Shown one piece after another: positions 1-64,000 of a stretch of 64,000 nt of DNA. The notes under the pieces were generated by a model, which worked only from the letters and a program-made list of their open reading frames with translations, did not search any database and was not told the DNA's origin. The position numbers and the translations under genes are program-made. How positions within the stretch are numbered: the first letter of the stretch is position 1; each line of letters begins with the position of its first letter. The DNA is from Fervidicoccus fontis Kam940 (GTDB lineage: Archaea > Thermoproteota > Thermoprotei_A > Sulfolobales > Fervidicoccaceae): the NCBI RefSeq assembly GCF_000258425.1, contig NC_017461.1, positions 620,001-684,000 of the forward strand, written 5' to 3'.

Positions 1-39
1 AATGTTTTTATTTTTCGATAGAAGAGAGCTCGATGAGAA

Positions 40-864
40 TCAGATGAATTCCCTCGGTATTCCATCGGGGCTGAATGCTTTCTTCGGCCATATTCCATGC
101 CTATTCATTAGCTCGACAACATGCGGATAGAGGAATACATACTCCTCCTCGAAGCTTTCCTCAAGAGATGGATCTATGCTACCCAGCCTCTCCTTGAGCT
201 CTCTGCAAGATTCCTCTCCGCTGAAGCTCATCATCACTGCTGGATGAGCTTCGACACCCGCATCCAGGAGGTTCTCCAGAGCTCTTATCTGAAGCTCGAA
301 GAATTCTTGCCTCGCTCCAGTTATCTCGAAGAATTCTTCGCTATTGCAACCCTTTATCGATACTCTGACGTGGAGATTCACGAAAGGAGAGAGCTCCTGG
401 GCGAGCTCCCTCGAATATCCCAAGTATATGCCGTTCGTCTCCAGAATGAAGGTTTTATCCCGATCTCGGAATGTTCTCAGCACTCCGAGGAGGTGCTCGA
501 AACCCAGGGTTGGCTCCCCTCCACTGATTCTAACATAGCTATATCCCTTTTCCTCAGCTATCAGAGAGAGCCTTTCAGCTACAGCTTCAGGGGAGTAAAA
601 TTCGCCGTAGCTCCTAGGGCTATCCCTCTGTCTCCAGCTCCAGCAGAACTTGCACTTCAGATTGCAGCCCACGGCATCAGCTGTAGCTATTCCTCCGTAC
701 CATCTACCTCCCCGGAACCTGTAGTACTTCCTGTAGAGAGATCCCCCCTCTCTTCTTGTCACGACTTCCTCAATGATTTTGCCCAGTGCAATGGGGTCGT
801 ATCCCGTCTCCATGCCGAACAGCTCTTCTTTTGTGATCCCTCCTTCCCGAAGTTTCTCAGTCAT
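40..864 (-). CDS. Radical SAM protein
   Basis: This 274-residue protein carries the CX3CX2C cluster CNLKCKFC at residues 67-74, which binds the 4Fe-4S cluster that cleaves S-adenosylmethionine. A glycine-rich SAM-binding motif (SGGEPTLG) and the strand motif LETNG follow in the order expected for radical SAM enzymes. The start is an ATG near a purine-rich stretch, and the stop lies close to the window edge. The long C-terminal part has no extra cysteine cluster, so it does not look like an activase with auxiliary clusters. The substrate cannot be read from the sequence. It stands alone next to a tRNA gene, which gives no functional hint. I am sure of the superfamily and unsure of the reaction. 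Confidence 0.88.
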   Translation of the reverse strand: MTEKLREGGITKEELFGMETGYDPIALGKIIEEVVTRREGGSLYRKYYRFRGGRWYGGIATADAVGCNLKCKFCWSWRQRDSPRSYGEFYSPEAVAERLSLIAEEKGYSYVRISGGEPTLGFEHLLGVLRTFRDRDKTFILETNGIYLGYSRELAQELSPFVNLHVRVSIKGCNSEEFFEITGARQEFFELQIRALENLLDAGVEAHPAVMMSFSGEESCRELKERLGSIDPSLEESFEEEYVFLYPHVVELMNRHGIWPKKAFSPDGIPREFI

Positions 865-1141
865 TTTGAGGAAAGTTGATCCTTTTGAGAATATGTTCCA
901 AGGCGCTCATAAGCTTTTTGAAGGACAGAAAGAAATGTGAAAAATTGGAAATGTTGTGAGCTTCTGTGCCCTAAAGAGCGGAGCTTTCAGTATTTATGTC
1001 GAGCTCTTCACAGCTCATCACCACCATAAATTGCGGTTGTTTTTCACATTGAAAGTTTTATAAAGTCCGTTCGAGCAAAGAAAAGAGAAAAACCGGCTCA
1101 TGCATCTAGAGATGCGTTGATGCGTCACAGCTCGAAATAGG
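865..1141. other. Intergenic region with decayed hairpin repeats and a palindrome
   Basis: No gene is visible here. On the minus strand around 1011-1035 there is a decayed version of a hairpin (an ATTTATGG-type loop flanked by GC-rich arms) that also occurs at 1795-1814 and, well preserved, at the right end of the window. A perfect 14-base palindrome (GCATCTAGAGATGC) lies at 1102-1115, upstream of the tRNA. A TATA-like stretch (TTTTATAAAG) lies near 1052-1062. Confidence 0.4.
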
Positions 1142-1216
1142 GGGCCCGTCGTCTAGCCTGGTTAGGACGCCGCCCTGACACGGCGGAGGCCCTGGGTTCG
1201 AGTCCCAGCGGGCCCA
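1142..1216 (+). tRNA. tRNA-Val (GAC)
   Basis: A complete cloverleaf can be drawn. The acceptor arms are GGGCCCG and CGGGCCC with discriminator A. The D stem is GTCT/GGAC. The anticodon stem CCGCC/GGCGG encloses the loop CTGACAC, giving anticodon GAC with A at position 37. The T arm is CTGGG-TTCGAGT-CCCAG. CCA is not encoded and no intron is seen. A second tRNA-Val(GAC) lies on the other strand at 36633-36706 and differs in the D loop, position 37, the variable loop and the T loop. Confidence 0.95.
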
Positions 1217-1249
1217 CTATCAATTTATCAGAGTTCTTCTTCGGTATTG

Positions 1250-1765
1250 AGTTTATATAAGGTATCATACCAGTTGTGAGCTATTCTGCGAATCCGCTCA
1301 CATTTCCGCTAGGGCGATGTTTGTAGTGAACCATCCCACCATCACGAAGGGGATTTTTTCTTCAGCCCCCGAGAGGTTAAACTAAATGCTAGCTTCAGAT
1401 CCTTCAACTAGCGTTGAGCTGACCTCCTCCTGCTCCAAGGGAACCCTAGCTCTTTAGAGCTGATCATCGGTTTCCATCATTTACTCGCTTCCACATATCT
1501 CATCTTCTGGACACCCGGGAATGCAAGAGATCCTCATATCTGAGTAATTGCCTTTCCCTGATGTTCGATGCTCCTATGAGGTCTCTATCAGTTTCAAGGA
1601 ATAGATAGGGCTTTGTTCTCGGTTATCTTTTCAAATAGATTAGTTCAATGCTCTTCTGTATCTTCTCAGAAGGTCTTGTACTGTGGGCTCGGGGCTAACC
1701 TTCTTCCCAATTGTCACGGTTAGCACTTCTCCACCGCCCACAGCTTAAGCACGTCAAGTGCTAAT
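1250..1765 (-). pseudogene. Decayed tnpB of an IS200/605-type element
   Basis: On the minus strand, around 1750-1645, the DNA reads as a TnpB-like N-terminus (LTVTIGKKVSPEPTVQDLLR followed by RYRRALN). Around 1605-1500 another frame gives the typical TnpB C-terminal motif ETDRDLIGASNI. The roughly 300 residues between these parts are missing, and stops and frame changes are frequent, so this is an internally deleted relic. A GC-rich paired motif at about 1312-1370 (GGGC...GCCCCC enclosing CCCTTCG-type arms) resembles the one at 25818-25869. A hairpin of the family seen at both window ends lies just upstream of the N-terminal part at 1795-1814. The relic sits right after tRNA-Val. Confidence 0.75.
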
Positions 1766-1794
1766 GAAAGCATGGAAAATTTATGAGTATTCAT

Positions 1795-1814
1795 CCTCAC
1801 CATAAATGGCGAGG
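1795..1814 (-). repeat. Hairpin of the IS200/605-type end family
   Basis: The sequence folds as a stem of about nine base pairs (CCTCACCAT with ATGGCGAGG, one mismatch). It matches the hairpin preserved at 63967-63995 and the weaker copy at 47075-47100. Its position just 5' of the tnpB relic supports an insertion-sequence origin. Confidence 0.5.
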
Positions 1815-1927
1815 CTTCCAAGAGGTAAAATTTATATATATAAAAAAATTTTTATACGAGTTTATCTTAAACATACTTGGAAACTGGCTTTCCTTGCTGG
1901 CTCCTTTTCCGGATGAAGTGATGCCTA

Positions 1928-4900
1928 ATGAACTACGTTAGGTCATCGGCTCCAGTTCTTTTAATACTAGTCTTAATAAGCCCGCTATCAGCTCCAATAG
2001 TCGAGGCCCAGAGAGATACGTATAAGGAGTTGGAGAACTGGATTAAACAAAATCTTAGGCCAATAGGCTTTACTCTCTACCGTGGACCCGCTTACAATAC
2101 GACTGGCTTGTATAATGACCCTTTGGTAGAAGTGAGATTGAACAACTATTCGAGGCCTATCGTGGCAAAGTACAGTGACTTCATAAACATGGTCAATAGA
2201 GGAGCCTATAACCTCACATTCCTAGTCGTCTCATATGGAAGTGGTATATATGGACCTATTGTCGCTACTTGGCCCCCCTACAACTTCACTCACAGCAGGA
2301 TGGTCGATCCCATCGCGTTGGCATGGGGAGCCTACCCAACACAAAACTATCCTATTGACTTCTTCTACAGCAATGAAGCCGACCCCTACACGATCAACGC
2401 ACTTCACTTCAACCTGTCCGAACCAATCTTCTCGAAAAACCCCGAATATCTATATTCCTACCTCCCGTTAAGCAACAGTTCGCGGACCACTCTACCAAAA
2501 GGCGAGAACTTAATACTAGGCCTATACCCGTTCAGCGGCTACGACGAAGTTTATGATGTCCTAGCTGGAGCTTTGAAAAGCGATAGAGAGGTGCCTCTAC
2601 CATACGAGTTGAGCAGGATACTGGAAGCGATGCCCAAAGATGACCCATTCGCCTCCACGATATCGGTAACCTGGGAGGTGATTGGCGACAGAGGATATTT
2701 GAAGCCAGCTGTGCTGTATAACTACACTCACCTGGCCCCCCAAAATCTGAGCCTCATAGCCTATGTCAGTTCCCCATTCTACAATCCTGAGAACATGACT
2801 TACGAGCAGTGGTATGCTGAGGCTGTTGAACAAGGAAAGGGTGAAGTTGATAGGACTGACTACAAAGTGTCTCTCCGCAGCTACAGCACAAGGATCTTCC
2901 GTCCTTTCGGTGTCCCATTGAAAACTTATTCCTTGCTAATAGACTTGGCTAACTCTACTGCCTCACGCCTTCTCACCTCCAGCTCAATGTTCTTCATAAT
3001 AAGTCCGGAGGTCTTCAACGGAACTGAAACGGTGAAATTAACTATAGCGGATCTCAGGGGTAGATTCAATATAACATATTTCTTGAACATAGAGATAGGT
3101 CCGGAAAAATTCAAGGTGGACGTGGAGTACGAGCACTTCGAGAGTAAAACAAGTGAAGAACATGCGTCTGTAACTAGGCAAAAATACCACTACATCGAGC
3201 AAGATTCAACCAGGAGCTACGATGAGGACGGGTGCTTAGTAACCAGCTTAAATTTGAAGAGCCACGAATCTTATACCTACAAATATCAAAGCGGCACTCA
3301 ACCTGTTGATTTTGGAAATAGTTTTGAATTGTATGAACAAGGAGAAGAATACTCTGCCTCGGGTGGAGGCGAGGTTAAGATAGGGGGATGGCTCCCCAAC
3401 CCACCTCCACCGGGCAACGTCATCGAAGTGAGCTATGACCTAGAGGGATCCAAGCAGAGCTATTGGCATAGTCTGCATGAATATAAAGGTTTAGCTGGGA
3501 AGTCATATGGCAATCCATGGATGTCTTGCTGGTACTATGGCTACGATGATCAAGGCAATCTGCAGAAATACAGTGTGGACTGTTATTCGTTAAGATATTC
3601 TGGTGAAGCTTGTGCGAATTTATTATCTAATGCGGAAAGCTGGTACTTGGAAAAATGGAATCAAATTAATGAAATCAAAGATATGTATGGTAGAATTTAT
3701 TATAAAGATTATACAAGCAGTTATTTGGAGGAGAGCCATTTCAACTCTAACACGCTTTCTCGCCATGTCGGCATCCTCTACATGAACGACAAGTTAGTTG
3801 AGTTGAGATCTGTCGGAATCTCAGAAGCTGAGCGGGGTTGGAGTAGTAGCTATAGTACATCGACCTACCCCGAGGAGAGAAAGGTGATTATCCTCAACGA
3901 GACTAAGTCTTGGGGGAGCTGCCAAAGTGTCTCACTTAATAAAAATGTATATGTTGAAACGGGAGCGTATTTAGAAGCCAATGTGTGGAGTTATCGTACT
4001 GAAACCTCCTACAACTACGATTCGTGGGATGAGTTTCCCCAATATAAACCAGGTTCCTTAGAACCAGGAATGAACGAATTCAAATCATCTTATGTCATGG
4101 TTTATGACCAGAAGGTCTCATATGGACCCCCCTCGGGCTCTGAGTCGAAGAATCTGTTCGTTTATTTCGATAAGACCGATGTGTTTCCTGGAGAGAACGT
4201 CACGGGTTTCGTGCGTACATACGGCGTCGATCCAAACCAGACTCGAGTAACATTGAGCGCTTTCCTGAGCTTCAACGGTACTACTGTGAAGCTCAACTCA
4301 GAGCCATCCATAGTCGAACTTGATGAAGAGGGGGTTGGCTCTTTCACGCTGAAGATGCCGAGCGTAAGTGATATAAACAAGACTTTCAATTCCCTTGGCT
4401 TCCTTCCTCCTCTACTCACCGTTAACTTGACAGCTATGGACAACAACGGGCAGAAGTCATACGCAACCCTCGCACTACACGTGACCACGAAGAACCTCGT
4501 GCTAGACTTACACGACATCGACATACCTGTACCGGAGGAGCTATATAAGGGGAAAGGTCTCGTCCTGGAGAAAGTCAGCGGCACCTACAAACCCCTCATC
4601 GATAAGCCTCTGAAGCTAGGTAGAGACGTTTACATAAATCTCCAGGTCAGAGAGAAGAGCAGTGGTAACATAGTCTACTGGGTTGCTGAAAACAAAGGCA
4701 AGAGCAGGATTTTAATAGATGTCACAAGCCTGGATCTACGCGAGAACGAGACTTATATTGTAAGCTACGAACTAGCGATGGATTTATCTTCAATCTTCCA
4801 AAACACGAAGTACGGTTGGGTCCAACTTAACGTGACAGATGTTGGTTTGGAGTTCAAGCTCAGCGACTTCACGGAGGAGAGGACAAACAAGTTCCTGGAC

Positions 4901-7900
4901 ATCTACGTTCCGTACTCGCTCTTCCTGAAGTACTACAAGCAGTTGATAGCACTCGCCGGGAACGACGATAGGTTTAAGATGCTCCTCGCCGATCAGGCAA
5001 TCCCATTCGATTTGCTGAGAAATGCCCTGAAGAAAATGATCGAGGCCGCATCTCTAACGGATGCAGAAGTCCACAAAATACTCGATGGCATCTTCGGGAA
5101 ACTGGATAACACGTTCCTCAAGATTGGGCCGAGGGTGATGTTCCCGTTAGTTTTAACCGATGACGCTTTGTCGAGCGAGCTCGAGGTCTTCAGCAAGGAC
5201 TTGAGCTTCAGAGATAAGAGGTTCAACCTCACCTATAGTAGTCTCGAAGACCCGGATAATTACTGGAGCAAGTTCGCCAAGCTGATTGTACTTCAGGCCA
5301 TGATGCTCAAGACCTACATATATGCTGAGTCAATAACGCTGCTGGCATCGAAGATCATCGCTCTAGCAGTCACGCTGGAGACCTTCAAAGGTTTGTTCAC
5401 TTACACGAAGCTCTGGAACAAAGGAAACTTGTTCAGTTTCTTAAACAACAAATTCAAGGGTGGCGCCTTCGCCTTGTCGAAGGACACGCAGAAAATGATT
5501 GGGGCGTTCAAAGTTGGTGCGCTCACAACGTTGGGTGATTTCCTCAACATACTCGCGTTAACCAACCCGTGGCTCGGCGGCATGAGCGCTCTGAAGGGTT
5601 GGCTCGTCAATATGACTGGAGACAGGGACATGGCCAGCATTATCCTAGCGTTGATATTCAAGGTGATCAGGTTCGTTATGGTGTTCCTCGTTGGCTGGGG
5701 CGAGTTCGCGGGAGAAATGGGCTTCGAGATCATGTTTCAGATAGTCAACTTCGTTGTGGCCCACGTCCTCATGTTCTTCACTAGCCTGATGAACCAATTG
5801 ATTGTTGTCCAGGAGGTTGCCAAAGGGATCTATGCATGGGGAGTGATCCCGGGCATCTTATCGTTCTTCCTCAAGCAGTATGGGGGCGATTATTCCTTCA
5901 AAGATTTAGCAATTACGGTGGGAGCAGGCGGAGAGAGCAAGTGGGCTTCGAGGCAAGAGCCAGAGCCCGTGTTACATTTGGGCTACTGGTACACGGACGA
6001 GCAGGCTTTCTTCTTCGTAGCTGATATATACAAGAATTACGTTGAGCCCATCGCATCTCTGACGATATCCACGCTGAGAGGGCTGGATGGAGTTTTAGCC
6101 AAGTTGAAGGGAAGTGGTCTTGCGGCTTCTGAAGAGGTCCTGAAGTTCATGAACACTCCTCTACAGGTCACAGTCACCACCAAGGACGGAGCCAAGGTTT
6201 TCCCAGTGAAGCTCAACGACGTCCTATCCAAGTCATACCTAGCTTTTGTGGGCGTCTTGGTCACGGACTTAATGATGAAGGTCGGTTGGAACCTGGCGTT
6301 CTACAACGCTCTGGTAAAGGGGAATGATGCGGTGAAAGGGTGGATGTTCATAGTGCAGGTGATGCAGGCACTGGCCCCCCTGACAGCGGGGCTTCTAACC
6401 TCTAGGATCCCCTTGGCCAGGTCTCCCGCAATGAGCCCAGCGCCAGCAATGGAGCAGAGTGCCTCGATGAGTCTTTCCCCCTATGTCCTGAGTCCGGTTT
6501 CAAATAACCCGACTTATGCCTCAGCCAGAAGTTATTCGAGCGAGTTGACAGGTTTGTCTAAGAGGCTAGAGGAATTGAGGGGGCCTTTCTTGGACATGCT
6601 GAACACCAACAGGTACAACCTCGCCAAGTTGGAGGAATTATCTTCGGTGATGAACGAGGGAGACCTAGCTCTTCTGAGGGTAGCCTACCATGTCAAAGAT
6701 GCTGAGGCTCTGGACTACCTGCTTGGTCTTAGGGACCAGTATTACTCTGCGCTGAGCAATGTTGCCCTGGTCATTGAGATGGTAATGGATTCGCCGTCTC
6801 TCAGAACGTCTTCGCGGCTCGCACCAATCGTTGATGTTAACATCAATGAGATGGTTGAGGCATTGAAAAATGCGACTAAGGTCCTGCGCCAAGCCGAGTC
6901 GAATGGTGCTGTAGCCGATGCCATTGGTCCTGCCATATTAGTGAGGGGGGAGGACATAGATTCGTCGAACTATCCATATGAGGGGAAAATAGCCGTGACA
7001 GTCAACAACCTGGGGGATAGTTCTGCTAGGGTTAAGATAGTTGTGGGGGAGACCAACTTGACCAAGAGCTCCGAGAGCGATGTGGTTGAGGTTCCGGCTT
7101 TCAGCTCAAAGACTCTTGAGCTGAGAGTTGAAGCCAAGCCTGGTTCCAGGGGTATCGCGACCCCAACGATACGAGTCTACGCGGAGGGAGAGCTGCTGTA
7201 CGAAATAGACACAATAGTCAAGCTAGAGGAAACGTTCTTCTCCGATAGAAAGGGAGATGTCTTCGCAGTGAGTGATGGCCCGATAACGTTGAGGACTGGC
7301 AACGAGTTCTACGTGACCCTTGTGAACTCAACCAGAGTTCAAGTATTCCTCCCAGGCTATGCTTCCGACTACTCTGTCACCCTGAACGACACCCTGGTTA
7401 GAAGCGGGATAATAAAGACGGGCAACGGGACGATAGTGGGTGTGTCGTTCACCAAGCCAGTGTCAGGCACTCTGAGAATAAAGCAGATGAACGTTAAGTC
7501 ACAGTATCTAAGCGGTTCTGGTGTGGTCTCAACTACTTTCGGAGTTAGCTTGGAGTCTGGCGGGAACTTGACGGCGCAGATCAGTTTGTACCTTGATAAC
7601 CCGTACCCGGAGGCTAGTTTGAACGCTACAAACGCTATCTTCCTCGCCATTGATTTGATCGAGGCCGAGTCCAGCTCCGCGTTGCTGAAGATAAAATACG
7701 AGGAATTTAACTTCAAAGACCCCTACCAGGTGCAGATCCTAAAGTACAACGCTACTATGGAGGCATACATACCTCTGAGAGACTTCAAGGTGGACATTGC
7801 ATCGAAGACCATATCCATTGAGATTAGTCCTGGTGACCCAGTTCTGGCTTTGGTGGGAGCCAAGGTGAGCGGACCTCAGGAGCCTTCCACGACCACTGGA

Positions 7901-8038
7901 CAGACTACCACGAGTTCTCCTGGAACTCAAAATCAGAGCGCAGGTCCAGGAACTACGGCCATGGTGATAGTTGGAGCAGCGGTGGCTATAGCTGTGATAG
8001 GGGTAGCCCTCTACGCTGCATCCAGGAGGAAGAAATAG
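1928..8038 (+). CDS. Giant secreted, C-terminally anchored surface protein
   Basis: This 2036-residue protein begins with a signal peptide (hydrophobic VLLILVLISPLS, then an AQ-type cleavage region near residue 27). It ends with a Ser/Thr-rich linker (about 1985-2009), one membrane helix (about 2010-2031) and a basic RRKK tail, the layout of archaeal cell-envelope proteins. Residues 30-1000 are beta-rich with many N-X-S/T sites and several cysteines. Residues of about 1120-1320 form a hydrophobic block that could be several membrane helices or a lipid-contacting core. After it come a low-complexity stretch (SPAMSPAPAM) and two or more beta-sandwich-like segments. I recognise no catalytic motif. 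The ATG follows a weak GGATGAAGTGATG site. It could be an S-layer partner or a giant adhesin. The gene stands alone and uses the high-GC codon style of the surrounding region. Confidence 0.85.
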   Translation: MNYVRSSAPVLLILVLISPLSAPIVEAQRDTYKELENWIKQNLRPIGFTLYRGPAYNTTGLYNDPLVEVRLNNYSRPIVAKYSDFINMVNRGAYNLTFLVVSYGSGIYGPIVATWPPYNFTHSRMVDPIALAWGAYPTQNYPIDFFYSNEADPYTINALHFNLSEPIFSKNPEYLYSYLPLSNSSRTTLPKGENLILGLYPFSGYDEVYDVLAGALKSDREVPLPYELSRILEAMPKDDPFASTISVTWEVIGDRGYLKPAVLYNYTHLAPQNLSLIAYVSSPFYNPENMTYEQWYAEAVEQGKGEVDRTDYKVSLRSYSTRIFRPFGVPLKTYSLLIDLANSTASRLLTSSSMFFIISPEVFNGTETVKLTIADLRGRFNITYFLNIEIGPEKFKVDVEYEHFESKTSEEHASVTRQKYHYIEQDSTRSYDEDGCLVTSLNLKSHESYTYKYQSGTQPVDFGNSFELYEQGEEYSASGGGEVKIGGWLPNPPPPGNVIEVSYDLEGSKQSYWHSLHEYKGLAGKSYGNPWMSCWYYGYDDQGNLQKYSVDCYSLRYSGEACANLLSNAESWYLEKWNQINEIKDMYGRIYYKDYTSSYLEESHFNSNTLSRHVGILYMNDKLVELRSVGISEAERGWSSSYSTSTYPEERKVIILNETKSWGSCQSVSLNKNVYVETGAYLEANVWSYRTETSYNYDSWDEFPQYKPGSLEPGMNEFKSSYVMVYDQKVSYGPPSGSESKNLFVYFDKTDVFPGENVTGFVRTYGVDPNQTRVTLSAFLSFNGTTVKLNSEPSIVELDEEGVGSFTLKMPSVSDINKTFNSLGFLPPLLTVNLTAMDNNGQKSYATLALHVTTKNLVLDLHDIDIPVPEELYKGKGLVLEKVSGTYKPLIDKPLKLGRDVYINLQVREKSSGNIVYWVAENKGKSRILIDVTSLDLRENETYIVSYELAMDLSSIFQNTKYGWVQLNVTDVGLEFKLSDFTEERTNKFLDIYVPYSLFLKYYKQLIALAGNDDRFKMLLADQAIPFDLLRNALKKMIEAASLTDAEVHKILDGIFGKLDNTFLKIGPRVMFPLVLTDDALSSELEVFSKDLSFRDKRFNLTYSSLEDPDNYWSKFAKLIVLQAMMLKTYIYAESITLLASKIIALAVTLETFKGLFTYTKLWNKGNLFSFLNNKFKGGAFALSKDTQKMIGAFKVGALTTLGDFLNILALTNPWLGGMSALKGWLVNMTGDRDMASIILALIFKVIRFVMVFLVGWGEFAGEMGFEIMFQIVNFVVAHVLMFFTSLMNQLIVVQEVAKGIYAWGVIPGILSFFLKQYGGDYSFKDLAITVGAGGESKWASRQEPEPVLHLGYWYTDEQAFFFVADIYKNYVEPIASLTISTLRGLDGVLAKLKGSGLAASEEVLKFMNTPLQVTVTTKDGAKVFPVKLNDVLSKSYLAFVGVLVTDLMMKVGWNLAFYNALVKGNDAVKGWMFIVQVMQALAPLTAGLLTSRIPLARSPAMSPAPAMEQSASMSLSPYVLSPVSNNPTYASARSYSSELTGLSKRLEELRGPFLDMLNTNRYNLAKLEELSSVMNEGDLALLRVAYHVKDAEALDYLLGLRDQYYSALSNVALVIEMVMDSPSLRTSSRLAPIVDVNINEMVEALKNATKVLRQAESNGAVADAIGPAILVRGEDIDSSNYPYEGKIAVTVNNLGDSSARVKIVVGETNLTKSSESDVVEVPAFSSKTLELRVEAKPGSRGIATPTIRVYAEGELLYEIDTIVKLEETFFSDRKGDVFAVSDGPITLRTGNEFYVTLVNSTRVQVFLPGYASDYSVTLNDTLVRSGIIKTGNGTIVGVSFTKPVSGTLRIKQMNVKSQYLSGSGVVSTTFGVSLESGGNLTAQISLYLDNPYPEASLNATNAIFLAIDLIEAESSSALLKIKYEEFNFKDPYQVQILKYNATMEAYIPLRDFKVDIASKTISIEISPGDPVLALVGAKVSGPQEPSTTTGQTTTSSPGTQNQSAGPGTTAMVIVGAAVAIAVIGVALYAASRRKK

Positions 8039-8040
8039 AT

Positions 8041-8248
8041 TTTTTCATCTCGCAAACTTTCTCATTTTTTTGTGAACCTCTCCACCTTCAATTGTGAAGC
8101 CTCGAGTTTTGAAAATGATATCCCGAAGATCCTAGATTCGAGTCCCCGCTAGTCAATGCATTCTCTTTTCAGTCTCAGGAGGCGGGACCTTTTAGAGAAC
8201 CTCTCTTGTCATTTGAAAAGCGGAAAATGGATTCGGAAAGGGAAGGGA
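8041..8248. other. Short intergenic region
   Basis: T-rich runs just after 8040 could end transcription of the giant gene. A tRNA T-arm-like string (TTCGAGTCCC) occurs near 8140, but its flanks do not pair as a T stem. Nothing else was recognised. Confidence 0.4.
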
Positions 8249-8515
8249 TCAGCTCCTGGGGAACTTCTTCCTGGATAGGTTGTAGCAGCCGCTCCCCCTC
8301 TCAATATATCCCTTCTCTATCAAGGACTCTATTATTCTCCTGGGCTCCTTAAGGCCCATTATACTCTCAAGCTCTCTCACAGCAAGTATCTCTCATACAG
8401 AAACATTACTCATGAAGTATGTGAGCACTTTGTACTCTTCATCGCTGAGGTCTGGATATTGCTTCCTCCTATCGCCCATCTGCCTTCTATCTTCGAACGG
8501 CACTTTCCTGTTCAT
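8249..8515 (-). pseudogene. Small winged-helix protein with an in-frame TGA
   Basis: Reading from an ATG with a strong upstream GAGGAG site, the frame gives 40 residues (MNRKVPFEDRRQMGDRRKQY and on), then TGA, then 47 more residues in the same frame ([19 protein letters not shown] and on) to a second TGA. The two halves together look like one winged helix-turn-helix DNA-binding protein of about 88 residues, with helix 2/3 after the stop and a YIERG-type wing. The start overlaps the end of the ribbon-helix-helix gene by 29 bases, so the two were probably co-transcribed regulators. A single nonsense change is the simplest reading; a sequencing error is possible. Confidence 0.6.
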
Positions 8516-8669
8516 CTCCTCTCTGCTTTGAGCTCAAGAGGAGACCTATGGCATACCTTATCGCGTCGCTCCTGCTCTCAAAGTGACCTCTGTTGACCAG
8601 ATCATCTATTTCTTGGGCCATTTCGATCGGGATCTTGCATGTTATCAGAGATGTTCCAATTCTCCCCAT
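8487..8669 (-). CDS. Ribbon-helix-helix transcriptional regulator
   Basis: The protein matches the ribbon-helix-helix (CopG/NikR-like) fold. A short N-terminal beta strand (SLITCKIPIEMAQEIDDLV) is followed by the classic turn motif GHFESRSDAIRYAI, which forms the second helix in the dimer. I start it at the internal ATG giving MGRIGTSL, about 60 residues; an upstream ATG would add eight residues. Such proteins act as dimers that bind palindromic operators, often their own. It overlaps the following winged-helix gene, which carries a nonsense codon. No antitoxin partner or metal-binding C-terminal domain is present. The target is unknown. Confidence 0.7.
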   Translation of the reverse strand: MGRIGTSLITCKIPIEMAQEIDDLVNRGHFESRSDAIRYAIGLLLSSKQRGDEQESAVRR

Positions 8670-8851
8670 TTGAACTTTCACCAAGATATGCATTTCGTAT
8701 GCTTAGGTTTTTAAAACAAAGCTCATCATCATTTCCCGAGCCTAAAGTTTTTTCCTCGAAGAAAGCGGGTGGATTGAAAAATCTTATTTTTTGGATATCC
8801 GCTATTTCCATAAGTTGTGAAACATTCAGATGTGAGATCGGAGATGCGGAA

Positions 8852-9427
8852 ATGGCGGATCCTTGGGAGAGGAGGAAGTCGGCTTTCCTCGAGAGGATAA
8901 AGAGAGATAGAGAGATCGGCTATCTTGACCCAGGAATAGAGGAGACGCTCGACCTCATAAACTCGAGGGAGAAGAGCTACACAACCTCCTCCTGCAGTGG
9001 CAGGATCTCCGCAGTAGACTCCGAGTTCCCATGGAAGAGGGACGATGAGCACCCAATCTTCAAGAAGCACGCTCCAATTACTGAGGAAGAGCTGGAGGAC
9101 TTTCTCAAGGTAGAGCCGAAGGACATCATTTGGCTGATAGTGAGCGGACCTATACTGCACATATGCTGCAGGGATATAGAAGAGGCGAGGGAGATGCTGA
9201 GGGTGGCGAGGCAGGCTGGGTTCAAGCATTCGGGCATAATGAGCATATCCGAGGACTGCTTCATGGTGGAGCTCATAAGTGGGACTCAGCTCTTTCTCCC
9301 GCTGAAGAGCAGGACAAAGCTATTTATAGAAGCAGGCTCCATGAATGATATCCTGTTTCTCGTCAACGAATCCCTCTCGGAAGGGAGAAATAGGCTGAAG
9401 AGGCTCAACGAGGCTCTGAGGGCGTGA
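8852..9427 (+). CDS. taw3: tRNA(Phe) 7-((3-amino-3-carboxypropyl)-4-demethylwyosine) N4-methyltransferase
   Basis: The protein matches the TYW3/Taw3 family, which methylates the wyosine base at position 37 of tRNA-Phe using S-adenosylmethionine. The hallmark TTSSCSGRI lies at about residues 43-52 and is followed by a PHILHICC-like segment (SGPILHICCRDIEEA) and the GFKHSGI motif. The open frame runs further upstream, but the family N-terminus (WERRKSAFLERI) and an ATG after GGAGATG place the start at 8852, giving 191 residues, a normal length. The next gene, a broken thiL, starts three bases after the stop. The gene looks intact although its neighbours on both sides are broken. Confidence 0.9.
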   Translation: MADPWERRKSAFLERIKRDREIGYLDPGIEETLDLINSREKSYTTSSCSGRISAVDSEFPWKRDDEHPIFKKHAPITEEELEDFLKVEPKDIIWLIVSGPILHICCRDIEEAREMLRVARQAGFKHSGIMSISEDCFMVELISGTQLFLPLKSRTKLFIEAGSMNDILFLVNESLSEGRNRLKRLNEALRA

Positions 9428-9430
9428 AAG

Positions 9431-10384
9431 ATGGATGGGAAGAGGCTTTCCGATTTGGGAGAGGTCGAGGCTATAAGGAGGATCCTGAGGACCCTCGAAC
9501 CAGTTATGGTCGAGGATCCCTGCCTCCCGATAGATGATGATGTCCAGGCGATCGATGGTTGCAGAATCGCTGTTAAGATAGATGGATATAGTGAGAGAGC
9601 GAGCAGATATCAATGGGAAGATCCAAGTGACTGAGGATGGAGGGCTATAACTGGACCCATAAGCGACCTCTCTGCGAAGGGATATAGAGCTGTGGGAATA
9701 GTCTACAGCCTAGGGATCCCAAAGGAAGAGAGCTTCGATAAGGTCAAGAAGATAGTCAGGGGCATCAGAGAAGCCCTTGAGCACTATGGTATTCCGTTCT
9801 TGGGAGGAGATCTGAACTCGAGCGGCAGTGAGACATGGATAGATGTAGCGGCTGTAGGGATCCTCTCATCTCCCTCTCCAGTCTCCAGGAGAGGAGCTAA
9901 GCCGGGTGAGAGCGTCTACACCACGATGCTGAATGGATACGGGAAGCCGGGTCTCCTATACAAGTTCTATGTCGAGGGGGCTTGGCAGAAAGTTTCCCCG
10001 AAGCTGCTCAAGTTCAGGCCAAGGGCAGTAATGAGATTTCCAGAGCTACTCTCATCTCTGTGAGTGAGCTCCTCGATGGACTCGAGCGACGGACTGGTGA
10101 AGACGCTCAAAGCTATGGCCGAGGGGAGCAAGGTATCAATAGAGCTGGAGAAGTTGCCCGTAACGAAGCAAACGAGGAAGATATTGAGGATGCATGGTGT
10201 AGACGTGGAGCATGCGGTGCTTTTCGGAGGGGAGGAGTACGAAGTTGTCTTCACAAGCAGCGAGGATGAGAACGAGGTGATGGGCTCATGCAGGGAGAAG
10301 GGGATCAGGTGCATGAAGATAGGGAAGGTTCTCAGGGGGAGAGGGAAGGTATACTTCAGGGGAAAGGAGCTGGTGGGGGGATGA
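9431..10384 (+). pseudogene. thiL: Thiamine-monophosphate kinase-like gene with two in-frame TGA codons
   Basis: One reading frame runs the whole length and is interrupted only by TGA at 9632 and TGA at 10061. The three pieces line up as a single ThiL/PurM-type ATP-binding enzyme: LGEVEAIRRIL at the N-terminus, an acidic IDDD motif where metal-ATP would bind, GWRAITGPISDLSAKG after the first stop, LGGDLNSSG in the middle, SMDSSDGL after the second stop, and FGGEEYEVVF near the end. Both stops fall in conserved blocks without any loss of frame. ThiL makes thiamine diphosphate from thiamine monophosphate. Two nonsense changes suggest recent inactivation. Three bases separate it from taw3, so they were co-transcribed. 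Confidence 0.75.
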
Positions 10385-10453
10385 GATCAGTTCAGAGGTC
10401 ACGAATCTCCTTGAGCCAATTCGCCTTCCAGGCAAAGCCTCCGGTGTGAAAAA

Positions 10454-11309
10454 ATGAAGATGAAGGCGATATTCGCAGATCTCTTCAAGCCGATCCAAAC
10501 TGCTTTCCTAGTGCTCTCGGGGCTCATAAGCTACACTGTTTCTTCCGATGGCTCTCCCGATTGGAGAGTTCTCTTAATGCTGACTTTTTCTCTGTACTTC
10601 ACTATTTCTGGGACGACGGGGCTCAACATGTACTTAGACAGGGACATCGATTCCATGATGGAGAGGACGAAGAAGAGAGCTTTACCCTCGAGAAAGCTGA
10701 ATGAGGGGGATGCAGTATACGCTTCAGCGCTCTTCCTCTCCATAGGGCTATTGCTCTTTGCATCAATAAACTGGGGCGTCTTCATCGCGGGTCTCCTTGG
10801 AGCGATTGTAGACTTAGCGATCTATACGAGGATGCTCAAGAGGAGGACCCCCCCTCAACGTCATTTTCGGGAGCATAGCTGGGGGAATGCCCGCGCTGGG
10901 GGGTTGGCTCGCACACCCCAGCTCCCCCATAATAGGAGGGATCCTCATAGCCTCTCTAGTTGCCCTATGGTCTCTGAACCACATATGGTTCATAGCCTCA
11001 TACTATTCGGAGGACTACATAAGGGCCAGAGTCCCCATGCTCCCCGTAGTTGCGGGTAGGAATGCTACTGGGAATGCTTCTGGGACCGTAGTTCTTGCGA
11101 TGATCATCATTGTGACATCGATGTGGATGGTGGGGATCCTGAAGTTCTGGACTCTCATCATTCTCTTTGCATATATGACATACATGCTCTTCCTTCAATT
11201 CAAATATATGAGAAGTGGGGAAAGAGCCATTGCGAAGCGGATATTCAGGGGATACACAGCCTTCCTTGGAATAGCTATGGTGCTCATGCTCCTAAGTGCT
11301 CTGCTCTGA
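10454..11309 (+). pseudogene. ctaB: UbiA-family prenyltransferase (heme O synthase-like) with a frameshift
   Basis: The N-terminal part has the UbiA/CtaB signature NMYLDRDIDSMMERTKKRAL, whose aspartates bind magnesium and the prenyl diphosphate. Hydrophobic helices lead to KRRTP, where the frame breaks at a run of seven C (10848-10854). Removing one C gives RRTPLNVIFGSIAGGMPALGGW in the next frame, exactly the second conserved loop region of heme O synthases, followed by four more helices to 11309. The gene is otherwise intact. Either a base was miscounted in the C run or the gene is newly dead. The ATG follows GGTGTGAAAAA. Heme O synthase would farnesylate protoheme for oxidases; other UbiA substrates cannot be excluded. 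Confidence 0.75.
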
Positions 11310-11348
11310 GAAAGAATTGAATTTAAAAAAAGAGTTTTGAGTAGAATG

Positions 11349-11822
11349 CTACTGCTTCCTGTAGTACTTCGCCGCATCCATCACGGCATCTATTATCTGC
11401 TTGTAGCCAGTGCACCTGCACAGTATGCCGCTGAGGAACTCCTTGACCTCTTCTCTAGTTGGGTTCGGGTTCTTCTGCAGGAAGTAGTGTGTTGCCACGA
11501 CGAAGGCTGGAGTGCAGAAGCCGCACTGGAAGGCTCCATGCTCTATGAACGCCTTCTGCACGGGCGCTAGCTCTCCGTCTCTGCTTATCCCTGCGGCTGT
11601 CACAACTTCCCCTCCATCTGCCTCCACTCCGAGCACCATGCATGATTTCACTGGTCTCCCGTTGAAGAGCACCGTGCAGAGGCCGCATTCGCCCTTCCAG
11701 CACGCAGCCTTCACACTCATCTCGCCGAGCCTATCTCTCAGGACTTCGAGCAAGGTCTCGTTGTCTTCCACTTCTACAGTCCTCATCCTTCCGTTCAACT
11801 TTAATGTGATCGTTCTTGCCAT
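11349..11822 (-). CDS. coxS: 2Fe-2S small subunit of a CO/xanthine dehydrogenase-family enzyme
   Basis: The 157-residue protein has the two iron-sulfur domains of the xanthine oxidase family. The N-terminal plant-type ferredoxin has the CWKGECGLC cysteine spacing plus a later cysteine. The C-terminal four-helix domain has QCGFCTP and GILCRCTGY. These clusters pass electrons between the molybdenum centre and FAD. The gene follows coxM with a six-base gap and a GAGGTGATG site, so subunits M and S are in one operon. The large molybdopterin subunit upstream is truncated, so the operon probably no longer makes a working enzyme unless another large subunit is encoded elsewhere. Confidence 0.92.
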   Translation of the reverse strand: MARTITLKLNGRMRTVEVEDNETLLEVLRDRLGEMSVKAACWKGECGLCTVLFNGRPVKSCMVLGVEADGGEVVTAAGISRDGELAPVQKAFIEHGAFQCGFCTPAFVVATHYFLQKNPNPTREEVKEFLSGILCRCTGYKQIIDAVMDAAKYYRKQ

Positions 11823-11828
11823 CTCACA

Positions 11829-12713
11829 TCACCTCGAGAGCGTTTTGAAAGCCCTTATGGTTAGAACCTTGATCAGGTGCTTTCTGAACTCAGCGCTCGC
11901 ATAGGGATCCTCTATGACATCTAGGCTGTTGGCCAGCTTCTCTGCTTCTTGCTCCAGGACATCGTCGATTCTCTCTGCCTTCTTGAGATTCTCCTCGAAC
12001 TCCCTCGCCCTATACGGGAGCTGAGTCGCTGCTGTCACAACTAACCTCACGTCCCTCTTCCCCGGAGACCCTGCATTGGAGAGGAGCGCGGATAGGTTGA
12101 CTATACCATACTCCGTCCTGGACTGGAGCTTTATATACGTCGATTTGCTCCCTGCAGGTGGCTCCTTGAATAGGATCTCGGTCACTATTTCTCCGGGAAA
12201 GAGCTGCGTCATGGCTGGTCCCAGCACCAGTCCATCAACTGGCAACCACCTCTCGCCCTCTAGACTCACTGCGTGGACTTCCGCATCGAATAGGACTGCT
12301 GGGCCTGACATGTCAACGTATGGGAGTCCTTCCAATATGTTCCCGACTATAGTTCCCCTGTTCCTCAGTATGGCATCTGCCATGTGCGATGCTGCCTCGT
12401 AGAGCGCTCTGAACTTTTCCCTAACTTCTGGGTTCTTCTCGAAGAACTCCAGGAGCTCATTCCCGGTCACTGTTGCCCCTATTAAGAGCCCCTTGCCTGG
12501 GACGTATTCTATCTTCTTCAGTTCTCCTATGCCCTTTATATCGACGATGTACTGAGCTTCCACGAGCCTCTCCTTCATGAAGCCTATGAGCCCAACTCCT
12601 CCGTTCATTACTTTTGCTGCATCTCCGTTCTCCTTCAAGAGCTTCAGAGCTTCCTCCAAGCTCTTCGGCCTCACATACTTGAACTCTGGAAGTGTTGTGT
12701 AAGGTGCGGACAT
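11829..12713 (-). CDS. coxM: FAD-binding subunit of a CO/xanthine dehydrogenase-family enzyme
   Basis: This 294-residue protein fits the FAD-binding medium subunit. KYVRPKSLEEALKLL at the N-terminus leads into the FAD phosphate loop GGVGLIGFMKERL, and NRGTIVGNILEGLPYVDMS matches the second FAD motif (TIGGN-like). The C-terminal CO dehydrogenase flavoprotein domain follows, with RTEYGIVNLS. It sits between the truncated large subunit gene (six-base gap) and coxS, all on the minus strand. The frame is intact. The physiological substrate cannot be assigned, because substrate choice lies in the missing large subunit. Confidence 0.9.
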   Translation of the reverse strand: MSAPYTTLPEFKYVRPKSLEEALKLLKENGDAAKVMNGGVGLIGFMKERLVEAQYIVDIKGIGELKKIEYVPGKGLLIGATVTGNELLEFFEKNPEVREKFRALYEAASHMADAILRNRGTIVGNILEGLPYVDMSGPAVLFDAEVHAVSLEGERWLPVDGLVLGPAMTQLFPGEIVTEILFKEPPAGSKSTYIKLQSRTEYGIVNLSALLSNAGSPGKRDVRLVVTAATQLPYRAREFEENLKKAERIDDVLEQEAEKLANSLDVIEDPYASAEFRKHLIKVLTIRAFKTLSR

Positions 12714-12719
12714 CTCACT

Positions 12720-13118
12720 TCACCCCCTCCACTCCTTGAGAGCTTTCATCGCCTTCTCGATGAGGTCGGGTCTCTGCTGCCTTATCGCCTTCCATACCCT
12801 CTCATTGGTTATCGGGAGCTCGGTTATCTCGACTCCTGTCGCTCTTTGGATAGCGTTGGCAATCGCAGGTATCACGGCTATCATCACGTTCTCCGAGAAG
12901 CCCCTCGCTCCAAATGGAGCGTTGGCCTGGGGCGTCTCCAGGAACTTCACCCTTATGTCGTCTGGAACGTCCTTGGCTCTGGCTATGTAGTAGAAGCTGA
13001 AGTTGGGGTTAGCAACTCCGCCGGTGTCATCGAATATTATCTCCTCGAAGAGGGCCCTGCTCATACCCATGACGAGCCCTCCAATTGCCTGTCCAGTCGC
13101 AGTTAAGGGATTGATCAC
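12720..13118 (-). pseudogene. C-terminal fragment of the molybdopterin-binding large subunit
   Basis: The 132 residues correspond to the very end of the xanthine dehydrogenase/CoxL large subunit. INPLTATGQAIGGLVMGMSRALFEE matches the block after the usual VGRVINP motif. EAPQANAPFG-type sequence (LETPQANAPFGARGFSE) matches the loop before the catalytic glutamate region (GARGFSENV), and GVEITELPITNERVW is the C-terminus. Large subunits are about 750-800 residues, so some 600 residues are gone. The upstream boundary abuts an IS607-type tnpB relic. The bases reading TVKVVVLEG just before the fragment may be a trace of the preceding large-subunit strand. Confidence 0.85.
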
Positions 13119-13392
13119 CCTTCCAACACAACGACTTTAACGGTTTTATGCTTCAAGTCCTTCTTAACGCCCCCCTCTCTGAGCTTCCTCAGAGCAGCTC
13201 TCAGCCTCCTACCCCCATTAACCCCGTATAGAGAAGACCACCTCTTCCGGATCCCAGTCCTCCTATAGACATAGCCCAATACAATTTTGGAAAAGTTGGC
13301 CACGATTGTTACGGCTTTGCTATTTCTATGATCATAGACCTGATGTTGTTCTCATTAATATCAACTCCATAAATATTCCGCACACCACTCAT
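13115..13392 (-). pseudogene. tnpB fragment of an IS607-type element
   Basis: Minus-strand translation gives MSGVRNIYGVDINENNIRSM, the first RuvC-like strand of TnpB with its VDINENN motif, then a TAA, then FSKIVLGYVYRRTGIRKRW and a basic KALRKLREGG-like segment. Only about 90 residues of some 400 remain. It ends at the large-subunit fragment and follows the tnpA fragment on the same strand, the usual tnpA-tnpB order. Confidence 0.75.
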
Positions 13393-13407
13393 ACTCTTAG
13401 TTTCAAC

Positions 13408-13572
13408 TTACTTAAAGAATACAATATAGAGGTGTAGCCTGTCCCCAACAATCCTCCCCCTGCCATAGACGTTGACGGCCCTAATCCTCCCCTCAGCAAT
13501 CCACCTGCGCAAAGTCCTATTGGCAATGCCGAGTATCTCACAAACCTTTCTAGTACTGTAATAGCGCTCCAA
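13408..13572 (-). pseudogene. N-terminal fragment of the IS607 serine recombinase (TnpA)
   Basis: A 54-residue open frame from TTG reads ERYYSTRKVCEILGIANRTL and on through RRWIAEGRIRAV. This is the MerR-like helix-turn-helix that starts IS607-family serine recombinases. The catalytic serine domain that should follow is absent; the frame ends at TAA after VYGRGRIVGDRLHLYIVFFK. The tnpB fragment lies 15 bases downstream. Confidence 0.75.
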
Positions 13573-13740
13573 AGGCCTACAAAAATCTTAATAAACCTTT
13601 ACACTTGAAACTGCTGTGAAACCCTCTGGGTGGTATGTTGAAAGAGCAAGTTCAGTCTTTTCCTGGAAAATCCTCAAAAATCCAGGAAAATCGCATAAAA
13701 CCTAATAAAAACGCATAAATCCTAATAAATCCGCGGAAAT
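13573..13740. repeat. Flank of the IS607 relic with short tandem repeats
   Basis: Around 13689-13740 the units CGCATAAAACCTAATAAAAA, CGCATAAATCCTAATAAATC and CGCGGAAATCTAA follow one another, an imperfect tandem repeat of about 20 bases. It sits at the outer edge of the IS607 relic beside the glutamate dehydrogenase fragment and is probably the element's terminal recombinase-binding region. Confidence 0.45.
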
Positions 13741-14030
13741 CTAAGCTCTAAGGCAGTTCATTCTATTCCAAAAAACTCGATCCTTTACAACATCCTCAAT
13801 GTGAAAATGGGATATATCAGTTTCAAGTGTTACCTCAGGGTGGAACCTTATGCCTCCTTTATAAGGTCCAAGCGCATTGTTGTACTGGACTCTATAACCT
13901 TCGAACACTTCTAGTTTGCCATTATCCATTCTAATGGGAATCTTTACCTGCATCGCTCTATCTGGCTTGCTGAAGAAACTTATGATTATCTGAGCAAGCC
14001 AGCTAGGTCTATTGATTTTTTAAATGATGT
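13741..14030 (-). pseudogene. Glutamate dehydrogenase fragment
   Basis: The segment [23 protein letters not shown] is an unmistakable Glu/Leu/Phe/Val dehydrogenase dimerisation-domain block (the text between FEGYRV and RFHPEV is nearly invariant). Upstream, [17 protein letters not shown] continues the match. After VTLE the sequence no longer resembles the family, and it ends 50 bases short of the IS607 relic's repeats. The catalytic lysine and NAD(P) domain are absent. The upstream N-terminus also lacks a convincing start. The gene was probably cut when the IS607-type element inserted or later deleted its flanks. Confidence 0.85.
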
Positions 14031-14136
14031 ACCGCTCTATAGTAATTCCATTATTGATATTTACTATGCGATTCAGGAACCATATAAAATATGATCGAAT
14101 GGAATTGACCTAAAAGTCGATTGATCTTTAAAGCTT

Positions 14137-15333
14137 CTATGCGAATCGAACGAGGCCTTCCTTATACCTCTTCACTGCATCTGCTATTTGTACTAGAGCC
14201 CTTTCGAGCATGGATCTAGGACATGCTATATTAATCCTCTCGAAGCCCTCGCCTCCGCTTCCAAATATGTATCCCTCATCGAGAGCAACCTTTGCAATAT
14301 CTCGCATGAGCCTTTCAAGCTTTTTCGGATCTGACTCAACCTTTCTGAAGTCCATCCAAACGAGGTAGGTGCCCTCAGGCTCTATAACTTCAACTTCAGG
14401 CATGTTCTCCTCAACGAACCTCTTGAGAAAATCTAAGTTTCCCTTCAAGTAGTTCAGCATATCATTGAGCCAGCCCTCTCCTTCTCTGTACGCCGCCTTT
14501 ACAGCTTCTTCTGCGAAAACATTAGGCTTAGAAATCCCCATTGCCTCGAGAGAGCTCCTGAACATCTCCCTCATCTTTCTGTTGGGAACTATTATGTTGG
14601 AAGCCTTTATTCCGGCTAAATTGAAGGTCTTCGAAGGAGAGGTGCACGTTATCGAGATATCTGCGAGTTCTTCTGAAATTGACGCGAAGTTCTTGAAAGA
14701 TATTCCGGGATACCTTATATCAGAATGTATCTCATCCGAGACAACGATGAGGTTGTTTTCAATTGCAATCTCGCCCAACCTCTCAAGCTCTTCTTTCCTC
14801 CACACCCTCCCTACAGGATTGTGAGGATTGCATAGTATGATCATCCTAGCCCTTGGATCCTTCGCCTTCTCTTCCAGATCTCTGAAGTTCATTTCATACC
14901 TCTTGTCATGAAGAACGAGGGGGTTGGCAAGTATCCTCCTCCCATTGCTCTCCACAGATCTGAAGAACGGATAGTAGACGGGAGGCTGCACTATGATCTT
15001 ATCCCCAGGATTGGTGAATGTAGCGATTGCTGTGCTTATCGCGGGTATTACCCCAGGTGTATACACGATCCACTCCCTCTTTATGCTCCATTTGTATCTC
15101 CTCTCAAACCAATTTACAACGGTCTCGTAGTATTCCTCTGTCAGATCGGTGTATCCGAAGATTCCATGCTCTGCCCTCTTAATAATTGCATCTATGACGG
15201 GCTTCGGAGATTGAAAGTCCATGTCTGCTATCCACATGGGAATTAGATCATCTGAACCGAAAGTCCTCGAAAGGAAGTCCCACTTTTCAGACCCGGTTCC
15301 CCTCCTCTCAACGATCTTATCAAAATTTGACAT
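14137..15333 (-). CDS. PatB/MalY-family PLP-dependent aminotransferase or C-S lyase
   Basis: This 398-residue fold-type I enzyme opens with the MalY/PatB signature FDKIVERRGTGSEKWD. It has IPMWIADMDF near residue 31, CNPHNPVGR at 168-176, SDEIHSD near 199 with the aspartate that contacts the PLP ring, and SPSKTFNLAG with the Schiff-base lysine at about 235. NIACPRSML at the end carries the carboxylate-binding arginine region. Members cleave cystathionine or cysteine, or transaminate; the exact reaction cannot be fixed from sequence. The gene is complete and monocistronic, and it follows a run of gene fragments. Confidence 0.9.
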   Translation of the reverse strand: MSNFDKIVERRGTGSEKWDFLSRTFGSDDLIPMWIADMDFQSPKPVIDAIIKRAEHGIFGYTDLTEEYYETVVNWFERRYKWSIKREWIVYTPGVIPAISTAIATFTNPGDKIIVQPPVYYPFFRSVESNGRRILANPLVLHDKRYEMNFRDLEEKAKDPRARMIILCNPHNPVGRVWRKEELERLGEIAIENNLIVVSDEIHSDIRYPGISFKNFASISEELADISITCTSPSKTFNLAGIKASNIIVPNRKMREMFRSSLEAMGISKPNVFAEEAVKAAYREGEGWLNDMLNYLKGNLDFLKRFVEENMPEVEVIEPEGTYLVWMDFRKVESDPKKLERLMRDIAKVALDEGYIFGSGGEGFERINIACPRSMLERALVQIADAVKRYKEGLVRFA

Positions 15334-15449
15334 TTTCCTCGCCTTCTCCGTTTTAATATGAAGTTCTCAGTATAAATGTTTTTAATGAGAGAAATTTTTC
15401 CATGAAAAATTTATATTTAAATGTCTTTCTTAATATTAGAGGAATTTTC

Positions 15450-15700
15450 ATGATGATGAAAAACTTAGTGATAGAAAACGTGAGGATATTTTCAAGCGAG
15501 AAAATGAGTCTTATTGAGAATGGGAGGATCGTGATCGAGGGAGGATAAAGGAAGCCTGAAGCGAGGGGAGCGTTGAAGCTCCTAAAGAGCATGAAGTTAT
15601 AGACGGGAGAGGAGGGTTGCTCTCCCTAAGCTCATAGATGCTCACCTCCACATAACCGGAATGAGATAATTGCAGACATAATGCTGGTTAGAGAGAATTC
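15450..15700 (+). pseudogene. Amidohydrolase N-terminal relic
   Basis: From an ATG the frame reads KNLVIENVRIFSSEKMSLIE and NGRIVIEGG before TAA. A shifted frame gives EAPKEHEVIDGRGG, and a further shift gives PKLIDAHLHITGM. These are the successive blocks of an amidohydrolase N-terminus: the beta-sandwich start, then the VIDGRG...LIDAHLH motif with the two metal-binding histidines. Three frames are needed in 230 bases, so the gene is dead, and the rest of the barrel is missing. A C-terminal amidohydrolase relic occurs separately at 25332-25500. Confidence 0.7.
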
Positions 15701-15816
15701 ACTTTTTAATGTAGGATCTCTACTGAACAGTGATAAAGTTGAGCTGTTGTGAAGGGAGGAGAGATCATAAAAAATAAGCTTAAAGAATGATTCAAAAAAG
15801 AATTGGTTTAGAAAAA

Positions 15817-16104
15817 TTACTGTGTGCTCTTTTTCAGCTCCTCTATCCTCGCTTCTATATCCTTCTTAACATCTTCCAGGTACTTTCTCATATCCTCAAG
15901 GTACCTGAGCTCTGCGCTCTTATCAGCCCAAAAAGGTGCTACCGGATAAGGATAGCTCGAGCTATATGGATAGCCATAGTACCACCAGCACCATCCTCTC
16001 CCATACTTCCATCCAGGCCTCTCCCATGGAGGCAAATAGCTGAAAGGACCGTTACCCGGATAGGGGCTCCAACCTCTACCCCAGCCTCTACCCCACCATC
16101 CCAT
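15817..16104 (-). CDS. DUF5320-type Gly/Trp/Tyr-rich protein with coiled coil
   Basis: The protein (95 residues from the ATG that follows GGTGAG) has a striking first half of glycine, tryptophan, tyrosine and proline (GWWGRGWGRGW; GWCWWYYGYPY). The last 35 residues form a charged coiled coil (LRYLEDMRKYLEDVKKDIEA). This layout is that of DUF5320 proteins. By family knowledge these often accompany NifX-like proteins and MinD/ferredoxin ATPases, and such an operon lies 4.9 kb away at 20989-23689. Function is unknown; a small assembly or scaffold protein is a guess. It is flanked by AT-rich DNA and is probably transcribed alone. Confidence 0.75.
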   Translation of the reverse strand: MGWWGRGWGRGWSPYPGNGPFSYLPPWERPGWKYGRGWCWWYYGYPYSSSYPYPVAPFWADKSAELRYLEDMRKYLEDVKKDIEARIEELKKSTQ

Positions 16105-16291
16105 TTTTTCTCTCACCAATTATGAAATATGTTTCTAAAACTTTATAAACTTTTCTGCAAATTTTCGCTTAAAAATTTTGAAACATAGATTTTCAAAATT
16201 TCTGTAAAATATAAATAGCATCATATTGATCCTAGTATTTGTTCTCTAGCAATGATATCAATCATCTTTATAAAAAGCGAGAGGATGATGC

Positions 16292-18232
16292 ATGGATGCT
16301 TCAGAGAGGATAAATATTTCTTTTGCGCTCTCTCTTTCAGCCTTTTTATCTTCGGCCTATGCGCTTGTTCATTTGCTCTTAACAGATAGCGCGGGAATAT
16401 CCTTTGATTATGCTATATGGATTTCATTCTTTTTCTCGGTTCTCTCTACATATTTAGAAGTTAAGAAGTTCTTCACAAAGCCCCTTCCATCTACGATTCT
16501 TTTTGAGATCACGGGTTCTTTCCTTTCAATATCAGGCAGGATAGGATCAATAATAGCCAACAGGGTTTTCGAGGTAGGGTACTTTTTTCCTCTCTTCGGC
16601 TCTTATTACAATACCTTAGGAATAGAGCTCTCATTATTGGTCATAATAGGGTCTTTCCTCGTGTTCTTCCCCTCTCTTATACATGCAATAAAGGGGGATG
16701 TGATCTCTTTTTATAGCGAACCTAATATAGAGGTGTCTTTCTCGACGATAAAGCATTTTTGGGTGAATTCTGTTGCCTTTTTCTCGAATAGGCTGATCTT
16801 GATAGCCCTGATCTCTGGAGTATTTGCATTTCTCTTCAGATTCTACCCGGAAATAACATACGGATCTTGGCTTATTGGATGGGACACTCCAGAATATGTT
16901 GCCCACCTTGAGGACTTTGCAGCGAAGCTCAATCCATTCACAAGCTACTACTGGCAGGGAGGGATGAGGCACATACCTCCAATGCTGGACTTGCTTCTCT
17001 CTCCGTTTGCGCTTATTGGCAAGGCTTACGGGATCTTCAAAATTTATCCGAGCTTTGCATTTGGAGCTTTAGCATCGCTCTCTTCCATCATCGCATATAA
17101 GCTCTATAACGTAAAACCAAAAGGGGCAATTATCTCAGGGCTCTTCACATCGCTCTTCGTTTTAAATCTGAGGATCTCTTATGATTACCAAAGACAGCTG
17201 CTTGGTTCTGTATTCCTCTTATCTTTTCTTTTAGCAGCTGAAATGTGGAGGGATGATATAAGCATTTCAAAAGCTATTGCATTAGTTGCTTTAGGAGTCA
17301 CCGCGTCAATGAGCCATGAGGTTGTAGGATTCGCAGTATTCGTCTCTTCAATAGCTCTCTTTTTGGTCTCTTTTAAGAGCAGATCGCTTTATGGAGCAGC
17401 TTCTTCTTTATTGATTGCAGTATCTTCATTTTTCCTTGAAGCCTGGTACTGGAGTGGGGTTGTAAGCTACGCTCCGAGCATTGGTTACCTTCCTGTGGGA
17501 ATTGTCCCCTCCTCTTATGGTATCGATGCCCCACTTGTTTTGAGCTATTTGATTGCGGGAATGGGCATTGCGATCCCCTTCTCTCTGTATACGATGAACA
17601 AGCATCCCAAGCTGCTGATAAACGTATCGACAATTGCACTCTTGCTAGCGGGAATTTCTCCTCTTTTAGCTCCATCTACAAGCGTCACCACTTGGTACAG
17701 GTTCTTAATAGGAGCTTCTCCTCTAGTCTCAACTCTCTCCGCTGTGGGAGCTGTTGAAAGCCTGAGGGATTGGAGGGCTCTCATCGCTTTCTTCGTCATA
17801 TTCTCTCTTCCAGGCTTATCATTTGCATATGGCTACAACCTCTCCACATCATATACAAGAGAGCTTACCGAGTTCCCCTACGGATTGGTTCCAGCAAGCG
17901 CCGATTGTGGTTATTTGAATGTAGAAAAGTACTTCGAGGAGAACTACTCAAGCAAAGTTCCGATAATCGCGGATCCCGATATTGCTAGGTATGTCCATCT
18001 TGCTGTAAGAAATCCAACTCCAAGCGAACTTATTTGGTCGTATCCCTCTAACAGCACATTCTGTTATGCATCAAGCATATATAGTGAAGCTTTCGTTGTT
18101 ACGAGGTATGATATTGCAAGTATGAATAGCATATGCATTTCAAGCTATACTTTGGAAGAGAACATCAAAGGGGTGGGATCATCTATATACATATACAAGA
18201 TAAGTTTTGAAAATGAAACAAACAAAAGCTAG
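16292..18232 (+). CDS. Polytopic membrane protein, GT-C-like glycosyltransferase candidate
   Basis: The 646-residue protein has about 12-14 hydrophobic helices over residues 10-500 and a soluble C-terminal domain from about 520. After the fourth or fifth helix comes the outward loop GWDTPEYVAHLEDFAAKLNPF, followed by a conserved-looking WQGGMRHIPP. Acidic residues in the first large loop are typical of lipid-linked-sugar GT-C enzymes (oligosaccharyltransferase, PMT or related). The gene starts a run with a GT2, a small membrane protein and an Alg11-like GT4 gene, so a role in polymer or glycan transfer fits. I cannot identify the exact family. The ATG follows GAGAGGATGATG. Confidence 0.65.
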   Translation: MDASERINISFALSLSAFLSSAYALVHLLLTDSAGISFDYAIWISFFFSVLSTYLEVKKFFTKPLPSTILFEITGSFLSISGRIGSIIANRVFEVGYFFPLFGSYYNTLGIELSLLVIIGSFLVFFPSLIHAIKGDVISFYSEPNIEVSFSTIKHFWVNSVAFFSNRLILIALISGVFAFLFRFYPEITYGSWLIGWDTPEYVAHLEDFAAKLNPFTSYYWQGGMRHIPPMLDLLLSPFALIGKAYGIFKIYPSFAFGALASLSSIIAYKLYNVKPKGAIISGLFTSLFVLNLRISYDYQRQLLGSVFLLSFLLAAEMWRDDISISKAIALVALGVTASMSHEVVGFAVFVSSIALFLVSFKSRSLYGAASSLLIAVSSFFLEAWYWSGVVSYAPSIGYLPVGIVPSSYGIDAPLVLSYLIAGMGIAIPFSLYTMNKHPKLLINVSTIALLLAGISPLLAPSTSVTTWYRFLIGASPLVSTLSAVGAVESLRDWRALIAFFVIFSLPGLSFAYGYNLSTSYTRELTEFPYGLVPASADCGYLNVEKYFEENYSSKVPIIADPDIARYVHLAVRNPTPSELIWSYPSNSTFCYASSIYSEAFVVTRYDIASMNSICISSYTLEENIKGVGSSIYIYKISFENETNKS

Positions 18233-18319
18233 AAATAATTATACTCAATAAACTCACTTATTGAGATATAATATAAAATTTATTAGATGAACATCTATAC
18301 AATAAATTGAGGGAAGTTG

Positions 18320-19249
18320 ATGGAGACATGCGTTGTAATTACGACATATAAAAGAGCTTGGGCACTTCCATACTCTATTGCATCTCTGAAAGATCAGAGC
18401 ATTCCTCCATCGAAGGTGGTATTTGTACTCAAACCTTCTGGAGATGAGAGCGAAAAGGTAATAGAGGAATGTGCGGAGGGCTTAAACTATGAGATTGTAA
18501 TTCAAAATGAAGGAAATGTGGCAATGGCTGTAGAGCTTGGGATAAAAGCCTGCAAAGAGCATGATCTTATACTATTCCTTGATGATGATGCATTAGCTTC
18601 TAAAAACTGGATTGAAAAATATACGGAATTCTTTGAGAGGAATAAAAGTGCCGGAGGGGCTAGCGGGATTGTCTACAAAGCAGTGCTTGAAGATAATAAA
18701 GTTTCTCTAATCGATGAGCCTTTTTATGGAAAAGAAAATTATACGGTAAGAAGCGGTATTCATAGAAGACCATTGCCGGAATATAAAGATTACTGCGAAT
18801 GGCTATCTACTTCTGGTCTTATAGGAACAAAACAATGCAATAGCAGTTTTATTCCATCAGTAATTTTAATCGGAGTAAACATGGCATTTAAGACAAATGC
18901 TGTTGAAAAATGTCCTTTAAGCGCACTGTATAAAAACAGTAGAAAGTGTCTGCATTATGAAGTAATGCTTAGTTATTGTGCAAAAAAGAAAGGATTCGAA
19001 ACTTATAGGATAGTGGAAAAAGGTTTATCTCCTAAAGTTTACCACATCGCTAACGTAGAGAGTTTAACTAGGGGAAAAGGTTTATCTCATCAATTCTGGA
19101 TTCAATATGATTTTTCGAAAGATTACTGGAGGCTGAGAAAGTTAGGAGCTAGAGTCAATTTTCTCCACTATTTGATCGCTATGGGGATAATAGCCAGAGG
19201 AAACCTATTTATAAAAATCCCAGCAACATTATATGCTATTGTAAAATAA
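18320..19249 (+). CDS. Glycosyltransferase family 2
   Basis: CVVITTYKRAWALPYSIASL at the N-terminus is the GT-A nucleotide-sugar fold start. LFLDDDALASKNWIE near residue 90 contains the DxD-type metal site. An aromatic SHQFWIQYDFSK segment lies near the end, followed by a hydrophobic helix that may attach the enzyme to the membrane. At about 309 residues the length is normal. I begin at the ATG six bases after GAGGGA, not the TTG three bases before it. It probably adds a sugar to a lipid-linked precursor in the cytoplasm as part of the glycosylation cluster. Donor and acceptor are unknown. A six-base inverted repeat (TAGATG-AA-CATCTA) lies upstream. Confidence 0.85.
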   Translation: METCVVITTYKRAWALPYSIASLKDQSIPPSKVVFVLKPSGDESEKVIEECAEGLNYEIVIQNEGNVAMAVELGIKACKEHDLILFLDDDALASKNWIEKYTEFFERNKSAGGASGIVYKAVLEDNKVSLIDEPFYGKENYTVRSGIHRRPLPEYKDYCEWLSTSGLIGTKQCNSSFIPSVILIGVNMAFKTNAVEKCPLSALYKNSRKCLHYEVMLSYCAKKKGFETYRIVEKGLSPKVYHIANVESLTRGKGLSHQFWIQYDFSKDYWRLRKLGARVNFLHYLIAMGIIARGNLFIKIPATLYAIVK

Positions 19250-19307
19250 ACTGATGTGCAAATTTTTAATAAACAGATTTATTTTTGGAAGCTAACTAGC
19301 AATATTA

Positions 19308-19796
19308 GTGTCGTTTAAAAACTTTGAGGAGTTCAACAGCTTAAGGGTTATCGGAACTGAGGAATATGTCCTTGATGTAAATTTGCTAAAAAACGCATCA
19401 AGCGACATTTATTGGAGGATGACGTTTAAAAAATATTTGAAAGCATCGAAAAAGAAGGCACTGATTCGTTATTTAGATTCATTAAAAGAGGATGATTTAA
19501 GATTTTCAATCAGCGAGTTTTTGAGAGTTTTTCTTAGATTTTCTCTTAACACTCTTTTCTTATTCTTTCTCCTTCTTTTGCCCATTTCCTATTTTGCAAG
19601 CATAAAACTGTTCTATCTTCTCCTCTCAGCTGACATAATTAATTTGTTCGCTTTCCTATTGTACAAGAAAATGAAGGGATATCCGTTTTTGAAAGGCATC
19701 GTAAACAGAATAAAATTCATGATCTTTTCATTTTTAGTTTTTATATGGACTCCATATGCGTTGAGGGAGATCAGAAAGTTTTCAAAAAGTAGATAA
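19308..19796 (+). CDS. Small membrane protein in the glycosylation cluster
   Basis: This 162-residue protein has a charged N-terminal half and two or three strong hydrophobic helices (SLNTLFLFFLLLLPISYF; LFYLLLSADIINLFAFLLY; FMIFSFLVFIW). The C-terminal WTPYALREIRKFSKSR recalls the membrane tails of some GT2 enzymes. It may be an accessory membrane partner of the preceding GT2. I recognise no family. The start is GTG without an obvious ribosome binding site, so the first residues are uncertain. Its position between two glycosyltransferases on the same strand is the only functional clue. Confidence 0.6.
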   Translation: MSFKNFEEFNSLRVIGTEEYVLDVNLLKNASSDIYWRMTFKKYLKASKKKALIRYLDSLKEDDLRFSISEFLRVFLRFSLNTLFLFFLLLLPISYFASIKLFYLLLSADIINLFAFLLYKKMKGYPFLKGIVNRIKFMIFSFLVFIWTPYALREIRKFSKSR

Positions 19797-19844
19797 TCAA
19801 CTTTAATTTTATAGTATAATAAACCTTGATAGCTGGTGAATATA

Positions 19845-20972
19845 TTGAAGATCTGCATATTTTTTTCCACTCTCAATACCCTAGGAGGAGGAAATGTTGT
19901 TCTTGAAAGAATGATCGAGATCTCAAAAAAGCGAGGAGATTTTGTTACGCTGATCACAAATGAGCCAACAAATTGGGAAGGCCTTAATAGATATTATGCA
20001 AACGGCTTTCCCAAGCCTGACAGAGATCTACACGCGTTGCCAGTAAATGTCAACATCTTTGGAATTTACCTAAGGATCCTTCAGCCTCTCCATCCTTCCA
20101 TGCAAAAGGACTGCGATCTCTATATTAATGCCCACGGAGACTTCATGCCCTTTCCGGTTGACGTAATTTATTTGCACTACCCAACTTTCTCAATGACTTC
20201 TGAGCAGTTTATGGATGTGAAATACAATAAATCTCTTTTCTGGAAAGCATACTTCATTCCGTATCAAAAAATTCAGGAAGCCATAGCCGGCCACTTCAAA
20301 AACTCCGGTATAATTTTAACGAACTCAAAATTTTCGCAAGATGCTATAAAGAGACACTTGGGAAAAGAGTCTTTCGTTATCCACCCTCCAGTTGATGTCT
20401 CGGACTTCATCCCAGCATCTAAGAATGAGGAGAGGGAGGACAAGGTAATAACGTGCGGGAGGTACTCTCCAGAGAAGAACTACGAGTTCGTTTTGAGGGT
20501 TGCCTCTCTCCTCCCAGAAATAAAATTCGAAATAATAGGTTCGGCGAAGGAAAAGGTCTCATATCAGTACTACAGCAAGCTTGTCAAGATGAAGGAGGAA
20601 ATGAACCTGAAGAACGTCTCCCTATTAAAAGACCTCCCCAGAAAGGAGCAGGTTGAAAGGTACTCGAGGGCAAAGGTCTACTTCCATGCAATGAGGGGGG
20701 AGCACTTTGGGATTGCCCCTGTAGAAGGAATGGCGGCCGGATTGATTCCTGTGGTCCATAAAATAGGGGGTCCATGGACTGACATCGTTGATTATGGAAA
20801 GTATGGATTTGGATATGAGAGCCTGGAAGATGCGAAGCGAGCCATTGAAAAAGCTATAAACAACTATGAGAAGATGAAGGATTCTGTTGTTGAGAGATCG
20901 CAGTACTTCTCATCAGATAGGTTCGACAGAAAGTTCTCAATAGTTCTTGAAGCGTTTGAAAAAAATAAATAG
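19845..20972 (+). CDS. Alg11-like family 4 glycosyltransferase
   Basis: The protein is a two-domain GT-B enzyme. The N-terminal LGGGNVVLERMIE motif and CGRYSPEKNYEFVLR at the start of the second domain fit family 4. The stretch RGEHFGIAPVEGMAAGLIPV plus KIGGPWTDIV closely matches the Alg11 (GDP-mannose) signature, where the glutamates and glycines contact the donor nucleotide-sugar. Eukaryotic Alg11 adds mannoses to the dolichol-linked N-glycan; a similar role in building the archaeal dolichol-linked glycan is likely but inferred. The TTG start six bases after GGTGA is preferred over an upstream GTG. It ends the glycosylation run. Confidence 0.85.
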   Translation: MKICIFFSTLNTLGGGNVVLERMIEISKKRGDFVTLITNEPTNWEGLNRYYANGFPKPDRDLHALPVNVNIFGIYLRILQPLHPSMQKDCDLYINAHGDFMPFPVDVIYLHYPTFSMTSEQFMDVKYNKSLFWKAYFIPYQKIQEAIAGHFKNSGIILTNSKFSQDAIKRHLGKESFVIHPPVDVSDFIPASKNEEREDKVITCGRYSPEKNYEFVLRVASLLPEIKFEIIGSAKEKVSYQYYSKLVKMKEEMNLKNVSLLKDLPRKEQVERYSRAKVYFHAMRGEHFGIAPVEGMAAGLIPVVHKIGGPWTDIVDYGKYGFGYESLEDAKRAIEKAINNYEKMKDSVVERSQYFSSDRFDRKFSIVLEAFEKNK

Positions 20973-20988
20973 AGAGCTTATTTTTATG

Positions 20989-21333
20989 TCAGATTCCGAG
21001 CTCCCTCTTAGCTATTTCGACAGCCTCCCTTACTTTAGTTCCCGCTGGAACTGTTATGCCTTTCACCTTTACTTCATCCAAGATGGCTTGGGCGTTTGGA
21101 CCGAATGCGGGAGCTACCACAGCTTCAGCCCCTTCATCAATTACAGTTTGTATGATTTTAACAGCAGCTCCGCTCTCTGCATTTGCACCAGGATTGTCTA
21201 TAGCCTTAACATCCAATATTCTTCCTTCATCCTCTAGCTCAACAAATACAATTTTTGGAGCCCTCGCAAATTTTGAAGCTACTATATCTTCTAATCCTCC
21301 ACTTCCTTCACAAACAACAGCAATTTTGCGCAT
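20989..21333 (-). CDS. NifX/NifB-type iron-molybdenum cofactor-binding-like protein
   Basis: The 114-residue protein matches the dinitrogenase iron-molybdenum cofactor domain. RKIAVVCEGSGGLEDIVASK comes first, then FVELEDEGRI, then AVVAPAFGPNAQAILDEV and GITVPAGTKVREAVE. In these proteins the domain binds iron-sulfur or metal cofactors without enzymatic activity. I place the start at the ATG after GGTGATAGC, skipping eleven upstream codons. It is the last gene of a minus-strand operon with two MinD/ferredoxin ATPases, a common archaeal arrangement. Nitrogen fixation is not implied, since nif structural genes are absent. A role in iron-sulfur cluster handling is inferred. Confidence 0.85.
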   Translation of the reverse strand: MRKIAVVCEGSGGLEDIVASKFARAPKIVFVELEDEGRILDVKAIDNPGANAESGAAVKIIQTVIDEGAEAVVAPAFGPNAQAILDEVKVKGITVPAGTKVREAVEIAKRELGI

Positions 21334-21397
21334 GCTATCACCAAAATACATATTTTGAAAGCTCATAAAAAACTATGAATATATACAAAAGGACTCT

Positions 21398-22369
21398 TTA
21401 AGCTTTCTCTCCAGGCTTGATGATAATCGGCACATATCTTGCAGGCTTAGAAGGCCTGTGAGACCTAGACCAGTCGCTCCACCCTCTGATTATCCTTTCC
21501 TCAACAATCCTTGCTATCTCAACGAGCGCCTTTGATGCGGGAGCTTCATTATACTGCTTGATGAGGGGCCTCATCTCAGCCATTGCTTTTGGAACGTGAT
21601 CATCGTATGGCACCATCCCTATCACATCTATGTTCTCCTCTCTTGCATACTTAATTATTTCCTCAACGAATTCGCTGTTCATGTCGTATTTGTTAATTAC
21701 AAGAGCTGAGGGAAGAGAGAACTGCTTAGCGATGGTATGTATCCTCTTCAGATCGCTCAAGCTTGCCGGAGTAGGCTCCGCTACGAGCAAAGCAACATTT
21801 GCTCCGGAGAGAGATGAGATGACCTGGCACCCTATTCCTGCGGCACTGTCCACTACAGATATTGTATTTTCTTTAGCCATAGCCTTAGCCCTGTTCTTTA
21901 TTTCCGTTACTAGCCTTCCGCTGTTGGGCCTTCCAGGTGAGAGCTCCGAAGCCCAAAGAGGGAAACCGTACTTAGTATAGGAGAGCCTGATAACACCTCT
22001 GTTCACCCTCTTCCTTCTTATAGCCTTTTCAGGGCATGCGAGGGAGCATGTCAGGCATCCTTCACATATCATCGGATTTATATAGTACCTTCCTTCAACT
22101 AAGCTCACAGCACCGTATGTGCAGACATTGTGACATATCCCGCAGTTAACGCACCTGAAATAATCTATTTCTGAAACCCATGAGTCGGAATATGGCTCCT
22201 CCTTATCCCACCTCTCAACTTCAAATATTAGGTGGAGGTTTGGAGCGTCTGCATCAGCATCAACTGCTATGATATCATATCCTCTCTCTTTTAGGTACAG
22301 AATAAGCGTAGATGACAGAGTGCTCTTTCCTACTCCTCCCTTACCGCTCGCAACTGCTATTTCAAGCAT
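21398..22369 (-). CDS. MinD/Mrp-like P-loop ATPase with inserted ferredoxin domain
   Basis: The deviant Walker A GKGGVGKSTL lies at residues 9-18, the signature of the MinD/Mrp/NifH group. Within the ATPase fold, at about 70-115, is a two-cluster bacterial ferredoxin insert: CVNCGICHNVC and CEGCLTCSLAC followed by PEKAI. The switch motif VVDSAAGIGCQV follows. The 323-residue protein ends in a proline/lysine tail. Relatives act as iron-sulfur scaffold or carrier ATPases, or insert metal clusters into enzymes. The paralogue upstream has the same architecture, and the start has a clean GAGGTGG site. The two paralogues probably form a heterodimer; this is inference. Confidence 0.9.
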   Translation of the reverse strand: MLEIAVASGKGGVGKSTLSSTLILYLKERGYDIIAVDADADAPNLHLIFEVERWDKEEPYSDSWVSEIDYFRCVNCGICHNVCTYGAVSLVEGRYYINPMICEGCLTCSLACPEKAIRRKRVNRGVIRLSYTKYGFPLWASELSPGRPNSGRLVTEIKNRAKAMAKENTISVVDSAAGIGCQVISSLSGANVALLVAEPTPASLSDLKRIHTIAKQFSLPSALVINKYDMNSEFVEEIIKYAREENIDVIGMVPYDDHVPKAMAEMRPLIKQYNEAPASKALVEIARIVEERIIRGWSDWSRSHRPSKPARYVPIIIKPGEKA

Positions 22370-22380
22370 TTTCCCACCTC

Positions 22381-23268
22381 TTAAACAACATCGAGTATTT
22401 CCTTAGCGATTGATCTGAAGATCTTAGAGATCTCGTGATCTGGATAGAATTCGACAATTGGGATCCCTCTTACATAAGCTTCAACGAGGTCTCTCGAATA
22501 GGGTATCTTTGCCTTTATTACTGCATTGTGCTTCTTCGCTATCTTCTCAGCTATGCTGTACATTTTCTCAGAAGATCCTATACCCCACCTGTTCACCAAT
22601 ACCCAAGCATCTATCCTGAGCTCATTCAGAACTTTGAGAATGAGCTCAAGGTCGTGAAGGCCTAAGGGGGTAGGCTCCGTCACAGCCAATGCTATCTTGG
22701 ATCCCTCTAAAGCTGTAGATACGTGATTCGCGGTCCCAGCGCTCGTATCAATGACAAGGAGATCTCTTGAAAGGGAAATTGCCTTCTTCTTCGCTGGAAG
22801 GACAACTGGAGGAGTATGCTCTTCCCCCTCCCTAAGCATGCCTGTAACTAAAGTAAATTCGCAGTCTTTCAACCTCACCCTCGTGTAGTATATATAGCCT
22901 TCAACACGCTTCCCCTCAACTATAGCCTTCTCCGGACATGCGAAATAGCAAGCCCTGCAACCGCTACACAGCCTCGGGAGGACCATGGGCATCTTCTCCC
23001 TAGTCATTATTATCCCGCCTGTATCGCAAATCTTCGCACAGACCCCGCAACCTGTGCACTTCTTATAGTCTATGAATGGAAGCATTATCTCTACGGGCTC
23101 CTCGTTCTCAAGCTTAGCATTTAAAAGCAAGTGATCGTTTGGGGCCTCAACATCGAGATCTGCAAGGACCAATTCCCTCTCTCTAGCCAAAAGGGATGCG
23201 ATATTAACTGCGACCATGCTCTTCCCTGTTCCCCCCTTACCCCCGGTAACTCCTATGCTACCCTTCAT
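22381..23268 (-). CDS. Second MinD/Mrp-like P-loop ATPase with inserted ferredoxin domain
   Basis: This paralogue of the next gene has TGGKGGTGKSMVA as its deviant Walker A and two ferredoxin motifs, CTGCGVCAKIC and CSGCRACYFAC followed by PEKAI. LLVIDTSAGTANHV is its switch region. In the Walker motif a glycine-threonine pair replaces the usual glycine-valine. Eleven bases separate it from the downstream paralogue, and its ATG (eight bases after GAGGTGG) overlaps the end of the upstream 138-residue gene. The four genes therefore form one translationally coupled operon. The most likely role is ATP-driven iron-sulfur cluster delivery, by analogy with Mrp/Nbp35. Confidence 0.9.
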   Translation of the reverse strand: MKGSIGVTGGKGGTGKSMVAVNIASLLARERELVLADLDVEAPNDHLLLNAKLENEEPVEIMLPFIDYKKCTGCGVCAKICDTGGIIMTREKMPMVLPRLCSGCRACYFACPEKAIVEGKRVEGYIYYTRVRLKDCEFTLVTGMLREGEEHTPPVVLPAKKKAISLSRDLLVIDTSAGTANHVSTALEGSKIALAVTEPTPLGLHDLELILKVLNELRIDAWVLVNRWGIGSSEKMYSIAEKIAKKHNAVIKAKIPYSRDLVEAYVRGIPIVEFYPDHEISKIFRSIAKEILDVV

Positions 23269-23674
23269 GAAATCCACCTCTCTTCAGAAGTTCAGGATAA
23301 TGCGGATCCCTCACCACGATCCTGTTTAAGGAGATATCATCTAAGCTTCTGATCTCATCAAAAACCTTTTGGATTACATCTGAAACTTCGCGAGGCAATT
23401 CTACTTTCTCTTCGCATACATATTCAAAGCACTTTTTCTGCTCATTGATCTTTATGCACCTCTCGCTCCCATCCTTAATTCTCCTCTTTATTTCCTCTAT
23501 TTCTGGAACTGCAAACCCTGCTTGGAACCCATCAACTTTAAACCTCAAGGCAATTGTGCCTTTTTCTTTAAGCATTTTCCAGTTTGCAAGAACAAGCATC
23601 CTGCTTATTCTGAAAGGAGAAGTGCAACCAGCTATGCTTAATATATATGCGACTGTATCCCTTATTGAGATCAT
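23258..23674 (-). CDS. Uncharacterised protein, first gene of the MinD/ferredoxin operon
   Basis: I do not recognise this 138-residue protein with confidence. The opening SIRDTVAYILSIAGCTSPFRISRML, with LANWKML after it, recalls the helical start of SocA/Panacea (DUF4065-like) proteins. The later ISLNRIVVRDPHYPEL is a conserved-looking block. Two cysteines in KCFEYVCEEKV could bind metal. The gene overlaps the following ATPase gene by about ten bases, so it is the promoter-proximal member of that operon. The ATG after GGGAGAT is used; another ATG lies five codons upstream. It may be a partner or client of the ATPases. Confidence 0.65.
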   Translation of the reverse strand: MISIRDTVAYILSIAGCTSPFRISRMLVLANWKMLKEKGTIALRFKVDGFQAGFAVPEIEEIKRRIKDGSERCIKINEQKKCFEYVCEEKVELPREVSDVIQKVFDEIRSLDDISLNRIVVRDPHYPELLKRGGFHEG

Positions 23675-23805
23675 TTTTATATCTCCCATAGACGTTAACT
23701 GCTCCTATCCTTTTCAAGTTTTAATATATACTTTTACTGCCCCTCACCTCTTGGAAAAGGAAGGATTTATATATAAAGAATTCAGTAAGAAACTTAGGTG
23801 AAAGT

Positions 23806-24651
23806 TTGACTTTAGCGGATATTGCAAGCATACTGTTCTGGTTCGTCTTCTTCCTTCTCATTTTCTCTCCAACCACGTCTCAAGCGAGGATAAGGGCTGC
23901 GAGGGCTAGGATACTAGCTTCTCTAGAATCCAAAATGAAGATGAGGTTTATAACTTTAATACACAGGCAGGAGAGGGTAGGGATATTTGGAATCCCCGTA
24001 TATAGGTACATAGATATAGATGATAGCGAGGAGGTACTAAGAGCGATAAGAGAGACCCCTAAGGATATGGGGATAGCGATCATTCTTCACACGCCTGGAG
24101 GACTGGTCCTAGCCGCATCGCAGATAGCACTTGCGCTTAAGAGGCACCCAGGAAAGAAAGTTGTTATAATCCCGCACTATGCGATGAGCGGGGGAACTCT
24201 GATCTCCCTCGCAGCAGATGAGATATGGATGGACAGAAATGCAGTCCTGGGACCGATAGACCCTCAGATACAATTCCAGCAGTACGGGTCTCTCCCAGCT
24301 CCGAGCATTATTAAGCTCGCTAAGATGAAGGGTGAGAGGGCAGAGGATATCACATTGATAATGGCTGATATTGCTGAAAAAGCGACAAAGGGCGTTCAGG
24401 AAATTGTAGTCGAACTGCTCAGGGACAAGATGGGAGAGGAGAGGGCTAGAGAGCTCGCTGACCTTCTAACTAGAGGAGACTGGACTCACGATCACCCGAT
24501 CACGTTTGAAGAAGCCAAAAAGCTCGGCTTGCCAGTAAAGGATGAGATCCCTGAGGAGATCTATGACCTTATGGCTCTCTACAAAGCTCCTCTCATGCAA
24601 AGGTCTGGAGTAGAGTACATCCCCTACACTCCGCAGAGGTCTGGAAGATAA
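23806..24651 (+). CDS. SDH-family ClpP-fold membrane serine protease
   Basis: One N-terminal membrane helix (ILFWFVFFLLIFSP) precedes a ClpP/crotonase-fold domain. IILHTPGGLVLAASQIALAL and PHYAMSGGTLISLAADEIWM hold the oxyanion-loop glycines and the nucleophile serine region (MSGGT). LGPIDPQIQF follows as in the SDH/SppA-like family, which keeps a Ser-Lys/Asp-type site. TRGDWTHDHPITFEEAKKLGL is the usual C-terminal block. At 281 residues the length is typical of archaeal members. It probably cleaves membrane proteins near the cytoplasmic face. TTG is the start, nine bases after AGGTGA. It is divergent from the MinD operon. Confidence 0.88.
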   Translation: MTLADIASILFWFVFFLLIFSPTTSQARIRAARARILASLESKMKMRFITLIHRQERVGIFGIPVYRYIDIDDSEEVLRAIRETPKDMGIAIILHTPGGLVLAASQIALALKRHPGKKVVIIPHYAMSGGTLISLAADEIWMDRNAVLGPIDPQIQFQQYGSLPAPSIIKLAKMKGERAEDITLIMADIAEKATKGVQEIVVELLRDKMGEERARELADLLTRGDWTHDHPITFEEAKKLGLPVKDEIPEEIYDLMALYKAPLMQRSGVEYIPYTPQRSGR

Positions 24652-24653
24652 AA

Positions 24654-25316
24654 TTAAAAAGGCAGGATTATTTCGCTCCCAGTCCTAACAGAAACGTATT
24701 TTTTACCATATTTTTTCTTAACATACTCTTTAGCCCTGCTTCCAGAGCAGTGCGCTGGGGCGATGTATTCACTCACTTCTGCAAGTCTATCTAAAGCCCT
24801 CAGAGGCGGCTCGTGAAACCCACCTATAGTGAAGTATATTTTCCCCAACCTTTCAAAGACCTTTTTCGCAATAACGTCTATGCCTGGATGACTGCATCCT
24901 ACAATGAGGATATTCAGATCATCAATTTTCAAGACCATCGAATGCTCCTTCAATCCAAGGCTTGAAAGGGGTCCTGTAGAGAATACTCCTTCTTCTATCT
25001 CTTCAAATTTTTCTACTACTATAGGGAGGAGCCCGAGCTTCCTCAAAATTCTATCCTTATCAGGCACATATACCTTGAAGCTCTTCTTCCCCTCAAAATA
25101 TTCATATCCTCCGTAGTGGTCGCCATGATAGTGGCTCAAGAATGAAAAGTCGATGGAGCTCAGATCTATGTTTAGCTTTTGTGAGTTGTAGGCTATGATC
25201 TCCCCTCTTGTATCTGCATCGAAGAGTATCTCTCTTCCATTGAACTCTATGAACAGGCTCCACCCCCAGTCATTCCTCAATCCTGGAGAAGGCTCATTGT
25301 CGTTTAAAACGACCAT
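24654..25316 (-). CDS. MBL-fold metallo-hydrolase (dihydropterin synthase-like group)
   Basis: The metal-binding motif SHYHGDHYGG lies near residue 81, with later ligands in VGCSHPGID, GGFHEPP and APAHCSGSRA. The opening VVLNDNEPSPGLRNDWGWSL and the GCSHPG/GGFH pattern are those of the group named for 7,8-dihydropterin-6-yl-methyl-4-(beta-D-ribofuranosyl)aminobenzene 5'-phosphate synthase, an enzyme of methanopterin synthesis. Most members have unknown substrates, so the name is only a family label. At 220 residues it is a compact single domain. A dead amidohydrolase C-terminus lies immediately upstream on the same strand. Confidence 0.88.
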   Translation of the reverse strand: MVVLNDNEPSPGLRNDWGWSLFIEFNGREILFDADTRGEIIAYNSQKLNIDLSSIDFSFLSHYHGDHYGGYEYFEGKKSFKVYVPDKDRILRKLGLLPIVVEKFEEIEEGVFSTGPLSSLGLKEHSMVLKIDDLNILIVGCSHPGIDVIAKKVFERLGKIYFTIGGFHEPPLRALDRLAEVSEYIAPAHCSGSRAKEYVKKKYGKKYVSVRTGSEIILPF

Positions 25317-25331
25317 CTTCAGCTTTATTTT

Positions 25332-25500
25332 TTATACACCACCTTTCTCATGGAATACGTGCTCCCCTTTCGCGATAACATCCCTTATCCTCAAGCTTTC
25401 TCCTTCAAGCAAGAGGATATCAGCGTCCTTCTTTTCCTCTATCCTCCCCTTATTGCTAAGCAGTAAATGATCGGGTTCAAATCCTATATAAGTTTATATT
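25332..25500 (-). pseudogene. Amidohydrolase C-terminal relic
   Basis: The minus strand reads LLLSNKGRIEEKKDADILLL and continues EGESLRIRDVIAKGEHVF before TAA. This is the closing beta-sandwich of amidohydrolases (NKGRIEEGYDADILLL...VIAKGE), near 50 residues. No barrel precedes it and no start is visible. It ends 16 bases before the MBL gene, so the two may once have been an operon. Confidence 0.7.
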
Positions 25501-25659
25501 AGTTGGTGCATCCCTTCTTGGTTCTGCATGTGGCTTAGTGGCTTTCGAGAGCAAGGTATTTGAGGAATATATTTTCTATCTCAAATCAGATAATCAATAT
25601 CAGCCCCTATAAACCTTTATGAAGCTAAAACAGCTTGTCTAAGCACTTGTAAGTAGAAG
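25501..25659. other. Intergenic region, no gene recognised
   Basis: A short plus-strand open stretch (GASLLGSACGLVAFESKVFE) is present near 25504-25563 without a start codon. It may be another gene trace. I recognise no family and no repeat here. Confidence 0.3.
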
Positions 25660-25776
25660 TTATAAATTGATTATTTCCTCGTGGTAGAAAACTTTTCTGC
25701 GGTACATCGCTACTTGAACATAGTGGTAGTAAAGAGCGTAAACTGAATGGGATCCTCTGTCCAATCTGTATCGCAT
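25660..25776 (-). pseudogene. IS200/605 Y1 transposase (TnpA) N-terminal fragment
   Basis: The 38-residue frame MRYRLDRGSHSVYALYYHYV followed by QVAMYRRKVFY is the start of IS200-type single-stranded-DNA transposases, whose usual text is HSVYxLxYHxVWxxKYRRKVL. It stops after the first helix, before the HUH histidines and the catalytic tyrosine, so only the N-terminus is left. The element end at 25818-25869 lies just upstream on the same strand. Confidence 0.75.
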
Positions 25777-25817
25777 AGTTATATATCTTTTTTTATAACT
25801 ATAAGAACAATTCTATA

Positions 25818-25869
25818 GGGGGCTATTCATTCCTCCTTCATTGAAGGGGAACTTTTCTCCTTAACCCCC
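25818..25869 (-). repeat. Likely left end of the IS200/605 relic
   Basis: GGGGG at 25818-25822 pairs with CCCCC at 25865-25869, and inside them CCTTC-ATT-GAAGG (25835-25847) forms a perfect hairpin. Y1 transposases recognise such subterminal hairpins. A related arrangement occurs at about 1312-1370 near the tnpB relic. Confidence 0.5.
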
Positions 25870-25884
25870 AAAAAGTTAAAAAAA

Positions 25885-26226
25885 TTAAGGCTTATATATT
25901 ACTATCCTGACCTTTCCATCCATGCAGCTTACTCCGATTACAGCCCTCAGGTTACCCTCTTTGAGCTCAAACTCCTTCGAGAATCCTTCTATTCCTACAT
26001 CAACCCACCAGCCAAGCCTATTGAGCTCATAAGTCTTCTCCCTATCGTTTAAGTCGCACTTATCCTTTACGCTTAAGATCTCCTCAATGATTCCCCCCTT
26101 TTCGATCTCGTTTAGAGCCTTCCACGTCTCCACATCAGAGACGGTGTAAAAATAGGAGAACTCCGCTTCTTCTTTTCTCACCGATACCTTTTTCCATCCG
26201 GAGAAGAATACAGACAGGCTATCCAT
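25885..26226 (-). CDS. Small uncharacterised protein ending the pilus cluster
   Basis: This 113-residue protein has no signal peptide or membrane helix and is acidic. It is rich in aromatic residues (FSYFYTVSDVETWKALNE; RLGWWVDVGIEGFSKEF). I recognise no family. It starts with ATG ten bases after the 198-residue pilin-like gene and is the last gene of the minus-strand pilus cluster, so it may be a cytoplasmic accessory factor. Its stop is followed by AT-rich DNA and then the IS200 relic. No function should be inferred from position alone. Confidence 0.6.
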   Translation of the reverse strand: MDSLSVFFSGWKKVSVRKEEAEFSYFYTVSDVETWKALNEIEKGGIIEEILSVKDKCDLNDREKTYELNRLGWWVDVGIEGFSKEFELKEGNLRAVIGVSCMDGKVRIVIYKP

Positions 26227-26235
26227 AATTACACC

Positions 26236-26832
26236 TCAAACATAGAAATAGGAAAATGCCCAGTATTTTCCATTCAAATAAGTGAAGAACACCATCACAT
26301 TATCATAGTTGCTGTTGACCTTAATGTTTAAGAGTTGAACTGAAGAGGTGTTGAAGTACAGAGGATATAGGTTGATCCCGTTGCTCCCAAGCCAGAGGCT
26401 TAGAGGATAGTAGCTCGAGTCTGAAGAGTAAATCGGTTGCACCATAACCTGAGAGCTCTGCACCTGAATAACTGGCAGGCTCGTCCATTCGCTTGGATCG
26501 CTGAGGTTGAAGAAGCCCAATCCTTGGGAAGGCTCGCTTATCTGCTCCTGACCTAAGTATATAAAGGAGTTTTTCTGGATCGTGAGAACTGCTAGATAAA
26601 TGGTTGATCCTTGAACGTATCCGACTTGGTAAACAAGGTTGCTACTTGAAGGATCGCTGTAAACCTTTAAGAGATTCAAGCTCATTGCGCTCTGCGATAT
26701 TTCGCTTGAAATGTACTGGTTATTACTCAGATTTGAGCTGAAATCCTGAGCATAATACCAAAGCCCGCTGCTCATAGCGAGAACTGCCGCTATCAAAATG
26801 ACAGTAGATATGAGCTCACTTGATGCCCTCAT
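26236..26832 (-). CDS. Pilin-like secreted protein
   Basis: From the ATG after GAGGTAGC the protein begins RASSELISTVILIAAVLAMS, a short charged start and a long hydrophobic helix like type IV pilins. A roughly 165-residue Ser/Tyr/Asn-rich beta domain follows with several N-X-S/T sites. The class III signal motif (basic residue plus glycine before the helix) is not clear, so processing by the archaeal prepilin peptidase is uncertain. It starts seven bases after the stop of the 630-residue protein, implying co-translation. A minor pilin or adhesin subunit is the best guess. Confidence 0.7.
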   Translation of the reverse strand: MRASSELISTVILIAAVLAMSSGLWYYAQDFSSNLSNNQYISSEISQSAMSLNLLKVYSDPSSSNLVYQVGYVQGSTIYLAVLTIQKNSFIYLGQEQISEPSQGLGFFNLSDPSEWTSLPVIQVQSSQVMVQPIYSSDSSYYPLSLWLGSNGINLYPLYFNTSSVQLLNIKVNSNYDNVMVFFTYLNGKYWAFSYFYV

Positions 26833-26839
26833 CTTCTTG

Positions 26840-28732
26840 CTACCTCGAATAAAGCTGGAATCCAATGAACTCCACCCCCAGAGTTACCTCATCATTGTTT
26901 GTCCCAGTTTCACTGTCATAAATATAAGGATCCCAAAATGCAACGGCGACCTCATACAAATGAGGAAAATAGGGCACTGGCAAGACAACGTTTATAGAGA
27001 ATGAGGTTGTGCTCGGAGGATAGCAGGATTCAAGAGATGCAAGGTCTTGGTAGGTAAAGTTCTTTGAGCTTACAACTGAGTAGCTATTGTTCACATCTAA
27101 AAGCATTATTGACAAAAGCCCCCTATCTGTAGCAGTAATTGTTGAAAGCACATTTTGCCCATAGATACTGTCGTGGAAGTAGAGAGACGCCACGACGTCT
27201 ACTCCTAAATATTGAGTACCATTTATAGGCACCTGAGTTAAAATCATCTCAAGAGGAACTGTAGTGTAGTCAACAGCGACATATTGAGCTTGAGCGCTTT
27301 TACCCGGAGGGATGCTGTCACCTGAACTATACGTGTCTGCAATAGTAAAGACACGAGGTTTATTGCTTCCGCCTCCTTGGACGGAATGGGAAAAGCTGAA
27401 GTCCTCGGTTGTAAATATCAGCTCTGGGTAACCATTCCCATCTGTATCAGCTATTATAAGATACGGATCATATGTGCTTGGCTTATTCGCAAGGCTAGTA
27501 TTTGTGTTATAGAACTTTATGCTGCTAGCAACTCCTTGGATAATAATAGTAGTTTGAGGTACATTTATCATATTTGGAAGATTACTACTCGTATATATTT
27601 GCTCATCAACACCACCATAGTAATATTTGCCAATGCTCTGCGTTCCATTATGCCATATATAGAAATATGAGTTTGAATATGAGTTATAAGTATAGTACTT
27701 TATTGCTATGTTTGTAGCATTTAATCCTTCTATTTTTATCCTCCAAGGATTTGAAGATCCTGAAAGCCAATTTGCAAGTATGAAAGCGAAATTACTGGAT
27801 GAAGAAGTTGGGGTCCATCCGCTATTACCGTACGTGATATTAAAACTGCAACCTACTGAGCTAACATTAAAATAACCGCTTTTTGAATCAAGCGGACTGG
27901 CGATTGCACCAGTGATAAGCATGTTAAAGACGGGATTAGATGCGTTTCTGTTGGGATTGCTCTCCCACTCCGGCTGGAATCCATTTATTATATTTCCAGT
28001 TAAGTTCAGCATTATGCTCACAGTTGCATTGTCGCACTCTTGATATAAAACTAAAGGATATGATATGTTTGTGGTAAGGCTATTCAGCCTGTAAACTCCT
28101 CCAGATAGATTTTGAACGAACGAGCTGGTTGGAGTAGCTATAAGATTCTCATCTAGCGAAATCTTTCCGCTTTTTATCTCATCCTCTAAATTGCTTGTAA
28201 AGAAGGTAACAGGATTGAGCAAATAGCTTATTCCGTTTAGATTCTGATTCAAAAGATATGAATAAGAGGCTTGATGCACATAAATAATGCTCCCATCGAG
28301 AGTTGTTACTGCTATTGGAATGTAATTGTAAGTAGGGAACCTCATGACTATGCTAGATCCAGGAGGTAAAAGGGCAAAGTTTTGAGAAAGAGAAGAACCT
28401 CCTGAAAAAGTAGGATTAAATTGAGAGAGAAAGCTTGTGCCGTTTATGCTTAAGGGAACAAATAAAATGCTTCCAGTCGAATTTACTATGAGATAAGCAA
28501 GATACTCATTTAGTGAACCTGTATTGTCGATTTCAAGGGTCCCATCAGAATATAAAGTAAGATCAACAGCCTTATTGACTCTCGAAACTGCATTGCCTAC
28601 AAGCTGGTTCATATTTACAGTGAGCTTGCTCGATGAGTTCATAAAGCTCTGAAAGAGGGGAAAGATTAAGGTTGCTAGAATTGCGATGAATATTATTCCA
28701 GCTATTAGGTTTGCACTGCCTCTCAATTCCAC
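26840..28732 (-). CDS. Large pilin-like protein with long ectodomain
   Basis: The protein opens with ELRGSANLIAGIIFIAILAT, a pilin-like N-terminal helix with a glycine preceded by arginine at the position where class III signal peptides are cut. About 590 residues follow that are Ser/Thr/Asn/Tyr-rich, beta-strand-like and well supplied with N-glycosylation sites. It has no second membrane helix. Pilins are usually 100-200 residues, so this may be a tip adhesin carried on a pilin stalk. The start is GTG (or TTG two codons later) after AAAGGTGG. The downstream pilin-like gene is coupled to it. Confidence 0.75.
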   Translation of the reverse strand: MELRGSANLIAGIIFIAILATLIFPLFQSFMNSSSKLTVNMNQLVGNAVSRVNKAVDLTLYSDGTLEIDNTGSLNEYLAYLIVNSTGSILFVPLSINGTSFLSQFNPTFSGGSSLSQNFALLPPGSSIVMRFPTYNYIPIAVTTLDGSIIYVHQASYSYLLNQNLNGISYLLNPVTFFTSNLEDEIKSGKISLDENLIATPTSSFVQNLSGGVYRLNSLTTNISYPLVLYQECDNATVSIMLNLTGNIINGFQPEWESNPNRNASNPVFNMLITGAIASPLDSKSGYFNVSSVGCSFNITYGNSGWTPTSSSSNFAFILANWLSGSSNPWRIKIEGLNATNIAIKYYTYNSYSNSYFYIWHNGTQSIGKYYYGGVDEQIYTSSNLPNMINVPQTTIIIQGVASSIKFYNTNTSLANKPSTYDPYLIIADTDGNGYPELIFTTEDFSFSHSVQGGGSNKPRVFTIADTYSSGDSIPPGKSAQAQYVAVDYTTVPLEMILTQVPINGTQYLGVDVVASLYFHDSIYGQNVLSTITATDRGLLSIMLLDVNNSYSVVSSKNFTYQDLASLESCYPPSTTSFSINVVLPVPYFPHLYEVAVAFWDPYIYDSETGTNNDEVTLGVEFIGFQLYSR

Positions 28733-28792
28733 CTTTCCCCTCTTTTAAGCATAAAAATTAAAAAAAATATATTGAAAAGAACAATCTCTTTA

Positions 28793-29245
28793 TTATTTAG
28801 ATATTGCTGTCAACTGTGTGCTGTATGATCCTCCAGCGCTTGTAATTATTGTAACTTGATAAGACGTACCTGGGGTAAAGCTTGTAAGACCGACATCGCT
28901 AGAGGTTACATTTATTATAAAATTAAAATCACTTCCAGCTTTTACTGTTATAGGTGCACTTGTCTGTATATCGCTACTAGGTAAGTTAACACCATTGAGC
29001 TTAACAGCAATTATTTGAGCATCTGCAGATCCAGAATTCTTGACGTGGAGCCATATTGTTGCATTAGTATTATTAGTACTAGATAATAACGTCATATTGC
29101 TGTCTGGCAAGATACCGAGTTGCTCTCCCCTTCCTGCACCACCAATTATACCCGACATCCACAGCGCTACTCCAACAGCTAGAGCGATCGTTATCACAAC
29201 TAGTATTACCGTCGCGATAATAGGAGATATTCCTCTTTTCTCCAT
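28793..29245 (-). CDS. Type IV pilin (archaeal pilin/flagellin N-terminal family)
   Basis: The N-terminus MEKRGISPIIATVILVVITI is the classic archaeal pilin (DUF1628-type) start. The prepilin peptidase would cut after the glycine of KRG, leaving the ISPIIATVIL helix for filament assembly. The remaining 115 residues are a small beta domain with N-glycosylation sites. The ATG follows GGTGGGAAT; an upstream ATG would add seven residues. A roughly 170-base AT-rich gap upstream probably holds its own promoter, so the main pilin can be expressed at a higher level than the assembly genes. Confidence 0.9.
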   Translation of the reverse strand: MEKRGISPIIATVILVVITIALAVGVALWMSGIIGGAGRGEQLGILPDSNMTLLSSTNNTNATIWLHVKNSGSADAQIIAVKLNGVNLPSSDIQTSAPITVKAGSDFNFIINVTSSDVGLTSFTPGTSYQVTIITSAGGSYSTQLTAISK

Positions 29246-29416
29246 ATTCCCACCATTTGTTATCATTATACATTCATATATGAGCGATAGATATAAAAGA
29301 GAGAAACCCTTCTCTTTTTAGCACATATACATATTGGTTTTTATACAGTAAAAAATTTATATAAACCAAAATATAAACATATCTCCAAATTTTTCTCAAT
29401 CTTTTGTAGAAAAGTA

Positions 29417-31249
29417 TCACTTCATCGGCATCGAGAATATTGGGACGAGGAGTATGTTTATCGTGAAGAGGGAGACTGCTAAGCTGACTGTTACGAGTAT
29501 TACCGCGTGCTTGAATCCTCCTGCCACAGTCAAAGAAATGGACTTCCCAACCAATAGCCCTGCAAGCCATGAGTTCATGAGGAGCCCGAGGAGGAGCTGA
29601 AAGGTAAGAGAGGAAAGCCTAGCAGGGTTCACGGAAGAGTATGCACCTACAGCTGAGGCTCCGGTTGGATTCATTACATGCAATGATGTGACCATAAGAT
29701 AAATGATCATGACCGTTGAGACTATGTTGAGAATTGAACCTATGTACGGGAGAAATACATCGGACCTAAGAGATGTCTTGAGCTGATTTTCAAAATCGGA
29801 GAGCTTTCTCCCATAAGAAGCAATCGTATCAAGAAGTTGCGGGGTTCCGCCGCCGTACTCTATTATATCAACGAGCATTCGCATTATAGCCCTCATGAAC
29901 CAGTTCTTGTACCCTACAATGGCTATCCTCACGGCCCTCCTCATATTGACTCCAACTTGAAGAGAAGATGATAGCTTCCTCAGAATTGGGGTGAAGCTTC
30001 CGTAGTCCTTGCTACTTAAATAAATTATGCTTTTCTCAGGGTTCAGCCCGGCCTTCCTAATCTCAGAAAGATCGGTCAGGAAGCTCCCGAGATAGCGAGA
30101 AATGTTCCTCTCCATCTTCTCTATCCTTCTGTACGCAAGCATAGGAGGAATTGATGCTAGTATAAATGCAATACCTATTGCGGAGATCGCTAGGTTTACG
30201 CTCATTCTATCTGGAGAGGTGAAAACCCTATATCCTCCTAAAGCCATGAGGATCGAAAATGCGAATAAGCTTAAAGGTATCGATATTCCCAAATAGAGAT
30301 AAGGCTCCTTATAAACAACGTTATACTTTGGGAGGATCCCCCCTACTATTATTATTGAAAATATTGTCACTATCGGCATTAGTATGAAGTTGAAGGTCAC
30401 TATCATCGGTGTTGCACTCATGCTCGATCCTATGTATTGCGATAATCCCCCTCCCTGTACAGCAATTATTATGTTTATCGTTAACCCGACGACAACAAAG
30501 ATAATCATGTAAGTGCTCAATACAGTTCCAACCCCCTCAACGAGCTTATCCATGTCCCTCTCCTTCTCCTTAAAGTAAGATTCAGTTTTTAACTGGAGGT
30601 AGTGTACCACATCGCCCCCTCCCCTTATCGTAGAGACGTAGCCTATCATGAACTCTCTGAACTCCTTGCTCGGGTGGTTCTTAGCTACAGACTCTATCGC
30701 GCTTAGAGAGTCTAAGCCAAAGATCCTCATGTTCCTCTTGATAAGCTGCGCCTCCTTCTTAATAGCATCGAAGAGGTCGCTCTCAGCTATCGCCTCTATA
30801 ACCCTCTGAGGCCCTATGCCGGAGACAACCATAGAAGTAAGGTAGGATGCAAAGAGGGGGAGCTCGGATTCAACATTGTGAGCCCTAGATGATATGTATG
30901 AGTTCAGAAATGCGATTCTGAGGAGGAAGTAGAGGATTGGAGCGAAGAGGATCAGAATGGGGAGCACTACGCCAAATGCTTTAAGATTGAGGACTAAGGC
31001 TTTAAATTGGATGAAAAGGTATACAGAAATTATAAGCGATGGAACTGCGATGAGAAAAGTATTCATGAGCAGCTTTGATGCATAAACTACTGGATGGTTA
31101 AAGGACATTGCCTGCTCAAGCTTATTATCTAGTTGGTAGGTTTTTACTAGCTTTTTCCCTAGCTTTCCGAAGTAGAAGAGGGAGATCCTCTCATAGAGGA
31201 GGGAAAGACCTATCCCCTTCTTCTCTTTCCTTCTTCTGAAATGAATCAA
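29417..31249 (-). CDS. TadC/FlaJ-like pilus assembly platform protein
   Basis: This 610-residue membrane protein holds two type II secretion F (T2SF) domains. The first has RIFGLDSLSAIESVAKNHPS and FREFMIGYVSTIRGGGDVV at about 170-215, then several helices. The second has FLTDLSEIRKAGLNPEKSI and IEYGGGTPQLLDTIASYG at about 390-480, then the final helices. T2SF proteins sit in the membrane under the ATPase and move pilin subunits into the filament. The TTG start overlaps the ATPase stop by four bases (TTGA), so the two are translationally coupled. FlaJ of archaella has a similar size. Confidence 0.88.
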   Translation of the reverse strand: MIHFRRRKEKKGIGLSLLYERISLFYFGKLGKKLVKTYQLDNKLEQAMSFNHPVVYASKLLMNTFLIAVPSLIISVYLFIQFKALVLNLKAFGVVLPILILFAPILYFLLRIAFLNSYISSRAHNVESELPLFASYLTSMVVSGIGPQRVIEAIAESDLFDAIKKEAQLIKRNMRIFGLDSLSAIESVAKNHPSKEFREFMIGYVSTIRGGGDVVHYLQLKTESYFKEKERDMDKLVEGVGTVLSTYMIIFVVVGLTINIIIAVQGGGLSQYIGSSMSATPMIVTFNFILMPIVTIFSIIIVGGILPKYNVVYKEPYLYLGISIPLSLFAFSILMALGGYRVFTSPDRMSVNLAISAIGIAFILASIPPMLAYRRIEKMERNISRYLGSFLTDLSEIRKAGLNPEKSIIYLSSKDYGSFTPILRKLSSSLQVGVNMRRAVRIAIVGYKNWFMRAIMRMLVDIIEYGGGTPQLLDTIASYGRKLSDFENQLKTSLRSDVFLPYIGSILNIVSTVMIIYLMVTSLHVMNPTGASAVGAYSSVNPARLSSLTFQLLLGLLMNSWLAGLLVGKSISLTVAGGFKHAVILVTVSLAVSLFTINILLVPIFSMPMK

Positions 31250-32910
31250 ATTCCCTCCACCCTGCCTTCAAGCCTTCCCCTCACTTCACTCATGAGCTTC
31301 TCAGGATTCTGGTAATACATCCTAACGTACTTTGCTATATCCAAGTAAAACCTCTTTTTCTCTAGCCTCAAATACCTTAAAACCAGCTTCCTGTTCTCTA
31401 TCTCCTTCTCTATCCACTCCATATCTTTCCCTCTCATCTCAGCTATCTTTTTCAGGTTCTCGCTTTTCGAGATGTCGAAGTAGAACTTATCTTTGTTTGG
31501 ATCCCACCTAAATATTTCCACATAGTCTCCGTAGTCGTATATTTCCCATAGGTTTGTTATCCTCCTAACGATCTGAAAAGTCCCATCAGGGTTGATTATC
31601 ATCTGCCTCTTCGTAACAAAAGCGAAGTTTAAAAATGGGACAAAGGACTTGGGTATGTTCATGGGCTCGCTCGTAAGCCTGTTTATAGCCTGAACTACGC
31701 TCTCTGCATGGAGTGTAGTTAATCCTCCATGTCCAGTAGCTACAGCCTGCATTAGCGAATAAGCCTCCTCCCCCCTCACCTCTCCCACTATTATGTAGTC
31801 CGGTCTGTACCTCAGGCTCACCTTTATTAGATCGAAGAGGTTTATTTCCCCTATCTTCTCGCTCCCTATGCCGTAGCTTTGCCTCGTAACAAGCTGAACC
31901 CAGTTCTCAAGGGGGAGTCTGAGCTCAGGAGTGTCCTCTATAGTCACGACCTTCATTGAAGGCCTAATGAGGGAGGCTATAGCATTCAGGGAAGTAGTCT
32001 TTCCAGAGCCTGTTACTCCAAGAACTAACCCGGTCATCTTGTGCTCTAGCATTAGCCATAAATATGCGCTCATTTCCTCCGAGAGGTTGTTCCATCCAAT
32101 CATATCAACAAGGGTAATGGGATCTTCGCTGAACTTCCTTACGGTAAAGCTCGATCCCTTTGTAGTCACCTCCTTCTTGAAAGTTCCCGCGAGCCTGTGC
32201 CCTCCTGGAAGGATTGCATCAACTATGGGGAAGGCGACGCTTATATGAGCACCAGCCATGTGAGAGAGCTTAACGAGGAAGCTGTCCAGGGCCTCTTCAT
32301 CGTCGATTTTAATGTTTGTTGGCAGGCTCTCGTACTTCCTGTGCCAAACATAAATTGGCTTCCCAACTCCGTCGCATGAAATATCTTCGATGTTTGGATC
32401 CCTCATGAGGGAGTCGATATATCCATAACCCACTACATCTCTTTCGATGTAGTACATCATCTTCGCCCAAGAAACTCCAGGAGTCCTCCCGAGCCTTATC
32501 ATGTACTTTTTAAGTATCCCCTTTGCGCTTTCCTTAAAGTACTGCATCGTGTCCGTTCCACTTGGAGGTGGGCTGAGCTCCCTTATAAGTATGTTCACCA
32601 AAATGCTGTAGACCCTAGTCTCTAACGGACTGAGCCTGACCTCATCTAGAGCGTAAATGTAACTCCCGTCATCTCTATTGAACATTATCCTGGCGTATGC
32701 CCAAGGCGGATTTAAGGGGTAACTCTCAACTTCGCTATAGTTCCCTCCTATATTCGCGTAAGTTACTCCTCTTGCCCTCTGTATATGGTAAAATGTGACC
32801 TCTTCCTCAAATAGGTTCTCTAATGTGAGCTCCTCTTCCCCTTTCTTCTCGATTTTTTCTACTTTTTTCTTCTTCTCATCTTTACTTCTTAAAAACGGAA
32901 GCTTAGGCAA
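31246..32910 (-). CDS. Type II/IV secretion ATPase (FlaI/PilB-like)
   Basis: The 554-residue protein has the secretion-ATPase core: GLVLGVTGSGKTTSLNAIAS (Walker A), an Asp box in IEDTPELRLP, IIVGEVRGEEAYSLMQAVAT (Walker B region) and HGGLTTLHAES (His box). Before the core is a lysine/glutamate-rich N-terminal tail and a linker domain with LIRELSPPPSGT. The family forms hexamers on the cytoplasmic face that power pilin polymerisation or secretion. No neighbouring archaellum genes (FlaB, FlaG, FlaH) are present, so this is a pilus and not an archaellum ATPase. It follows the 978-residue gene by two bases. Confidence 0.9.
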   Translation of the reverse strand: MPKLPFLRSKDEKKKKVEKIEKKGEEELTLENLFEEEVTFYHIQRARGVTYANIGGNYSEVESYPLNPPWAYARIMFNRDDGSYIYALDEVRLSPLETRVYSILVNILIRELSPPPSGTDTMQYFKESAKGILKKYMIRLGRTPGVSWAKMMYYIERDVVGYGYIDSLMRDPNIEDISCDGVGKPIYVWHRKYESLPTNIKIDDEEALDSFLVKLSHMAGAHISVAFPIVDAILPGGHRLAGTFKKEVTTKGSSFTVRKFSEDPITLVDMIGWNNLSEEMSAYLWLMLEHKMTGLVLGVTGSGKTTSLNAIASLIRPSMKVVTIEDTPELRLPLENWVQLVTRQSYGIGSEKIGEINLFDLIKVSLRYRPDYIIVGEVRGEEAYSLMQAVATGHGGLTTLHAESVVQAINRLTSEPMNIPKSFVPFLNFAFVTKRQMIINPDGTFQIVRRITNLWEIYDYGDYVEIFRWDPNKDKFYFDISKSENLKKIAEMRGKDMEWIEKEIENRKLVLRYLRLEKKRFYLDIAKYVRMYYQNPEKLMSEVRGRLEGRVEGI

Positions 32911-32912
32911 GG

Positions 32913-35849
32913 CTAGAGCGCCTCCTCAACTTCTTGCTGAGAAAGAAGCTCCAGCCTCTTCTTTACATACCTCCTTGAAATTACAATAGCGACTGCCGCA
33001 ATAGCAATTATAACTATGTATATTAGATATGCCCTGAAGTAACCTAATAACGTGTAGCTCATCTTTACATATATTGTTTGAATTGATGAAGAGTTCACAT
33101 TGATGATCTGGGTGAAAGAAGAGCAGTAGGGAGCAGTTACGTTTATTGCATAAAGACCGTATGGAATTGACGCCCTTACCTCTCCCGTGCTGTCTGTAAT
33201 GAAGGTATAGCTGTTCTTGTTGTCGAGCCCTTCTATATTTACTACAGCCCCAGAAATGGGGGATCCGCTACCAAGCGAAACGATTATGTCCAGAGATCCA
33301 AACAGCCTCCTCAGCCCTATCGATATGGAGGTGTTTCCATATAGATTAACAGCTTGCAAGTATGATTGGTAGATCCCTCCCCCTACATTTACAGTATACG
33401 TATCTGAAGGAAGAATAATCGAGATAGTCCCATTGGAGGGGACTGTATATTCTAAACCTCCAATGCTCACATTCGCGCCCCTCGCATAAGCCCCTGAGTC
33501 TAAATCCCTCACGCTGATAGTTAATGTGTAGTTGTTCCTCTCAATGCTAATGGGGTAAACCATACTGCTGTATGCTGGAACAGTAGTTGAAGTCGGCTGG
33601 TACATTTGAGCACTTGACCCCCCGCTTGGGGAAATCTCCACGCTCATATTGCCTACATCGTTAAGGGTAAAGTACGCAATTGTATTGTATTGCGTTACAG
33701 AGGAGTAAGAGTTTCCAAGTGTGTCGTTGAGTGTTATTAAGAATGTGCCCTTTGCTGGAGAACCAGTAAGCTGATCTATAACCTGGATTCCGAAAACATA
33801 TGTAGTTCTGCTCAAGTTGACTTCGAATGAGAGGTTCTCTGGAACTGAGAAGTATATCCTCTCCTTCTGGTAGATAGAAGAGTAGCTGGGAATTATGTCG
33901 ATTGCATACTGCCCATATGTAAGGTTGAGTAAGAGGTGTTGGTACTGGGGAATCCAAGTACCAGAAGAGGTATTGCCCGAGGGATAATACAAACTGTATT
34001 GAAATGACCCCTTCGGAGGAGCTTTTATGAGCGTATCCATCAATCCTATTGAGACCTGAAAAACATGAAGCGAGAGGGCAATTGGGATTCTTGAGCTCCC
34101 GGTCACGTCAATGCTGACTGCTTCAGGATCGTAAATGCTTTGATAAGGAGTCACGGTTAGAGTATAAGCACCTTGAACGACATCCTTGAAGAGTACGGTG
34201 TTGTTGTAGACAACCCCTGTATAGTAGTCTGCAGGACCGCTTAACGATATAGAAAAGCTCTGGGGTGTGCTCCCGTCCGCCCCGTAGACGCTTATCTCAA
34301 CGCTACATAGAGCTCTTTCGCTCATGTTGAGATAAGAAAATGAGAATATTTCACTTATTCCATCAACAACAAGCAAAGAGCTCCCGGTAAAAAAGAGAGC
34401 CCTGTCCTGATTCGTTAAGTAGCTCTTGATCACGCCCCCAATTGAATAGCCCAGGCTGTTTTCATCCCTCAGTATTGGCCAGAGAGTGTTGTTTTGAGGA
34501 GAATATATGAGGGCATTGAAGTAGTTCCCATCAAAAGCTATGATTGAGAGAGGCGAAGAGCTCAAGGCTTTGAGGAGGGAGGGAGAGGAAGTGAGCTTAT
34601 AGCTGTGAAAGGCTGAATAACCTTTTCCATTATAGGAAAACGCTATAAGTGTTCCATCCGGATATCCTAATATTAAATAAGATCCGTCTTTAGTTGAGTC
34701 GAAAGAGCTCACGTTGCACATATAGTAGGTATCGTTTCCTATAGGCTGGAGGAATTGAGAAAGCCTTATGATATTAAGTGTGCCGCTTTCAGAGAGAAGC
34801 AGTATGTATTTGAAGCCAAGAGAGTTATCCGTGCTCAGTAATCCTATAACCCGATCTGCAGAAAATGAGTACGTATTCGTGAACACCAATCCGCTTGGAG
34901 ATGGAGTTGCTTTGTATAAGATATAGTTTGATGCAAAATATGTAACTCTAACAATTTGCATGGAGCTGGGCGGATAGGGTATTGTGACCAACGTGTTAAT
35001 TATGCTTCCTAATATATACTGGGCATAGTAGTAGAAGCCGCTTTTCTGTGAAGCGATGTATATGTCAACGCTGCTACTCAAGCTTGCTCCAGAGGGTACG
35101 CTTACTTCTAGGCTTCCATTGCTGTCGGTTATTCCCTTCGATATTAAGTTTACCCCCGTGAAGTTTACAAGGACTTCTATCCCAGAAACAGAGGTTGAAT
35201 TTGATGAGGGGACAAGCTGTATGTATATCTTATTGCTCCCAGCAAAAGTTGGAGTGCAGAGCAGAAGAACGCTTCCTCCATCCTTCCAAATGCTCAGAAC
35301 CTGATAGCTTTGGACGCTTTCAGCTGTCGAGTTGAAGCTTAAAGGTCTGTATGCGATCCACGAGTCATTAAGAATGTCATACTGAAGCATAGATCCATCT
35401 GAGAATAAGGAGAGAACATACCTACTATCAAGGACGTATAGCTGAGATACTTGAGAAAAGCCCGCCTCAAACCTTCTCACAGAATAATTGGATGACTCAT
35501 CTATTATTAATACCTCTCCCGTGCTCGTTCCAACTACTATATAAGGCCAGCCCTCATCCACTGCAGTAACGTATCCGTTTACCGAATACCTAAGCTCAGT
35601 TTCATTAGTGTAGAAGTTGTATATTTCCACAAATGCAGGTGAAGGTTGGTAGAGGATTGAGCTTCCATCCGAGAGCACATAAGGATTTAGAAAAGAGCTG
35701 TCTATTTCATAGACGAACGGCTTCTGCACGACGCCCTCTATACTTTGAAGGGTTGGAACATATACAGATTGAGAGCTAGCAACGTGAGTAGAAAGCAGTG
35801 GTAAGAGAAAAAAAATTAAAAGGAGTAGAAGCTTTTCTTTCGAATTCAA
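32913..35849 (-). CDS. Large secreted, membrane-anchored protein of the pilus operon
   Basis: A signal peptide (LLLLLIFFLLPLLSTHVASS) is followed by about 470 residues of repeated short beta segments that read like a beta-propeller (VDEGWPYIVVGTSTGEVLII; GSYLILGYPDGTLIAF). From about 540 to 920 come four or more beta-sandwich units of the carboxypeptidase-regulatory type (LDSGAYARGANVSIGGLEY; TDSTGEVRASIPYGLYAINV). One C-terminal helix (YLIYIVIIAIAAVAIVI) and a basic, charged tail anchor it. It lies between the coiled-coil gene (nine-base gap) and the ATPase (two-base gap), so it probably belongs to the machine. No such propeller subunit is standard in archaellum or Ups pili. Confidence 0.75.
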   Translation of the reverse strand: MNSKEKLLLLLIFFLLPLLSTHVASSQSVYVPTLQSIEGVVQKPFVYEIDSSFLNPYVLSDGSSILYQPSPAFVEIYNFYTNETELRYSVNGYVTAVDEGWPYIVVGTSTGEVLIIDESSNYSVRRFEAGFSQVSQLYVLDSRYVLSLFSDGSMLQYDILNDSWIAYRPLSFNSTAESVQSYQVLSIWKDGGSVLLLCTPTFAGSNKIYIQLVPSSNSTSVSGIEVLVNFTGVNLISKGITDSNGSLEVSVPSGASLSSSVDIYIASQKSGFYYYAQYILGSIINTLVTIPYPPSSMQIVRVTYFASNYILYKATPSPSGLVFTNTYSFSADRVIGLLSTDNSLGFKYILLLSESGTLNIIRLSQFLQPIGNDTYYMCNVSSFDSTKDGSYLILGYPDGTLIAFSYNGKGYSAFHSYKLTSSPSLLKALSSSPLSIIAFDGNYFNALIYSPQNNTLWPILRDENSLGYSIGGVIKSYLTNQDRALFFTGSSLLVVDGISEIFSFSYLNMSERALCSVEISVYGADGSTPQSFSISLSGPADYYTGVVYNNTVLFKDVVQGAYTLTVTPYQSIYDPEAVSIDVTGSSRIPIALSLHVFQVSIGLMDTLIKAPPKGSFQYSLYYPSGNTSSGTWIPQYQHLLLNLTYGQYAIDIIPSYSSIYQKERIYFSVPENLSFEVNLSRTTYVFGIQVIDQLTGSPAKGTFLITLNDTLGNSYSSVTQYNTIAYFTLNDVGNMSVEISPSGGSSAQMYQPTSTTVPAYSSMVYPISIERNNYTLTISVRDLDSGAYARGANVSIGGLEYTVPSNGTISIILPSDTYTVNVGGGIYQSYLQAVNLYGNTSISIGLRRLFGSLDIIVSLGSGSPISGAVVNIEGLDNKNSYTFITDSTGEVRASIPYGLYAINVTAPYCSSFTQIINVNSSSIQTIYVKMSYTLLGYFRAYLIYIVIIAIAAVAIVISRRYVKKRLELLSQQEVEEAL

Positions 35850-35858
35850 AAAAATTAC

Positions 35859-36284
35859 CTACTTGACAGTTTTCAGAACGATATGCTTCGGTATGTTTTG
35901 ATCAAGAACGAGAGTTGCTGATATAGAGAGTTCTGGAGATGATAGAAGCTTAGAAAGAGCATTCTTAAGGTTTCTATATGCATTGAGCTCCTTATTTAGG
36001 TTTTCTGATATTCCCTCATATATGTTCACAAGCGCATCAGGTGGAGGATCTATCATTATAGTTATATCGCCTCCTAGCTTTATCCCTTCATAGCCTCTGT
36101 CCTGAAGCTTCAATCCTAGAGCTTCAAATACTCTCCTCTTATTCTCGACGATACCGTGAAGAGCATCGATCCTCCTCAGAACCTCACCAAGCTCTGCGCT
36201 AAGCTCAGCGATCCTCTTCTCAACAAACTGCTTCAGCTTTTCAATGTTTTCAAATTCCATGGTTGCGCTCAAAGTTGTGCTCAA
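35859..36284 (-). CDS. Coiled-coil protein, first gene of the pilus operon
   Basis: The 141-residue cytoplasmic protein has a coiled coil over residues 10-50 (LKQFVEKRIAELSAELGEVL and on). A GGDITIMIDPPPDALVNIYE segment follows, then another helical stretch and a LVLDQNIPKHIVLKTV end. I recognise no family. It is translated from TTG eight bases after GGGGGTG, and a TATA-like ATATTTAAATAAG lies upstream near 36322-36336. The downstream gene begins nine bases after its stop. A role in regulating or docking the ATPase is only a guess. Confidence 0.65.
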   Translation of the reverse strand: MSTTLSATMEFENIEKLKQFVEKRIAELSAELGEVLRRIDALHGIVENKRRVFEALGLKLQDRGYEGIKLGGDITIMIDPPPDALVNIYEGISENLNKELNAYRNLKNALSKLLSSPELSISATLVLDQNIPKHIVLKTVK

Positions 36285-36321
36285 AAGTAAACACCCCCAA
36301 GTAATTAGAGATCCATTATTT

Positions 36322-36336
36322 CTTATTTAAATATTT
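36322..36336 (-). promoter_or_regulatory. Candidate promoter of the pilus operon
   Basis: On the minus strand ATATTTAAATAAG is a good archaeal TATA box about 45 bases upstream of the TTG start at 36284. It is the only strong TATA-like sequence before the first gene of the operon. Confidence 0.45.
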
Positions 36337-36606
36337 CTTACTTGTTTTCAGATAGAAAAACTTGGAATTAAGAAAATCAGAGGCTTAAAGAAAGCTTTAT
36401 CTCTTTTTGCTCGCTATGGAAAAATAATACTAGAACCTTTTGATAATGACGTTATAATATACTCAAGATCCCGCATAAATCCATGCGAGGGTAATAACTC
36501 AATAGGTAATAGCTCGTTTTATCTCGCACAAAAAGTTAAGGGCAAATACTATCTGCATATTAAGGAATTTATCTTGGCGATGAGAGGAAGAAGCCCCTCT
36601 ATATAG
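36331..36606 (+). pseudogene. Open frame without a start, possible gene remnant
   Basis: An 91-codon open frame reads protein-like (GLKKALSLFARYGKIILEPF; SSFYLAQKVKGKYYLHIKEF) but has no ATG, GTG or TTG near its beginning, and I recognise no family. It ends at TAG just before an inverted repeat and the tRNA. It may be the tail of a lost gene or chance. Confidence 0.3.
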
Positions 36607-36627
36607 CTTCCCACGATAATATAGAGG
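36596..36627. terminator. Inverted repeat between the remnant and tRNA-Val
   Basis: CCTCTATAT (36596-36604) pairs perfectly with ATATAGAGG (36619-36627) around a 14-base loop. It sits just beyond the 3' end of the tRNA, so it could act as a transcription end signal, but there is no clear T run. Confidence 0.4.
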
Positions 36628-36632
36628 AGAAG

Positions 36633-36706
36633 TGGGCCCGCTGGGAGTCGAACCCAGGACCTCCGCCGCGTCAGGGCGGCGTCCTAACCAGCTAGACGAC
36701 GGGCCC
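36633..36706 (-). tRNA. tRNA-Val (GAC), second copy
   Basis: The minus strand folds with acceptor GGGCCCG/CGGGCCC, D stem GTCT/GGAC, anticodon stem CCGCC/GGCGG with loop CTGACGC (anticodon GAC, G at 37), variable loop AGGTC and T arm CTGGG-TTCGACT-CCCAG. It is 74 bases, one shorter than the copy at 1142-1216, and CCA is not encoded. Confidence 0.94.
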
Positions 36707-36785
36707 CTACAAGATTTAACTAAAAATTGACCTATAAAAACATTTTCTCAAACAAAAATAAATGTGAAATGCTTATTAACTTTTA

Positions 36786-36803
36786 GATATATCTAGATAT
36801 ATC
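36786..36803. promoter_or_regulatory. Perfect palindrome, candidate PadR operator
   Basis: GATATATCTAGATATATC is an 18-base perfect palindrome ending 16 bases before the padR start codon, overlapping the TATA/start region. This is the position expected for an autoregulatory operator controlling padR and the two ABC exporter genes. Confidence 0.6.
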
Positions 36804-36819
36804 GAAATGGTGATCGCCT

Positions 36820-37323
36820 TTGCCTAAAAGAAGGAAAAAGGAAGATTACATCTTTGAAGATAGCAAAAGGATAATGCAGAAGGGAGGCTTCAAGATGATC
36901 CTAATGTACTTTCTTGAAGAGAAAAGCATGAGCGGGTATGAGATAATGAAGACTATAGAGTCTTACTTTAATGGAGAATATTCGCCAAGTCCAGGGATTG
37001 TATACCCCACCCTTCAGATGCTCGAAGAGGTCGAGTTTGTCAAATCTCAGGCAATAGGCAACAAGAAAATATACATGCTGACTGAGAAAGGGAAGAAGTA
37101 TCTAGAGGAAAACAGAGAAGAAGTTGAGGCGATCCTAAGAAAAATTAGAGAAGTATCATCTCTCAAAGATAACACAATATTCAACTCTTTAAAAAAGCTT
37201 ATTGGGACGCTTCACTTGTACTCCTCTGAAATAAATGAGGAAAAGGCAAAGGCGGTAACCGAAATTCTAGATGATGCTAGGAAAAAGATCATAAAAATAT
37301 TTGAAGGTGATCAAAATGGATGA
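36820..37323 (+). CDS. PadR-family transcriptional regulator
   Basis: The winged helix-turn-helix of PadR proteins covers residues 25-100. MILMYFLEEKSMSGYEIMK starts it, PSPGIVYPTLQMLEEVEFV is the recognition region and KIYMLTEKGKKYLE the wing. A C-terminal helical segment for dimerisation follows; the total is 167 residues. PadR proteins commonly repress efflux transporters and release DNA when they bind a ligand. Here the gene overlaps an ABC exporter ATPase gene by eight bases, and an 18-base palindrome lies before its TTG start. Autoregulated control of the exporter is the natural inference. The ligand is unknown. Confidence 0.88.
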   Translation: MPKRRKKEDYIFEDSKRIMQKGGFKMILMYFLEEKSMSGYEIMKTIESYFNGEYSPSPGIVYPTLQMLEEVEFVKSQAIGNKKIYMLTEKGKKYLEENREEVEAILRKIREVSSLKDNTIFNSLKKLIGTLHLYSSEINEEKAKAVTEILDDARKKIIKIFEGDQNG

Positions 37324-38329
37324 CATAGTAGTTGAAAATCTGTGGAAAATTTACCCAGGAAATATAGCGGCTGTTAAGGGGATATCCTTTAAAGTCGAGC
37401 ATGGAGAGGTTTTCAGTCTCCTAGGACCCAATGGGGCAGGGAAGACTACTACGATAAGCATACTCACAACTTTGATAAATCCTACAAAAGGTGTCGCCAA
37501 AGTAGGGGGCTACGATGTTGTTACTCAGGCGAACAAGGTTAGGAGCATAATAGGGCTTGTGCCGCAAGACGTTGTCACAGACGATGATCTATCTGGATGG
37601 GACAACTTAATGATTCAGGCATCTCTCTACCATCTTCCAAGGAGCGTTGCAGTGAAGAGGGCGGAGGAGCTCCTGGAGTTCATGGAGCTTAAGGAATTCG
37701 CAAATAAAAAGACTGAAACCTATTCGGGAGGAATGAGGAGAAGGCTTGAGCTTGCAGCTGCTCTCCTCCACAGACCGAAGATACTCTTCTTAGATGAGCC
37801 CACCCTTGGGTTAGATGTTCAAGTGAGGACTGCTGTGTGGAACTACATAAACAGGCTAAGAAAGGAGGAAGATATGACGATTTTCCTCACGACTCATTAC
37901 ATGGACGAGGCAGACAAGCTCTCAGACAGAGTTGCGATTATAGACTATGGTGAGATAAAAATCATAGGAACACCAAAAGAGCTGAAGGACTCGCTTGGAG
38001 GAGATATAATAGAAATACAGCTTATAAGCGATCAAATAAAAAGAGAAGAAGTTCAAAAGATTCTCTCAAGCAACGGTAATGGGAGCGTTAAAGAAGTATC
38101 TATTGGGGATAGCGGTTTGCTAAGGATAAAGACTGCAAACGGGGAAGAGGTGCTCCCTGAAATAATCACTAAGCTATATGAAAAGGGTTACAAAATTAAG
38201 AGCGTCGATCTTAAAAAGCCCAGCTTGGATGAGGTGTTCCTCCAGTATACTGGAAAGAGGATAAGGGATTCTGAGGTTTCAAGTGAAGAAACTAGGAGAG
38301 AAAGAGCTATAATGAGGAGAAGGAGGTGA
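37316..38329 (+). CDS. ABC exporter ATP-binding protein (DrrA-like)
   Basis: The nucleotide-binding domain has GPNGAGKTTTISIL (Walker A), a Q loop in GLVPQDVVTDDDLSG, the signature YSGGMRRRLELA, ILFLDEPTLGLD (Walker B) and the switch histidine in LTTHYMDE. A C-terminal extension follows (LKKPSLDEVFLQYTGKRIRD), typical of DrrA/ABC-2 exporters. The ATG after GGTGATC is chosen over an upstream TTG. It overlaps padR and is followed by the permease. The pair probably exports a lipid or toxic compound. Confidence 0.92.
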   Translation: MDDIVVENLWKIYPGNIAAVKGISFKVEHGEVFSLLGPNGAGKTTTISILTTLINPTKGVAKVGGYDVVTQANKVRSIIGLVPQDVVTDDDLSGWDNLMIQASLYHLPRSVAVKRAEELLEFMELKEFANKKTETYSGGMRRRLELAAALLHRPKILFLDEPTLGLDVQVRTAVWNYINRLRKEEDMTIFLTTHYMDEADKLSDRVAIIDYGEIKIIGTPKELKDSLGGDIIEIQLISDQIKREEVQKILSSNGNGSVKEVSIGDSGLLRIKTANGEEVLPEIITKLYEKGYKIKSVDLKKPSLDEVFLQYTGKRIRDSEVSSEETRRERAIMRRRR

Positions 38330-38335
38330 AGAGAT

Positions 38336-39220
38336 TTGGAGTCCAACTTTAGAAATACGATCAGAGAGATAAATGCTCTAACGTATAGAGAGCTGAAAAA
38401 ATGGATAAATAAGCCCCATGTAGTAATAATGATGCTGATCCAGCCAGTTCTCTGGATGGGCCTCTTTGGAAAAGCTTTTAACTTAACGGGAATATTCAAA
38501 ATACCGGAAAACATATTAAACTCGCTCCCACCATATGCAACTCAAGCAGTGCAGCAGATCTTCAACAGCATACTTACAAATCTCTTCGGTCAGGCGAACA
38601 TAGATTACTTCTCTTATATGGCAATAGGAATGACCGCAGTTGTAGCATTGTTCGCTGGACTTCAGACGGGTATGAGCCTTTCGTGGGATAGAAGGCTTGG
38701 GTACCTGAACAAGCTACTTGCATCTCCCATAAGCAGGGGAAGCATAATAGTAGGAAAGGTTCTGGGAGGAACTGTTAAGGCATTAGTTCAAGTGCTCGTC
38801 ATAATATTAATAGCAATCCCATTTGGACTTAAGCTTCAGATAGCAAGCGCTTCAGCAGTTGTAGCGGCAGCTCTTGGAATAACGCTCTTTGCAATGGGCA
38901 TAGGAATGCTGATGATATCAATAACTCTAAGGGTAAAATCCTGGGAGACGCAGATGACGGTTATGAACCTTTTGAACCTTCCCCTTATGTTTGCAAGCAA
39001 TGTCCTCACGCCTTTGGCAATGATGCCAAGTTGGCTTCAAACAGTTGCTAAGTTCAACCCGCTTACATATGCTGCAGATATAATGAGGCAAGCACTTATA
39101 ATGGGAAGCTATGCAAGCTATGCAGAAATAATGAGGGATCTCGTAATCTTAGCAGGTGTCGCTATTGCATTGATAACTATCGGTGTAGTAGCTGCAAATA
39201 GGGCGCTGAGAAAAGAATAA
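38336..39220 (+). CDS. ABC-2 type permease
   Basis: The 294-residue membrane protein has six helices. QPVLWMGLFGKAFNL lies at the first helix, LAGLQTGMSLSWDRRLGYLN and LLASPISRGSIIVGKVLGG form the coupling region, and LTPLAMMPSWLQTVAKFNPL is the conserved loop of DrrB-type ABC-2 permeases. The TTG start follows GGAGGTGAAG. It lies six bases after the ATPase gene and completes the PadR-controlled exporter. The transported compound cannot be deduced. Confidence 0.9.
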   Translation: MESNFRNTIREINALTYRELKKWINKPHVVIMMLIQPVLWMGLFGKAFNLTGIFKIPENILNSLPPYATQAVQQIFNSILTNLFGQANIDYFSYMAIGMTAVVALFAGLQTGMSLSWDRRLGYLNKLLASPISRGSIIVGKVLGGTVKALVQVLVIILIAIPFGLKLQIASASAVVAAALGITLFAMGIGMLMISITLRVKSWETQMTVMNLLNLPLMFASNVLTPLAMMPSWLQTVAKFNPLTYAADIMRQALIMGSYASYAEIMRDLVILAGVAIALITIGVVAANRALRKE

Positions 39221-39359
39221 GCTTTTCAAAGTATCAATTTTTAACCTTTGTATTTTAACTCGTCTTTATATTTCTTAATTTACAAATAATTAGTGTCTAA
39301 TGTCTGCAAAATTTAATACAGTACTAGAAAGCTTTATGCGATATTGAGAGGTGGGTGCT

Positions 39360-39980
39360 TTGAAGCAGCTCGTGCTTGCATCAACGAGCAAAAGAAGGAT
39401 AGAGATCCTGAGGGAAATAGGAGTTGATTTCCTAGTAATTGAGCCTAAATACAGAGAAATCATAATAGAGAAGGAGCCTTTAAGAACTGTTTTAAACAAC
39501 GCGAAAAATAAGGGGATGAGCGTGCTTGATGCTTCTCCAAGCAATTCTCTCATCTTAAGCGCAGACACAGTTGTAGTTGCTGAAGAGGGGGAGATCCTCG
39601 GAAAGCCGGATTCTTTAAGCACAAGCATATCAATGCTTAAAAAGCTGAACGGAAGGTATCATTATGTCTTGACAGGTATATGCGTCATAGACAAGGATTC
39701 AGGCTCATTGGAGTGCTCTCATGAGACTACAAAGGTTAAGTTCAGAAAAGTGAGCGATGAGATGATCATACAATATGCCTCGACCCTAGAAGGAATGGAC
39801 AAAGCTGGAAGCTATGCAGCTCAAGGTCTTGGAGCCCTGCTCATAGAATCGATAGAGGGAGACTTCTATAATGTTATAGGTCTTCCTATAGGTTTGGTGT
39901 ATGCTCTTCTTGCTAAGTACGGCTACGATTTATTTTCCAATGGTATAAAGTCTAGGATTGCGGCAATAAAAAGAGGGTAA
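39360..39980 (+). CDS. maf: Maf-family nucleotide pyrophosphatase
   Basis: The protein begins LVLASTSKRRIEILREIG, which contains the Maf S-x-S-x-RR motif, and continues with LSADTVVVAEEGEILGKPDS (the catalytic aspartate region) and GLPIGLVYALL at the end. Maf proteins hydrolyse noncanonical nucleoside triphosphates such as dTTP, UTP or modified forms, and are linked to cell-division arrest in bacteria. The TTG after GAGGTGG is used; an in-frame GTG lies three codons upstream. At about 206 residues it has the normal length. It follows the ABC permease but probably has its own promoter. Confidence 0.88.
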   Translation: MKQLVLASTSKRRIEILREIGVDFLVIEPKYREIIIEKEPLRTVLNNAKNKGMSVLDASPSNSLILSADTVVVAEEGEILGKPDSLSTSISMLKKLNGRYHYVLTGICVIDKDSGSLECSHETTKVKFRKVSDEMIIQYASTLEGMDKAGSYAAQGLGALLIESIEGDFYNVIGLPIGLVYALLAKYGYDLFSNGIKSRIAAIKRG

Positions 39981-40260
39981 TACCATATTCAACTTTAAAA
40001 ATCTTACCGAAAAGACCAAAGCAAAATTTTCAATAAATTGGCAGAAAGTGTTAGAAAAAAGGTAATACCGATTTTTCCTTAAAAATTTTAAAAAACTAGC
40101 TTAATTCCAAAGCTAATTTTCAAAGATTTAGGAAAAATCCTTTTAACATCTATACATTTTAAAAGAGAAACGCCTCAAACAAACATGAATAGCTTTATAT
40201 ATGCTCAAGCATATATGATATTCACGAATAAAGCCCATACGGGCAGAAAAGGTGTAAATT
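39981..40260. promoter_or_regulatory. AT-rich spacer with nested inverted repeats and a palindrome
   Basis: GATTTTTCCTTAAA near 40072 pairs with TTTAGGAAAAATC near 40128-40140, enclosing the hairpin TAGCTT-AATTCCA-AAGCTA. Further on, ATATATGCT-CA-AGCATATAT (40197-40216) is a perfect 20-base palindrome at the TATA region of the next gene. The first structure could be a terminator or small RNA, the second an operator. Confidence 0.45.
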
Positions 40261-40437
40261 ATGGAGTTCGAAGCATTTGATGTAAAAGCGAGAAAGAAAG
40301 TCAAACTAATCAATCCAGAAGTAGTTACTCTAAAGAACGGTAGAGTTGCAGTAAGAGGAAAGAGTCCAGAAACTGGGATTACGATATATAGGATACTTAG
40401 CAAGGCAGAAGCAGAGAAGCTTCAGCAGAAGAAATAA
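40261..40437 (+). CDS. DUF5679-like small protein lacking the zinc cysteines
   Basis: This 58-residue protein, absent from long-frame searches, reads FDVKARKKVKLINPEVVTLK followed by NGRVAVRGKSPETGITIYRI. DUF5679 proteins have the same text with YCVKC at the start and CPVCG in place of SPETG, which together bind zinc. Here all four cysteines are replaced, so the fold must hold without metal. A lysine/glutamate-rich tail (KAEAEKLQQKK) follows. The ATG is preceded by GGTG. Function is unknown in the family; strand-turn proteins of this size may bind nucleic acid. A palindrome lies at its promoter, and its small size suggests abundance. Confidence 0.8.
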   Translation: MEFEAFDVKARKKVKLINPEVVTLKNGRVAVRGKSPETGITIYRILSKAEAEKLQQKK

Positions 40438-40507
40438 ACTACTTCCTCTAAATTTTTTATTTTTTTAAATCTCTCCTTTTTAGAATCTAAAATTTCTCTT
40501 GAGAAGA

Positions 40508-42127
40508 TTAAACTAGCGTGGTAAGAAACATTGCTATTATAATATATGCGAAAATTGCGGAAGCGAAGTAGCTTCTCTTCATGGCTATGCTTGTAAGCAA
40601 CTTGAACCCTTTCTCTCCCAAGAATTTAGCCTTAACTCTCAGCTTCAGGTACTCAACTCTCTTCTTTTCCATATCACTTTCAGCCATGCTTATAGCTTGT
40701 AGAGCCTTTTTCTCTATTACTTCAAAAGGAACTCTCTCGCCCGCAACCCTATAACCAAACCCTCTTCCAACCCCAGTCTCCCTATGGTTGTCAGTGGATA
40801 TTATCTCAACTGTGTCGTAACCCTTCTCCTTGAGCTTTTCAACGAGCCTCTCCCTTATTCCTACTTTTATGTTATTACTATCGAAAATTAACAAAGCCGT
40901 TTTCTTATTGGAACAGGAAATTACCAAGGAAGATATCCCAAGCTGGCCGAACTCGCTCCTTGTTTTGTCAGCATCCCCCATGCTTACATTCCCTATTCCA
41001 ATATAGTAGTCCTCGCATTTTTCCTTTTTGATGTTATCGATGAGCGAAATTAGATCTTTAAGGTCTTCCTCACTCCATTGAACATCGCCATCAAACCTGT
41101 TCTGGGCATCCACTAAGATATCGTTTTCTTTAATCATCCTTGCAAATGAAGAGGGTATATCATCCATAGAGGACTTTACCTTTGAAACTATGTGAATATT
41201 TGGACCAGGATCGAGCGGTAGCGATGTTACCATGACGTCTTTCTTAATCCCTTGTCCTGGAATGCAAGGATTCGCGCTTCTCCAGAGGCTCCCGCCATCC
41301 TCCAGCTTACTCCCTATAATCTCAGCTATTTTCTTCACATCCTCTGAAGAAGCAGGATCATTTTCATGACTACCGACTCCATGCATGAAGAGAAGCTTGT
41401 AGCCCTTTTTTCCAACCTCAGAATTGATAAAGTCTATGAGTTTAGCACCGCTCACCCCCTTAAAAGGACCTGGATGAACGTTTGAAACAACAGCGACAGC
41501 TCTGCTCTTCTCACCATGTAGTTTGAACAGATGGATGTCTACCTCCTTCTCTTCCCCAATTTTTTTTAGCTCCTCCTCAAATTGTTCTCCTTCTCCGAAT
41601 ACTGAGAAAAGGAAGGCACTGAAAAGATTGAATGGATCTATTCCATAGGAGATCTTGGAAAATGCAAACCTGAGGATAGGGATACCGATAGCTAGTAAAA
41701 GACTCGTGATCATCGCCTCCATGCTAATCTTGTAGTAAATAAGAGAGGAAAGAATAAAGGGTATTATCCATGACTTTGATTTCGGATCGATAGTTGCTAA
41801 AATGAGGGATGTGACTACCGGTATAGCGAGGAAAAAGGTGAAGGGCGGTCTGAGCAGTACTGTTTCGAAAGCCGCTACAAATCCAACTGTTATAGATGAA
41901 ATGTATATTATCTTCTTCAAGCTCAAAAATGGAGTCCTGAAAAAGTAAAGTGTCCCAGTAGCAAAAGCCAGTTCCCCAAAATATACGAGTGATCCTCTTA
42001 AATATGAGATAACAACTGTAATTACCAGGGAAGCTATTGACAGCTTTTTTGCTGAAAAGCCGAAAAGTAACTTATAAGAGCTTTCAAACACTCTTGACAT
42101 ATCGATGCACGATATCCTATTTTTCAA
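40508..42127 (-). CDS. DUF2070 family membrane protein
   Basis: The 539-residue protein has about six N-terminal helices (residues 25-165), a large soluble domain and one or more C-terminal helices. The soluble part carries the DUF2070 blocks VVSNVHPGPFKGVSGAKL, FMHGVGSHENDPAS, DILVDAQNRFDGDVQW and IISTDNHRETGVGRGF, where conserved His, Asp and Asn residues suggest a hydrolase-like metal site. The biological role is not known. TTG is the start. It is convergent with the DUF5679 gene and divergent from the SDR gene. Confidence 0.85.
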   Translation of the reverse strand: MKNRISCIDMSRVFESSYKLLFGFSAKKLSIASLVITVVISYLRGSLVYFGELAFATGTLYFFRTPFLSLKKIIYISSITVGFVAAFETVLLRPPFTFFLAIPVVTSLILATIDPKSKSWIIPFILSSLIYYKISMEAMITSLLLAIGIPILRFAFSKISYGIDPFNLFSAFLFSVFGEGEQFEEELKKIGEEKEVDIHLFKLHGEKSRAVAVVSNVHPGPFKGVSGAKLIDFINSEVGKKGYKLLFMHGVGSHENDPASSEDVKKIAEIIGSKLEDGGSLWRSANPCIPGQGIKKDVMVTSLPLDPGPNIHIVSKVKSSMDDIPSSFARMIKENDILVDAQNRFDGDVQWSEEDLKDLISLIDNIKKEKCEDYYIGIGNVSMGDADKTRSEFGQLGISSLVISCSNKKTALLIFDSNNIKVGIRERLVEKLKEKGYDTVEIISTDNHRETGVGRGFGYRVAGERVPFEVIEKKALQAISMAESDMEKKRVEYLKLRVKAKFLGEKGFKLLTSIAMKRSYFASAIFAYIIIAMFLTTLV

Positions 42128-42315
42128 TCTTTCCTTTAGAATTTTATTATTAATAGTTAATATTGTTTAAAAATTTTAAGTTTTTATTAAGCATGATGTA
42201 ACAAAAAACGTTTCTTTTTTGCATAAATTTATTTTTTAAAGTAAAAATCTGAATCAAAAAAATATACAAAATTTATTTATCAAAAGGTCCGATTATTATT
42301 AACAAGGTGGAAATT

Positions 42316-43083
42316 TTGAGTCTTAAAAATAAAATTTCAATAGTAACTGGGGGAGGCAGTGGAATTGGAAGGGCTATAGCAGAAAAGCTGTCCTCTCTAG
42401 GCTCAACAGTTATAATATTCGATGTTTCTGAAGAAGGTGGGTTATCTACAGTAAGAGAAATAAACAGCAAGGGGGGAAGCTCCTACTTTTTCAAAGTTGA
42501 CGTATCAAATGAGGAAAGCGTAAAGAGAGGGATAGAAAATGCGGTAGAAAAGACGGGAGGAATTGATGTGTTAGTAAATAATGCGGGAATTGAGCCCCCA
42601 AGCAAATCTTTGCTAGAATTGAGCGTTGAAGAATATGACAGAGTACTCAACATAAACCTCAAAGGAGTCTGGCTCATGACTAAGTATGCTACACCATATA
42701 TAGCAAAGAGAGGTGGGGGATCTGTTATCAATATTGCCTCCGTTGCAGGCATAATGCCCCTAGCTGGAGCAATGCCATACAGCGTCTCAAAAGCAGGAGT
42801 TATAATGCTGACTAAGGTATCTGCGGTGGAGCTTGGAAAGCTCAAAATTAGAGTGAATGCGATTGCTCCTGGATGGGTTGACACCCCTATGATTGAAAGA
42901 GCTGCTAGGAATTTGAAGCTCACCCCAGAAGAGTTCAAAAAGATCAATTCTCAGAGGATAATACTAGGAAGGTTTGCAAGTCCTGAGGAGATAGCTAATG
43001 CGGTTGCATTCCTCGCTTCTGACGAGTCCTCTTATATAACTGGAAGTTTAGTGGTTGTTGATGGAGGAATTTCCATAACCTAA
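42316..43083 (+). CDS. Short-chain dehydrogenase/reductase
   Basis: The 255-residue protein is a classical SDR. TGGGSGIGRAIAEKL binds the dinucleotide, FDVSEEGG with an aspartate after the second strand favours NAD(H), NNAGIEPPSKS is the structural motif, and IASVAG with YSVSK gives the Ser-Tyr-Lys catalytic residues. LGRFASPEEIANAVAFLASD and ITGSLVVVDGG form the usual C-terminus. It most resembles 3-oxoacyl-ACP or sugar/alcohol dehydrogenases; the substrate is not determinable. The TTG after GGTGG is preferred over a GTG nine bases before. The MFS gene downstream might supply a substrate, but there is a 100-base gap. Confidence 0.9.
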   Translation: MSLKNKISIVTGGGSGIGRAIAEKLSSLGSTVIIFDVSEEGGLSTVREINSKGGSSYFFKVDVSNEESVKRGIENAVEKTGGIDVLVNNAGIEPPSKSLLELSVEEYDRVLNINLKGVWLMTKYATPYIAKRGGGSVINIASVAGIMPLAGAMPYSVSKAGVIMLTKVSAVELGKLKIRVNAIAPGWVDTPMIERAARNLKLTPEEFKKINSQRIILGRFASPEEIANAVAFLASDESSYITGSLVVVDGGISIT

Positions 43084-43185
43084 CTTTTTTTAATTAACTA
43101 ATTTTTCTTGTACGTTCAACAATTTTTAAAATATTTTAAAAAACTGATAACTTAGTTATGATGATTATTTTATCCCGGTGGTATC

Positions 43186-44484
43186 TTGAGCGCTTCAAAA
43201 AGTACATCGACCCTCAACAGAAATCATCTTGAAATATTTGCAATTGTGTCGATGAGTTTCTTCTTAGATGGGGTTCTTTTCTCTTTGATACCTACAACAC
43301 TCTACCTCATACCAAGCATTTTACCATATGCATCTTTAATACTGATGCTGAATTCCGCCTCATTCATGCTCGGCTCTCTCACTTTTGGAGTGGTTTCTGA
43401 TAGAATTGGAAGGAGGAGAGGGTTGATAACTTCTCTCAGCATCTACACAATTTCAACGATCGCATTTATCGCATTCTCATATGCAGAAAAAATAGGATTA
43501 ATTGAAGCCGCAATTCTAACATCAATAATCAACTATGGAATTGGAGCTGAGACAGGTCCCTCATATGCTGCACTTTCAGAATTTATGCCTGATGACCACA
43601 GAGGAAAGATGCTCATGCTCGCATTGAACTTCTGGAACGTGGGGGCTGCTGTTATTGCTCTCCTCTCGCTCTTTTACTCAAAGCTGACAACTGATTTAAA
43701 TACAATTTTGCTTTATACGCTGTTTTCTGCGCTTTTTCTCTCTATCGTAGTGCTATTTGCAAGGCTACACATACCAGAGTCTCCTAGATGGCTTGTTCTG
43801 AAGGACAGAAAAGATGAGGCTGAAAAAATAGCGGAGAAGTTTCCCAACATTAGTATAATCACCTCGGAAGAGGGAGGAGTGGGGATTGGAGATGCTATAA
43901 GGAAGTATAGCCTGAGGTTTTTTATTTTGGCAGTCATCGTAGCTGCACAGGCCATAAACTACAACTTCCCCTCATACTATGTACCATACTCTAAGAATTT
44001 TCCATTTGGAGAGAACACCGCTCCATTGATTATAGCTATATCAAACATAGGAGCTTCTGTAGGAGCTATACCATTCATCTGGCTGATAGATAGGAGCAGA
44101 AAGCTTTCCCTTTTTGCCTCATTCATATTCGGCTCTGCTACTGCCTTGCTCATATATTTCTCTGCAATATCTCAGGAATTTTCATACTTCCTAATTGTTC
44201 TTTTCCTCAACATGATATTCTGCGAATGGGTTTATGGCTCCGAGGCAACTTTAGAAGGAGAGCTTTTCCCCACAGGGATGAGGGCATCTGCTGCTGGAGC
44301 AATAACTGCTTTCGCATGGCTCTTAAATACGATCGATGTCGGCATAATGGGATACTTGGACTCAAGCACTATGCTTGAGATCAACTTTGCAGTATGGATA
44401 TTAGGGCTTTTTGCATCTTCAGTATGGTTGATAAGGGGAAAGGAGACTGCAAAAAAGCCGCTCGATGAAACTGCAAGAGCTTAA
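43186..44484 (+). CDS. MFS transporter (sugar porter-like)
   Basis: The 432-residue protein has twelve hydrophobic helices. FGVVSDRIGRRRGLITSLSI is the hallmark loop between helices 2 and 3. Its usual repeat after helix 8 appears as WLIDRSRKLS, and PESPRWLVLKDRKDEAE matches the family's central loop. YGIGAETGPSYAALSEFMP around helix 4/5 is typical of sugar or organic-acid porters. The ligand cannot be assigned. The TTG start follows GGTGGTATC. It converges with the 44481-45347 gene, overlapping it by four bases at the stops. Confidence 0.88.
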   Translation: MSASKSTSTLNRNHLEIFAIVSMSFFLDGVLFSLIPTTLYLIPSILPYASLILMLNSASFMLGSLTFGVVSDRIGRRRGLITSLSIYTISTIAFIAFSYAEKIGLIEAAILTSIINYGIGAETGPSYAALSEFMPDDHRGKMLMLALNFWNVGAAVIALLSLFYSKLTTDLNTILLYTLFSALFLSIVVLFARLHIPESPRWLVLKDRKDEAEKIAEKFPNISIITSEEGGVGIGDAIRKYSLRFFILAVIVAAQAINYNFPSYYVPYSKNFPFGENTAPLIIAISNIGASVGAIPFIWLIDRSRKLSLFASFIFGSATALLIYFSAISQEFSYFLIVLFLNMIFCEWVYGSEATLEGELFPTGMRASAAGAITAFAWLLNTIDVGIMGYLDSSTMLEINFAVWILGLFASSVWLIRGKETAKKPLDETARA

Positions 44485-45347
44485 TTTCCATCAATCCTTT
44501 TTGAGATCTCGCTTGAAAGCTTTGAGCTTGAGCTTAACGGGTCTTTAAGGTCTAATGCTTCATCAAGATCCGGCTCATATCTGCTGATTAAGTACATCGT
44601 TCTTGGGGATCCCTTCGGAATACCCTTCAGTTCCTTTATTTTTTTCACTTTTTCTTCATCGAAATAGGCAAATGCCCTGCCTGGAGAGACTACAATTATC
44701 ATTGAAGAGTCCTTCAGAGAGGAAAAATACGGGAAGAGAGAGTCGCTGAAAGACTCTACAATGATAGTATTGAAACCTTTCCCGATCCTCTCCAGACAAA
44801 TATCAAAGTTGTCTTCAAGCTCCCTCGATCTTAGGATCTTGAGAGCTTCATCTAAGCTTATAGGCAAAGCTTCAGTTATTGAGGAAAGATGCTCTATATT
44901 CTTTCTAAAGCTAGGAGGAAAAAGATCAGTGTTGTCTCTTATAAAGTAGTGCTTTGCACTCATGGTCTTGCACTCAGTTATCCTCATTAGGCTCACCAGT
45001 TTAAAGAGGTTCTCCTGATCTTCATAATAACTTGGAAGCCTTGAGTTCTTGAGGTAAATTGAGGGATCTGTAGGACTCAGAAGGAGATCTAGGGGATTCG
45101 TCGCTTTCAGCATATCAATATCAAAGTCAAAAGCATGCTTGTATTGAAGCGCATCGCCTCCAGCTAGAAGCTTCATATTTATGCTCTCGCTGAACGAGGA
45201 GGATTGAGTAAATATGTTGTGCGATGACACCGGTTTGAATGGATGAGCTTTTATCCCCATATCTCTTAAATGTAATATAAGCGAGATTGAAAATGTCGTC
45301 TTTCCAGAATCATAAGGAAGAAGACCTGCGATCAGGATTTTCTTCAC
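44481..45347 (-). CDS. Dethiobiotin-synthetase-like P-loop ATPase
   Basis: GLLPYDSGKTTFSISLILHL is a P-loop of the MinD/BioD type, with a longer spacing than usual. FKPVSSHNIF gives the FKPVxS motif of the BioD superfamily, and IIVESFSDSLFPYFSS and IIVVSPGRAFAYF fit the later strands. The remaining 200 residues do not match biotin enzymes, so it is an archaeal relative of unknown substrate. Its GTG start overlaps the stop of the radical SAM gene (GTGA), forming an operon with that gene and the M50 peptidase upstream. Confidence 0.7.
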   Translation of the reverse strand: MKKILIAGLLPYDSGKTTFSISLILHLRDMGIKAHPFKPVSSHNIFTQSSSFSESINMKLLAGGDALQYKHAFDFDIDMLKATNPLDLLLSPTDPSIYLKNSRLPSYYEDQENLFKLVSLMRITECKTMSAKHYFIRDNTDLFPPSFRKNIEHLSSITEALPISLDEALKILRSRELEDNFDICLERIGKGFNTIIVESFSDSLFPYFSSLKDSSMIIVVSPGRAFAYFDEEKVKKIKELKGIPKGSPRTMYLISRYEPDLDEALDLKDPLSSSSKLSSEISKRIDGN

Positions 45348-46258
45348 TTTTGCTCACTTCCACTTCTCTTTCCCATTTCCGTAAGATGCGTCCCATCGCA
45401 GGATCTGGCTTTGAAGTATTCAGGAGAAGTTAGCCCTTCTCTGCATGTAGCATATTCAAGGCCAAGCTTTTTTGCCTCATCGACCACAAGCTTTAAAAGC
45501 CTCTCCCTCAAGCTCTTGCTTAAGTACATATATCCTCCAATCCTTTCTCCTTCCTCAAAATAGAGCCTTTTCCACTTTTCCCTCATATCTGGAAAAACGT
45601 TAATCATGTCCTTAAAATCTACAAATCTAGCCTTATAAGTTGAAGTTATTATAAGCCTCGCTCCAGCTTCAGCCAGCGCATTAACAAGCTCCTTTAGCTC
45701 CTTCTCGTCGTCGTTTAGCCCGGGTATTATAGGATCTACTCTTGCACCTAATGGGATATCGTTCTTGTTCATTTCCTCCATTACCCTGATCCTTTCCTTC
45801 GGACTTGGTGCCATCGGCTCAAGCTTTTTTGCAAGATCCTCATTCAAAGTTGTGACGGTAGGAGTAACAGCTACTTTTCCTTTTTTCATTAGGTCTGCAT
45901 CCCTCAACAATAGCTCTCCTCCCTTCGTTGTTATAAGAACTTTAAAGTTCATATTTATGAGTATGCTTAGAGAAGCTCTTGTGAGTTTAAATTTTTGTTC
46001 TATATCAGGATATGGATCGCTGCTCGTCCCAATGTTCACTGGCAACGCTCTGTTAAGCTTTCTAGCTGACCTCTCCAAAAGCTTGACGTAGTCCTTTTTT
46101 GGGGTGCTCTCTCTCTTCCCTATGTATCCCTTAGCATAGCAGTATAGGCAACCGAATGAGCAACCTGTATATGGATTCAATGAGTATTTCTTTGGGCACG
46201 TGCACAAGCTGCTCTGCCAAGGATCGAATATTGAGAAGGGATATATGCTCCTCTCCAT
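45344..46258 (-). CDS. SPL-type radical SAM protein
   Basis: The cluster motif TGCSFGCLYCYA gives CX3CX2C at about residues 33-40, with a further CTC pair at 19-21. SSDPYPDIEQKFKLTRASLS and TTKGGELLLRDADLMKKG are conserved in the spore photoproduct lyase-related archaeal family, and GARVDPIIPGLNDDE forms the later barrel strand. These proteins may repair DNA or modify RNA or proteins; the substrate of archaeal members is unknown. It lies in an operon with the M50 peptidase and the P-loop ATPase. Confidence 0.88.
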   Translation of the reverse strand: MERSIYPFSIFDPWQSSLCTCPKKYSLNPYTGCSFGCLYCYAKGYIGKRESTPKKDYVKLLERSARKLNRALPVNIGTSSDPYPDIEQKFKLTRASLSILINMNFKVLITTKGGELLLRDADLMKKGKVAVTPTVTTLNEDLAKKLEPMAPSPKERIRVMEEMNKNDIPLGARVDPIIPGLNDDEKELKELVNALAEAGARLIITSTYKARFVDFKDMINVFPDMREKWKRLYFEEGERIGGYMYLSKSLRERLLKLVVDEAKKLGLEYATCREGLTSPEYFKARSCDGTHLTEMGKRSGSEQK

Positions 46259-46276
46259 TCCGTTTCACTTTCGAGC

Positions 46277-46832
46277 TCAAACATAGAAGAACAAAAATAG
46301 TGATGTAACGAACAGAACAACCCATACCCTCTTATCAGCTTTAAATATCTTTGCGCCATCAAACGGACCGAATGGTATTAAGTTGAAAAGCGCGAGCCAT
46401 GTGTTGATTATTGAGAAATTTATGAAGAAAGCTGGAAGGAAGAAGTACGAGAAAGCAAGTCCAGCTATAGCCAAAATTAGATTGACTGTAATTCCGGAGG
46501 CGCTTATGTTCAGATTATCTCTTTTGCTCAGCATAATGCCGAAGCAGTAAATACCAACATATCCAGGAGCTAGGAATCCGAAAGGAAGTATTGCCGAAAT
46601 TAGGGTTATTATGAGCCCAAAAGGATCTAGAACAAATCTGCTGTAGCAACCTGCCCTCCTAGCGAAATACCTATGGGAAAGCTCGTGGAGCAGAAAACCT
46701 ATGAGGACGCTTATTATTCCATAATATGAGAATTTTGTGTATAGAGCTAAAACAACAGATATAGCGCCAATTGCTAAAGCTACGAACTCATTGTCGTTTA
46801 GCCTTTCAAATAAGCTGCTCTGCGTTTTTCAC
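46277..46832 (-). pseudogene. Site-2 protease-like M50 metallopeptidase with N-terminal frameshift
   Basis: The main frame encodes a membrane metalloprotease. Helices surround HELSHRYFARRAG, whose HExxH binds zinc, and a second motif NLIPFGPFDGAKI supplies the third ligand aspartate. The frame has no ATG, GTG or TTG before the catalytic motif. In the +1 frame a GTG after GAAGGT starts VKNAEQL, and deleting one base after it joins FERLNDNEFVALAIG. The whole length, 556 bases, is one more than a multiple of three. Either a base was inserted or the sequence has an error. With repair it would be a typical 184-residue archaeal site-2 protease. Confidence 0.7.
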
Positions 46833-46960
46833 ACCTTCTTTTTTATAAGCTTTCCTAGTAAGTTAATAAATATTTAAATTTTCTAAAATTTTTAAAACAA
46901 AGCACTTGGATGAACGACCAGAGAATTTCTCATTTTAGCGAGAAAATGAATGGGCAAAGG

Positions 46961-46970
46961 TTTAAAATTC
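46961..46970 (+). promoter_or_regulatory. Promoter of the structured RNA at 46992
   Basis: TTTAAAATTC preceded by AAAGG is a good BRE/TATA pair, 31 bases before the GGGGATG that begins the structured RNA. The copy at 63840 has the same arrangement at 63811. Confidence 0.5.
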
Positions 46971-46991
46971 TTTGTTTTACAATTAAAATCT

Positions 46992-47106
46992 GGGGATGCC
47001 CCCTGCTAAAAGGGAAGGTGAGCCCTTAGAACCTTCAAAGAAGACTAGAAGCGTGAAGTCCTATTTGAGCGCTGGAAGCCCCACAATTAAAGACAGGGTA
47101 GCTCAC
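46992..47106 (+). ncRNA. Structured RNA resembling an IS200/605-type end (omega RNA-like)
   Basis: This sequence of about 115 bases begins GGGGATGCCCCC and continues with GTGAGCC, GAACCTTCA, AGAAG, AGCGCTGGAAGCCCC and GGGTAGCTCAC. The same ordered blocks occur at 63840-64000, separated by extra sequence. The last hairpin, decayed here, is a preserved nine-base-pair stem in the other copy. I know this GGAAGCCCC-loop-GGGG-TAGCTCA type end from IS200/605 elements carrying tnpB. No TnpB gene lies next to it, and a promoter with correct spacing lies upstream. It may be an orphan omega RNA or a domesticated RNA. It is flanked by AT-rich DNA. Confidence 0.55.
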
Positions 47107-47374
47107 AAGCGCAAGCATATACAGTATCGTCTAGATGTACAAATGGGCGCTAAATCCTATTAATTATCACTTGAGAAGCTTTCAATAAAAAGGGATGATG
47201 TAGCCGTCCCAAGAAGGGGAAGAAGGTTAAAACCGATGTTTTTCTCGCGACGAGCTGACCTTTCAAACTTAAGATTTTTAATCGAAAGAAAAGAAGAATT
47301 TTAAATATTTTATTGTATTAACTATATATTAACCGCAAAAAGAAAAGAATATGTAAAAAAAGAGGTAATGTACT
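47107..47374. other. Spacer before psmA, with its promoter
   Basis: The distal half contains AATTTTAAATATTTT (about 47297-47311), a likely TATA region for psmA. A string with a near C box (ATGATGT), a later CTGA and a CTCG-CGA-CGAG hairpin at 47196-47262 was considered for a guide RNA and not accepted. No gene is visible. Confidence 0.4.
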
Positions 47375-48094
47375 ATGGCATTTTCGCCCGCAATGATGGG
47401 TTATGATAGAGCACTAACTGTATTCTCACCAGATGGAAGGCTTTATCAAGTGCAATATGCATTTGAAGCAGTAAAACAAGGATGGAGCACTGTAGGAATT
47501 AAAACGCCAGGAGGAGTTGTTCTTGCCGCGGAAAAAGCTGTTACAAAGAGCTTAATGGATGTCGTAAGCATTGAAAAGGTAAGCATGATTGACACACACA
47601 TAGGAGTGACCTTTGCTGGCTTCGGCGGAGATGGGAGAGTGCTGATAGAGTATGCTAGACAAATAGCGGTTTCTCACAGGCTAACTTATGGAGAACCAAT
47701 TCCAATCGAGTATTTAACTAAGCAGGTAAGCGATTTAAAGCAGGCATATACGCAACATGGTGGAGTGAGGCCTTTTGGAGTCTCTCTTCTGATAGGAGGT
47801 ATAGATTCTTCTGGTCCACAGCTCTTCAAGACAGATCCAGCAGGACAATACTTTGGATACTTTGCAACATCCATGGGAAGAGGAGAGGCTCAGATAGAGG
47901 AAAAGCTGGAAAAGAACTATAGGAAGGACATGAGCCTAGAGGAAGGAATATTACTTGCTCTGAAAGTGCTGAAGGAGTCAAGCGACCAAGACCTAAAGGC
48001 TCAGAACTTCGACGTCGGAATAATTTTGGCTGAAAAGAAGGAGTTCAGAAAGCTTACTCTGCCAGAAATAGAGGATTACTTAAAGAAAATCTGA
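47375..48094 (+). CDS. psmA: Proteasome subunit alpha
   Basis: The opening MMGYDRALTVFSPDGRLYQV is the archaeal alpha subunit N-terminus that forms the gate of the 20S barrel (YDR motif). QVQYAFEAVKQGWSTVGIKT continues the alpha signature, and FGVSLLIGGIDSSGPQLF and FATSMGRGEAQIEEKLEKNY are typical strands and helix. It lacks a threonine active site, as alpha subunits do. At 239 residues the length is standard. The ATG follows GAGGTAATG. The beta subunit genes are not in the window. The protein degrades misfolded proteins together with the PAN ATPase. Confidence 0.96.
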   Translation: MAFSPAMMGYDRALTVFSPDGRLYQVQYAFEAVKQGWSTVGIKTPGGVVLAAEKAVTKSLMDVVSIEKVSMIDTHIGVTFAGFGGDGRVLIEYARQIAVSHRLTYGEPIPIEYLTKQVSDLKQAYTQHGGVRPFGVSLLIGGIDSSGPQLFKTDPAGQYFGYFATSMGRGEAQIEEKLEKNYRKDMSLEEGILLALKVLKESSDQDLKAQNFDVGIILAEKKEFRKLTLPEIEDYLKKI

Positions 48095-48193
48095 GTTTTT
48101 ATTAAAATTGTTTTTTAAGTGAAATCAATTTGGAGAATATATAATAAATATTTATATTTAAATTTTGCGCATTAAATTCTTGGTGAAATTAAA

Positions 48194-48568
48194 ATGAAAA
48201 AATTTGGAGAATATATTTATTCACCAGAGCAGGCATCTGGAGAGGCAATTTCAAAAGTAGAAACGCATACTCCTAAGATAGAAGCCCCCGAATCTGTTAA
48301 GGCAAATGAGGCTTTTACAGTTAAGATCTCCGTAGGTCCTCACCCTAATCAGGTATCTCATTTCATTAGGAGCTTAACTGTATACTTCGTTGAAGAAGGG
48401 AGGGCTTTCAATCCAGTCCATTTAGCAACAGTGGAATTTGAGCCGGAATATTCTGAGCCAATAATAACTTTGACCTTAAAGCTAAAGAAGAGCGGTACTA
48501 TTTATGCTTTAGGATACTGCAACCTCCATGGAGTATGGGAAGGGAAGAAGGAAGTTAAGGTAGAGTGA
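48194..48568 (+). CDS. Superoxide reductase (neelaredoxin-type), catalytic lysine replaced
   Basis: This 124-residue protein carries the mononuclear iron site of 1Fe superoxide reductase. VETHTPKIEA supplies the sixth-ligand glutamate and first histidine, GPHPNQVSHFI the next two histidines, and YCNLHGVWEG the cysteine and last histidine. The residue after the glutamate is threonine; most relatives have lysine there (EKH), which attracts superoxide. A similar Thr replacement is known for the Ignicoccus hospitalis enzyme. The enzyme reduces superoxide to hydrogen peroxide without making oxygen, which suits an anaerobe. The gene has its own GGTGAAATTAAA start context. Confidence 0.9.
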   Translation: MKKFGEYIYSPEQASGEAISKVETHTPKIEAPESVKANEAFTVKISVGPHPNQVSHFIRSLTVYFVEEGRAFNPVHLATVEFEPEYSEPIITLTLKLKKSGTIYALGYCNLHGVWEGKKEVKVE

Positions 48569-48569
48569 A

Positions 48570-49112
48570 TCAGATACCAAATTTATCGAAATAATAGTAA
48601 AGATAATAGTAAAGCGCAAGCAGAGTTTTTCCATCAGTAATTTCTCTTTTTTTGAGCATCTCTTTAACTTCTTTTATTGAGAGCTCTTTCAATCTTATCA
48701 ACTCACCTTTTTCAAGAGATTGCTCGGACTTCTTCAAATCTTCAGCAATATATAGATACATGAGCTCGTCTGAATAACCAGGAGATACGAAAAAGGAAGC
48801 TACTTCTTCTATATTCCTCGCAGTATATCCAGTCTCTTCCTTTAGCTCTCTTAATGCTGCGTTTCTTGGATCCTCACCCTTCTCTACCCTTCCGGCTGGG
48901 ATCTCAATTATCCACTTATTTATAGGGTACCTAAACTGCTCTATAAGGACTATCCTGTCATCATTAATAGGAAGAACTGCAGCGCTTTTCCCAAACTCTA
49001 CTATTTCTTTTTCAAACTCACTATTTTCGTATATATATTTTCTTTTCTTGACATTAATTCTAATTCCAGAATAGATAAGCTCTTCTTTGCTTATTTCTAA
49101 AAAATCATTCAT
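48570..49112 (-). CDS. Nudix hydrolase (ADP-ribose pyrophosphatase-like)
   Basis: The Nudix box is present: GRVEKGEDPRNAALRELKEE followed by TGYTA, with REL and EET providing the metal-binding glutamates. Before it, IVLIEQFRYPINKWIIEIPA is the usual ADP-ribose pyrophosphatase text, and ASFFVSPGYSDELMYLYIA follows. The 180-residue length fits. It probably hydrolyses ADP-ribose or a related nucleoside diphosphate sugar. The ATG, five bases after AAGGTGA, is used instead of a GTG three codons upstream. It is divergent from the SRPBCC gene and converges with the superoxide reductase gene at a one-base gap. Confidence 0.9.
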   Translation of the reverse strand: MNDFLEISKEELIYSGIRINVKKRKYIYENSEFEKEIVEFGKSAAVLPINDDRIVLIEQFRYPINKWIIEIPAGRVEKGEDPRNAALRELKEETGYTARNIEEVASFFVSPGYSDELMYLYIAEDLKKSEQSLEKGELIRLKELSIKEVKEMLKKREITDGKTLLALYYYLYYYFDKFGI

Positions 49113-49184
49113 GTTTTTCACCTTGAAAAGTTAAATATTAAAACAATATTAAATTAATTTAATAAAAATTATTAGGTGAAAAAC

Positions 49185-49619
49185 GTGATAATAAAGAACT
49201 CCCTTATAATTAATGCTAATAGGGGAAAAGTCGCGAGCATTTTAAAAGATGTGAGAAATTTTTCAGATTGCATTCCCAATGTGATCTCCTCGAGAACTGA
49301 GGGCTCGAAATTCTCAGGAAAGGTGAGGTTCAAAATAGGAAGCGTTTCAGGAACTTTTGATGTAGATGGAGAAATATTGGAAAAAGAGCCAGAAAGAGCA
49401 TACGACTTTTATATAAAAAGCGGAACATCTGGAAATATTATAGAAACAAAGGGAACTATAACCTTAAGCGATGCAGACAACGGAAAAACTCTTCTGGAAT
49501 ATCACGCTGAAGCGAAGCTTGGCGGGATGATCGCTGCTCTTGGTAAGATAATAGAAAGCACATCCAATGACTTAATCAAGCAGATGTTCTCATGCATTGA
49601 GCAAAAAATTTCTAAATGA
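49185..49619 (+). CDS. SRPBCC/CoxG-like protein
   Basis: The 144-residue protein has the START/SRPBCC lipid-binding fold. IIKNSLIINANRGKVASILK is the first strand and helix, FSDCIPNVISSR the next, and LLEYHAEAKLGGMIAALGKI the long C-terminal helix region of the carbon monoxide dehydrogenase G group. These proteins bind small hydrophobic ligands or help insert cofactors. No cox operon is near; the broken one lies 36 kb away. Function is open. The GTG five bases after GGTGA is used. Confidence 0.75.
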   Translation: MIIKNSLIINANRGKVASILKDVRNFSDCIPNVISSRTEGSKFSGKVRFKIGSVSGTFDVDGEILEKEPERAYDFYIKSGTSGNIIETKGTITLSDADNGKTLLEYHAEAKLGGMIAALGKIIESTSNDLIKQMFSCIEQKISK

Positions 49620-49636
49620 TTTTTTATTTTAATAAA

Positions 49637-50704
49637 TCACAAATTTAATATTGGGGCTTTTCCGAAGTCGCCTAAGTTTACCTCCTTATCTTTAAAGTCC
49701 TCATTAATATAAATCAGCCTCACTCCATATGGCCTTCTCTTTACTCTCGCAACTGCATATATATCTCTCAAAAGATCCTCAAACTGCTCCTTCTTTCCTC
49801 TTACAGGAATCATATCCATGCCAGCGACACATACATAAGATAAAAGGAGGAGATCCTTTATCGTAAGTTCCCCATTTAAAGCGAGACTCATCAAATAGCT
49901 GTCCTCTCCTAGTGGTAACATGATCTCGTTGAAACCTAATCCTTCATGTTTTGAAGCAAAATCAGAGAGTATGCTATTGACCTCATATACTGTTTTCATG
50001 CACTTCAGATCACTAAGCTTGCATCTTCCGATTTTCTCCAATGCCCTTCCTACGCTTTCTTCCATCCAGGGACTCAAAGAGTAATCAATGCCTCTCAGTT
50101 TCTTTTTCCCGATCCCTTCCCTTATGAACTTACTTAAGCTTCTATATGCTTTTTCTATTGCTAATTCAACGGCCCTTAGATCCTCTCCGCCTTCAACATC
50201 CTTTGGGTACAGAAGGGCGATCGAGAAATAATCCTCTTTTACCGAGGAATCATGAATAGAAAGAGGGAAGTAAGGCGTCGTTATCCCAAGCCCGCTCATT
50301 TCTACTGCAAATCTTGTTGAAAAAGCTGGATCCTTAAGCGATAAATTATAAATAAGATCTAATATTTTTGAAAGATCTCTTTCAGACCTGAGGAATATGC
50401 CGGCATTGTAGCCTCTGCTCACAGCCCTAAAAACTTTTTCTTCATTTAACAAATCTGAAGTAGAAGTATAAATTACGGCTTTGATTTCCTTCTCCTTTTT
50501 TAACACATCCATAGAACTATCGCTCAGCTCCCAGTTTATTGGAATTGAAACCCTCAGCGACCAAACTTCTAACCCTATTTCCTTCTCAATTTTTTCTTTC
50601 GCGCTGTATAAGTCAGATACAGCATTTTTTAATGCTTCTTCTTCCTTTCTTTCTCTGCTCAAATTCAGGTGAAGAGTTAAAGCTCTTATTCTCAAATCTA
50701 TCAC
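49637..50704 (-). CDS. DUF711/UPF0210 family protein
   Basis: The 355-residue protein begins RIRALTLHLNLSRERKEEEA and has VWSLRVSIPINW near residue 48. RGYNAGIFLRSERDL, STRFAVEMSGLGITTPYFPL and RGIDYSLSPW lie in the middle, and GFNEIMLPLGEDSYL follows. It matches the DUF711 (UPF0210) family, here somewhat shorter than the bacterial members of about 450 residues. Structural relatives suggest an enzyme, but no activity is established. It stands alone between AT-rich spacers. Confidence 0.82.
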   Translation of the reverse strand: MIDLRIRALTLHLNLSRERKEEEALKNAVSDLYSAKEKIEKEIGLEVWSLRVSIPINWELSDSSMDVLKKEKEIKAVIYTSTSDLLNEEKVFRAVSRGYNAGIFLRSERDLSKILDLIYNLSLKDPAFSTRFAVEMSGLGITTPYFPLSIHDSSVKEDYFSIALLYPKDVEGGEDLRAVELAIEKAYRSLSKFIREGIGKKKLRGIDYSLSPWMEESVGRALEKIGRCKLSDLKCMKTVYEVNSILSDFASKHEGLGFNEIMLPLGEDSYLMSLALNGELTIKDLLLLSYVCVAGMDMIPVRGKKEQFEDLLRDIYAVARVKRRPYGVRLIYINEDFKDKEVNLGDFGKAPILNL

Positions 50705-51147
50705 GTCTCTCTAGCAATTTATATTTCTTATAGAATAAAGCATTTTAATAAAGTTATGATTTGATTTTATTCTGACTCTCTTATCCATAAATCGAAAATT
50801 TCTTTTAATCTCTTTGAGCTTACATCTTTCATTCATAGAGAAAGCAGGAATGTTAAGGATTCGTTTTGAGTGTTGAAGGAGGTTTACTCGTTGTAAGCAT
50901 TAATGCAAATTTTTCCATAATAGAAATCTCTACCGCCTTGCAAAGCTGATCGCTAAGCTTAAATAAAAGGTAATTTCCTAAAGATACTTAAACATCTATT
51001 CACGCCTAGACAAACTGTTTTGATTTTCATATAAGTTTATAATGATCGGTATCAAACTATATCAAGCCCTATGAAGCTTGAATCCCATAAACAGTAGAGC
51101 TTTTAGTTATAATAAAAACATGGATCGGATAAATGAGGAGATGAGTT
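50705..51147. other. 443-base AT-rich spacer, nothing recognised
   Basis: No open frame with a start, tRNA, repeat or box C/D motif could be supported on either strand. Divergent promoters for the DUF711 and HAD genes must lie here; TATA-like strings occur near both ends. Confidence 0.4.
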
Positions 51148-51837
51148 ATGAATAAGGTCAAGCTGGTCGCCTTCGATGTAGACGGCGTCTTTTTAGAAAA
51201 CAGAAACAGCTGGGATACCGTGAGCTCTTTTCTAGGTACCGAAAAAAATATACAGAATTATCAGCTTTTCATCAGCGGAAAAATTAGCTACTATGAGTGG
51301 ATGTACTTAGATACGCTATCTTGGATAAGGGGCTCAAAAAAAGGCTATGTTAGCAAAGAGGATCTAGAGAGAGCTTTTCAAAGCATAAAGGTTAAAGTAG
51401 AAGTTGTAGATCTTGCTAAAAGGCTCAGGCAAAGTGGAAAAAAGATCGTACTTCTCAGCGGAGGAATAGATGTATTTGTCAGAAAGGTTGCCTTAATGAT
51501 AGGAGAAGATGTTACTTGGTTTGCAAACATTCTAATTTTCGATTCAAATGGAAGGTTAGTCCCTGGCGGGATCCCTTTAGTGCCTGCCGGCAAAAAAGGA
51601 GAAATTCTCAGGAGGATCAGGGAAAAGCTGAATATTATTAAGAAAGAGACAGCTTTCATAGGAGACAGTGCTTGGGATAAGGAAGGGTTTACTGAATCTG
51701 GATTGAGCATTCTATACAACGGTATAAAAGAGGAGCTTTCTGAGATGAAGGTCTGTGCAGTAGCTGAAAATGTGGAAGAAGTTGAAAAAATAATTAATTT
51801 ATATGAAGCAGGGGAAATTTTGTGCGAGGATTTCTAA
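51148..51837 (+). CDS. HAD-superfamily phosphatase (phosphoserine phosphatase-like)
   Basis: AFDVDGVFLENRNSWDTVSS contains the catalytic DxD motif, with both aspartates at residues 9-11. VLLSGGIDVFVRKVALMIGE is motif II, and KLNIIKKETAFIGDSAWDKE holds motifs III/IV (lysine and GDSxxD). A small helical cap after motif I places it in subfamily IB, with phosphoserine phosphatase and relatives. At 229 residues it fits. Serine synthesis or another small phosphoester is possible. The ATG follows GAGGAGATGAGTT. The box C/D sRNA cluster follows. Confidence 0.85.
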   Translation: MNKVKLVAFDVDGVFLENRNSWDTVSSFLGTEKNIQNYQLFISGKISYYEWMYLDTLSWIRGSKKGYVSKEDLERAFQSIKVKVEVVDLAKRLRQSGKKIVLLSGGIDVFVRKVALMIGEDVTWFANILIFDSNGRLVPGGIPLVPAGKKGEILRRIREKLNIIKKETAFIGDSAWDKEGFTESGLSILYNGIKEELSEMKVCAVAENVEEVEKIINLYEAGEILCEDF

Positions 51838-51935
51838 TTGTGTACTTTTAATTAAATAAAAAATAACAAAAACTTAGATCTTGGCTTATAAAATTCTGTG
51901 AAAAATAATTAAACCTTTAAGTATAAATTAAAAGT

Positions 51936-51994
51936 AGCGTTATGATGAATTAAATGTTGCTGAAAAGTGATGCAGGCCTGTGTTGCTGAGCGCT
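51936..51994 (+). ncRNA. Box C/D sRNA 1
   Basis: All four boxes are present in order: C box ATGATGA (51942-51948), D' CTGA (51960-51963), C' GTGATGC (51967-51973) and D CTGA (51986-51989). The spacers are 11 and 12 bases, ideal for archaeal guide RNAs. AGCG and CGCT at the ends pair to close the kink-turn. A TATA-like TATAAATT lies upstream near 51921-51929. The D guide AGGCCTGTGTTG predicts a target CAACACAGGCCT, which by memory resembles an AACACAGG segment of 23S rRNA. Confidence 0.85.
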
Positions 51995-52005
51995 TTTTAT
52001 TTCAA

Positions 52006-52035
52006 AGCCGGTTTTCTCTCTTTTTAAAACCAGCT
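52006..52035 (+). terminator. Inverted repeat with T runs after sRNA 1
   Basis: AGC-C-GGTTTT (52006-52015) pairs with AAAACC-A-GCT (52026-52035), one mismatch, with T runs on the loop side. It lies between the first and second guide RNA and may separate their transcription. Confidence 0.4.
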
Positions 52036-52072
52036 CAATTTAATTAATAAGTATTCAGAAAATTTTATAAAA

Positions 52073-52131
52073 ATGATGAGCTTGATCTAATTGGATGAGC
52101 GTAATGCGATGATGCTGTTATCCCCGTCTGA
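52073..52131 (+). ncRNA. Box C/D sRNA 2, predicted to guide to the 23S peptidyl transferase centre
   Basis: The C box ATGATGA (52073-52079), C'-like ATGATGC (52109-52115) and D box CTGA (52128-52131) give a 59-base RNA, typical for archaea. The D' box is degenerate and not assigned. The D guide TGTTATCCCCGT is complementary to CGGGGATAACA, the universally conserved 23S sequence around E. coli 2443-2453 (recalled, not searched). The D+5 rule would place methylation on the third G of GGGG, E. coli G2446. The extra base next to the D box does not pair. Confidence 0.75.
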
Positions 52132-52196
52132 TTTTAAAAAGATAGAAAGGTTTAAATCTGTGGGGAAATGATAATTTTTAACTACTCTTTTAGAAG

Positions 52197-52253
52197 ATGA
52201 TGACTGCCCTATCGAAGATGCCTAACGGCGATGATTCCTTGAATCCCGTCTGA
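52197..52253 (+). ncRNA. Box C/D sRNA 3
   Basis: C box ATGATGA lies at 52197-52203, a D'-like CTAA at 52222-52225, a degenerate C' (CGATGAT-like) near 52229-52235 and D box CTGA at 52250-52253. The guide before D (CTTGAATCCCGT) has no target I recognise. Its 57-base length and its position directly after two better guides support it. It ends 26 bases before the next gene's start. Confidence 0.6.
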
Positions 52254-52279
52254 TAAAGCTTAATTTAAAGGATGAAAAC

Positions 52280-53605
52280 ATGCTCAGCTTCAGCATTAAT
52301 TCAAGCGATGTTGATATGCTTGCCACCCTCATTATTTCATTTTTAGAAGGAGGTCTCTTAGGACTAGAAAGGTATAAAGTTGGAATGGAGAAGCAGGATA
52401 AAATTGAAAGTGAAGAGCTACCTGGAGTAAGGACATATGGACTAATGAGCATATTAGGAACTATACTTGCCTTGCTTAATTCTGACAAGATCTCCGTAAG
52501 CCCTTTTGCAAATGAGGTTTTAACCGTTTCTGGCGCTATTTTCGTCACGATCTTGATGGTATCTTACATATACTTCAGGCTCTACAGACTGAAAATAGCG
52601 GGATTGACTTCATATTTCGTCTTCTTCCTAACATTCATCATAGGATTTCTCACTGGCTATGGATACTATATTCTTTCTATGAGCTTAACCTTTCTCATAG
52701 CAGGAATTTTGGCGTTTAAGAGAGCAATAACCGCCTCTCTGGAAAAGCTTTCGTATGATGAACTCACTGCGGGTCTTGAGCTTGGGATGATTATCTTCAT
52801 ACTTGGTCCTTTCGTTTATGCGACAAACTATGAAATTTATGGTCTAAACCTTCAAGGAGTGTACATTTTCTTTACGCTTATTTTAGCAATCTCTTACATA
52901 AGCTATATGGCTTATAAGCTTAAAGGAGAGAAGAGCCTTCTTGCCGTTTCACTACTTGGTGGACTTATCAATAGTGAAGCAACGCTAATGAATATATTAA
53001 AAATTGGGGTAAAAGGAAAAAAATTGGCAAAGCTTTCGTCTATTAATAACAGCGGAATGGTGATAAGGACTGCTCTCACAGTATTAATAGGTGCGTATCC
53101 ATTCCTCATTTCTGATGGATACGAAATATTTGCAAGATACATAATCTCAGGTGTATTACTCTCAATTATGATTCTATACTTAACATATACTCTTTCTGGA
53201 AGGGAAAAGAAAGCTGAGGAAAATGGGGAAAAAGTACTGTATCTTGCAAGCCCGTTGGAAGTAAAAATTGCAACGAGAGGAGTCATTCTTTATATCTTAA
53301 TTTTCGTTTTGGTTAAGGTATCAAACTACTATCTTGGAAGCTATGCCCTCTTTATAACATCATTCATAGGCGGCTTTGCAAGCTCCATCGCTACAGTTCT
53401 TTCTCTGCTTTCTCTAGGTTCTACTGTATCAATAAAAATAATATCGAGCGCGTCTCTATTATCAATGGGCGCAGCAATGCTGAATAAAATAATTTACGCA
53501 AAAATAACCACCGATGATAAAGATGCCCTTAAAGAGGTCCTGGTTTCATCTATACCGTCTGGCATAGCTCTTATAATCCTCTCACTCATATTCATCTATT
53601 TTTAA
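52280..53605 (+). CDS. MgtC/DUF4010 membrane protein
   Basis: The N-terminal part matches the MgtC/SapB domain (FLEGGLLGLERYKV and GVRTYGLMSILGTILALL, with the conserved LIGLER-type and GVRTF-type motifs). Further along, LGGLINSEATLMNILKIG and a long stretch of helices match DUF4010. There are about twelve membrane helices in 441 residues. Such fusions are common in archaea and have no known substrate, though magnesium or pH stress is suspected for MgtC alone. The ATG follows AAAGGATGAAAAC, only 26 bases after the box C/D RNA. Confidence 0.87.
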   Translation: MLSFSINSSDVDMLATLIISFLEGGLLGLERYKVGMEKQDKIESEELPGVRTYGLMSILGTILALLNSDKISVSPFANEVLTVSGAIFVTILMVSYIYFRLYRLKIAGLTSYFVFFLTFIIGFLTGYGYYILSMSLTFLIAGILAFKRAITASLEKLSYDELTAGLELGMIIFILGPFVYATNYEIYGLNLQGVYIFFTLILAISYISYMAYKLKGEKSLLAVSLLGGLINSEATLMNILKIGVKGKKLAKLSSINNSGMVIRTALTVLIGAYPFLISDGYEIFARYIISGVLLSIMILYLTYTLSGREKKAEENGEKVLYLASPLEVKIATRGVILYILIFVLVKVSNYYLGSYALFITSFIGGFASSIATVLSLLSLGSTVSIKIISSASLLSMGAAMLNKIIYAKITTDDKDALKEVLVSSIPSGIALIILSLIFIYF

Positions 53606-53786
53606 TTGCTTCTATCTTTGAGCAGTGTTTTTTATATGAGGAATCCTTAAGAATTCCTTCTCCTGTTTTCTTAATAGAATCGAAAACGCTTTTTTGATAG
53701 AACCGGATAAGTCAGCATTACAGCAAGAAATAAGTTTAAAATAGGATATAATTTAACATTATTTAGAAAATTTAATGGTGCTATGT

Positions 53787-54062
53787 ATGAGTGAACAGCT
53801 AGCAGAAACGATAATTGTAAGTAATAAGGACGTAAGTGAATATGCGCTGAGAGTAATTGTGGCTTTGAGAAACATCACTGAGAATGAAGTAGTTGTAATT
53901 AAAGGAAGAGGGGACTTTATCGAAAAAGCAATTGATGTCTATAACGAAGTTAAGGCGAGGATGGGGGATTCTATAAAGCTTGTGTCAGTAAATATTGGAA
54001 CTGAAAAAGCAGGGAGAAGGTACTTCCCTACAATTGAGATAAAACTAACATATTCAGCATAA
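53787..54062 (+). CDS. Alba chromatin protein, divergent paralogue
   Basis: ETIIVSNKDVSEYALRVIVA at the start and VVVIKGRGDFIEKAIDVYNE match Alba; the lysine of VIKGRG corresponds to the DNA-contact lysine region. RRYFPTIEIKLTYSA closes the sheet. The more canonical Alba is encoded at 63408-63704; this copy lacks the KPVMNYV motif and probably forms heterodimers with it, as Alba2 does in Sulfolobales. The ATG ten bases after GGTG is chosen, and an upstream ATG would add four residues. The 91-residue length is normal. It converges with the reverse gyrase gene. Confidence 0.85.
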   Translation: MSEQLAETIIVSNKDVSEYALRVIVALRNITENEVVVIKGRGDFIEKAIDVYNEVKARMGDSIKLVSVNIGTEKAGRRYFPTIEIKLTYSA

Positions 54063-54081
54063 CCTTCTGTACTACTAGCCT

Positions 54082-57000
54082 TTATATAAGAGCTTCATCC
54101 ATGATCTTTACCGGTGTTTCTGCTGCTAATTCCACTTCTGAGATCAACCCAAGTCTTGTCAAAGCATCATACAATTTAGCCAGCAGTGCAAGATAGCTTT
54201 CCTTCCCCTCCTCTATAGCATCCATATCTTCTTCAAGCTTCCTTGTAGTCTCCTCGCTAACTAGCGAGCTGTAATTGCTACTCAAGTACTGATATACTTT
54301 TATTCCTGTATTCGTAGGTATGACAAAGTTCCTCTTTTTTGAAATTACCACATATCCGTGCCTCCTCAGGCTATCTAGGATCTTTGCATAAGTGCTGGGT
54401 CTTCCAATCTTTTTCTCTTTCATCAACTTTACTATTTCCCCTTGAGTATACAATGGAATAAGAGAGCCTCTATAGATCTCAACTTTACTAACGTCGACAG
54501 GGATCCTTCCCTCTTTTATATAGTCAGCAATTTGAGTTTGTTCATTAATATTATAAAGCAGGCCGTAAAAGCCTGTCTCTTTCTCCCTTAATATAAGTTC
54601 TTTCTCAAAAACCTCTTTTTCTCTATTATAGCTGATTGATAGATTCAGCTTTAATTTCTCAACCACCGATGGTCTTGATTGACTCGCAATGAACCTTCTG
54701 AATATTAAGTCATAGAGCTTAATGTGTGCCTCGGTGACATTAATGTAAGTTTTTAGTGTACCATCAACTATGCTTTTCTTTAGATCGCTAGCAGACAGCG
54801 CTTTGGTTGGCCTTATAGCTTCATGCGTCCCCTCGCTTCCCCAACTCCTTGGATAGAAGATTTCAGGCTTACCGATGCCCTTTGAAAGATACTCGCTTGC
54901 AATTTGAATTCCTTTATTAGAAACATGAGTGCTGTCCGTTCTGTGGTATGTAATGAGCCCCGCCTCGAAAAGATCCTGGGAAAGTTTCATTGTAAATTGC
55001 GCTCCGTAGCCATAAACCATATTCGCATCATGTAATAATTCATCAGTAGTATAAGGCGGAGGAGGAAGGAGTTGCTGCTCGTATATTTCATATGAATCTA
55101 TTTTCAAGGATCCGCTCTTAATTATCGCATTCTTGAGATCTTCAGCTTCTTTTTTATCCTTCTTAAACAGCTTCACAGCGAATAAGTTGATGAGTGGAAT
55201 TCTTACCCAATAGCCTCGTGCATTCTTCCATTCTTCATGTCTGGAAATGATCCATCCCAGAGTTGGCGTCTGCACTCTTCCTGCTCCAAGCCAGGGCTTT
55301 TGGAACTCCGACCAAAGCCTGCTTGAGAGAGGGAATCCGATCCACCTATCGGTTACTCTTCTCAATATCTGGGAGGAGACCTGACTTTCATCTATCTTTC
55401 TCGGATTTCTAATTGCCTCTAATATTGCCTCCCTCGTTACCTCGTGGAACTCTGCTCTTATGATTTTGCTGTTGTATGGCTTTATAGCCATCTCAACATC
55501 CCATGCTATCTTTTCTCCCTCAACATCGGGATCAGTGGCTATGTATATTTCCTCAGATTCCATAGCAATTTTTCTGAGAACATGAACGGTCTCCATTGAA
55601 GATTTTATTTTGAAGCTTTCACCGCAGTAAGGGCATTTGTTGTGCAAACTTACAAATGTCCTCCCGCAACTCAGGCATTTGCTTATGGGAGCGTATACAG
55701 GTATAAATTCTTCATTTACTTTTATTACGCCGTACGTTCCTATGTTGTTATCGCTGACCAAATCGAACAAGTGACCTTTTGTCGCAACAATCATTGCGAG
55801 GTACGTCTCAAGGGTCTCTTGGTCTACAATGGGTATTTCATACACAACTACTGATCCGAACCTTCTCTTTGCCGGCCTTCCGAAAAATCCAGCTATTGTC
55901 TTAGCTTTATGCGGAGATTCAACTACAAACATTATGGACTTTGCTGGTTTGAAGCTTTTTGATCCGTCTTTTCCCATTCTAGAAAGAATTAGCCTTTCTG
56001 ATATCTCCTTGAGATTTATCGAGCTAAGCTCCTTTGGATCGAAGCTGTAAACATAGTTTCCTATTTTTTTCTTAAACACTTCCAGGTACTCCTTACTCTT
56101 TTCGAAAATTAGGCAAAAGCCAAGCGTCATTTTATCGTTCAGAAACCTGCTTGTCCTCCCGCTTGCCTGAATGTATGTTAAGGGGTCAGGATTTATATAA
56201 TAGAGCGAACCATCTTCTCCTCTTTCTATTAATGAAGTGCCTAAGTTTAGAACTGCCCCCTTCTCTCTTGGAATAATGCTATCAAGCTTAATAGTAACTT
56301 CAGAAATGGTCTTAAGAATAACATCTGCAACTTCTCCGAGCCATCCACTGAGTTGCTTAGTTGTACCTTTCTGAAGCGCAATCCTCAATGCAAACTGCTC
56401 CCCTGGGTTTAGCTTATTAATCTTGCTCTGCAAATCTTCGAATCTAGCCTTGATGTTTTCGTCTTTATCAGAAATGTATATTAAAGCCTGCAAAAGCCTT
56501 CTTGGGCTGAATAGTGCTGAGTTTAACGGCATCTTATTCTTTGGAACGCCTACAAATATCGCATACTTAATGACCTCAGGTAGGTCGATCCCCCTGACTA
56601 TGACGCCGTAATAGCTTGAAACGCCCACTAAGACTTGAACTTCCCCTCTAGCCAGCTTTTTAATAACGCTTTTACCAGCTGTGGCGAGCGATGTCTTTAT
56701 TCCTTCATCTTCCAGCTCCTTTACCAGTTCTTTCGCCCTATTTACACCGAGGTCTTTTGAGACAAAAATTAAACCTCCGCTTCCTAAATTGTTCACTATT
56801 TCCTTAATTTTTTCAATTAGCTCTTTATCCTCCTTGTATAGGTAGAATGAGTCTATTATGTTCCTCATATAATCATGTATGCCACCTATTTCAAAGCCTA
56901 AAAGCTCCTTAAAAAGCTTTGGCTTCGATCCTGCCTGCCTTCCTGTAGCGCTTGCAACAGCAAGCTGTCCAATTTTCTTTTTCGCTTTTGCTTCTTCCAA

Positions 57001-57849
57001 AGACACCTCTAGCTCTTCGCACCCTTTTTTCAAATTTTCTGTTTTTTCCTTGTTATTTGTCCCAAGGTAAAAGAATAGCTCATTTCTACACTTAATTAGC
57101 CTCTCAGCTATTTTCACATCATCTTCGTCGAAGCCTATAAGGACTAAAACTTTCTCAATGTTCACGGAATTCTTTAGAAGAGAGTCTGCATCGTCTACTA
57201 CTATCAAGTCGAACTTCAGTTTTTTCAATATATCATAGCGCCTTGAAAGAAAACTAGTTGTTGTTATAAGAACACCGAATTTACCTTCTTCTATCTTTTT
57301 TAATACTTCTTCCCTTTTCTTCTTACTAGCTCTACTTTGATAAACTACGATTTCCGCATCGATCCCCATCTTATAGCATATTTCCTTAAGCTTTTCTTCA
57401 GTCTGGTTAAGGAGGGATTCCGTTGGGACTAGAATGTATACTTTTTCTCCTTTCTTCAACTGATAAGCGGCATAATGGAGCAAGAGCGTGGTCTTTCCCA
57501 CTCCAGTAGGAGCGGTAATTGCAAAGCTTTCCCCAAGAAGCAATCTGTGAGCCCATGTTTTCTGGAGGCTCCAGATGTTTTTCCCAGTACTCTCTCTGAA
57601 CAACTTTTCGAAACTTTCAAGCTCTTCAAATGTATCGCGCATGAGGTGATATGCACTCTGAGGATTATCCGAAAGAGATTTTGAAATAAGCCTTATCTTT
57701 TTTTCTAGAGGATATTTTGAAATATCCTCCATATTATCCAGCTTTGAAGAAGGAAGGCAAGAATTGCAAGGCACGCCCAAACTCAACCTATAAGATGAAA
57801 TCGGCCCTGCGCAGCTTGGACATAGACTTTGAAATACAGCCTTTATCAT
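54082..57849 (-). CDS. rgy: Reverse gyrase
   Basis: This 1255-residue fusion begins with a zinc finger (CPSCAGPIS...CNSC). A helicase follows with TAPTGVGKTTLLL (Walker A), VVDDADSLL (DEAD-box-like) and SGRTSRFLNDKMT. The topoisomerase IA half has the Toprim motif MFVVESPHKAKTIAGFFGRP, a second zinc finger CLSCGRTF...CPYCG, DPDVEGEKIAWDVE, and the active-site tyrosine in GLITYHRTDSTHVS. The enzyme introduces positive supercoils using ATP and is universal in hyperthermophiles. The upstream ATG choice gives MIKAVFQSLCPSC; an earlier GTG would add five residues. The domain order and length are standard. Confidence 0.97.
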   Translation of the reverse strand: MIKAVFQSLCPSCAGPISSYRLSLGVPCNSCLPSSKLDNMEDISKYPLEKKIRLISKSLSDNPQSAYHLMRDTFEELESFEKLFRESTGKNIWSLQKTWAHRLLLGESFAITAPTGVGKTTLLLHYAAYQLKKGEKVYILVPTESLLNQTEEKLKEICYKMGIDAEIVVYQSRASKKKREEVLKKIEEGKFGVLITTTSFLSRRYDILKKLKFDLIVVDDADSLLKNSVNIEKVLVLIGFDEDDVKIAERLIKCRNELFFYLGTNNKEKTENLKKGCEELEVSLEEAKAKKKIGQLAVASATGRQAGSKPKLFKELLGFEIGGIHDYMRNIIDSFYLYKEDKELIEKIKEIVNNLGSGGLIFVSKDLGVNRAKELVKELEDEGIKTSLATAGKSVIKKLARGEVQVLVGVSSYYGVIVRGIDLPEVIKYAIFVGVPKNKMPLNSALFSPRRLLQALIYISDKDENIKARFEDLQSKINKLNPGEQFALRIALQKGTTKQLSGWLGEVADVILKTISEVTIKLDSIIPREKGAVLNLGTSLIERGEDGSLYYINPDPLTYIQASGRTSRFLNDKMTLGFCLIFEKSKEYLEVFKKKIGNYVYSFDPKELSSINLKEISERLILSRMGKDGSKSFKPAKSIMFVVESPHKAKTIAGFFGRPAKRRFGSVVVYEIPIVDQETLETYLAMIVATKGHLFDLVSDNNIGTYGVIKVNEEFIPVYAPISKCLSCGRTFVSLHNKCPYCGESFKIKSSMETVHVLRKIAMESEEIYIATDPDVEGEKIAWDVEMAIKPYNSKIIRAEFHEVTREAILEAIRNPRKIDESQVSSQILRRVTDRWIGFPLSSRLWSEFQKPWLGAGRVQTPTLGWIISRHEEWKNARGYWVRIPLINLFAVKLFKKDKKEAEDLKNAIIKSGSLKIDSYEIYEQQLLPPPPYTTDELLHDANMVYGYGAQFTMKLSQDLFEAGLITYHRTDSTHVSNKGIQIASEYLSKGIGKPEIFYPRSWGSEGTHEAIRPTKALSASDLKKSIVDGTLKTYINVTEAHIKLYDLIFRRFIASQSRPSVVEKLKLNLSISYNREKEVFEKELILREKETGFYGLLYNINEQTQIADYIKEGRIPVDVSKVEIYRGSLIPLYTQGEIVKLMKEKKIGRPSTYAKILDSLRRHGYVVISKKRNFVIPTNTGIKVYQYLSSNYSSLVSEETTRKLEEDMDAIEEGKESYLALLAKLYDALTRLGLISEVELAAETPVKIMDEALI

Positions 57850-58076
57850 TAAGCCCAGCACCACTTGCAGAAGATTTATGATCTTAGCATCTAATGATAA
57901 ATGTAGATAGTTGCTTAGGTTTTTAAGGAGGAGATTAAAGTATTCAAAGAGAGATTTAAAGCTACTTACAAAAGCATAATATAAAAGCTGGTTTTATTAT
58001 TAAGTGCTTTAAAAAAGAGGTAAAACTTGAAAGCTAAAATTAAATGAAAAATCCAAAATTTATAACAATTAGAAGT

Positions 58077-60482
58077 TTAGAGACCAACTTTTCTGAACAC
58101 ATAACATTTAACCGGGTCTAAAGCTAATGTAAACACTGCAGAATAGACGAGAGCAAACAGTGAAGCTTTCAAACCAACGGGCTCTATTATTATTCCCAGC
58201 GCACCAATTATCGTGAAAATTACCAGCACTGAAGACGTGGATATCAATAGAGCTTTTCCAGGCATAGAGGACCAAAAATGCCTTCTCTCTCTTACTAAGA
58301 GGACGTTGAATTGGCTCGAGAATATCACTATCAGTAGTACAAACGACTGAATTTTGCTTATAGAGAAGTGGAAATAATCCCTCGCTATGAATATTCCTAG
58401 CATTCCCTCTATGAATAAGAGGATACCTATAACTGAAGACGAAAGCGTTATATTCTTTACATTCCACTTATTTGGGTTTATAGTAGATATTACATTATCA
58501 GTTGCTATAGAAATCGTCGTAAAATCATTCGCAAAAAGTATCAGTGCTACTCCGAAAAGAGTAATAATGTCATATTTAAACAATATAAAGCCGACAGTCA
58601 TCAACATAACGTATTGAAGGACCTTAATTGTTTTATTTATGACCCATGTTAGTGCTCTCTGATAGCTTTGCCTGCTCACCTTTATAGCTTCTACAATTCC
58701 CTTTAAACCCGGCTCTAGAAGAACAAGGCTTGCAGCTGCCTTAGCTGCATCCGATGCGTTGCTTACAGCGATGCCCACCTCTGCCTGCTTCAGCGCAGGT
58801 GCATCATTAACGCCATCTCCCGTCATTCCCACAATGTGACCGTTTTCCTGCAGTGTTTTTACTATAGTATATTTGTCCTCAGGATATACCTCTGCAAATC
58901 CATCAGCTTCTTCAATTATTTTCTTCATCTCATCTTCATTCTTCCCCTTAATTTCGCCCATGGAAAAGATCTTATCTCCTATGCCCACCTCCTTAGCAAT
59001 TTGCTTTGCAATAAGCACACTGTCTCCAGTTATCATTTTTGGTCTTATTTGAAGGCTTTTAAGTTCCTCAATCAGTTTCATGGAATCCGGTCTGGGAGGA
59101 TCAGCTAAAGCCATAATTCCTAAAGGCTCATATTTTCCATCGGAACTTTCATCTTTTCGTGCTACCAGAAGGGTCCTATATCCCTTTTCTGACATCTCCC
59201 TGATTTTTTCTTCTATTTCTTTGGAGCCATTTTCATAACCACACAGTTGAAGTATAACTTGTGGTGCTCCTTTTGTAAACCTGACTTCTCTCCCATCGAT
59301 TTTCGCAATAGCTTCTGCCCTTTTCAAAGCAGGATCGAAAGGTATGAATTTCACAACTGTGTAATTGTTCCTGCTGATACCTTTCTTTTGAGCGTAATCA
59401 ATGACAGTCTGATCGATTGCATCTCCTCCTTCTTCACTTGAAGCGATGAGAGCTGCTTCTAGAACTTCTTTCTCGCTATGACCCTTGAATGGAACTACAT
59501 CAACTACTGAGAGCTTGTTCATTGTAATTGTTCCGGTCTTGTCTAGGGCTATCACATCCACTGAAGCTGCATCTTCAACTGTATCAAGTCTAGTGACTAA
59601 AACGTTTTCTGATGCTAGCCTCATAGCTCCTACTGCCTGAATTATAGTCATGACCGCTGGCAACGCAACTGGCACGCATGCCATAAGTACTCCAACATCA
59701 AAAGTCAATATAGATATAATATCATTTTTGACATGAGCTATAATTGCGTAGGCAGTAGCTATTGCCATAGCTATAACTCCAAATATCATCATAGCTTTTG
59801 TAACAGAGAGTAAAACTTCCTGCTGGTGAGATTTGGGGTGAGCGATTTTTACAAGCTCGACAGTTTTTCCAAAATACGTATTCTTTCCAGTATTCACTAC
59901 AACACATACGGCTTTTCCCCTTTTTATCAACGAACTGGAAAAAATTATTCCTCCAGCGGAAACCTCAACAGGCAACGATTCACCAGTTAAAGCTGACTGA
60001 TCTACTGAGAGCTCTCCTTCAATTACTTTGCAATCAGCAGGCACAACATCCCCCAAACCCACTACTATTATATCTCCCGGGACTATTTCACTCGCATCAA
60101 TTTCTTTCCAACTACCATCCCTCAGTACCTTAGACTTTATCTTTAACTTGGATTTTAAAAGTTCAACTGCCCTTCTACTATTTACCGAGTGCCTATATCC
60201 TATTACTGCATTTACAACTAGGAGAGCCGCTATTATTGCCGCTTCCAAATAGTGCTCTATTAATATTGATAGAACAATTGCTATTTCAAGAAGCCAAGGC
60301 ATTGGACCATAAAACTTCTTCAAGAATTCTACTATTGGATTTTCTCTCTTTTCCTCAATCGAGTTTCTCCCGTAGATTTTCAGCCTGTTCTTAGCTTCTT
60401 CCTCGCTTAAACCATTCCTGCTTGTCTTTAATTCTTCTAGCACCTTTTCAATATCCATTTCCTTGTAAGCGATTGTTTTCAA
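58077..60482 (-). CDS. P-type ATPase, plasma-membrane proton pump-like (P-IIIA)
   Basis: The 801-residue protein has the actuator TGESLPVEVS near residue 163, the phosphorylation motif DKTGTITMNKL with the aspartate at about 314, and the nucleotide domain with KGAPQVILQL and MTGDGVNDAPALKQ. The order and size are those of type IIIA proton pumps. Helix 6 retains an aspartate in LFANDFTTISIATDNV, the position equivalent to the proton-binding residue of plant pumps. It would export protons, or possibly another cation, at the expense of ATP. TTG after GGGGTGTG is the start. It is downstream of nothing and stands alone. Confidence 0.92.
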   Translation of the reverse strand: MKTIAYKEMDIEKVLEELKTSRNGLSEEEAKNRLKIYGRNSIEEKRENPIVEFLKKFYGPMPWLLEIAIVLSILIEHYLEAAIIAALLVVNAVIGYRHSVNSRRAVELLKSKLKIKSKVLRDGSWKEIDASEIVPGDIIVVGLGDVVPADCKVIEGELSVDQSALTGESLPVEVSAGGIIFSSSLIKRGKAVCVVVNTGKNTYFGKTVELVKIAHPKSHQQEVLLSVTKAMMIFGVIAMAIATAYAIIAHVKNDIISILTFDVGVLMACVPVALPAVMTIIQAVGAMRLASENVLVTRLDTVEDAASVDVIALDKTGTITMNKLSVVDVVPFKGHSEKEVLEAALIASSEEGGDAIDQTVIDYAQKKGISRNNYTVVKFIPFDPALKRAEAIAKIDGREVRFTKGAPQVILQLCGYENGSKEIEEKIREMSEKGYRTLLVARKDESSDGKYEPLGIMALADPPRPDSMKLIEELKSLQIRPKMITGDSVLIAKQIAKEVGIGDKIFSMGEIKGKNEDEMKKIIEEADGFAEVYPEDKYTIVKTLQENGHIVGMTGDGVNDAPALKQAEVGIAVSNASDAAKAAASLVLLEPGLKGIVEAIKVSRQSYQRALTWVINKTIKVLQYVMLMTVGFILFKYDIITLFGVALILFANDFTTISIATDNVISTINPNKWNVKNITLSSSVIGILLFIEGMLGIFIARDYFHFSISKIQSFVLLIVIFSSQFNVLLVRERRHFWSSMPGKALLISTSSVLVIFTIIGALGIIIEPVGLKASLFALVYSAVFTLALDPVKCYVFRKVGL

Positions 60483-60715
60483 AAAAGCACACCCCTTGTA
60501 TAGTTGTTAGCAATCTTTAAATTCATTTTCTTTTAGAAATACGCCAAAATAATATTTTTATTATCTGTTTTATTATCTGTAGGTCGACCTCTTACTCGCT
60601 TTTTCAAAACGAGGCTACCAGTTTTAAAAATCTTCTGGCCTCCAAACTGAAAAATTCTATGTATTAAATTCTTCAAGAAAAGCAAATATATCCTTTAAAA
60701 GGTTTGAAGCTAAAC

Positions 60716-61495
60716 TCAACCTTTATGTTGAGAAGAAATTCGGATAGGTTCTTTTAGATGGAGAAGCATAACAGCACCATGTAACATCACATAATACTTA
60801 CAATGCTTGAAAACTTTCTTAAAAATGAGGTAAATTTCTGCGCTTGATGGAAGTCTAATGTATGTCTTCTTCAGGATTCTGTAAAGTTCAAAGCCATTTT
60901 TTCCCATGAGAATCGTTCCAGCAAAAATTGGGAATATTGACATGTAAATTTTCTCCATAAAGTTAGCAATGATCCTTTTTTCATAGGGCTTATTCAAATC
61001 TAATATAAATAATTGACCGCTTCTCTTCAGAGTTCTGCTTAGTTCGAGAGCTACAGAAAGATAATTTATTGCGTCTCTATATGCAAAAGATGAAACTTCC
61101 AAGTCAAAAGTATCTTCTCTAAAAGGAAGGTGCTCGAAAACCCCCCTTACAAAGTCTACATTATCTAAATCAATGAAGTTCTTTCTAGATGTGTTGATCA
61201 TCTCCGGCAAAGGATCTAGTCCAATGCAGTAATGCTCCTTTCCGCTTTTTTTCAAGATATATACAAGAGAAGTCCCTGGTCCTGTGCCTGCATCCAATAT
61301 TCTTAGCGCTTTTCCGTCTTCAATGTTTTCAAAAACGAATTGAAAAAACTTCTCTCTTACGTACTTAAGAGTGAATAGGCTCATTATGTTGTTTGCCTTC
61401 TCATATACTCCAACTATTTCACTTAGAGATAAAATTATCTCCTTCCAAAAAGCATTATCATTTTCTGAATTGATTGGCGTTTTCACTCCCACCAT
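60716..61495 (-). CDS. SAM-dependent methyltransferase (UbiE-like)
   Basis: The Rossmann methyltransferase core is clear: LRILDAGTGPGTSLVYIL (motif I, SAM binding), CIGLDPLPEMINTSRKNF (acidic loop), VRGVFEHLPFREDTFDLEVS (motifs II and post-II) and QLFILDLNKPYEK (motif III). C-terminal helices follow that may form a lid or membrane-facing surface, as in UbiE-type quinone methyltransferases. The substrate cannot be stated. It follows cysS by two bases, so the two are co-transcribed. Confidence 0.85.
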   Translation of the reverse strand: MVGVKTPINSENDNAFWKEIILSLSEIVGVYEKANNIMSLFTLKYVREKFFQFVFENIEDGKALRILDAGTGPGTSLVYILKKSGKEHYCIGLDPLPEMINTSRKNFIDLDNVDFVRGVFEHLPFREDTFDLEVSSFAYRDAINYLSVALELSRTLKRSGQLFILDLNKPYEKRIIANFMEKIYMSIFPIFAGTILMGKNGFELYRILKKTYIRLPSSAEIYLIFKKVFKHCKYYVMLHGAVMLLHLKEPIRISSQHKG

Positions 61496-61497
61496 TC

Positions 61498-62925
61498 TTA
61501 TTTTCTTGTAACTAAGTACTTTGTTTCGCTTCCCTTATCCATTAGCTGTATCCCGATATTCCCAAGCTCACTTCTTATTTTGTCCGCTAGCTCATAGTTG
61601 CCTTTTTCTCTGAGCGCTTTCCTTACGTCGATTAAAAGCCTTATGAGGCTTTCAGCGAGCTCAGACTCTCCTTCACTCCTAACTTTTTGAGGAAGAATGT
61701 CGAAGACTCTATCTATCTCATCGAATAGAAACTTTAAAGACTGAAAGAGGCTCAAATTTTCACTATTACTGACTTTTTTGTAGTAAATGCTTGTTGCCTC
61801 CATCCAATACTTAAATGCCAAAGTAGTGTTAAAATCCTCGCTCATAGCGCGATGGAACTCCCTGTGCAGATTTATAATTTCATTCATAGTTTCGATCTCT
61901 TCCTTGCTCAGAGAAAATCTAGGTTTAGCGCTTTTCATCTGATTTTCGATTTCGATGTAGGCAGTAGTGATCCTCTTATAGTTTGCTTCTGCCTGCCTTA
62001 ATAATTCTTCGTTAAATTCTATCTGATTTCTATAGTGGGCGCTGAGAACCCATAGCCTTATAACTTCAGGTTTGTATTTAGATAGTAGATCTTTCAGGAA
62101 TACAATGTTACCTAAGCTTTTGCTCATTTTTTCTCCTCTTATAGTCAGCATGCCTGTATGTAACCAGTATCTTACCCACGGTTTAATCCCGAAGAGCGCT
62201 TCAGACTGCGCCCTCTCGTTCTCGTGATGAGGAAAGATGAGGTCTCCTCCCCCTCCATGTATGTCTATAGGAACTCCTAAGTATTTAGAAGACATTACAC
62301 TGCATTCTATATGCCATCCTGGTCTGCCATATCCCCAAGGGCTCTCCCAATATGGCTCTCCTTCCTTCATCTTCTTCCACAATGCAAAGTCGAAGGGATT
62401 TTTCTTTTCCTTTATAACTTCCTCTTCCTGCCTCCAATTTTCTCCACCTGTCTTCTTTGAAAGCTCTCCGTAAGCATCATATTTGCTCACATCAAAATAC
62501 ACACTTCCGTTTGACTCATATGCATATCCCTTTTCTATCAGCCTTTTCACAGCATCAATAATATCTTCAATATGATGCGTAACCCTTGGAAGAATGTCTG
62601 GCTCAATTCTCAGTTTCTCTATGGCATTTATATAATCTTCTGTATAGAAATCTGCGATCTCCTTCCAGCTCTTTCCCTCCTGATTCGCCCTTTTTATTAT
62701 CTTATCATCAATATCTGTTACGTTTTGGACATGAATCACCTTGTAGCCTCTTAGCTGGAAGTATTTTTTAATCGCATCAAAAGAAATATAAGTTCGGGCA
62801 TGACCGATATGGGAGTAATCGTATACTGTTGGACCGCACACGTACATTTTCACAATTCCTTCTTCACTCGAAACGAACTCTTCGATCTGTCTGGTCAAGG
62901 TATTATAAATCTTGATTTTCGGCAT
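61498..62925 (-). CDS. cysS: Cysteinyl-tRNA synthetase
   Basis: The class I synthetase has VYDYSHIGHARTYISFDAIK with HIGH near residue 40, the zinc ligands in MYVCGPTVYD and CSVMSSKYLG with HHENERAQSE, and EKMSKSLGN as KMSKS. WESPWGYGRPGWHIECS is the conserved cysteine-binding segment. A C-terminal anticodon-binding helical domain follows. At about 475 residues it is normal. It charges tRNA-Cys. Its ATG is preceded by a TTG, and upstream DNA is AT-rich. The methyltransferase gene follows in the same operon. Confidence 0.97.
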   Translation of the reverse strand: MPKIKIYNTLTRQIEEFVSSEEGIVKMYVCGPTVYDYSHIGHARTYISFDAIKKYFQLRGYKVIHVQNVTDIDDKIIKRANQEGKSWKEIADFYTEDYINAIEKLRIEPDILPRVTHHIEDIIDAVKRLIEKGYAYESNGSVYFDVSKYDAYGELSKKTGGENWRQEEEVIKEKKNPFDFALWKKMKEGEPYWESPWGYGRPGWHIECSVMSSKYLGVPIDIHGGGGDLIFPHHENERAQSEALFGIKPWVRYWLHTGMLTIRGEKMSKSLGNIVFLKDLLSKYKPEVIRLWVLSAHYRNQIEFNEELLRQAEANYKRITTAYIEIENQMKSAKPRFSLSKEEIETMNEIINLHREFHRAMSEDFNTTLAFKYWMEATSIYYKKVSNSENLSLFQSLKFLFDEIDRVFDILPQKVRSEGESELAESLIRLLIDVRKALREKGNYELADKIRSELGNIGIQLMDKGSETKYLVTRK

Positions 62926-63407
62926 CAATTTTGAACAGTCCTCGTAAGAAATTTTTTTCCAAAGCTAAAATAATTAATCTTTATATTTTGTAGATAGAAA
63001 AGTTGTTTATAAAAAGTTTCTTCATTCATTTGATATGGAAACATTCCTAAATTTGTTTGGAAACCCGCTATTCTTTTGAATGATTCTCACTTCTTCCCTG
63101 TCCTTAAGGTTTAGGTCTTGCGCAATGATTTGTCATCTTGGGGCTATATACCTCGGAAAAGATTAATGCTATTTCTGGCTTTGCTAAATTTTCTCGATAA
63201 TACAATAACCAAGATCTTCAGAAGGTTAAATTGTTCAAAATTTAAAAGAATAAGTTTAAAAAGTAGTAAAGACTTATAAATGTCAGAATTAAATAAATTC
63301 AAACAAGAGTGATGACAGAGCTAACCTTAGGGGTTAGCTCGGAACCGTCAGTAAATTGTTGGAATACAAAAATTCCTAAAACGGAAAATATTAAAAAGGT
63401 GGAAAAC
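62926..63407. other. Spacer with Alba promoter and structured leader
   Basis: The first 300 bases hold no recognised gene. GTTTAAAAAG (63254-63263) is a good TATA region for the alba gene, giving a leader of about 125 bases. Within it GAGCTAACC-TTAGG-GGTTAGCTC (63318-63340) is a perfect nine-base-pair hairpin, extended below by TGAC/GTCA (63313-63316 and 63347-63350) across an asymmetric internal loop. Confidence 0.45.
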
Positions 63408-63704
63408 ATGGCAACCCAAGGAACTACCCCAAGTAATGTAATATTAGTTGGTAAAAAACCAGTTATGAACTACGTAATGGCTGTATTAGCCCTCCTCAAC
63501 CAAGGCGTTGACGAGGTAATAGTAAAAGCAAGAGGGAGGGCTATTAGCAAAGCTGTAGACGCTGTAGAAATAATAAGAAATAAACTACTAGCAGAAAAAG
63601 TAGAAGTAAAAGACATAAAAATAGGAAGCCAAGTAGTTCAAGGACAGGATAGAACAAGCAGAGTCAGCACAATAGAAATTACATTAAAACTAGGAAGAAA
63701 ATAA
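63408..63704 (+). CDS. albA: Alba chromatin protein
   Basis: The 98-residue protein is a canonical Alba. [20 protein letters not shown] includes the acetylated/DNA-contact lysines, and [20 protein letters not shown] and [10 protein letters not shown] complete the fold, with [13 protein letters not shown] at the end. It is an abundant dimeric chromatin protein binding DNA and RNA. An in-frame extension to 63309 exists, but an ATG nine bases after AAAGGTG is the likely start, leaving a structured leader. The codons are A-rich, as expected for a very highly expressed gene in this genome. Confidence 0.95.
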
Positions 63705-63810
63705 GCACGAAAAATAAAGACTAAAAATACAGTTTTTTGTTTTTTATATTTTTAACAACCCAAAGTCTTAATAAATGAAAACCTCGTCTTTAAGCGGGGA
63801 TGGGGTAAAG

Positions 63811-63820
63811 TTTTAAATAT
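63811..63820 (+). promoter_or_regulatory. Promoter of the structured RNA at 63840
   Basis: TTTTAAATAT with GTAAAG before it is a TATA/BRE-like pair, 29 bases before GGGATG, matching the arrangement of the first copy (31 bases). Confidence 0.5.
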
Positions 63821-63839
63821 TTCTTCACAAAATGAATTT

Positions 63840-64000
63840 GGGATGTTCCCCGCTATGAAGGATGTTTAATATATCCCATACATTAATGAGATGCATGAGA
63901 TGGGGGAGCAGTGAGCCTCCCGAACCTTCAGAGAAGGGCGGAGGCGCAAAACCCTCAGCTAAGCGCTGGAAGCTCCGCCATTTAATGGCGGGGTAGCTCA
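63840..64000 (+). ncRNA. Structured RNA, IS200/605-type end (omega RNA-like), cut by the window edge
   Basis: The sequence starts GGGATGTTCCCC and contains GTGAGCCTCC, GAACCTTCAGAGAAGGG, GGAGGCG and AGCGCTGGAAG. It ends with a nine-base-pair hairpin (CTCCGCCAT-TTA-ATGGCGGGG) and TAGCTCA at the window end. The same blocks appear at 46992-47106. The family's typical place is at an end of IS200/605-type elements carrying tnpB; a tnpB gene could follow beyond 64000, though none is upstream. The preceding CCTCGT...GCGGGG hairpin (63782-63800) is another element-like structure. Confidence 0.6.

Follow-up and report, generated by a model that had tools for sequence, protein, structure and literature searches.

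Do the three short, similarly built stretches that separate a HAD phosphatase gene from an MgtC/DUF4010 gene in the heat-loving archaeon Fervidicoccus fontis Kam940 encode guide RNAs, and if so, what would they guide and why do they stand in a row? The host genome is one contig of 1,319,206 bases, of which a 64,000-nt stretch, here called the window, was analysed. Direct reading of the sequence gave three units in box C/D layout, s1, s2 and s3, on the plus strand and flanked by the HAD phosphatase gene (51148-51837) and the MgtC gene (Table 1). Three ATGATGA...CTGA candidates on one strand between these genes had been proposed in an earlier sequence-only reading, and each indeed carries a perfect ATGATGA and a CTGA close to its ends, with a length of about 50-65 nt. 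The four boxes, the 11- and 12-nt guides and the closing stem attributed to s1 are likewise as described, with its stem beginning at 51936 and its C box at 51942. A D' and a C' box for a second k-turn are present inside all three units. Those of s1 are canonical; in s2 and s3 the D' boxes are degenerate with GA kept, the C' boxes are RTGA-like, and a short hairpin follows D'.

Table 1. Features of the s1-s3 locus; positions refer to the window unless a locus of a relative (L number) is named.
Feature	Position	Strand	Basis or remark
s1 C/D box sRNA	51936..51994	+	sequence; conserved in G003, G006, G007
s1 stem AGCG / CGCT	51936-51939 / 51991-51994	+	sequence
s1 C box; D box CTGA	51942-51948; 51986-51989	+	sequence
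s1 D' guide ATTAAATGTTG (11 nt); D' box CTGA	51949-51959; 51960-51963	+	sequence
s1 C' box GTGATGC	51967-51973	+	sequence
s1 D guide AGGCCTGTGTTG (12 nt)	51974-51985	+	sequence
s1 D guide target	51974..51985	+	predicted 23S A680, AACACGGGCC at LSU 677-686
s2 C/D box sRNA incl. stem	52068..52136 (C to D box 52073-52131)	+	sequence; homologs in G003, G006, G007 and across the order
s2 stem TAAAA / TTTTA	52068-52072 / 52132-52136	+	sequence
s2 C; D' ATGA; C'; D CTGA	52073-52079; 52095-52098; about 52107-52113; 52128-52131	+	
s2 D'-C' hairpin, short, GC / GC	52099-52100 / 52106-52107	+	
s2 D guide CTGTTATCCCCGT	52115-52127	+	sequence
s2 D guide target	52115..52126	+	predicted 23S G2731 = E. coli G2446 (by alignment)
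possible BRE/TATA element GAAAGGTTTAAAT	52146..52158	+	upstream of s3 and MgtC; by eye
s3 C/D box sRNA	52197..52253	+	homologs in G003, G004, G006, G007 and f9 genomes
s3 C; D' AAGA; C'; D CTGA	52197-52203; 52215-52218; about 52230-52235; 52250-52253	+	
s3 D' guide CTGCCCTATCG	52204-52214	+	sequence
s3 D' guide target	52204..52214	+	predicted D-arm of tRNA-Arg (UCU, CCU, CCG), A21 or U20a
s3 D'-C' hairpin GCC / GGC	52220-52222 / 52227-52229	+	sequence
s3 D guide TCCTTGAATCCCGT	52236-52249	+	sequence; core TTGAATCCCGT 52239..52249
s3 D guide core target	52239..52249	+	predicted tRNA T-arm, G52
MgtC/DUF4010 membrane protein gene	52280..53605	+	Pfam MgtC 4.3e-15, DUF4010 1.7e-27
s2-s3 ORF (ORFx) of relatives	L034 1769-2275; L035 2243-2791 (reverse); L037 2948-3457 (reverse)		also L145, L146, L147, L148, L149, L155

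The stretch 51936-52253 is best explained, with high probability, as three genes for box C/D 2'-O-methylation guide sRNAs. The box layout, the conservation of boxes and guides in relatives and the complementarity of the guides to the host's own rRNA and tRNA were all computed here; predicted targets were found and the boxes and guides are kept in relatives, the tests that the sequence-only reading had named for this identity. Expression of s1-s3, sRNP assembly and target methylation would be expected from these features. Each RNA would form a C/D and a C'/D' k-turn and bind L7Ae, Nop5 and fibrillarin, and the nucleotide opposite the fifth base of the guide, counted upstream from D or D', would receive the 2'-O-methyl group. 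By this rule s1 would act on 23S A680, s2 on 23S G2731, the s3 D' guide on the D-arm of tRNA-Arg and the s3 D guide on a tRNA T-stem.

A DNA search of relatives recovered s1, s2 and s3 in G003, G006 and G007 and s3 only in G004, all of the same family as the host. Alignments of each unit showed invariance chiefly at the boxes and guides, with variable sequence in between; the invariant guide stretches are GGCCTGTGTT in s1, GTTATCCCCG in s2, TGCCCTATC in the s3 D' guide and GAATCCC in the s3 D guide. By eye, the terminal stem of s2 is swapped whole, being TAAAA/TTTTA in the window, CAC/GTG in f1 relatives and GGC/GCC in f9, and the s2 and s3 hairpins between D' and C' change sequence in step among relatives, the s3 stem reading GCC/GGC in the window versus CGC/GCG in relatives. 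An s1-like RNA also occurs in G002, a member of the same family, at a different place (L132 1440-1600), followed by a second C/D-like stretch.

In the host genome taken singly, the s2 target test was strong where the others were weak: its D guide pairs with 23S rRNA over 12 contiguous positions (11 Watson-Crick, one GU) and places G2731 at the fifth (p 0.015 against shuffled guides). For s1, the host genome alone gave p 0.27 with shuffled guides, and the D guide fits three 23S sites there. The guides of relatives, which read GGCCTGTGTT or, in many, GGTCCGTGTT, separate these sites: LSU 677-686 pairs with both variants at -18.5 to -19.1 kcal/mol, with A680 at position five, and pairing at the other two weakens by 4-9 kcal/mol between variants. 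The host rRNA served as the target in these energies, and G003 and G002 are identical there. Complementarity kept across genomes thus marks 23S A680 and G2731 as candidate targets that s1 and s2, respectively, probably methylate. Although LSU 1831 had the top raw score for s1 in the host genome, the variant guides found in relatives do not pair there. LSU 12, a match of the s1 D' guide (p 0.015), was discounted since this D' guide lacks conservation. The D' guides of s1 and s2 gave no convincing rRNA or tRNA target in the host genome. The s2 D' guide of f1 relatives is GCTTAGAAGG, which is absent from the s2 of the window and is fully complementary to the anticodon loop of the host's tRNA-Arg(UCU).

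The targets predicted for s3, the D-arm of tRNA-Arg and G52 in the T-stem, are less firm than those of s1 and s2. The D' guide forms eight Watson-Crick pairs and one GU pair with GATAGGGCG, which in one genome alone is not significant (p 0.27, shuffled guides), and its f9 counterpart CGCCCTATCC is fully complementary to GGATAGGGCG. tRNA-Arg genes with the matching D-arm occur in 14 of 15 s3-bearing genomes versus none of five others, a comparison confounded by kinship and by the T-arm being part of the search pattern. The core of the D guide forms nine Watson-Crick pairs and one GU pair with CGGGGTTCAA (p 0.06, shuffled guides), and G52 lies at position five with both D variants, including the CGAACCC of f9. 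LSU 220-228 fits GAATCCC and not CGAACCC, and was rejected. In archaeal tRNA-directed sRNAs one guide serves the tRNA and the other is without a target (PMC7994747), a rule that s3 would break if both of its tRNA targets are real.

The row itself is inherited, as judged from its distribution: s1-s2 with s3 downstream is an old syntenic block of the order. Sequence-only models of the three units, run against 117 relatives, gave individually weak matches that are adjacent and correctly ordered in other families. In the loci fetched from these families s1 and s2 stand in tandem with 71-142 nt from guide to guide, and in f1 relatives and f9 s3 lies 526-609 nt past the s2 guide (about 0.55 kb). Across the class, the head-to-tail s1-s2 pair was found in 43 of 229 genomes, in one order only and in five families (f1, f6, f8, f9, f10), and the reversed control pattern in 0 of 229. 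The pattern required both guides to be near-exact and 60-120 nt apart, so it tells where the pair persists and not how variable the guides are; it misses the window itself, where the guides are 132 nt apart.

Relatives have an ORF of about 160-230 aa (ORFx) between s2 and s3; it is missing from the window, where s3 follows s2 directly, and for this reason the three sRNAs stand side by side. ORFx is very divergent between families, and its common descent across them is suggested by position only. It matched nothing in Pfam or NCBIfam (Portal_Mu, E 0.065, fell below its cut-off), and a search of the host genome, run without a positive control, did not find it elsewhere. In f9, s2 is inside or at the 5' end of ORFx (GDEEMPETD...KKLSPSEP; L145 2150-2230, L146 2040-2110, L148 2220-2280), and this stretch may be guide RNA and coding sequence in one.

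Other readings of the conserved stretches have been weighed against these data. ATGATGA is unenriched in the window (RTGATGA alone: 25 versus 20 expected, not above chance), and for ATGATGA-N34-52-CTGA the null model averages 1.24 per 64 kb, as would suit C/D-like motifs that are decayed or due to chance in AT-rich intergenic DNA. However, s1, s2 and s3 are the only such units on either strand of the 64 kb, three of them on one strand within 320 nt occurred in 0 of 300 first-order Markov sequences, the four-box pattern is confined in the window to s1 and s2 (null mean 0.02), and sequence and position are kept in many genomes, which leaves chance with a negligible likelihood. It is very unlikely that the stretches are instead the N-termini of small proteins (MKKVRVS..., MKKLSPSE...) with an incidental resemblance to C/D RNAs. 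The f9 s2 shares its reading frame with the downstream ORF, so part of the conservation there could be coding, but the window is without such an ORF and the frame is mostly closed immediately in other f1 genomes. Moreover, box spacing and rRNA complementarity are constant across families, and the s1 guide variants are non-synonymous when read as codons (GTC/GCC, CGT/TGT) yet keep their rRNA pairing, indicating that selection acts on the RNA.

A third reading concerns s3, whose k-turn could be a cis-acting L7Ae-binding leader that controls MgtC translation, besides or instead of guiding, in the manner of the l7ae leader k-turn. From the end of s3 to the MgtC start there are 26 nt in the window and about 10-12 nt in G003 and G006, and L7Ae does repress mRNAs via leader k-turns (PMC5539422). 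MgtC is a frequent neighbour and not part of the guide RNAs: homologs lie downstream in 11 other genomes examined. MgtC is the downstream gene in f1, G025, G065, G014, G033, G064, G086 and G092, but Alba follows s3 in G100, G112 and G106 and is the downstream gene of f8 genomes too, and neither MgtC nor Alba was found downstream in G076 and G088. Both s3 guides are kept although the downstream gene varies, and a k-turn leader does not need conserved guides, so a leader role is unlikely, and guide RNA genes remain the preferred reading for all three units.

The tight row had been called unusual in the sequence-only reading on the ground that such genes are usually dispersed singly. This finds no support in the literature, in which a significant share of archaeal C/D sRNA genes is clustered by two or three (PMC7994747, citing Tripp et al. 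2017), and since such clusters are frequent, a tandem row is ordinary in kind. Most archaeal C/D sRNA genes lack a dedicated promoter, their RNAs being processed out of longer transcripts, and most overlap or adjoin neighbouring genes (PMC7994747). From their adjacency, s1 and s2 may be dicistronic and share a transcript. A T-rich tract between s1 and s2 in the window, the BRE/TATA-like GAAAGGTTTAAAT before s3 and the ORF between s2 and s3 in relatives together cast doubt on a single precursor for all three. The probable source of mature s3 is the leader of the MgtC transcript. Window positions 52005-52045, between s1 and s2, can form a hairpin (GCCGGTTTT...AAAACCAGC) with a T-rich loop, possibly a terminator.

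Searched with Rfam, the window gave no family at gathering score except two tRNAs. It also holds two slightly different tRNA-Val(GAC) genes (1142-1217 and 36632-36706). The top-scoring family for s1 was sR5 (RF01304; 27.5 bits, E 2e-4, below the gathering score of 40), and among its homologs only the s1 of G106 passes (40.7 versus 40); the guides of sR5 and s1 differ, so the match reflects the C/D box pattern. In size, four boxes and guide length, s1-s3 resemble the C/D box sRNA sets of Sulfolobus, Pyrobaculum and Ignicoccus, with which they also share an intergenic or leader position and clustering by two or three; unlike in those sets, block synteny is conserved across families, and s2 and s3 have a D'-C' hairpin and not a bare k-loop. 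The three units are real and ordinary in kind, belonging to a known RNA class, in an unusually well conserved setting.

Two guides of the row, in s1 and s2, match those of eukaryotic RNAs, from human and yeast. The guide plus D box of s1 relatives, GGUCCGUGUUUCUGA, equals the consensus of U18/SNORD18 (RF00093), and the same rRNA site is predicted; the s1 relative is otherwise dissimilar and scores far below the gathering threshold (17.7 versus 41 bits). The s2 guide has GUUAUCCC.GUCUGA and a predicted target equivalent to E. coli G2446 in common with snR38/snoR38 (RF00213), a weak match through the guide (20.5 versus 45 bits) with nothing alike outside it. We take 23S A680 and G2731 to be the nucleotides methylated in eukaryotes via U18 and snR38. 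Both snoRNAs are counted among the ancestral eukaryotic C/D snoRNAs, and neither among the few with known archaeal counterparts (PMC3511168). It is conceivable, though unlikely, that s1 and s2, side by side in archaea, co-descend with the genes that became eukaryotic U18 and snR38, and that s3 is a double guide on the tRNA-Arg D-arm and T-arm. Archaeal guide sequences are described as evolving fast and as being for the most part not shared among species (PMC4644070, PMC7994747), and few methylation sites are common between species, convergence being suspected for many (PMC4644070).

What stands out is the age of the block and its synteny, common to many related families, in an RNA class that is itself known. 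Family-spanning syntenic guides on two rRNA sites that also have eukaryotic guides provide a test case for the long-term inheritance of guides, and the same block invites the question of which methylations deserve to be maintained.

Follow-up and report, generated by a model that had tools for sequence, protein, structure and literature searches.

Archaeal box C/D sRNAs of the double-guide type, as described by Dennis et al. (2015; PMC4644070), carry C, D', C' and D boxes with two guide positions, and the two guides of one RNA are often aimed at neighbouring rRNA sites. The RNA analysed here, sRNA 2, shares this layout, with a D' box that is only tentative, and it also shares with the RNAs of that study the D+5 rule and a predicted target within the hotspots of 23S domain V. 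It appears to differ in its site, G2446 (E. coli numbering), although this may stand in the site tables of that paper's additional files.

The closest eukaryotic counterpart is the snR38 family. In PMC8817022, Gm3148, Gm2815, Gm4362 and Gm2805 are listed together with their snoRNAs as one conserved site; the guides are yeast snR38 for Gm2815, human snR38A-C for Gm4362 and Arabidopsis AtsnoR38Y for Gm2805, with the human and Arabidopsis positions given in an older numbering. Yeast Um2921 corresponds to E. coli Um2552 (PMC11542601), and by the same offset yeast Gm2815 falls on E. coli G2446 (2815-369 = 2446), provided that no insertion intervenes. By number, then, snR38 and sRNA 2 would have a common target site and a common type of chemistry, although snR38 acts in a eukaryotic snoRNP and the methylation discussed here is predicted. 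The Pyrococcus abyssi column of Table 2 in PMC11542601 is empty in the row for this site, and in a search of the open-access literature for G2446/Gm2446 and C2498 with archaea, no listed paper showed G2446 or Gm2446 in its entry; the site may still have been published elsewhere.

We analysed a 64,000-nucleotide stretch of the Fervidicoccus fontis Kam940 genome, referred to as the window. Three C/D sRNAs lie between genes for a HAD-family hydrolase and an MgtC/DUF4010 membrane protein (Table 1), and sRNA 2 is the middle one. It is laid out like other archaeal box C/D sRNAs, its D guide standing directly before the D box. A terminal stem of five A/T base pairs encloses the C and D boxes; the C box fits RUGAUGA and the C' box is good, while the D' box is degenerate. 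The plus strand reads TGTTATCCCCGTCTGA at 52116-52131, and the guide given in the earlier note, TGTTATCCCCGT followed by CTGA, is indeed found there. An Rfam scan of the window returned two tRNAs only, with no model firing on sRNA 2, and the predicted single-strand fold of the RNA lacks the C/D fold, as is expected of a kink-turn; we gave this fold no weight. The window holds two tRNA-Val genes, at 1142-1217 and 36632-36706, both with anticodon GAC, in a genome of 1.3 Mb.

Table 1. Features of the three-sRNA locus (window coordinates) and of the 23S rRNA gene (genome coordinates).
Feature	Position	Strand	Basis or remark
HAD-family hydrolase	51148-51837		upstream flank of three-sRNA cluster
sRNA 1 (C/D sRNA)	51942-51989	+	sequence
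sRNA 1 C box ATGATGA	51942-51948	+	sequence
sRNA 1 D' box CTGA	51960-51963	+	D' guide before, C' GTGATGC after
sRNA 1 D guide AGGCCTGTGTTG	51974-51985	+	sequence
sRNA 1 D box CTGA	51986-51989	+	sequence
sRNA 2 (box C/D sRNA)	~52068-52136	+	box layout read from sequence
sRNA 2 terminal stem, 5' strand TAAAA	52068-52072	+	pairs with 52132-52136
sRNA 2 C box ATGATGA	52073-52079	+	fits RUGAUGA
sRNA 2 D' guide region GCTTGATCTAATTGG	52080-52094	+	rRNA target scans
sRNA 2 degenerate D' box ATGA (tentative)	52095-52098	+	sits between C and C'
sRNA 2 C' box GATGATG	52108-52114	+	sequence; a TGA four bases before the D guide is recurrent in relatives
sRNA 2 D guide CTGTTATCCCCGT	52115-52127	+	pairs with own 23S CCGGGGATAACGG; box +5 predicted at E. 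coli G2446
sRNA 2 D box CTGA	52128-52131	+	sequence
sRNA 2 terminal stem, 3' strand TTTTA	52132-52136	+	sequence
sRNA 3 (C/D sRNA)	52197-52253	+	sequence
sRNA 3 C box ATGATGA	52197-52203	+	sequence
sRNA 3 D' box CTAA	52222-52225	+	sequence
sRNA 3 C' box GATGATT	52230-52236	+	sequence
sRNA 3 D guide CCTTGAATCCCGT and D box CTGA	D box 52250-52253	+	sequence
MgtC/DUF4010 membrane protein gene	52280-53605	+	Pfam; tblastn in relatives
23S rRNA gene	G000:C1:1065111-1068316	minus	

The two neighbouring sRNAs have their best matches elsewhere in 23S. sRNA 1 has a terminal stem (AGCG.../GCGCT), and the best target of its D guide in the organism's own 23S lies at 1827, with two G.U pairs. For sRNA 3, the top match of the D guide is own 23S 220 with nine pairs, and the top continuous match of the D' guide is own 23S 1861; an alternative pairing of this D' guide (ending in TATCGAAGATGC before CTAA) to own C2498, the target of the companion guide in relatives, has two box-adjacent mismatches, and we set it aside in favour of the better match at 1861.

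The genome consists of a single contig of 1,319,206 bases; its minus strand carries the only 23S gene and the only 16S gene. When the D guide was aligned to this 23S, its best match was CCGGGGATAACGG at own position 2727, which corresponds to E. coli positions from 2442 (reference rrlB). The resulting duplex has 12 pairs, at box positions 2 to 13, with Watson-Crick pairs at 2-11, a G.U at 12 and a C-G at 13, and an energy of -20.6 kcal/mol; at position +1, beside the D box, T faces C2442 and does not pair. The earlier note had proposed an 11-base pairing with CGGGGATAACA. The match to the peptidyl transferase centre is real and CGGGGATAACA is the usual sequence, but the organism's own 23S has G at 2453, so that the pairing consists of 10 Watson-Crick pairs, one G.U as the eleventh pair and one more C-G. 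The predicted register stands: alignment of the own 23S with rrlB places the D+5 base at own nucleotide 2731, which is E. coli G2446, as predicted. We consider it very probable that the D guide of sRNA 2 pairs with 23S 2443-2454 and directs 2'-O-methylation of G2446 (own 2731); the computed support comprises the box anatomy, the match to the own 23S, the D+5 register, the genes for fibrillarin and Nop5, wide conservation and covariation of the guide with 23S at 2444 and 2445.

G2453 is rare, occurring only in this genome and in a second one, G003, among the 103 of 229 genomes of the class in which our pattern caught the site; the other 101 have A2453. Both genomes with G2453 also read GCUGCUUCGAUG at 2494-2505, with A2497G and C2499U relative to E. 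coli. Since G2453 goes with C2499U, the 2453-2499 pair of the peptidyl transferase centre is G.U instead of A.C or A.A. Elsewhere in the own 23S, near E. coli position ~1926, there is a 141-base insertion that is A+T-rich inside and G+C-rich at its ends and looks like an archaeal rRNA intron.

Complementarity alone is weak evidence. When shuffled guides were compared with the own 23S and 16S, 19 of 1000 scored at least as well as the real one, and the guide ranks fourth among the 561 13-mers that precede a CTGA in the window, as might be expected if a chance complementarity happened to lie beside a C/D-like motif. The comparative data refute this reading in the main, and we give it next to no credence. 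Of 229 genomes of the class, 60 contain the guide core with its D box, GTTATCCCCGNCTGA, once in each, whereas the reversed pattern was found in 1 of 229; most of the matches to GTTATCCCCGNCTGA have a C'-like TGA four bases 5' and a C box further up. A stricter form that includes this TGA matched 54 stretches when a single genome of each species was searched; 46 of them bear archaeal titles and 8 bacterial ones. A nucleotide search of 59 genomes with the whole of sRNA 2 found only the own copy and one in G006, so the conservation lies in the guide and the boxes rather than in the whole RNA.

The gene neighbourhood is conserved as well, which further argues against chance. The core of the sRNA 1 D guide, GGCCTGTGTT, lies 79-81 bases 5' of the sRNA 2 guide core in L186, L187 and L188, compared with about 143 bases in the own locus (L004), and sRNA 1 and sRNA 2 are thus kept together in three Fervidicoccaceae relatives. 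In two of the three (loci G006 and G007, by tblastn) a DUF4010 gene is nearby. Some matches have no C/D context around them and were rejected as probable coding sequence or chance occurrences, including those in L014, L015 and L041 (at least these three GTTATCCCCGNCTGA contexts are unlike C/D sRNAs), L064, L069, L097 and L132, and the second matches, GTTATCCCTG, in genus g43 of family f9 (L067, L068, L133 and L134).

Comparison of the guide with the 23S of the same genome gives the more telling evidence. At 2443-2447 the 103 genomes caught read CGGGG (74), CGAGG (19), CAAGG (8) or CAGGG (2). We scored genomes that had both the 23S site and a guide, either exact (GTTATCCYYGNCTGA) or fitting a looser pattern, TGANNNN-N-TTATCCYY-R-N-CTGA, that was run in 71 genomes. 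The base opposite 2445 is T in all 13 genomes with A2445 and C in 25 of 26 with G2445 (Fisher 1.7e-9, a value that counts genomes rather than events and ignores shared ancestry). Opposite 2444 it is T in all three genomes with A2444 and C in 35 of the 36 others (0.0004, again for genomes and not events). Two of the genomes counted as C are G120, which has both guide forms, and G090, whose match looks coding; the exception, G068, has CGGGG in its 23S and only a CCTTG match without C/D context. The scoring rule leaves out G187, with T opposite A2445, and G175, a counter-example with A2445 and a near-match bearing C, as well as G178, G170 and G171, which have T or TT together with other mismatches. 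In eight of the 19 genomes with CGAGG, no guide could be scored under this rule: nothing usable was found in G037, G018, G046, G184 and G186, and the remaining three are G175 and G178, with off-rule matches, and the T-bearing G187.

The reversed control of the exact-guide search hit 8 of 229 genomes, and the reversed looser pattern is also frequent, so single loose matches are weak and it is their agreement that constitutes evidence. Most of the loose-match contexts that we read have C/D architecture. A2445 may have arisen once across families f2, f3 and f5; A2444 occurs in four separate groups, and in three of these a genome that has it also carries the compensated guide (G134, G040 and G167). 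The guide-target covariation is unusually clean, and the compensating changes found at 2444 and 2445 indicate that the pairing is under selection. Conservation and covariation together lift the match above chance, and the earlier note's reading of a C/D guide aimed at the peptidyl transferase centre is supported both by the organism's own rRNA and by its relatives.

A target in the peptidyl transferase centre, as the earlier note had it, is favoured by these data, but the same guide has a second, weaker candidate in 16S, ATGGGGATAAC, that the note did not contain. The guide could act on the own 16S (ATGGGGATAACTC at 124, with D+5 at G128) instead of or besides 23S; this duplex runs without a break for 11 pairs, of which the one at box position 2 is G.U, and its core, GGGGATAAC, is present in 10 of the 11 genomes caught among 40 searched, with GGGGACAAC in the eleventh (G002). 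At -17.2 kcal/mol it is both shorter and weaker than the 23S duplex, and comparison of relatives disfavours it. In G134 (23S CAGGG) the guide reads CCCTG and in G054 (23S CGAGG) it reads CCTC, so both follow the 23S at 2444 or 2445, whereas the 16S site of each is still GGGGATAAC with its GGGG intact; similarly, the guide of G003 has a C opposite 2453 that goes with its G2453. Since the guides change with 23S while 16S stays, 23S is the selected target. We therefore regard the 16S target as improbable, while keeping a side activity on 16S as a candidate.

In many relatives the other guide of the sRNA pairs with the strand of the peptidyl transferase centre that faces or adjoins the G2446 site. 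In many of the sRNAs read from families f4, f6, f7, f10 and part of f8, the D' guide is ATCGAGGTA or close to it and pairs with ACCUCGAU; C2498 is the D'+5 base in three genomes, G013, G024 and G032. This is the nucleotide that carries Cm2498 in E. coli through RlmM (PMC11542601), although RlmM is a stand-alone protein enzyme rather than RNA-guided, and the own sRNA 2 has no C2498 guide. In f2 and f3 the D' guide of most loci read is GAAGAGCCG, pairing from about 2506, with the box+5 base at G2508 or G2509 according to the start chosen for the degenerate D' box. Among 35 representatives, which we chose ourselves from 73 sRNAs, 11 have at least eight Watson-Crick pairs between the rest of the sRNA and 2453-2527, compared with a mean of 1.8 and a maximum of 7 of 35 in 300 shuffles; when 114 windows along 23S were compared, the best three started at 2443, 2468 and 2493. 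Both the own sRNA 2 and the three Fervidicoccaceae relatives of genus g4 fall outside the 11, and scans of the own 23S and 16S gave no convincing target for the own D' guide. It follows that many relatives have a double guide that brackets helix 89 and that Fervidicoccus has only the G2446 half of it, whether retained or acquired; its second guide has drifted.

Where a second guide is present, a further role of the RNA is probable: while the 50S subunit assembles, it would keep the two sides of helix 89 separate or in register. A stronger form of this idea is that sRNA 2 is a folding chaperone only, for helix 89 and the ring of the peptidyl transferase centre, with no productive methylation. 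A chaperone role has been proposed for double guides by Dennis et al. (2015; PMC4644070), and the excess of second pairings over shuffles is in keeping with it. We think the chaperone-only form unlikely, as the spacing to box D is strictly kept, which chaperoning alone would not need, and the eukaryotic site equivalent by number is methylated (PMC8817022, PMC11542601).

Guided methylation of G2446 thus remains our preferred reading. The genome has adjacent genes for fibrillarin (2.5e-102) and Nop5, so the standard C/D mechanism should apply. An L7Ae gene is expected in archaea. L7Ae would bind the C/D and C'/D' kink-turns of sRNA 2 and Nop5 would bring in fibrillarin; the D guide would then pair with the peptidyl transferase loop on the 5' side of helix 89. 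This duplex would present G2446 for 2'-O-methylation. Expression of the RNA, assembly of the RNP and the methyl group itself we infer.

The archaeal matches of the stricter pattern extend to two Asgards, Baldrarchaeum (L094) and a member of the Hodarchaeota (L122); in L122 the G2446 guide stands at D', with AAGAGCCGT before D. A search of 14 genomes with the 23S target pattern matched seven, some of the matches not being rRNA, and none was in either Asgard genome. In Methanothermococcus (L103, L104, L105 and L114) the G2446 guide is likewise the D' guide, between the C and D' boxes, followed in most of the four by an A-rich second guide. Convergence comes easily to short guides, and the Methanothermococcus position could reflect either convergence or swapped guide modules. 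It is possible, though on balance doubtful, that guided methylation of G2446 was present in the ancestor of archaea and eukaryotes and was inherited as snR38/Gm2815, with archaeal double guides clamping helix 89 (G2446 plus C2498 or ~G2508/2509) and the guide being rewritten along with the peptidyl transferase centre.

sRNA 2 is a further archaeal box C/D sRNA, and its interest lies in its covariation with the catalytic core and in a site shared with eukaryotes. The methylation that it is predicted to guide lies in the catalytic loop of the archaeal ribosome, at the snR38 site of eukaryotes, and a guide that covaries with its target where the rRNA sequence is near-universal is good computational evidence for function. 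The proposal that double-guide sRNAs act as clamps in folding of the peptidyl transferase centre is concretely testable here, and the Asgard contigs with the same guide would offer a marker with which rRNA methylation could be followed from archaea to eukaryotes.
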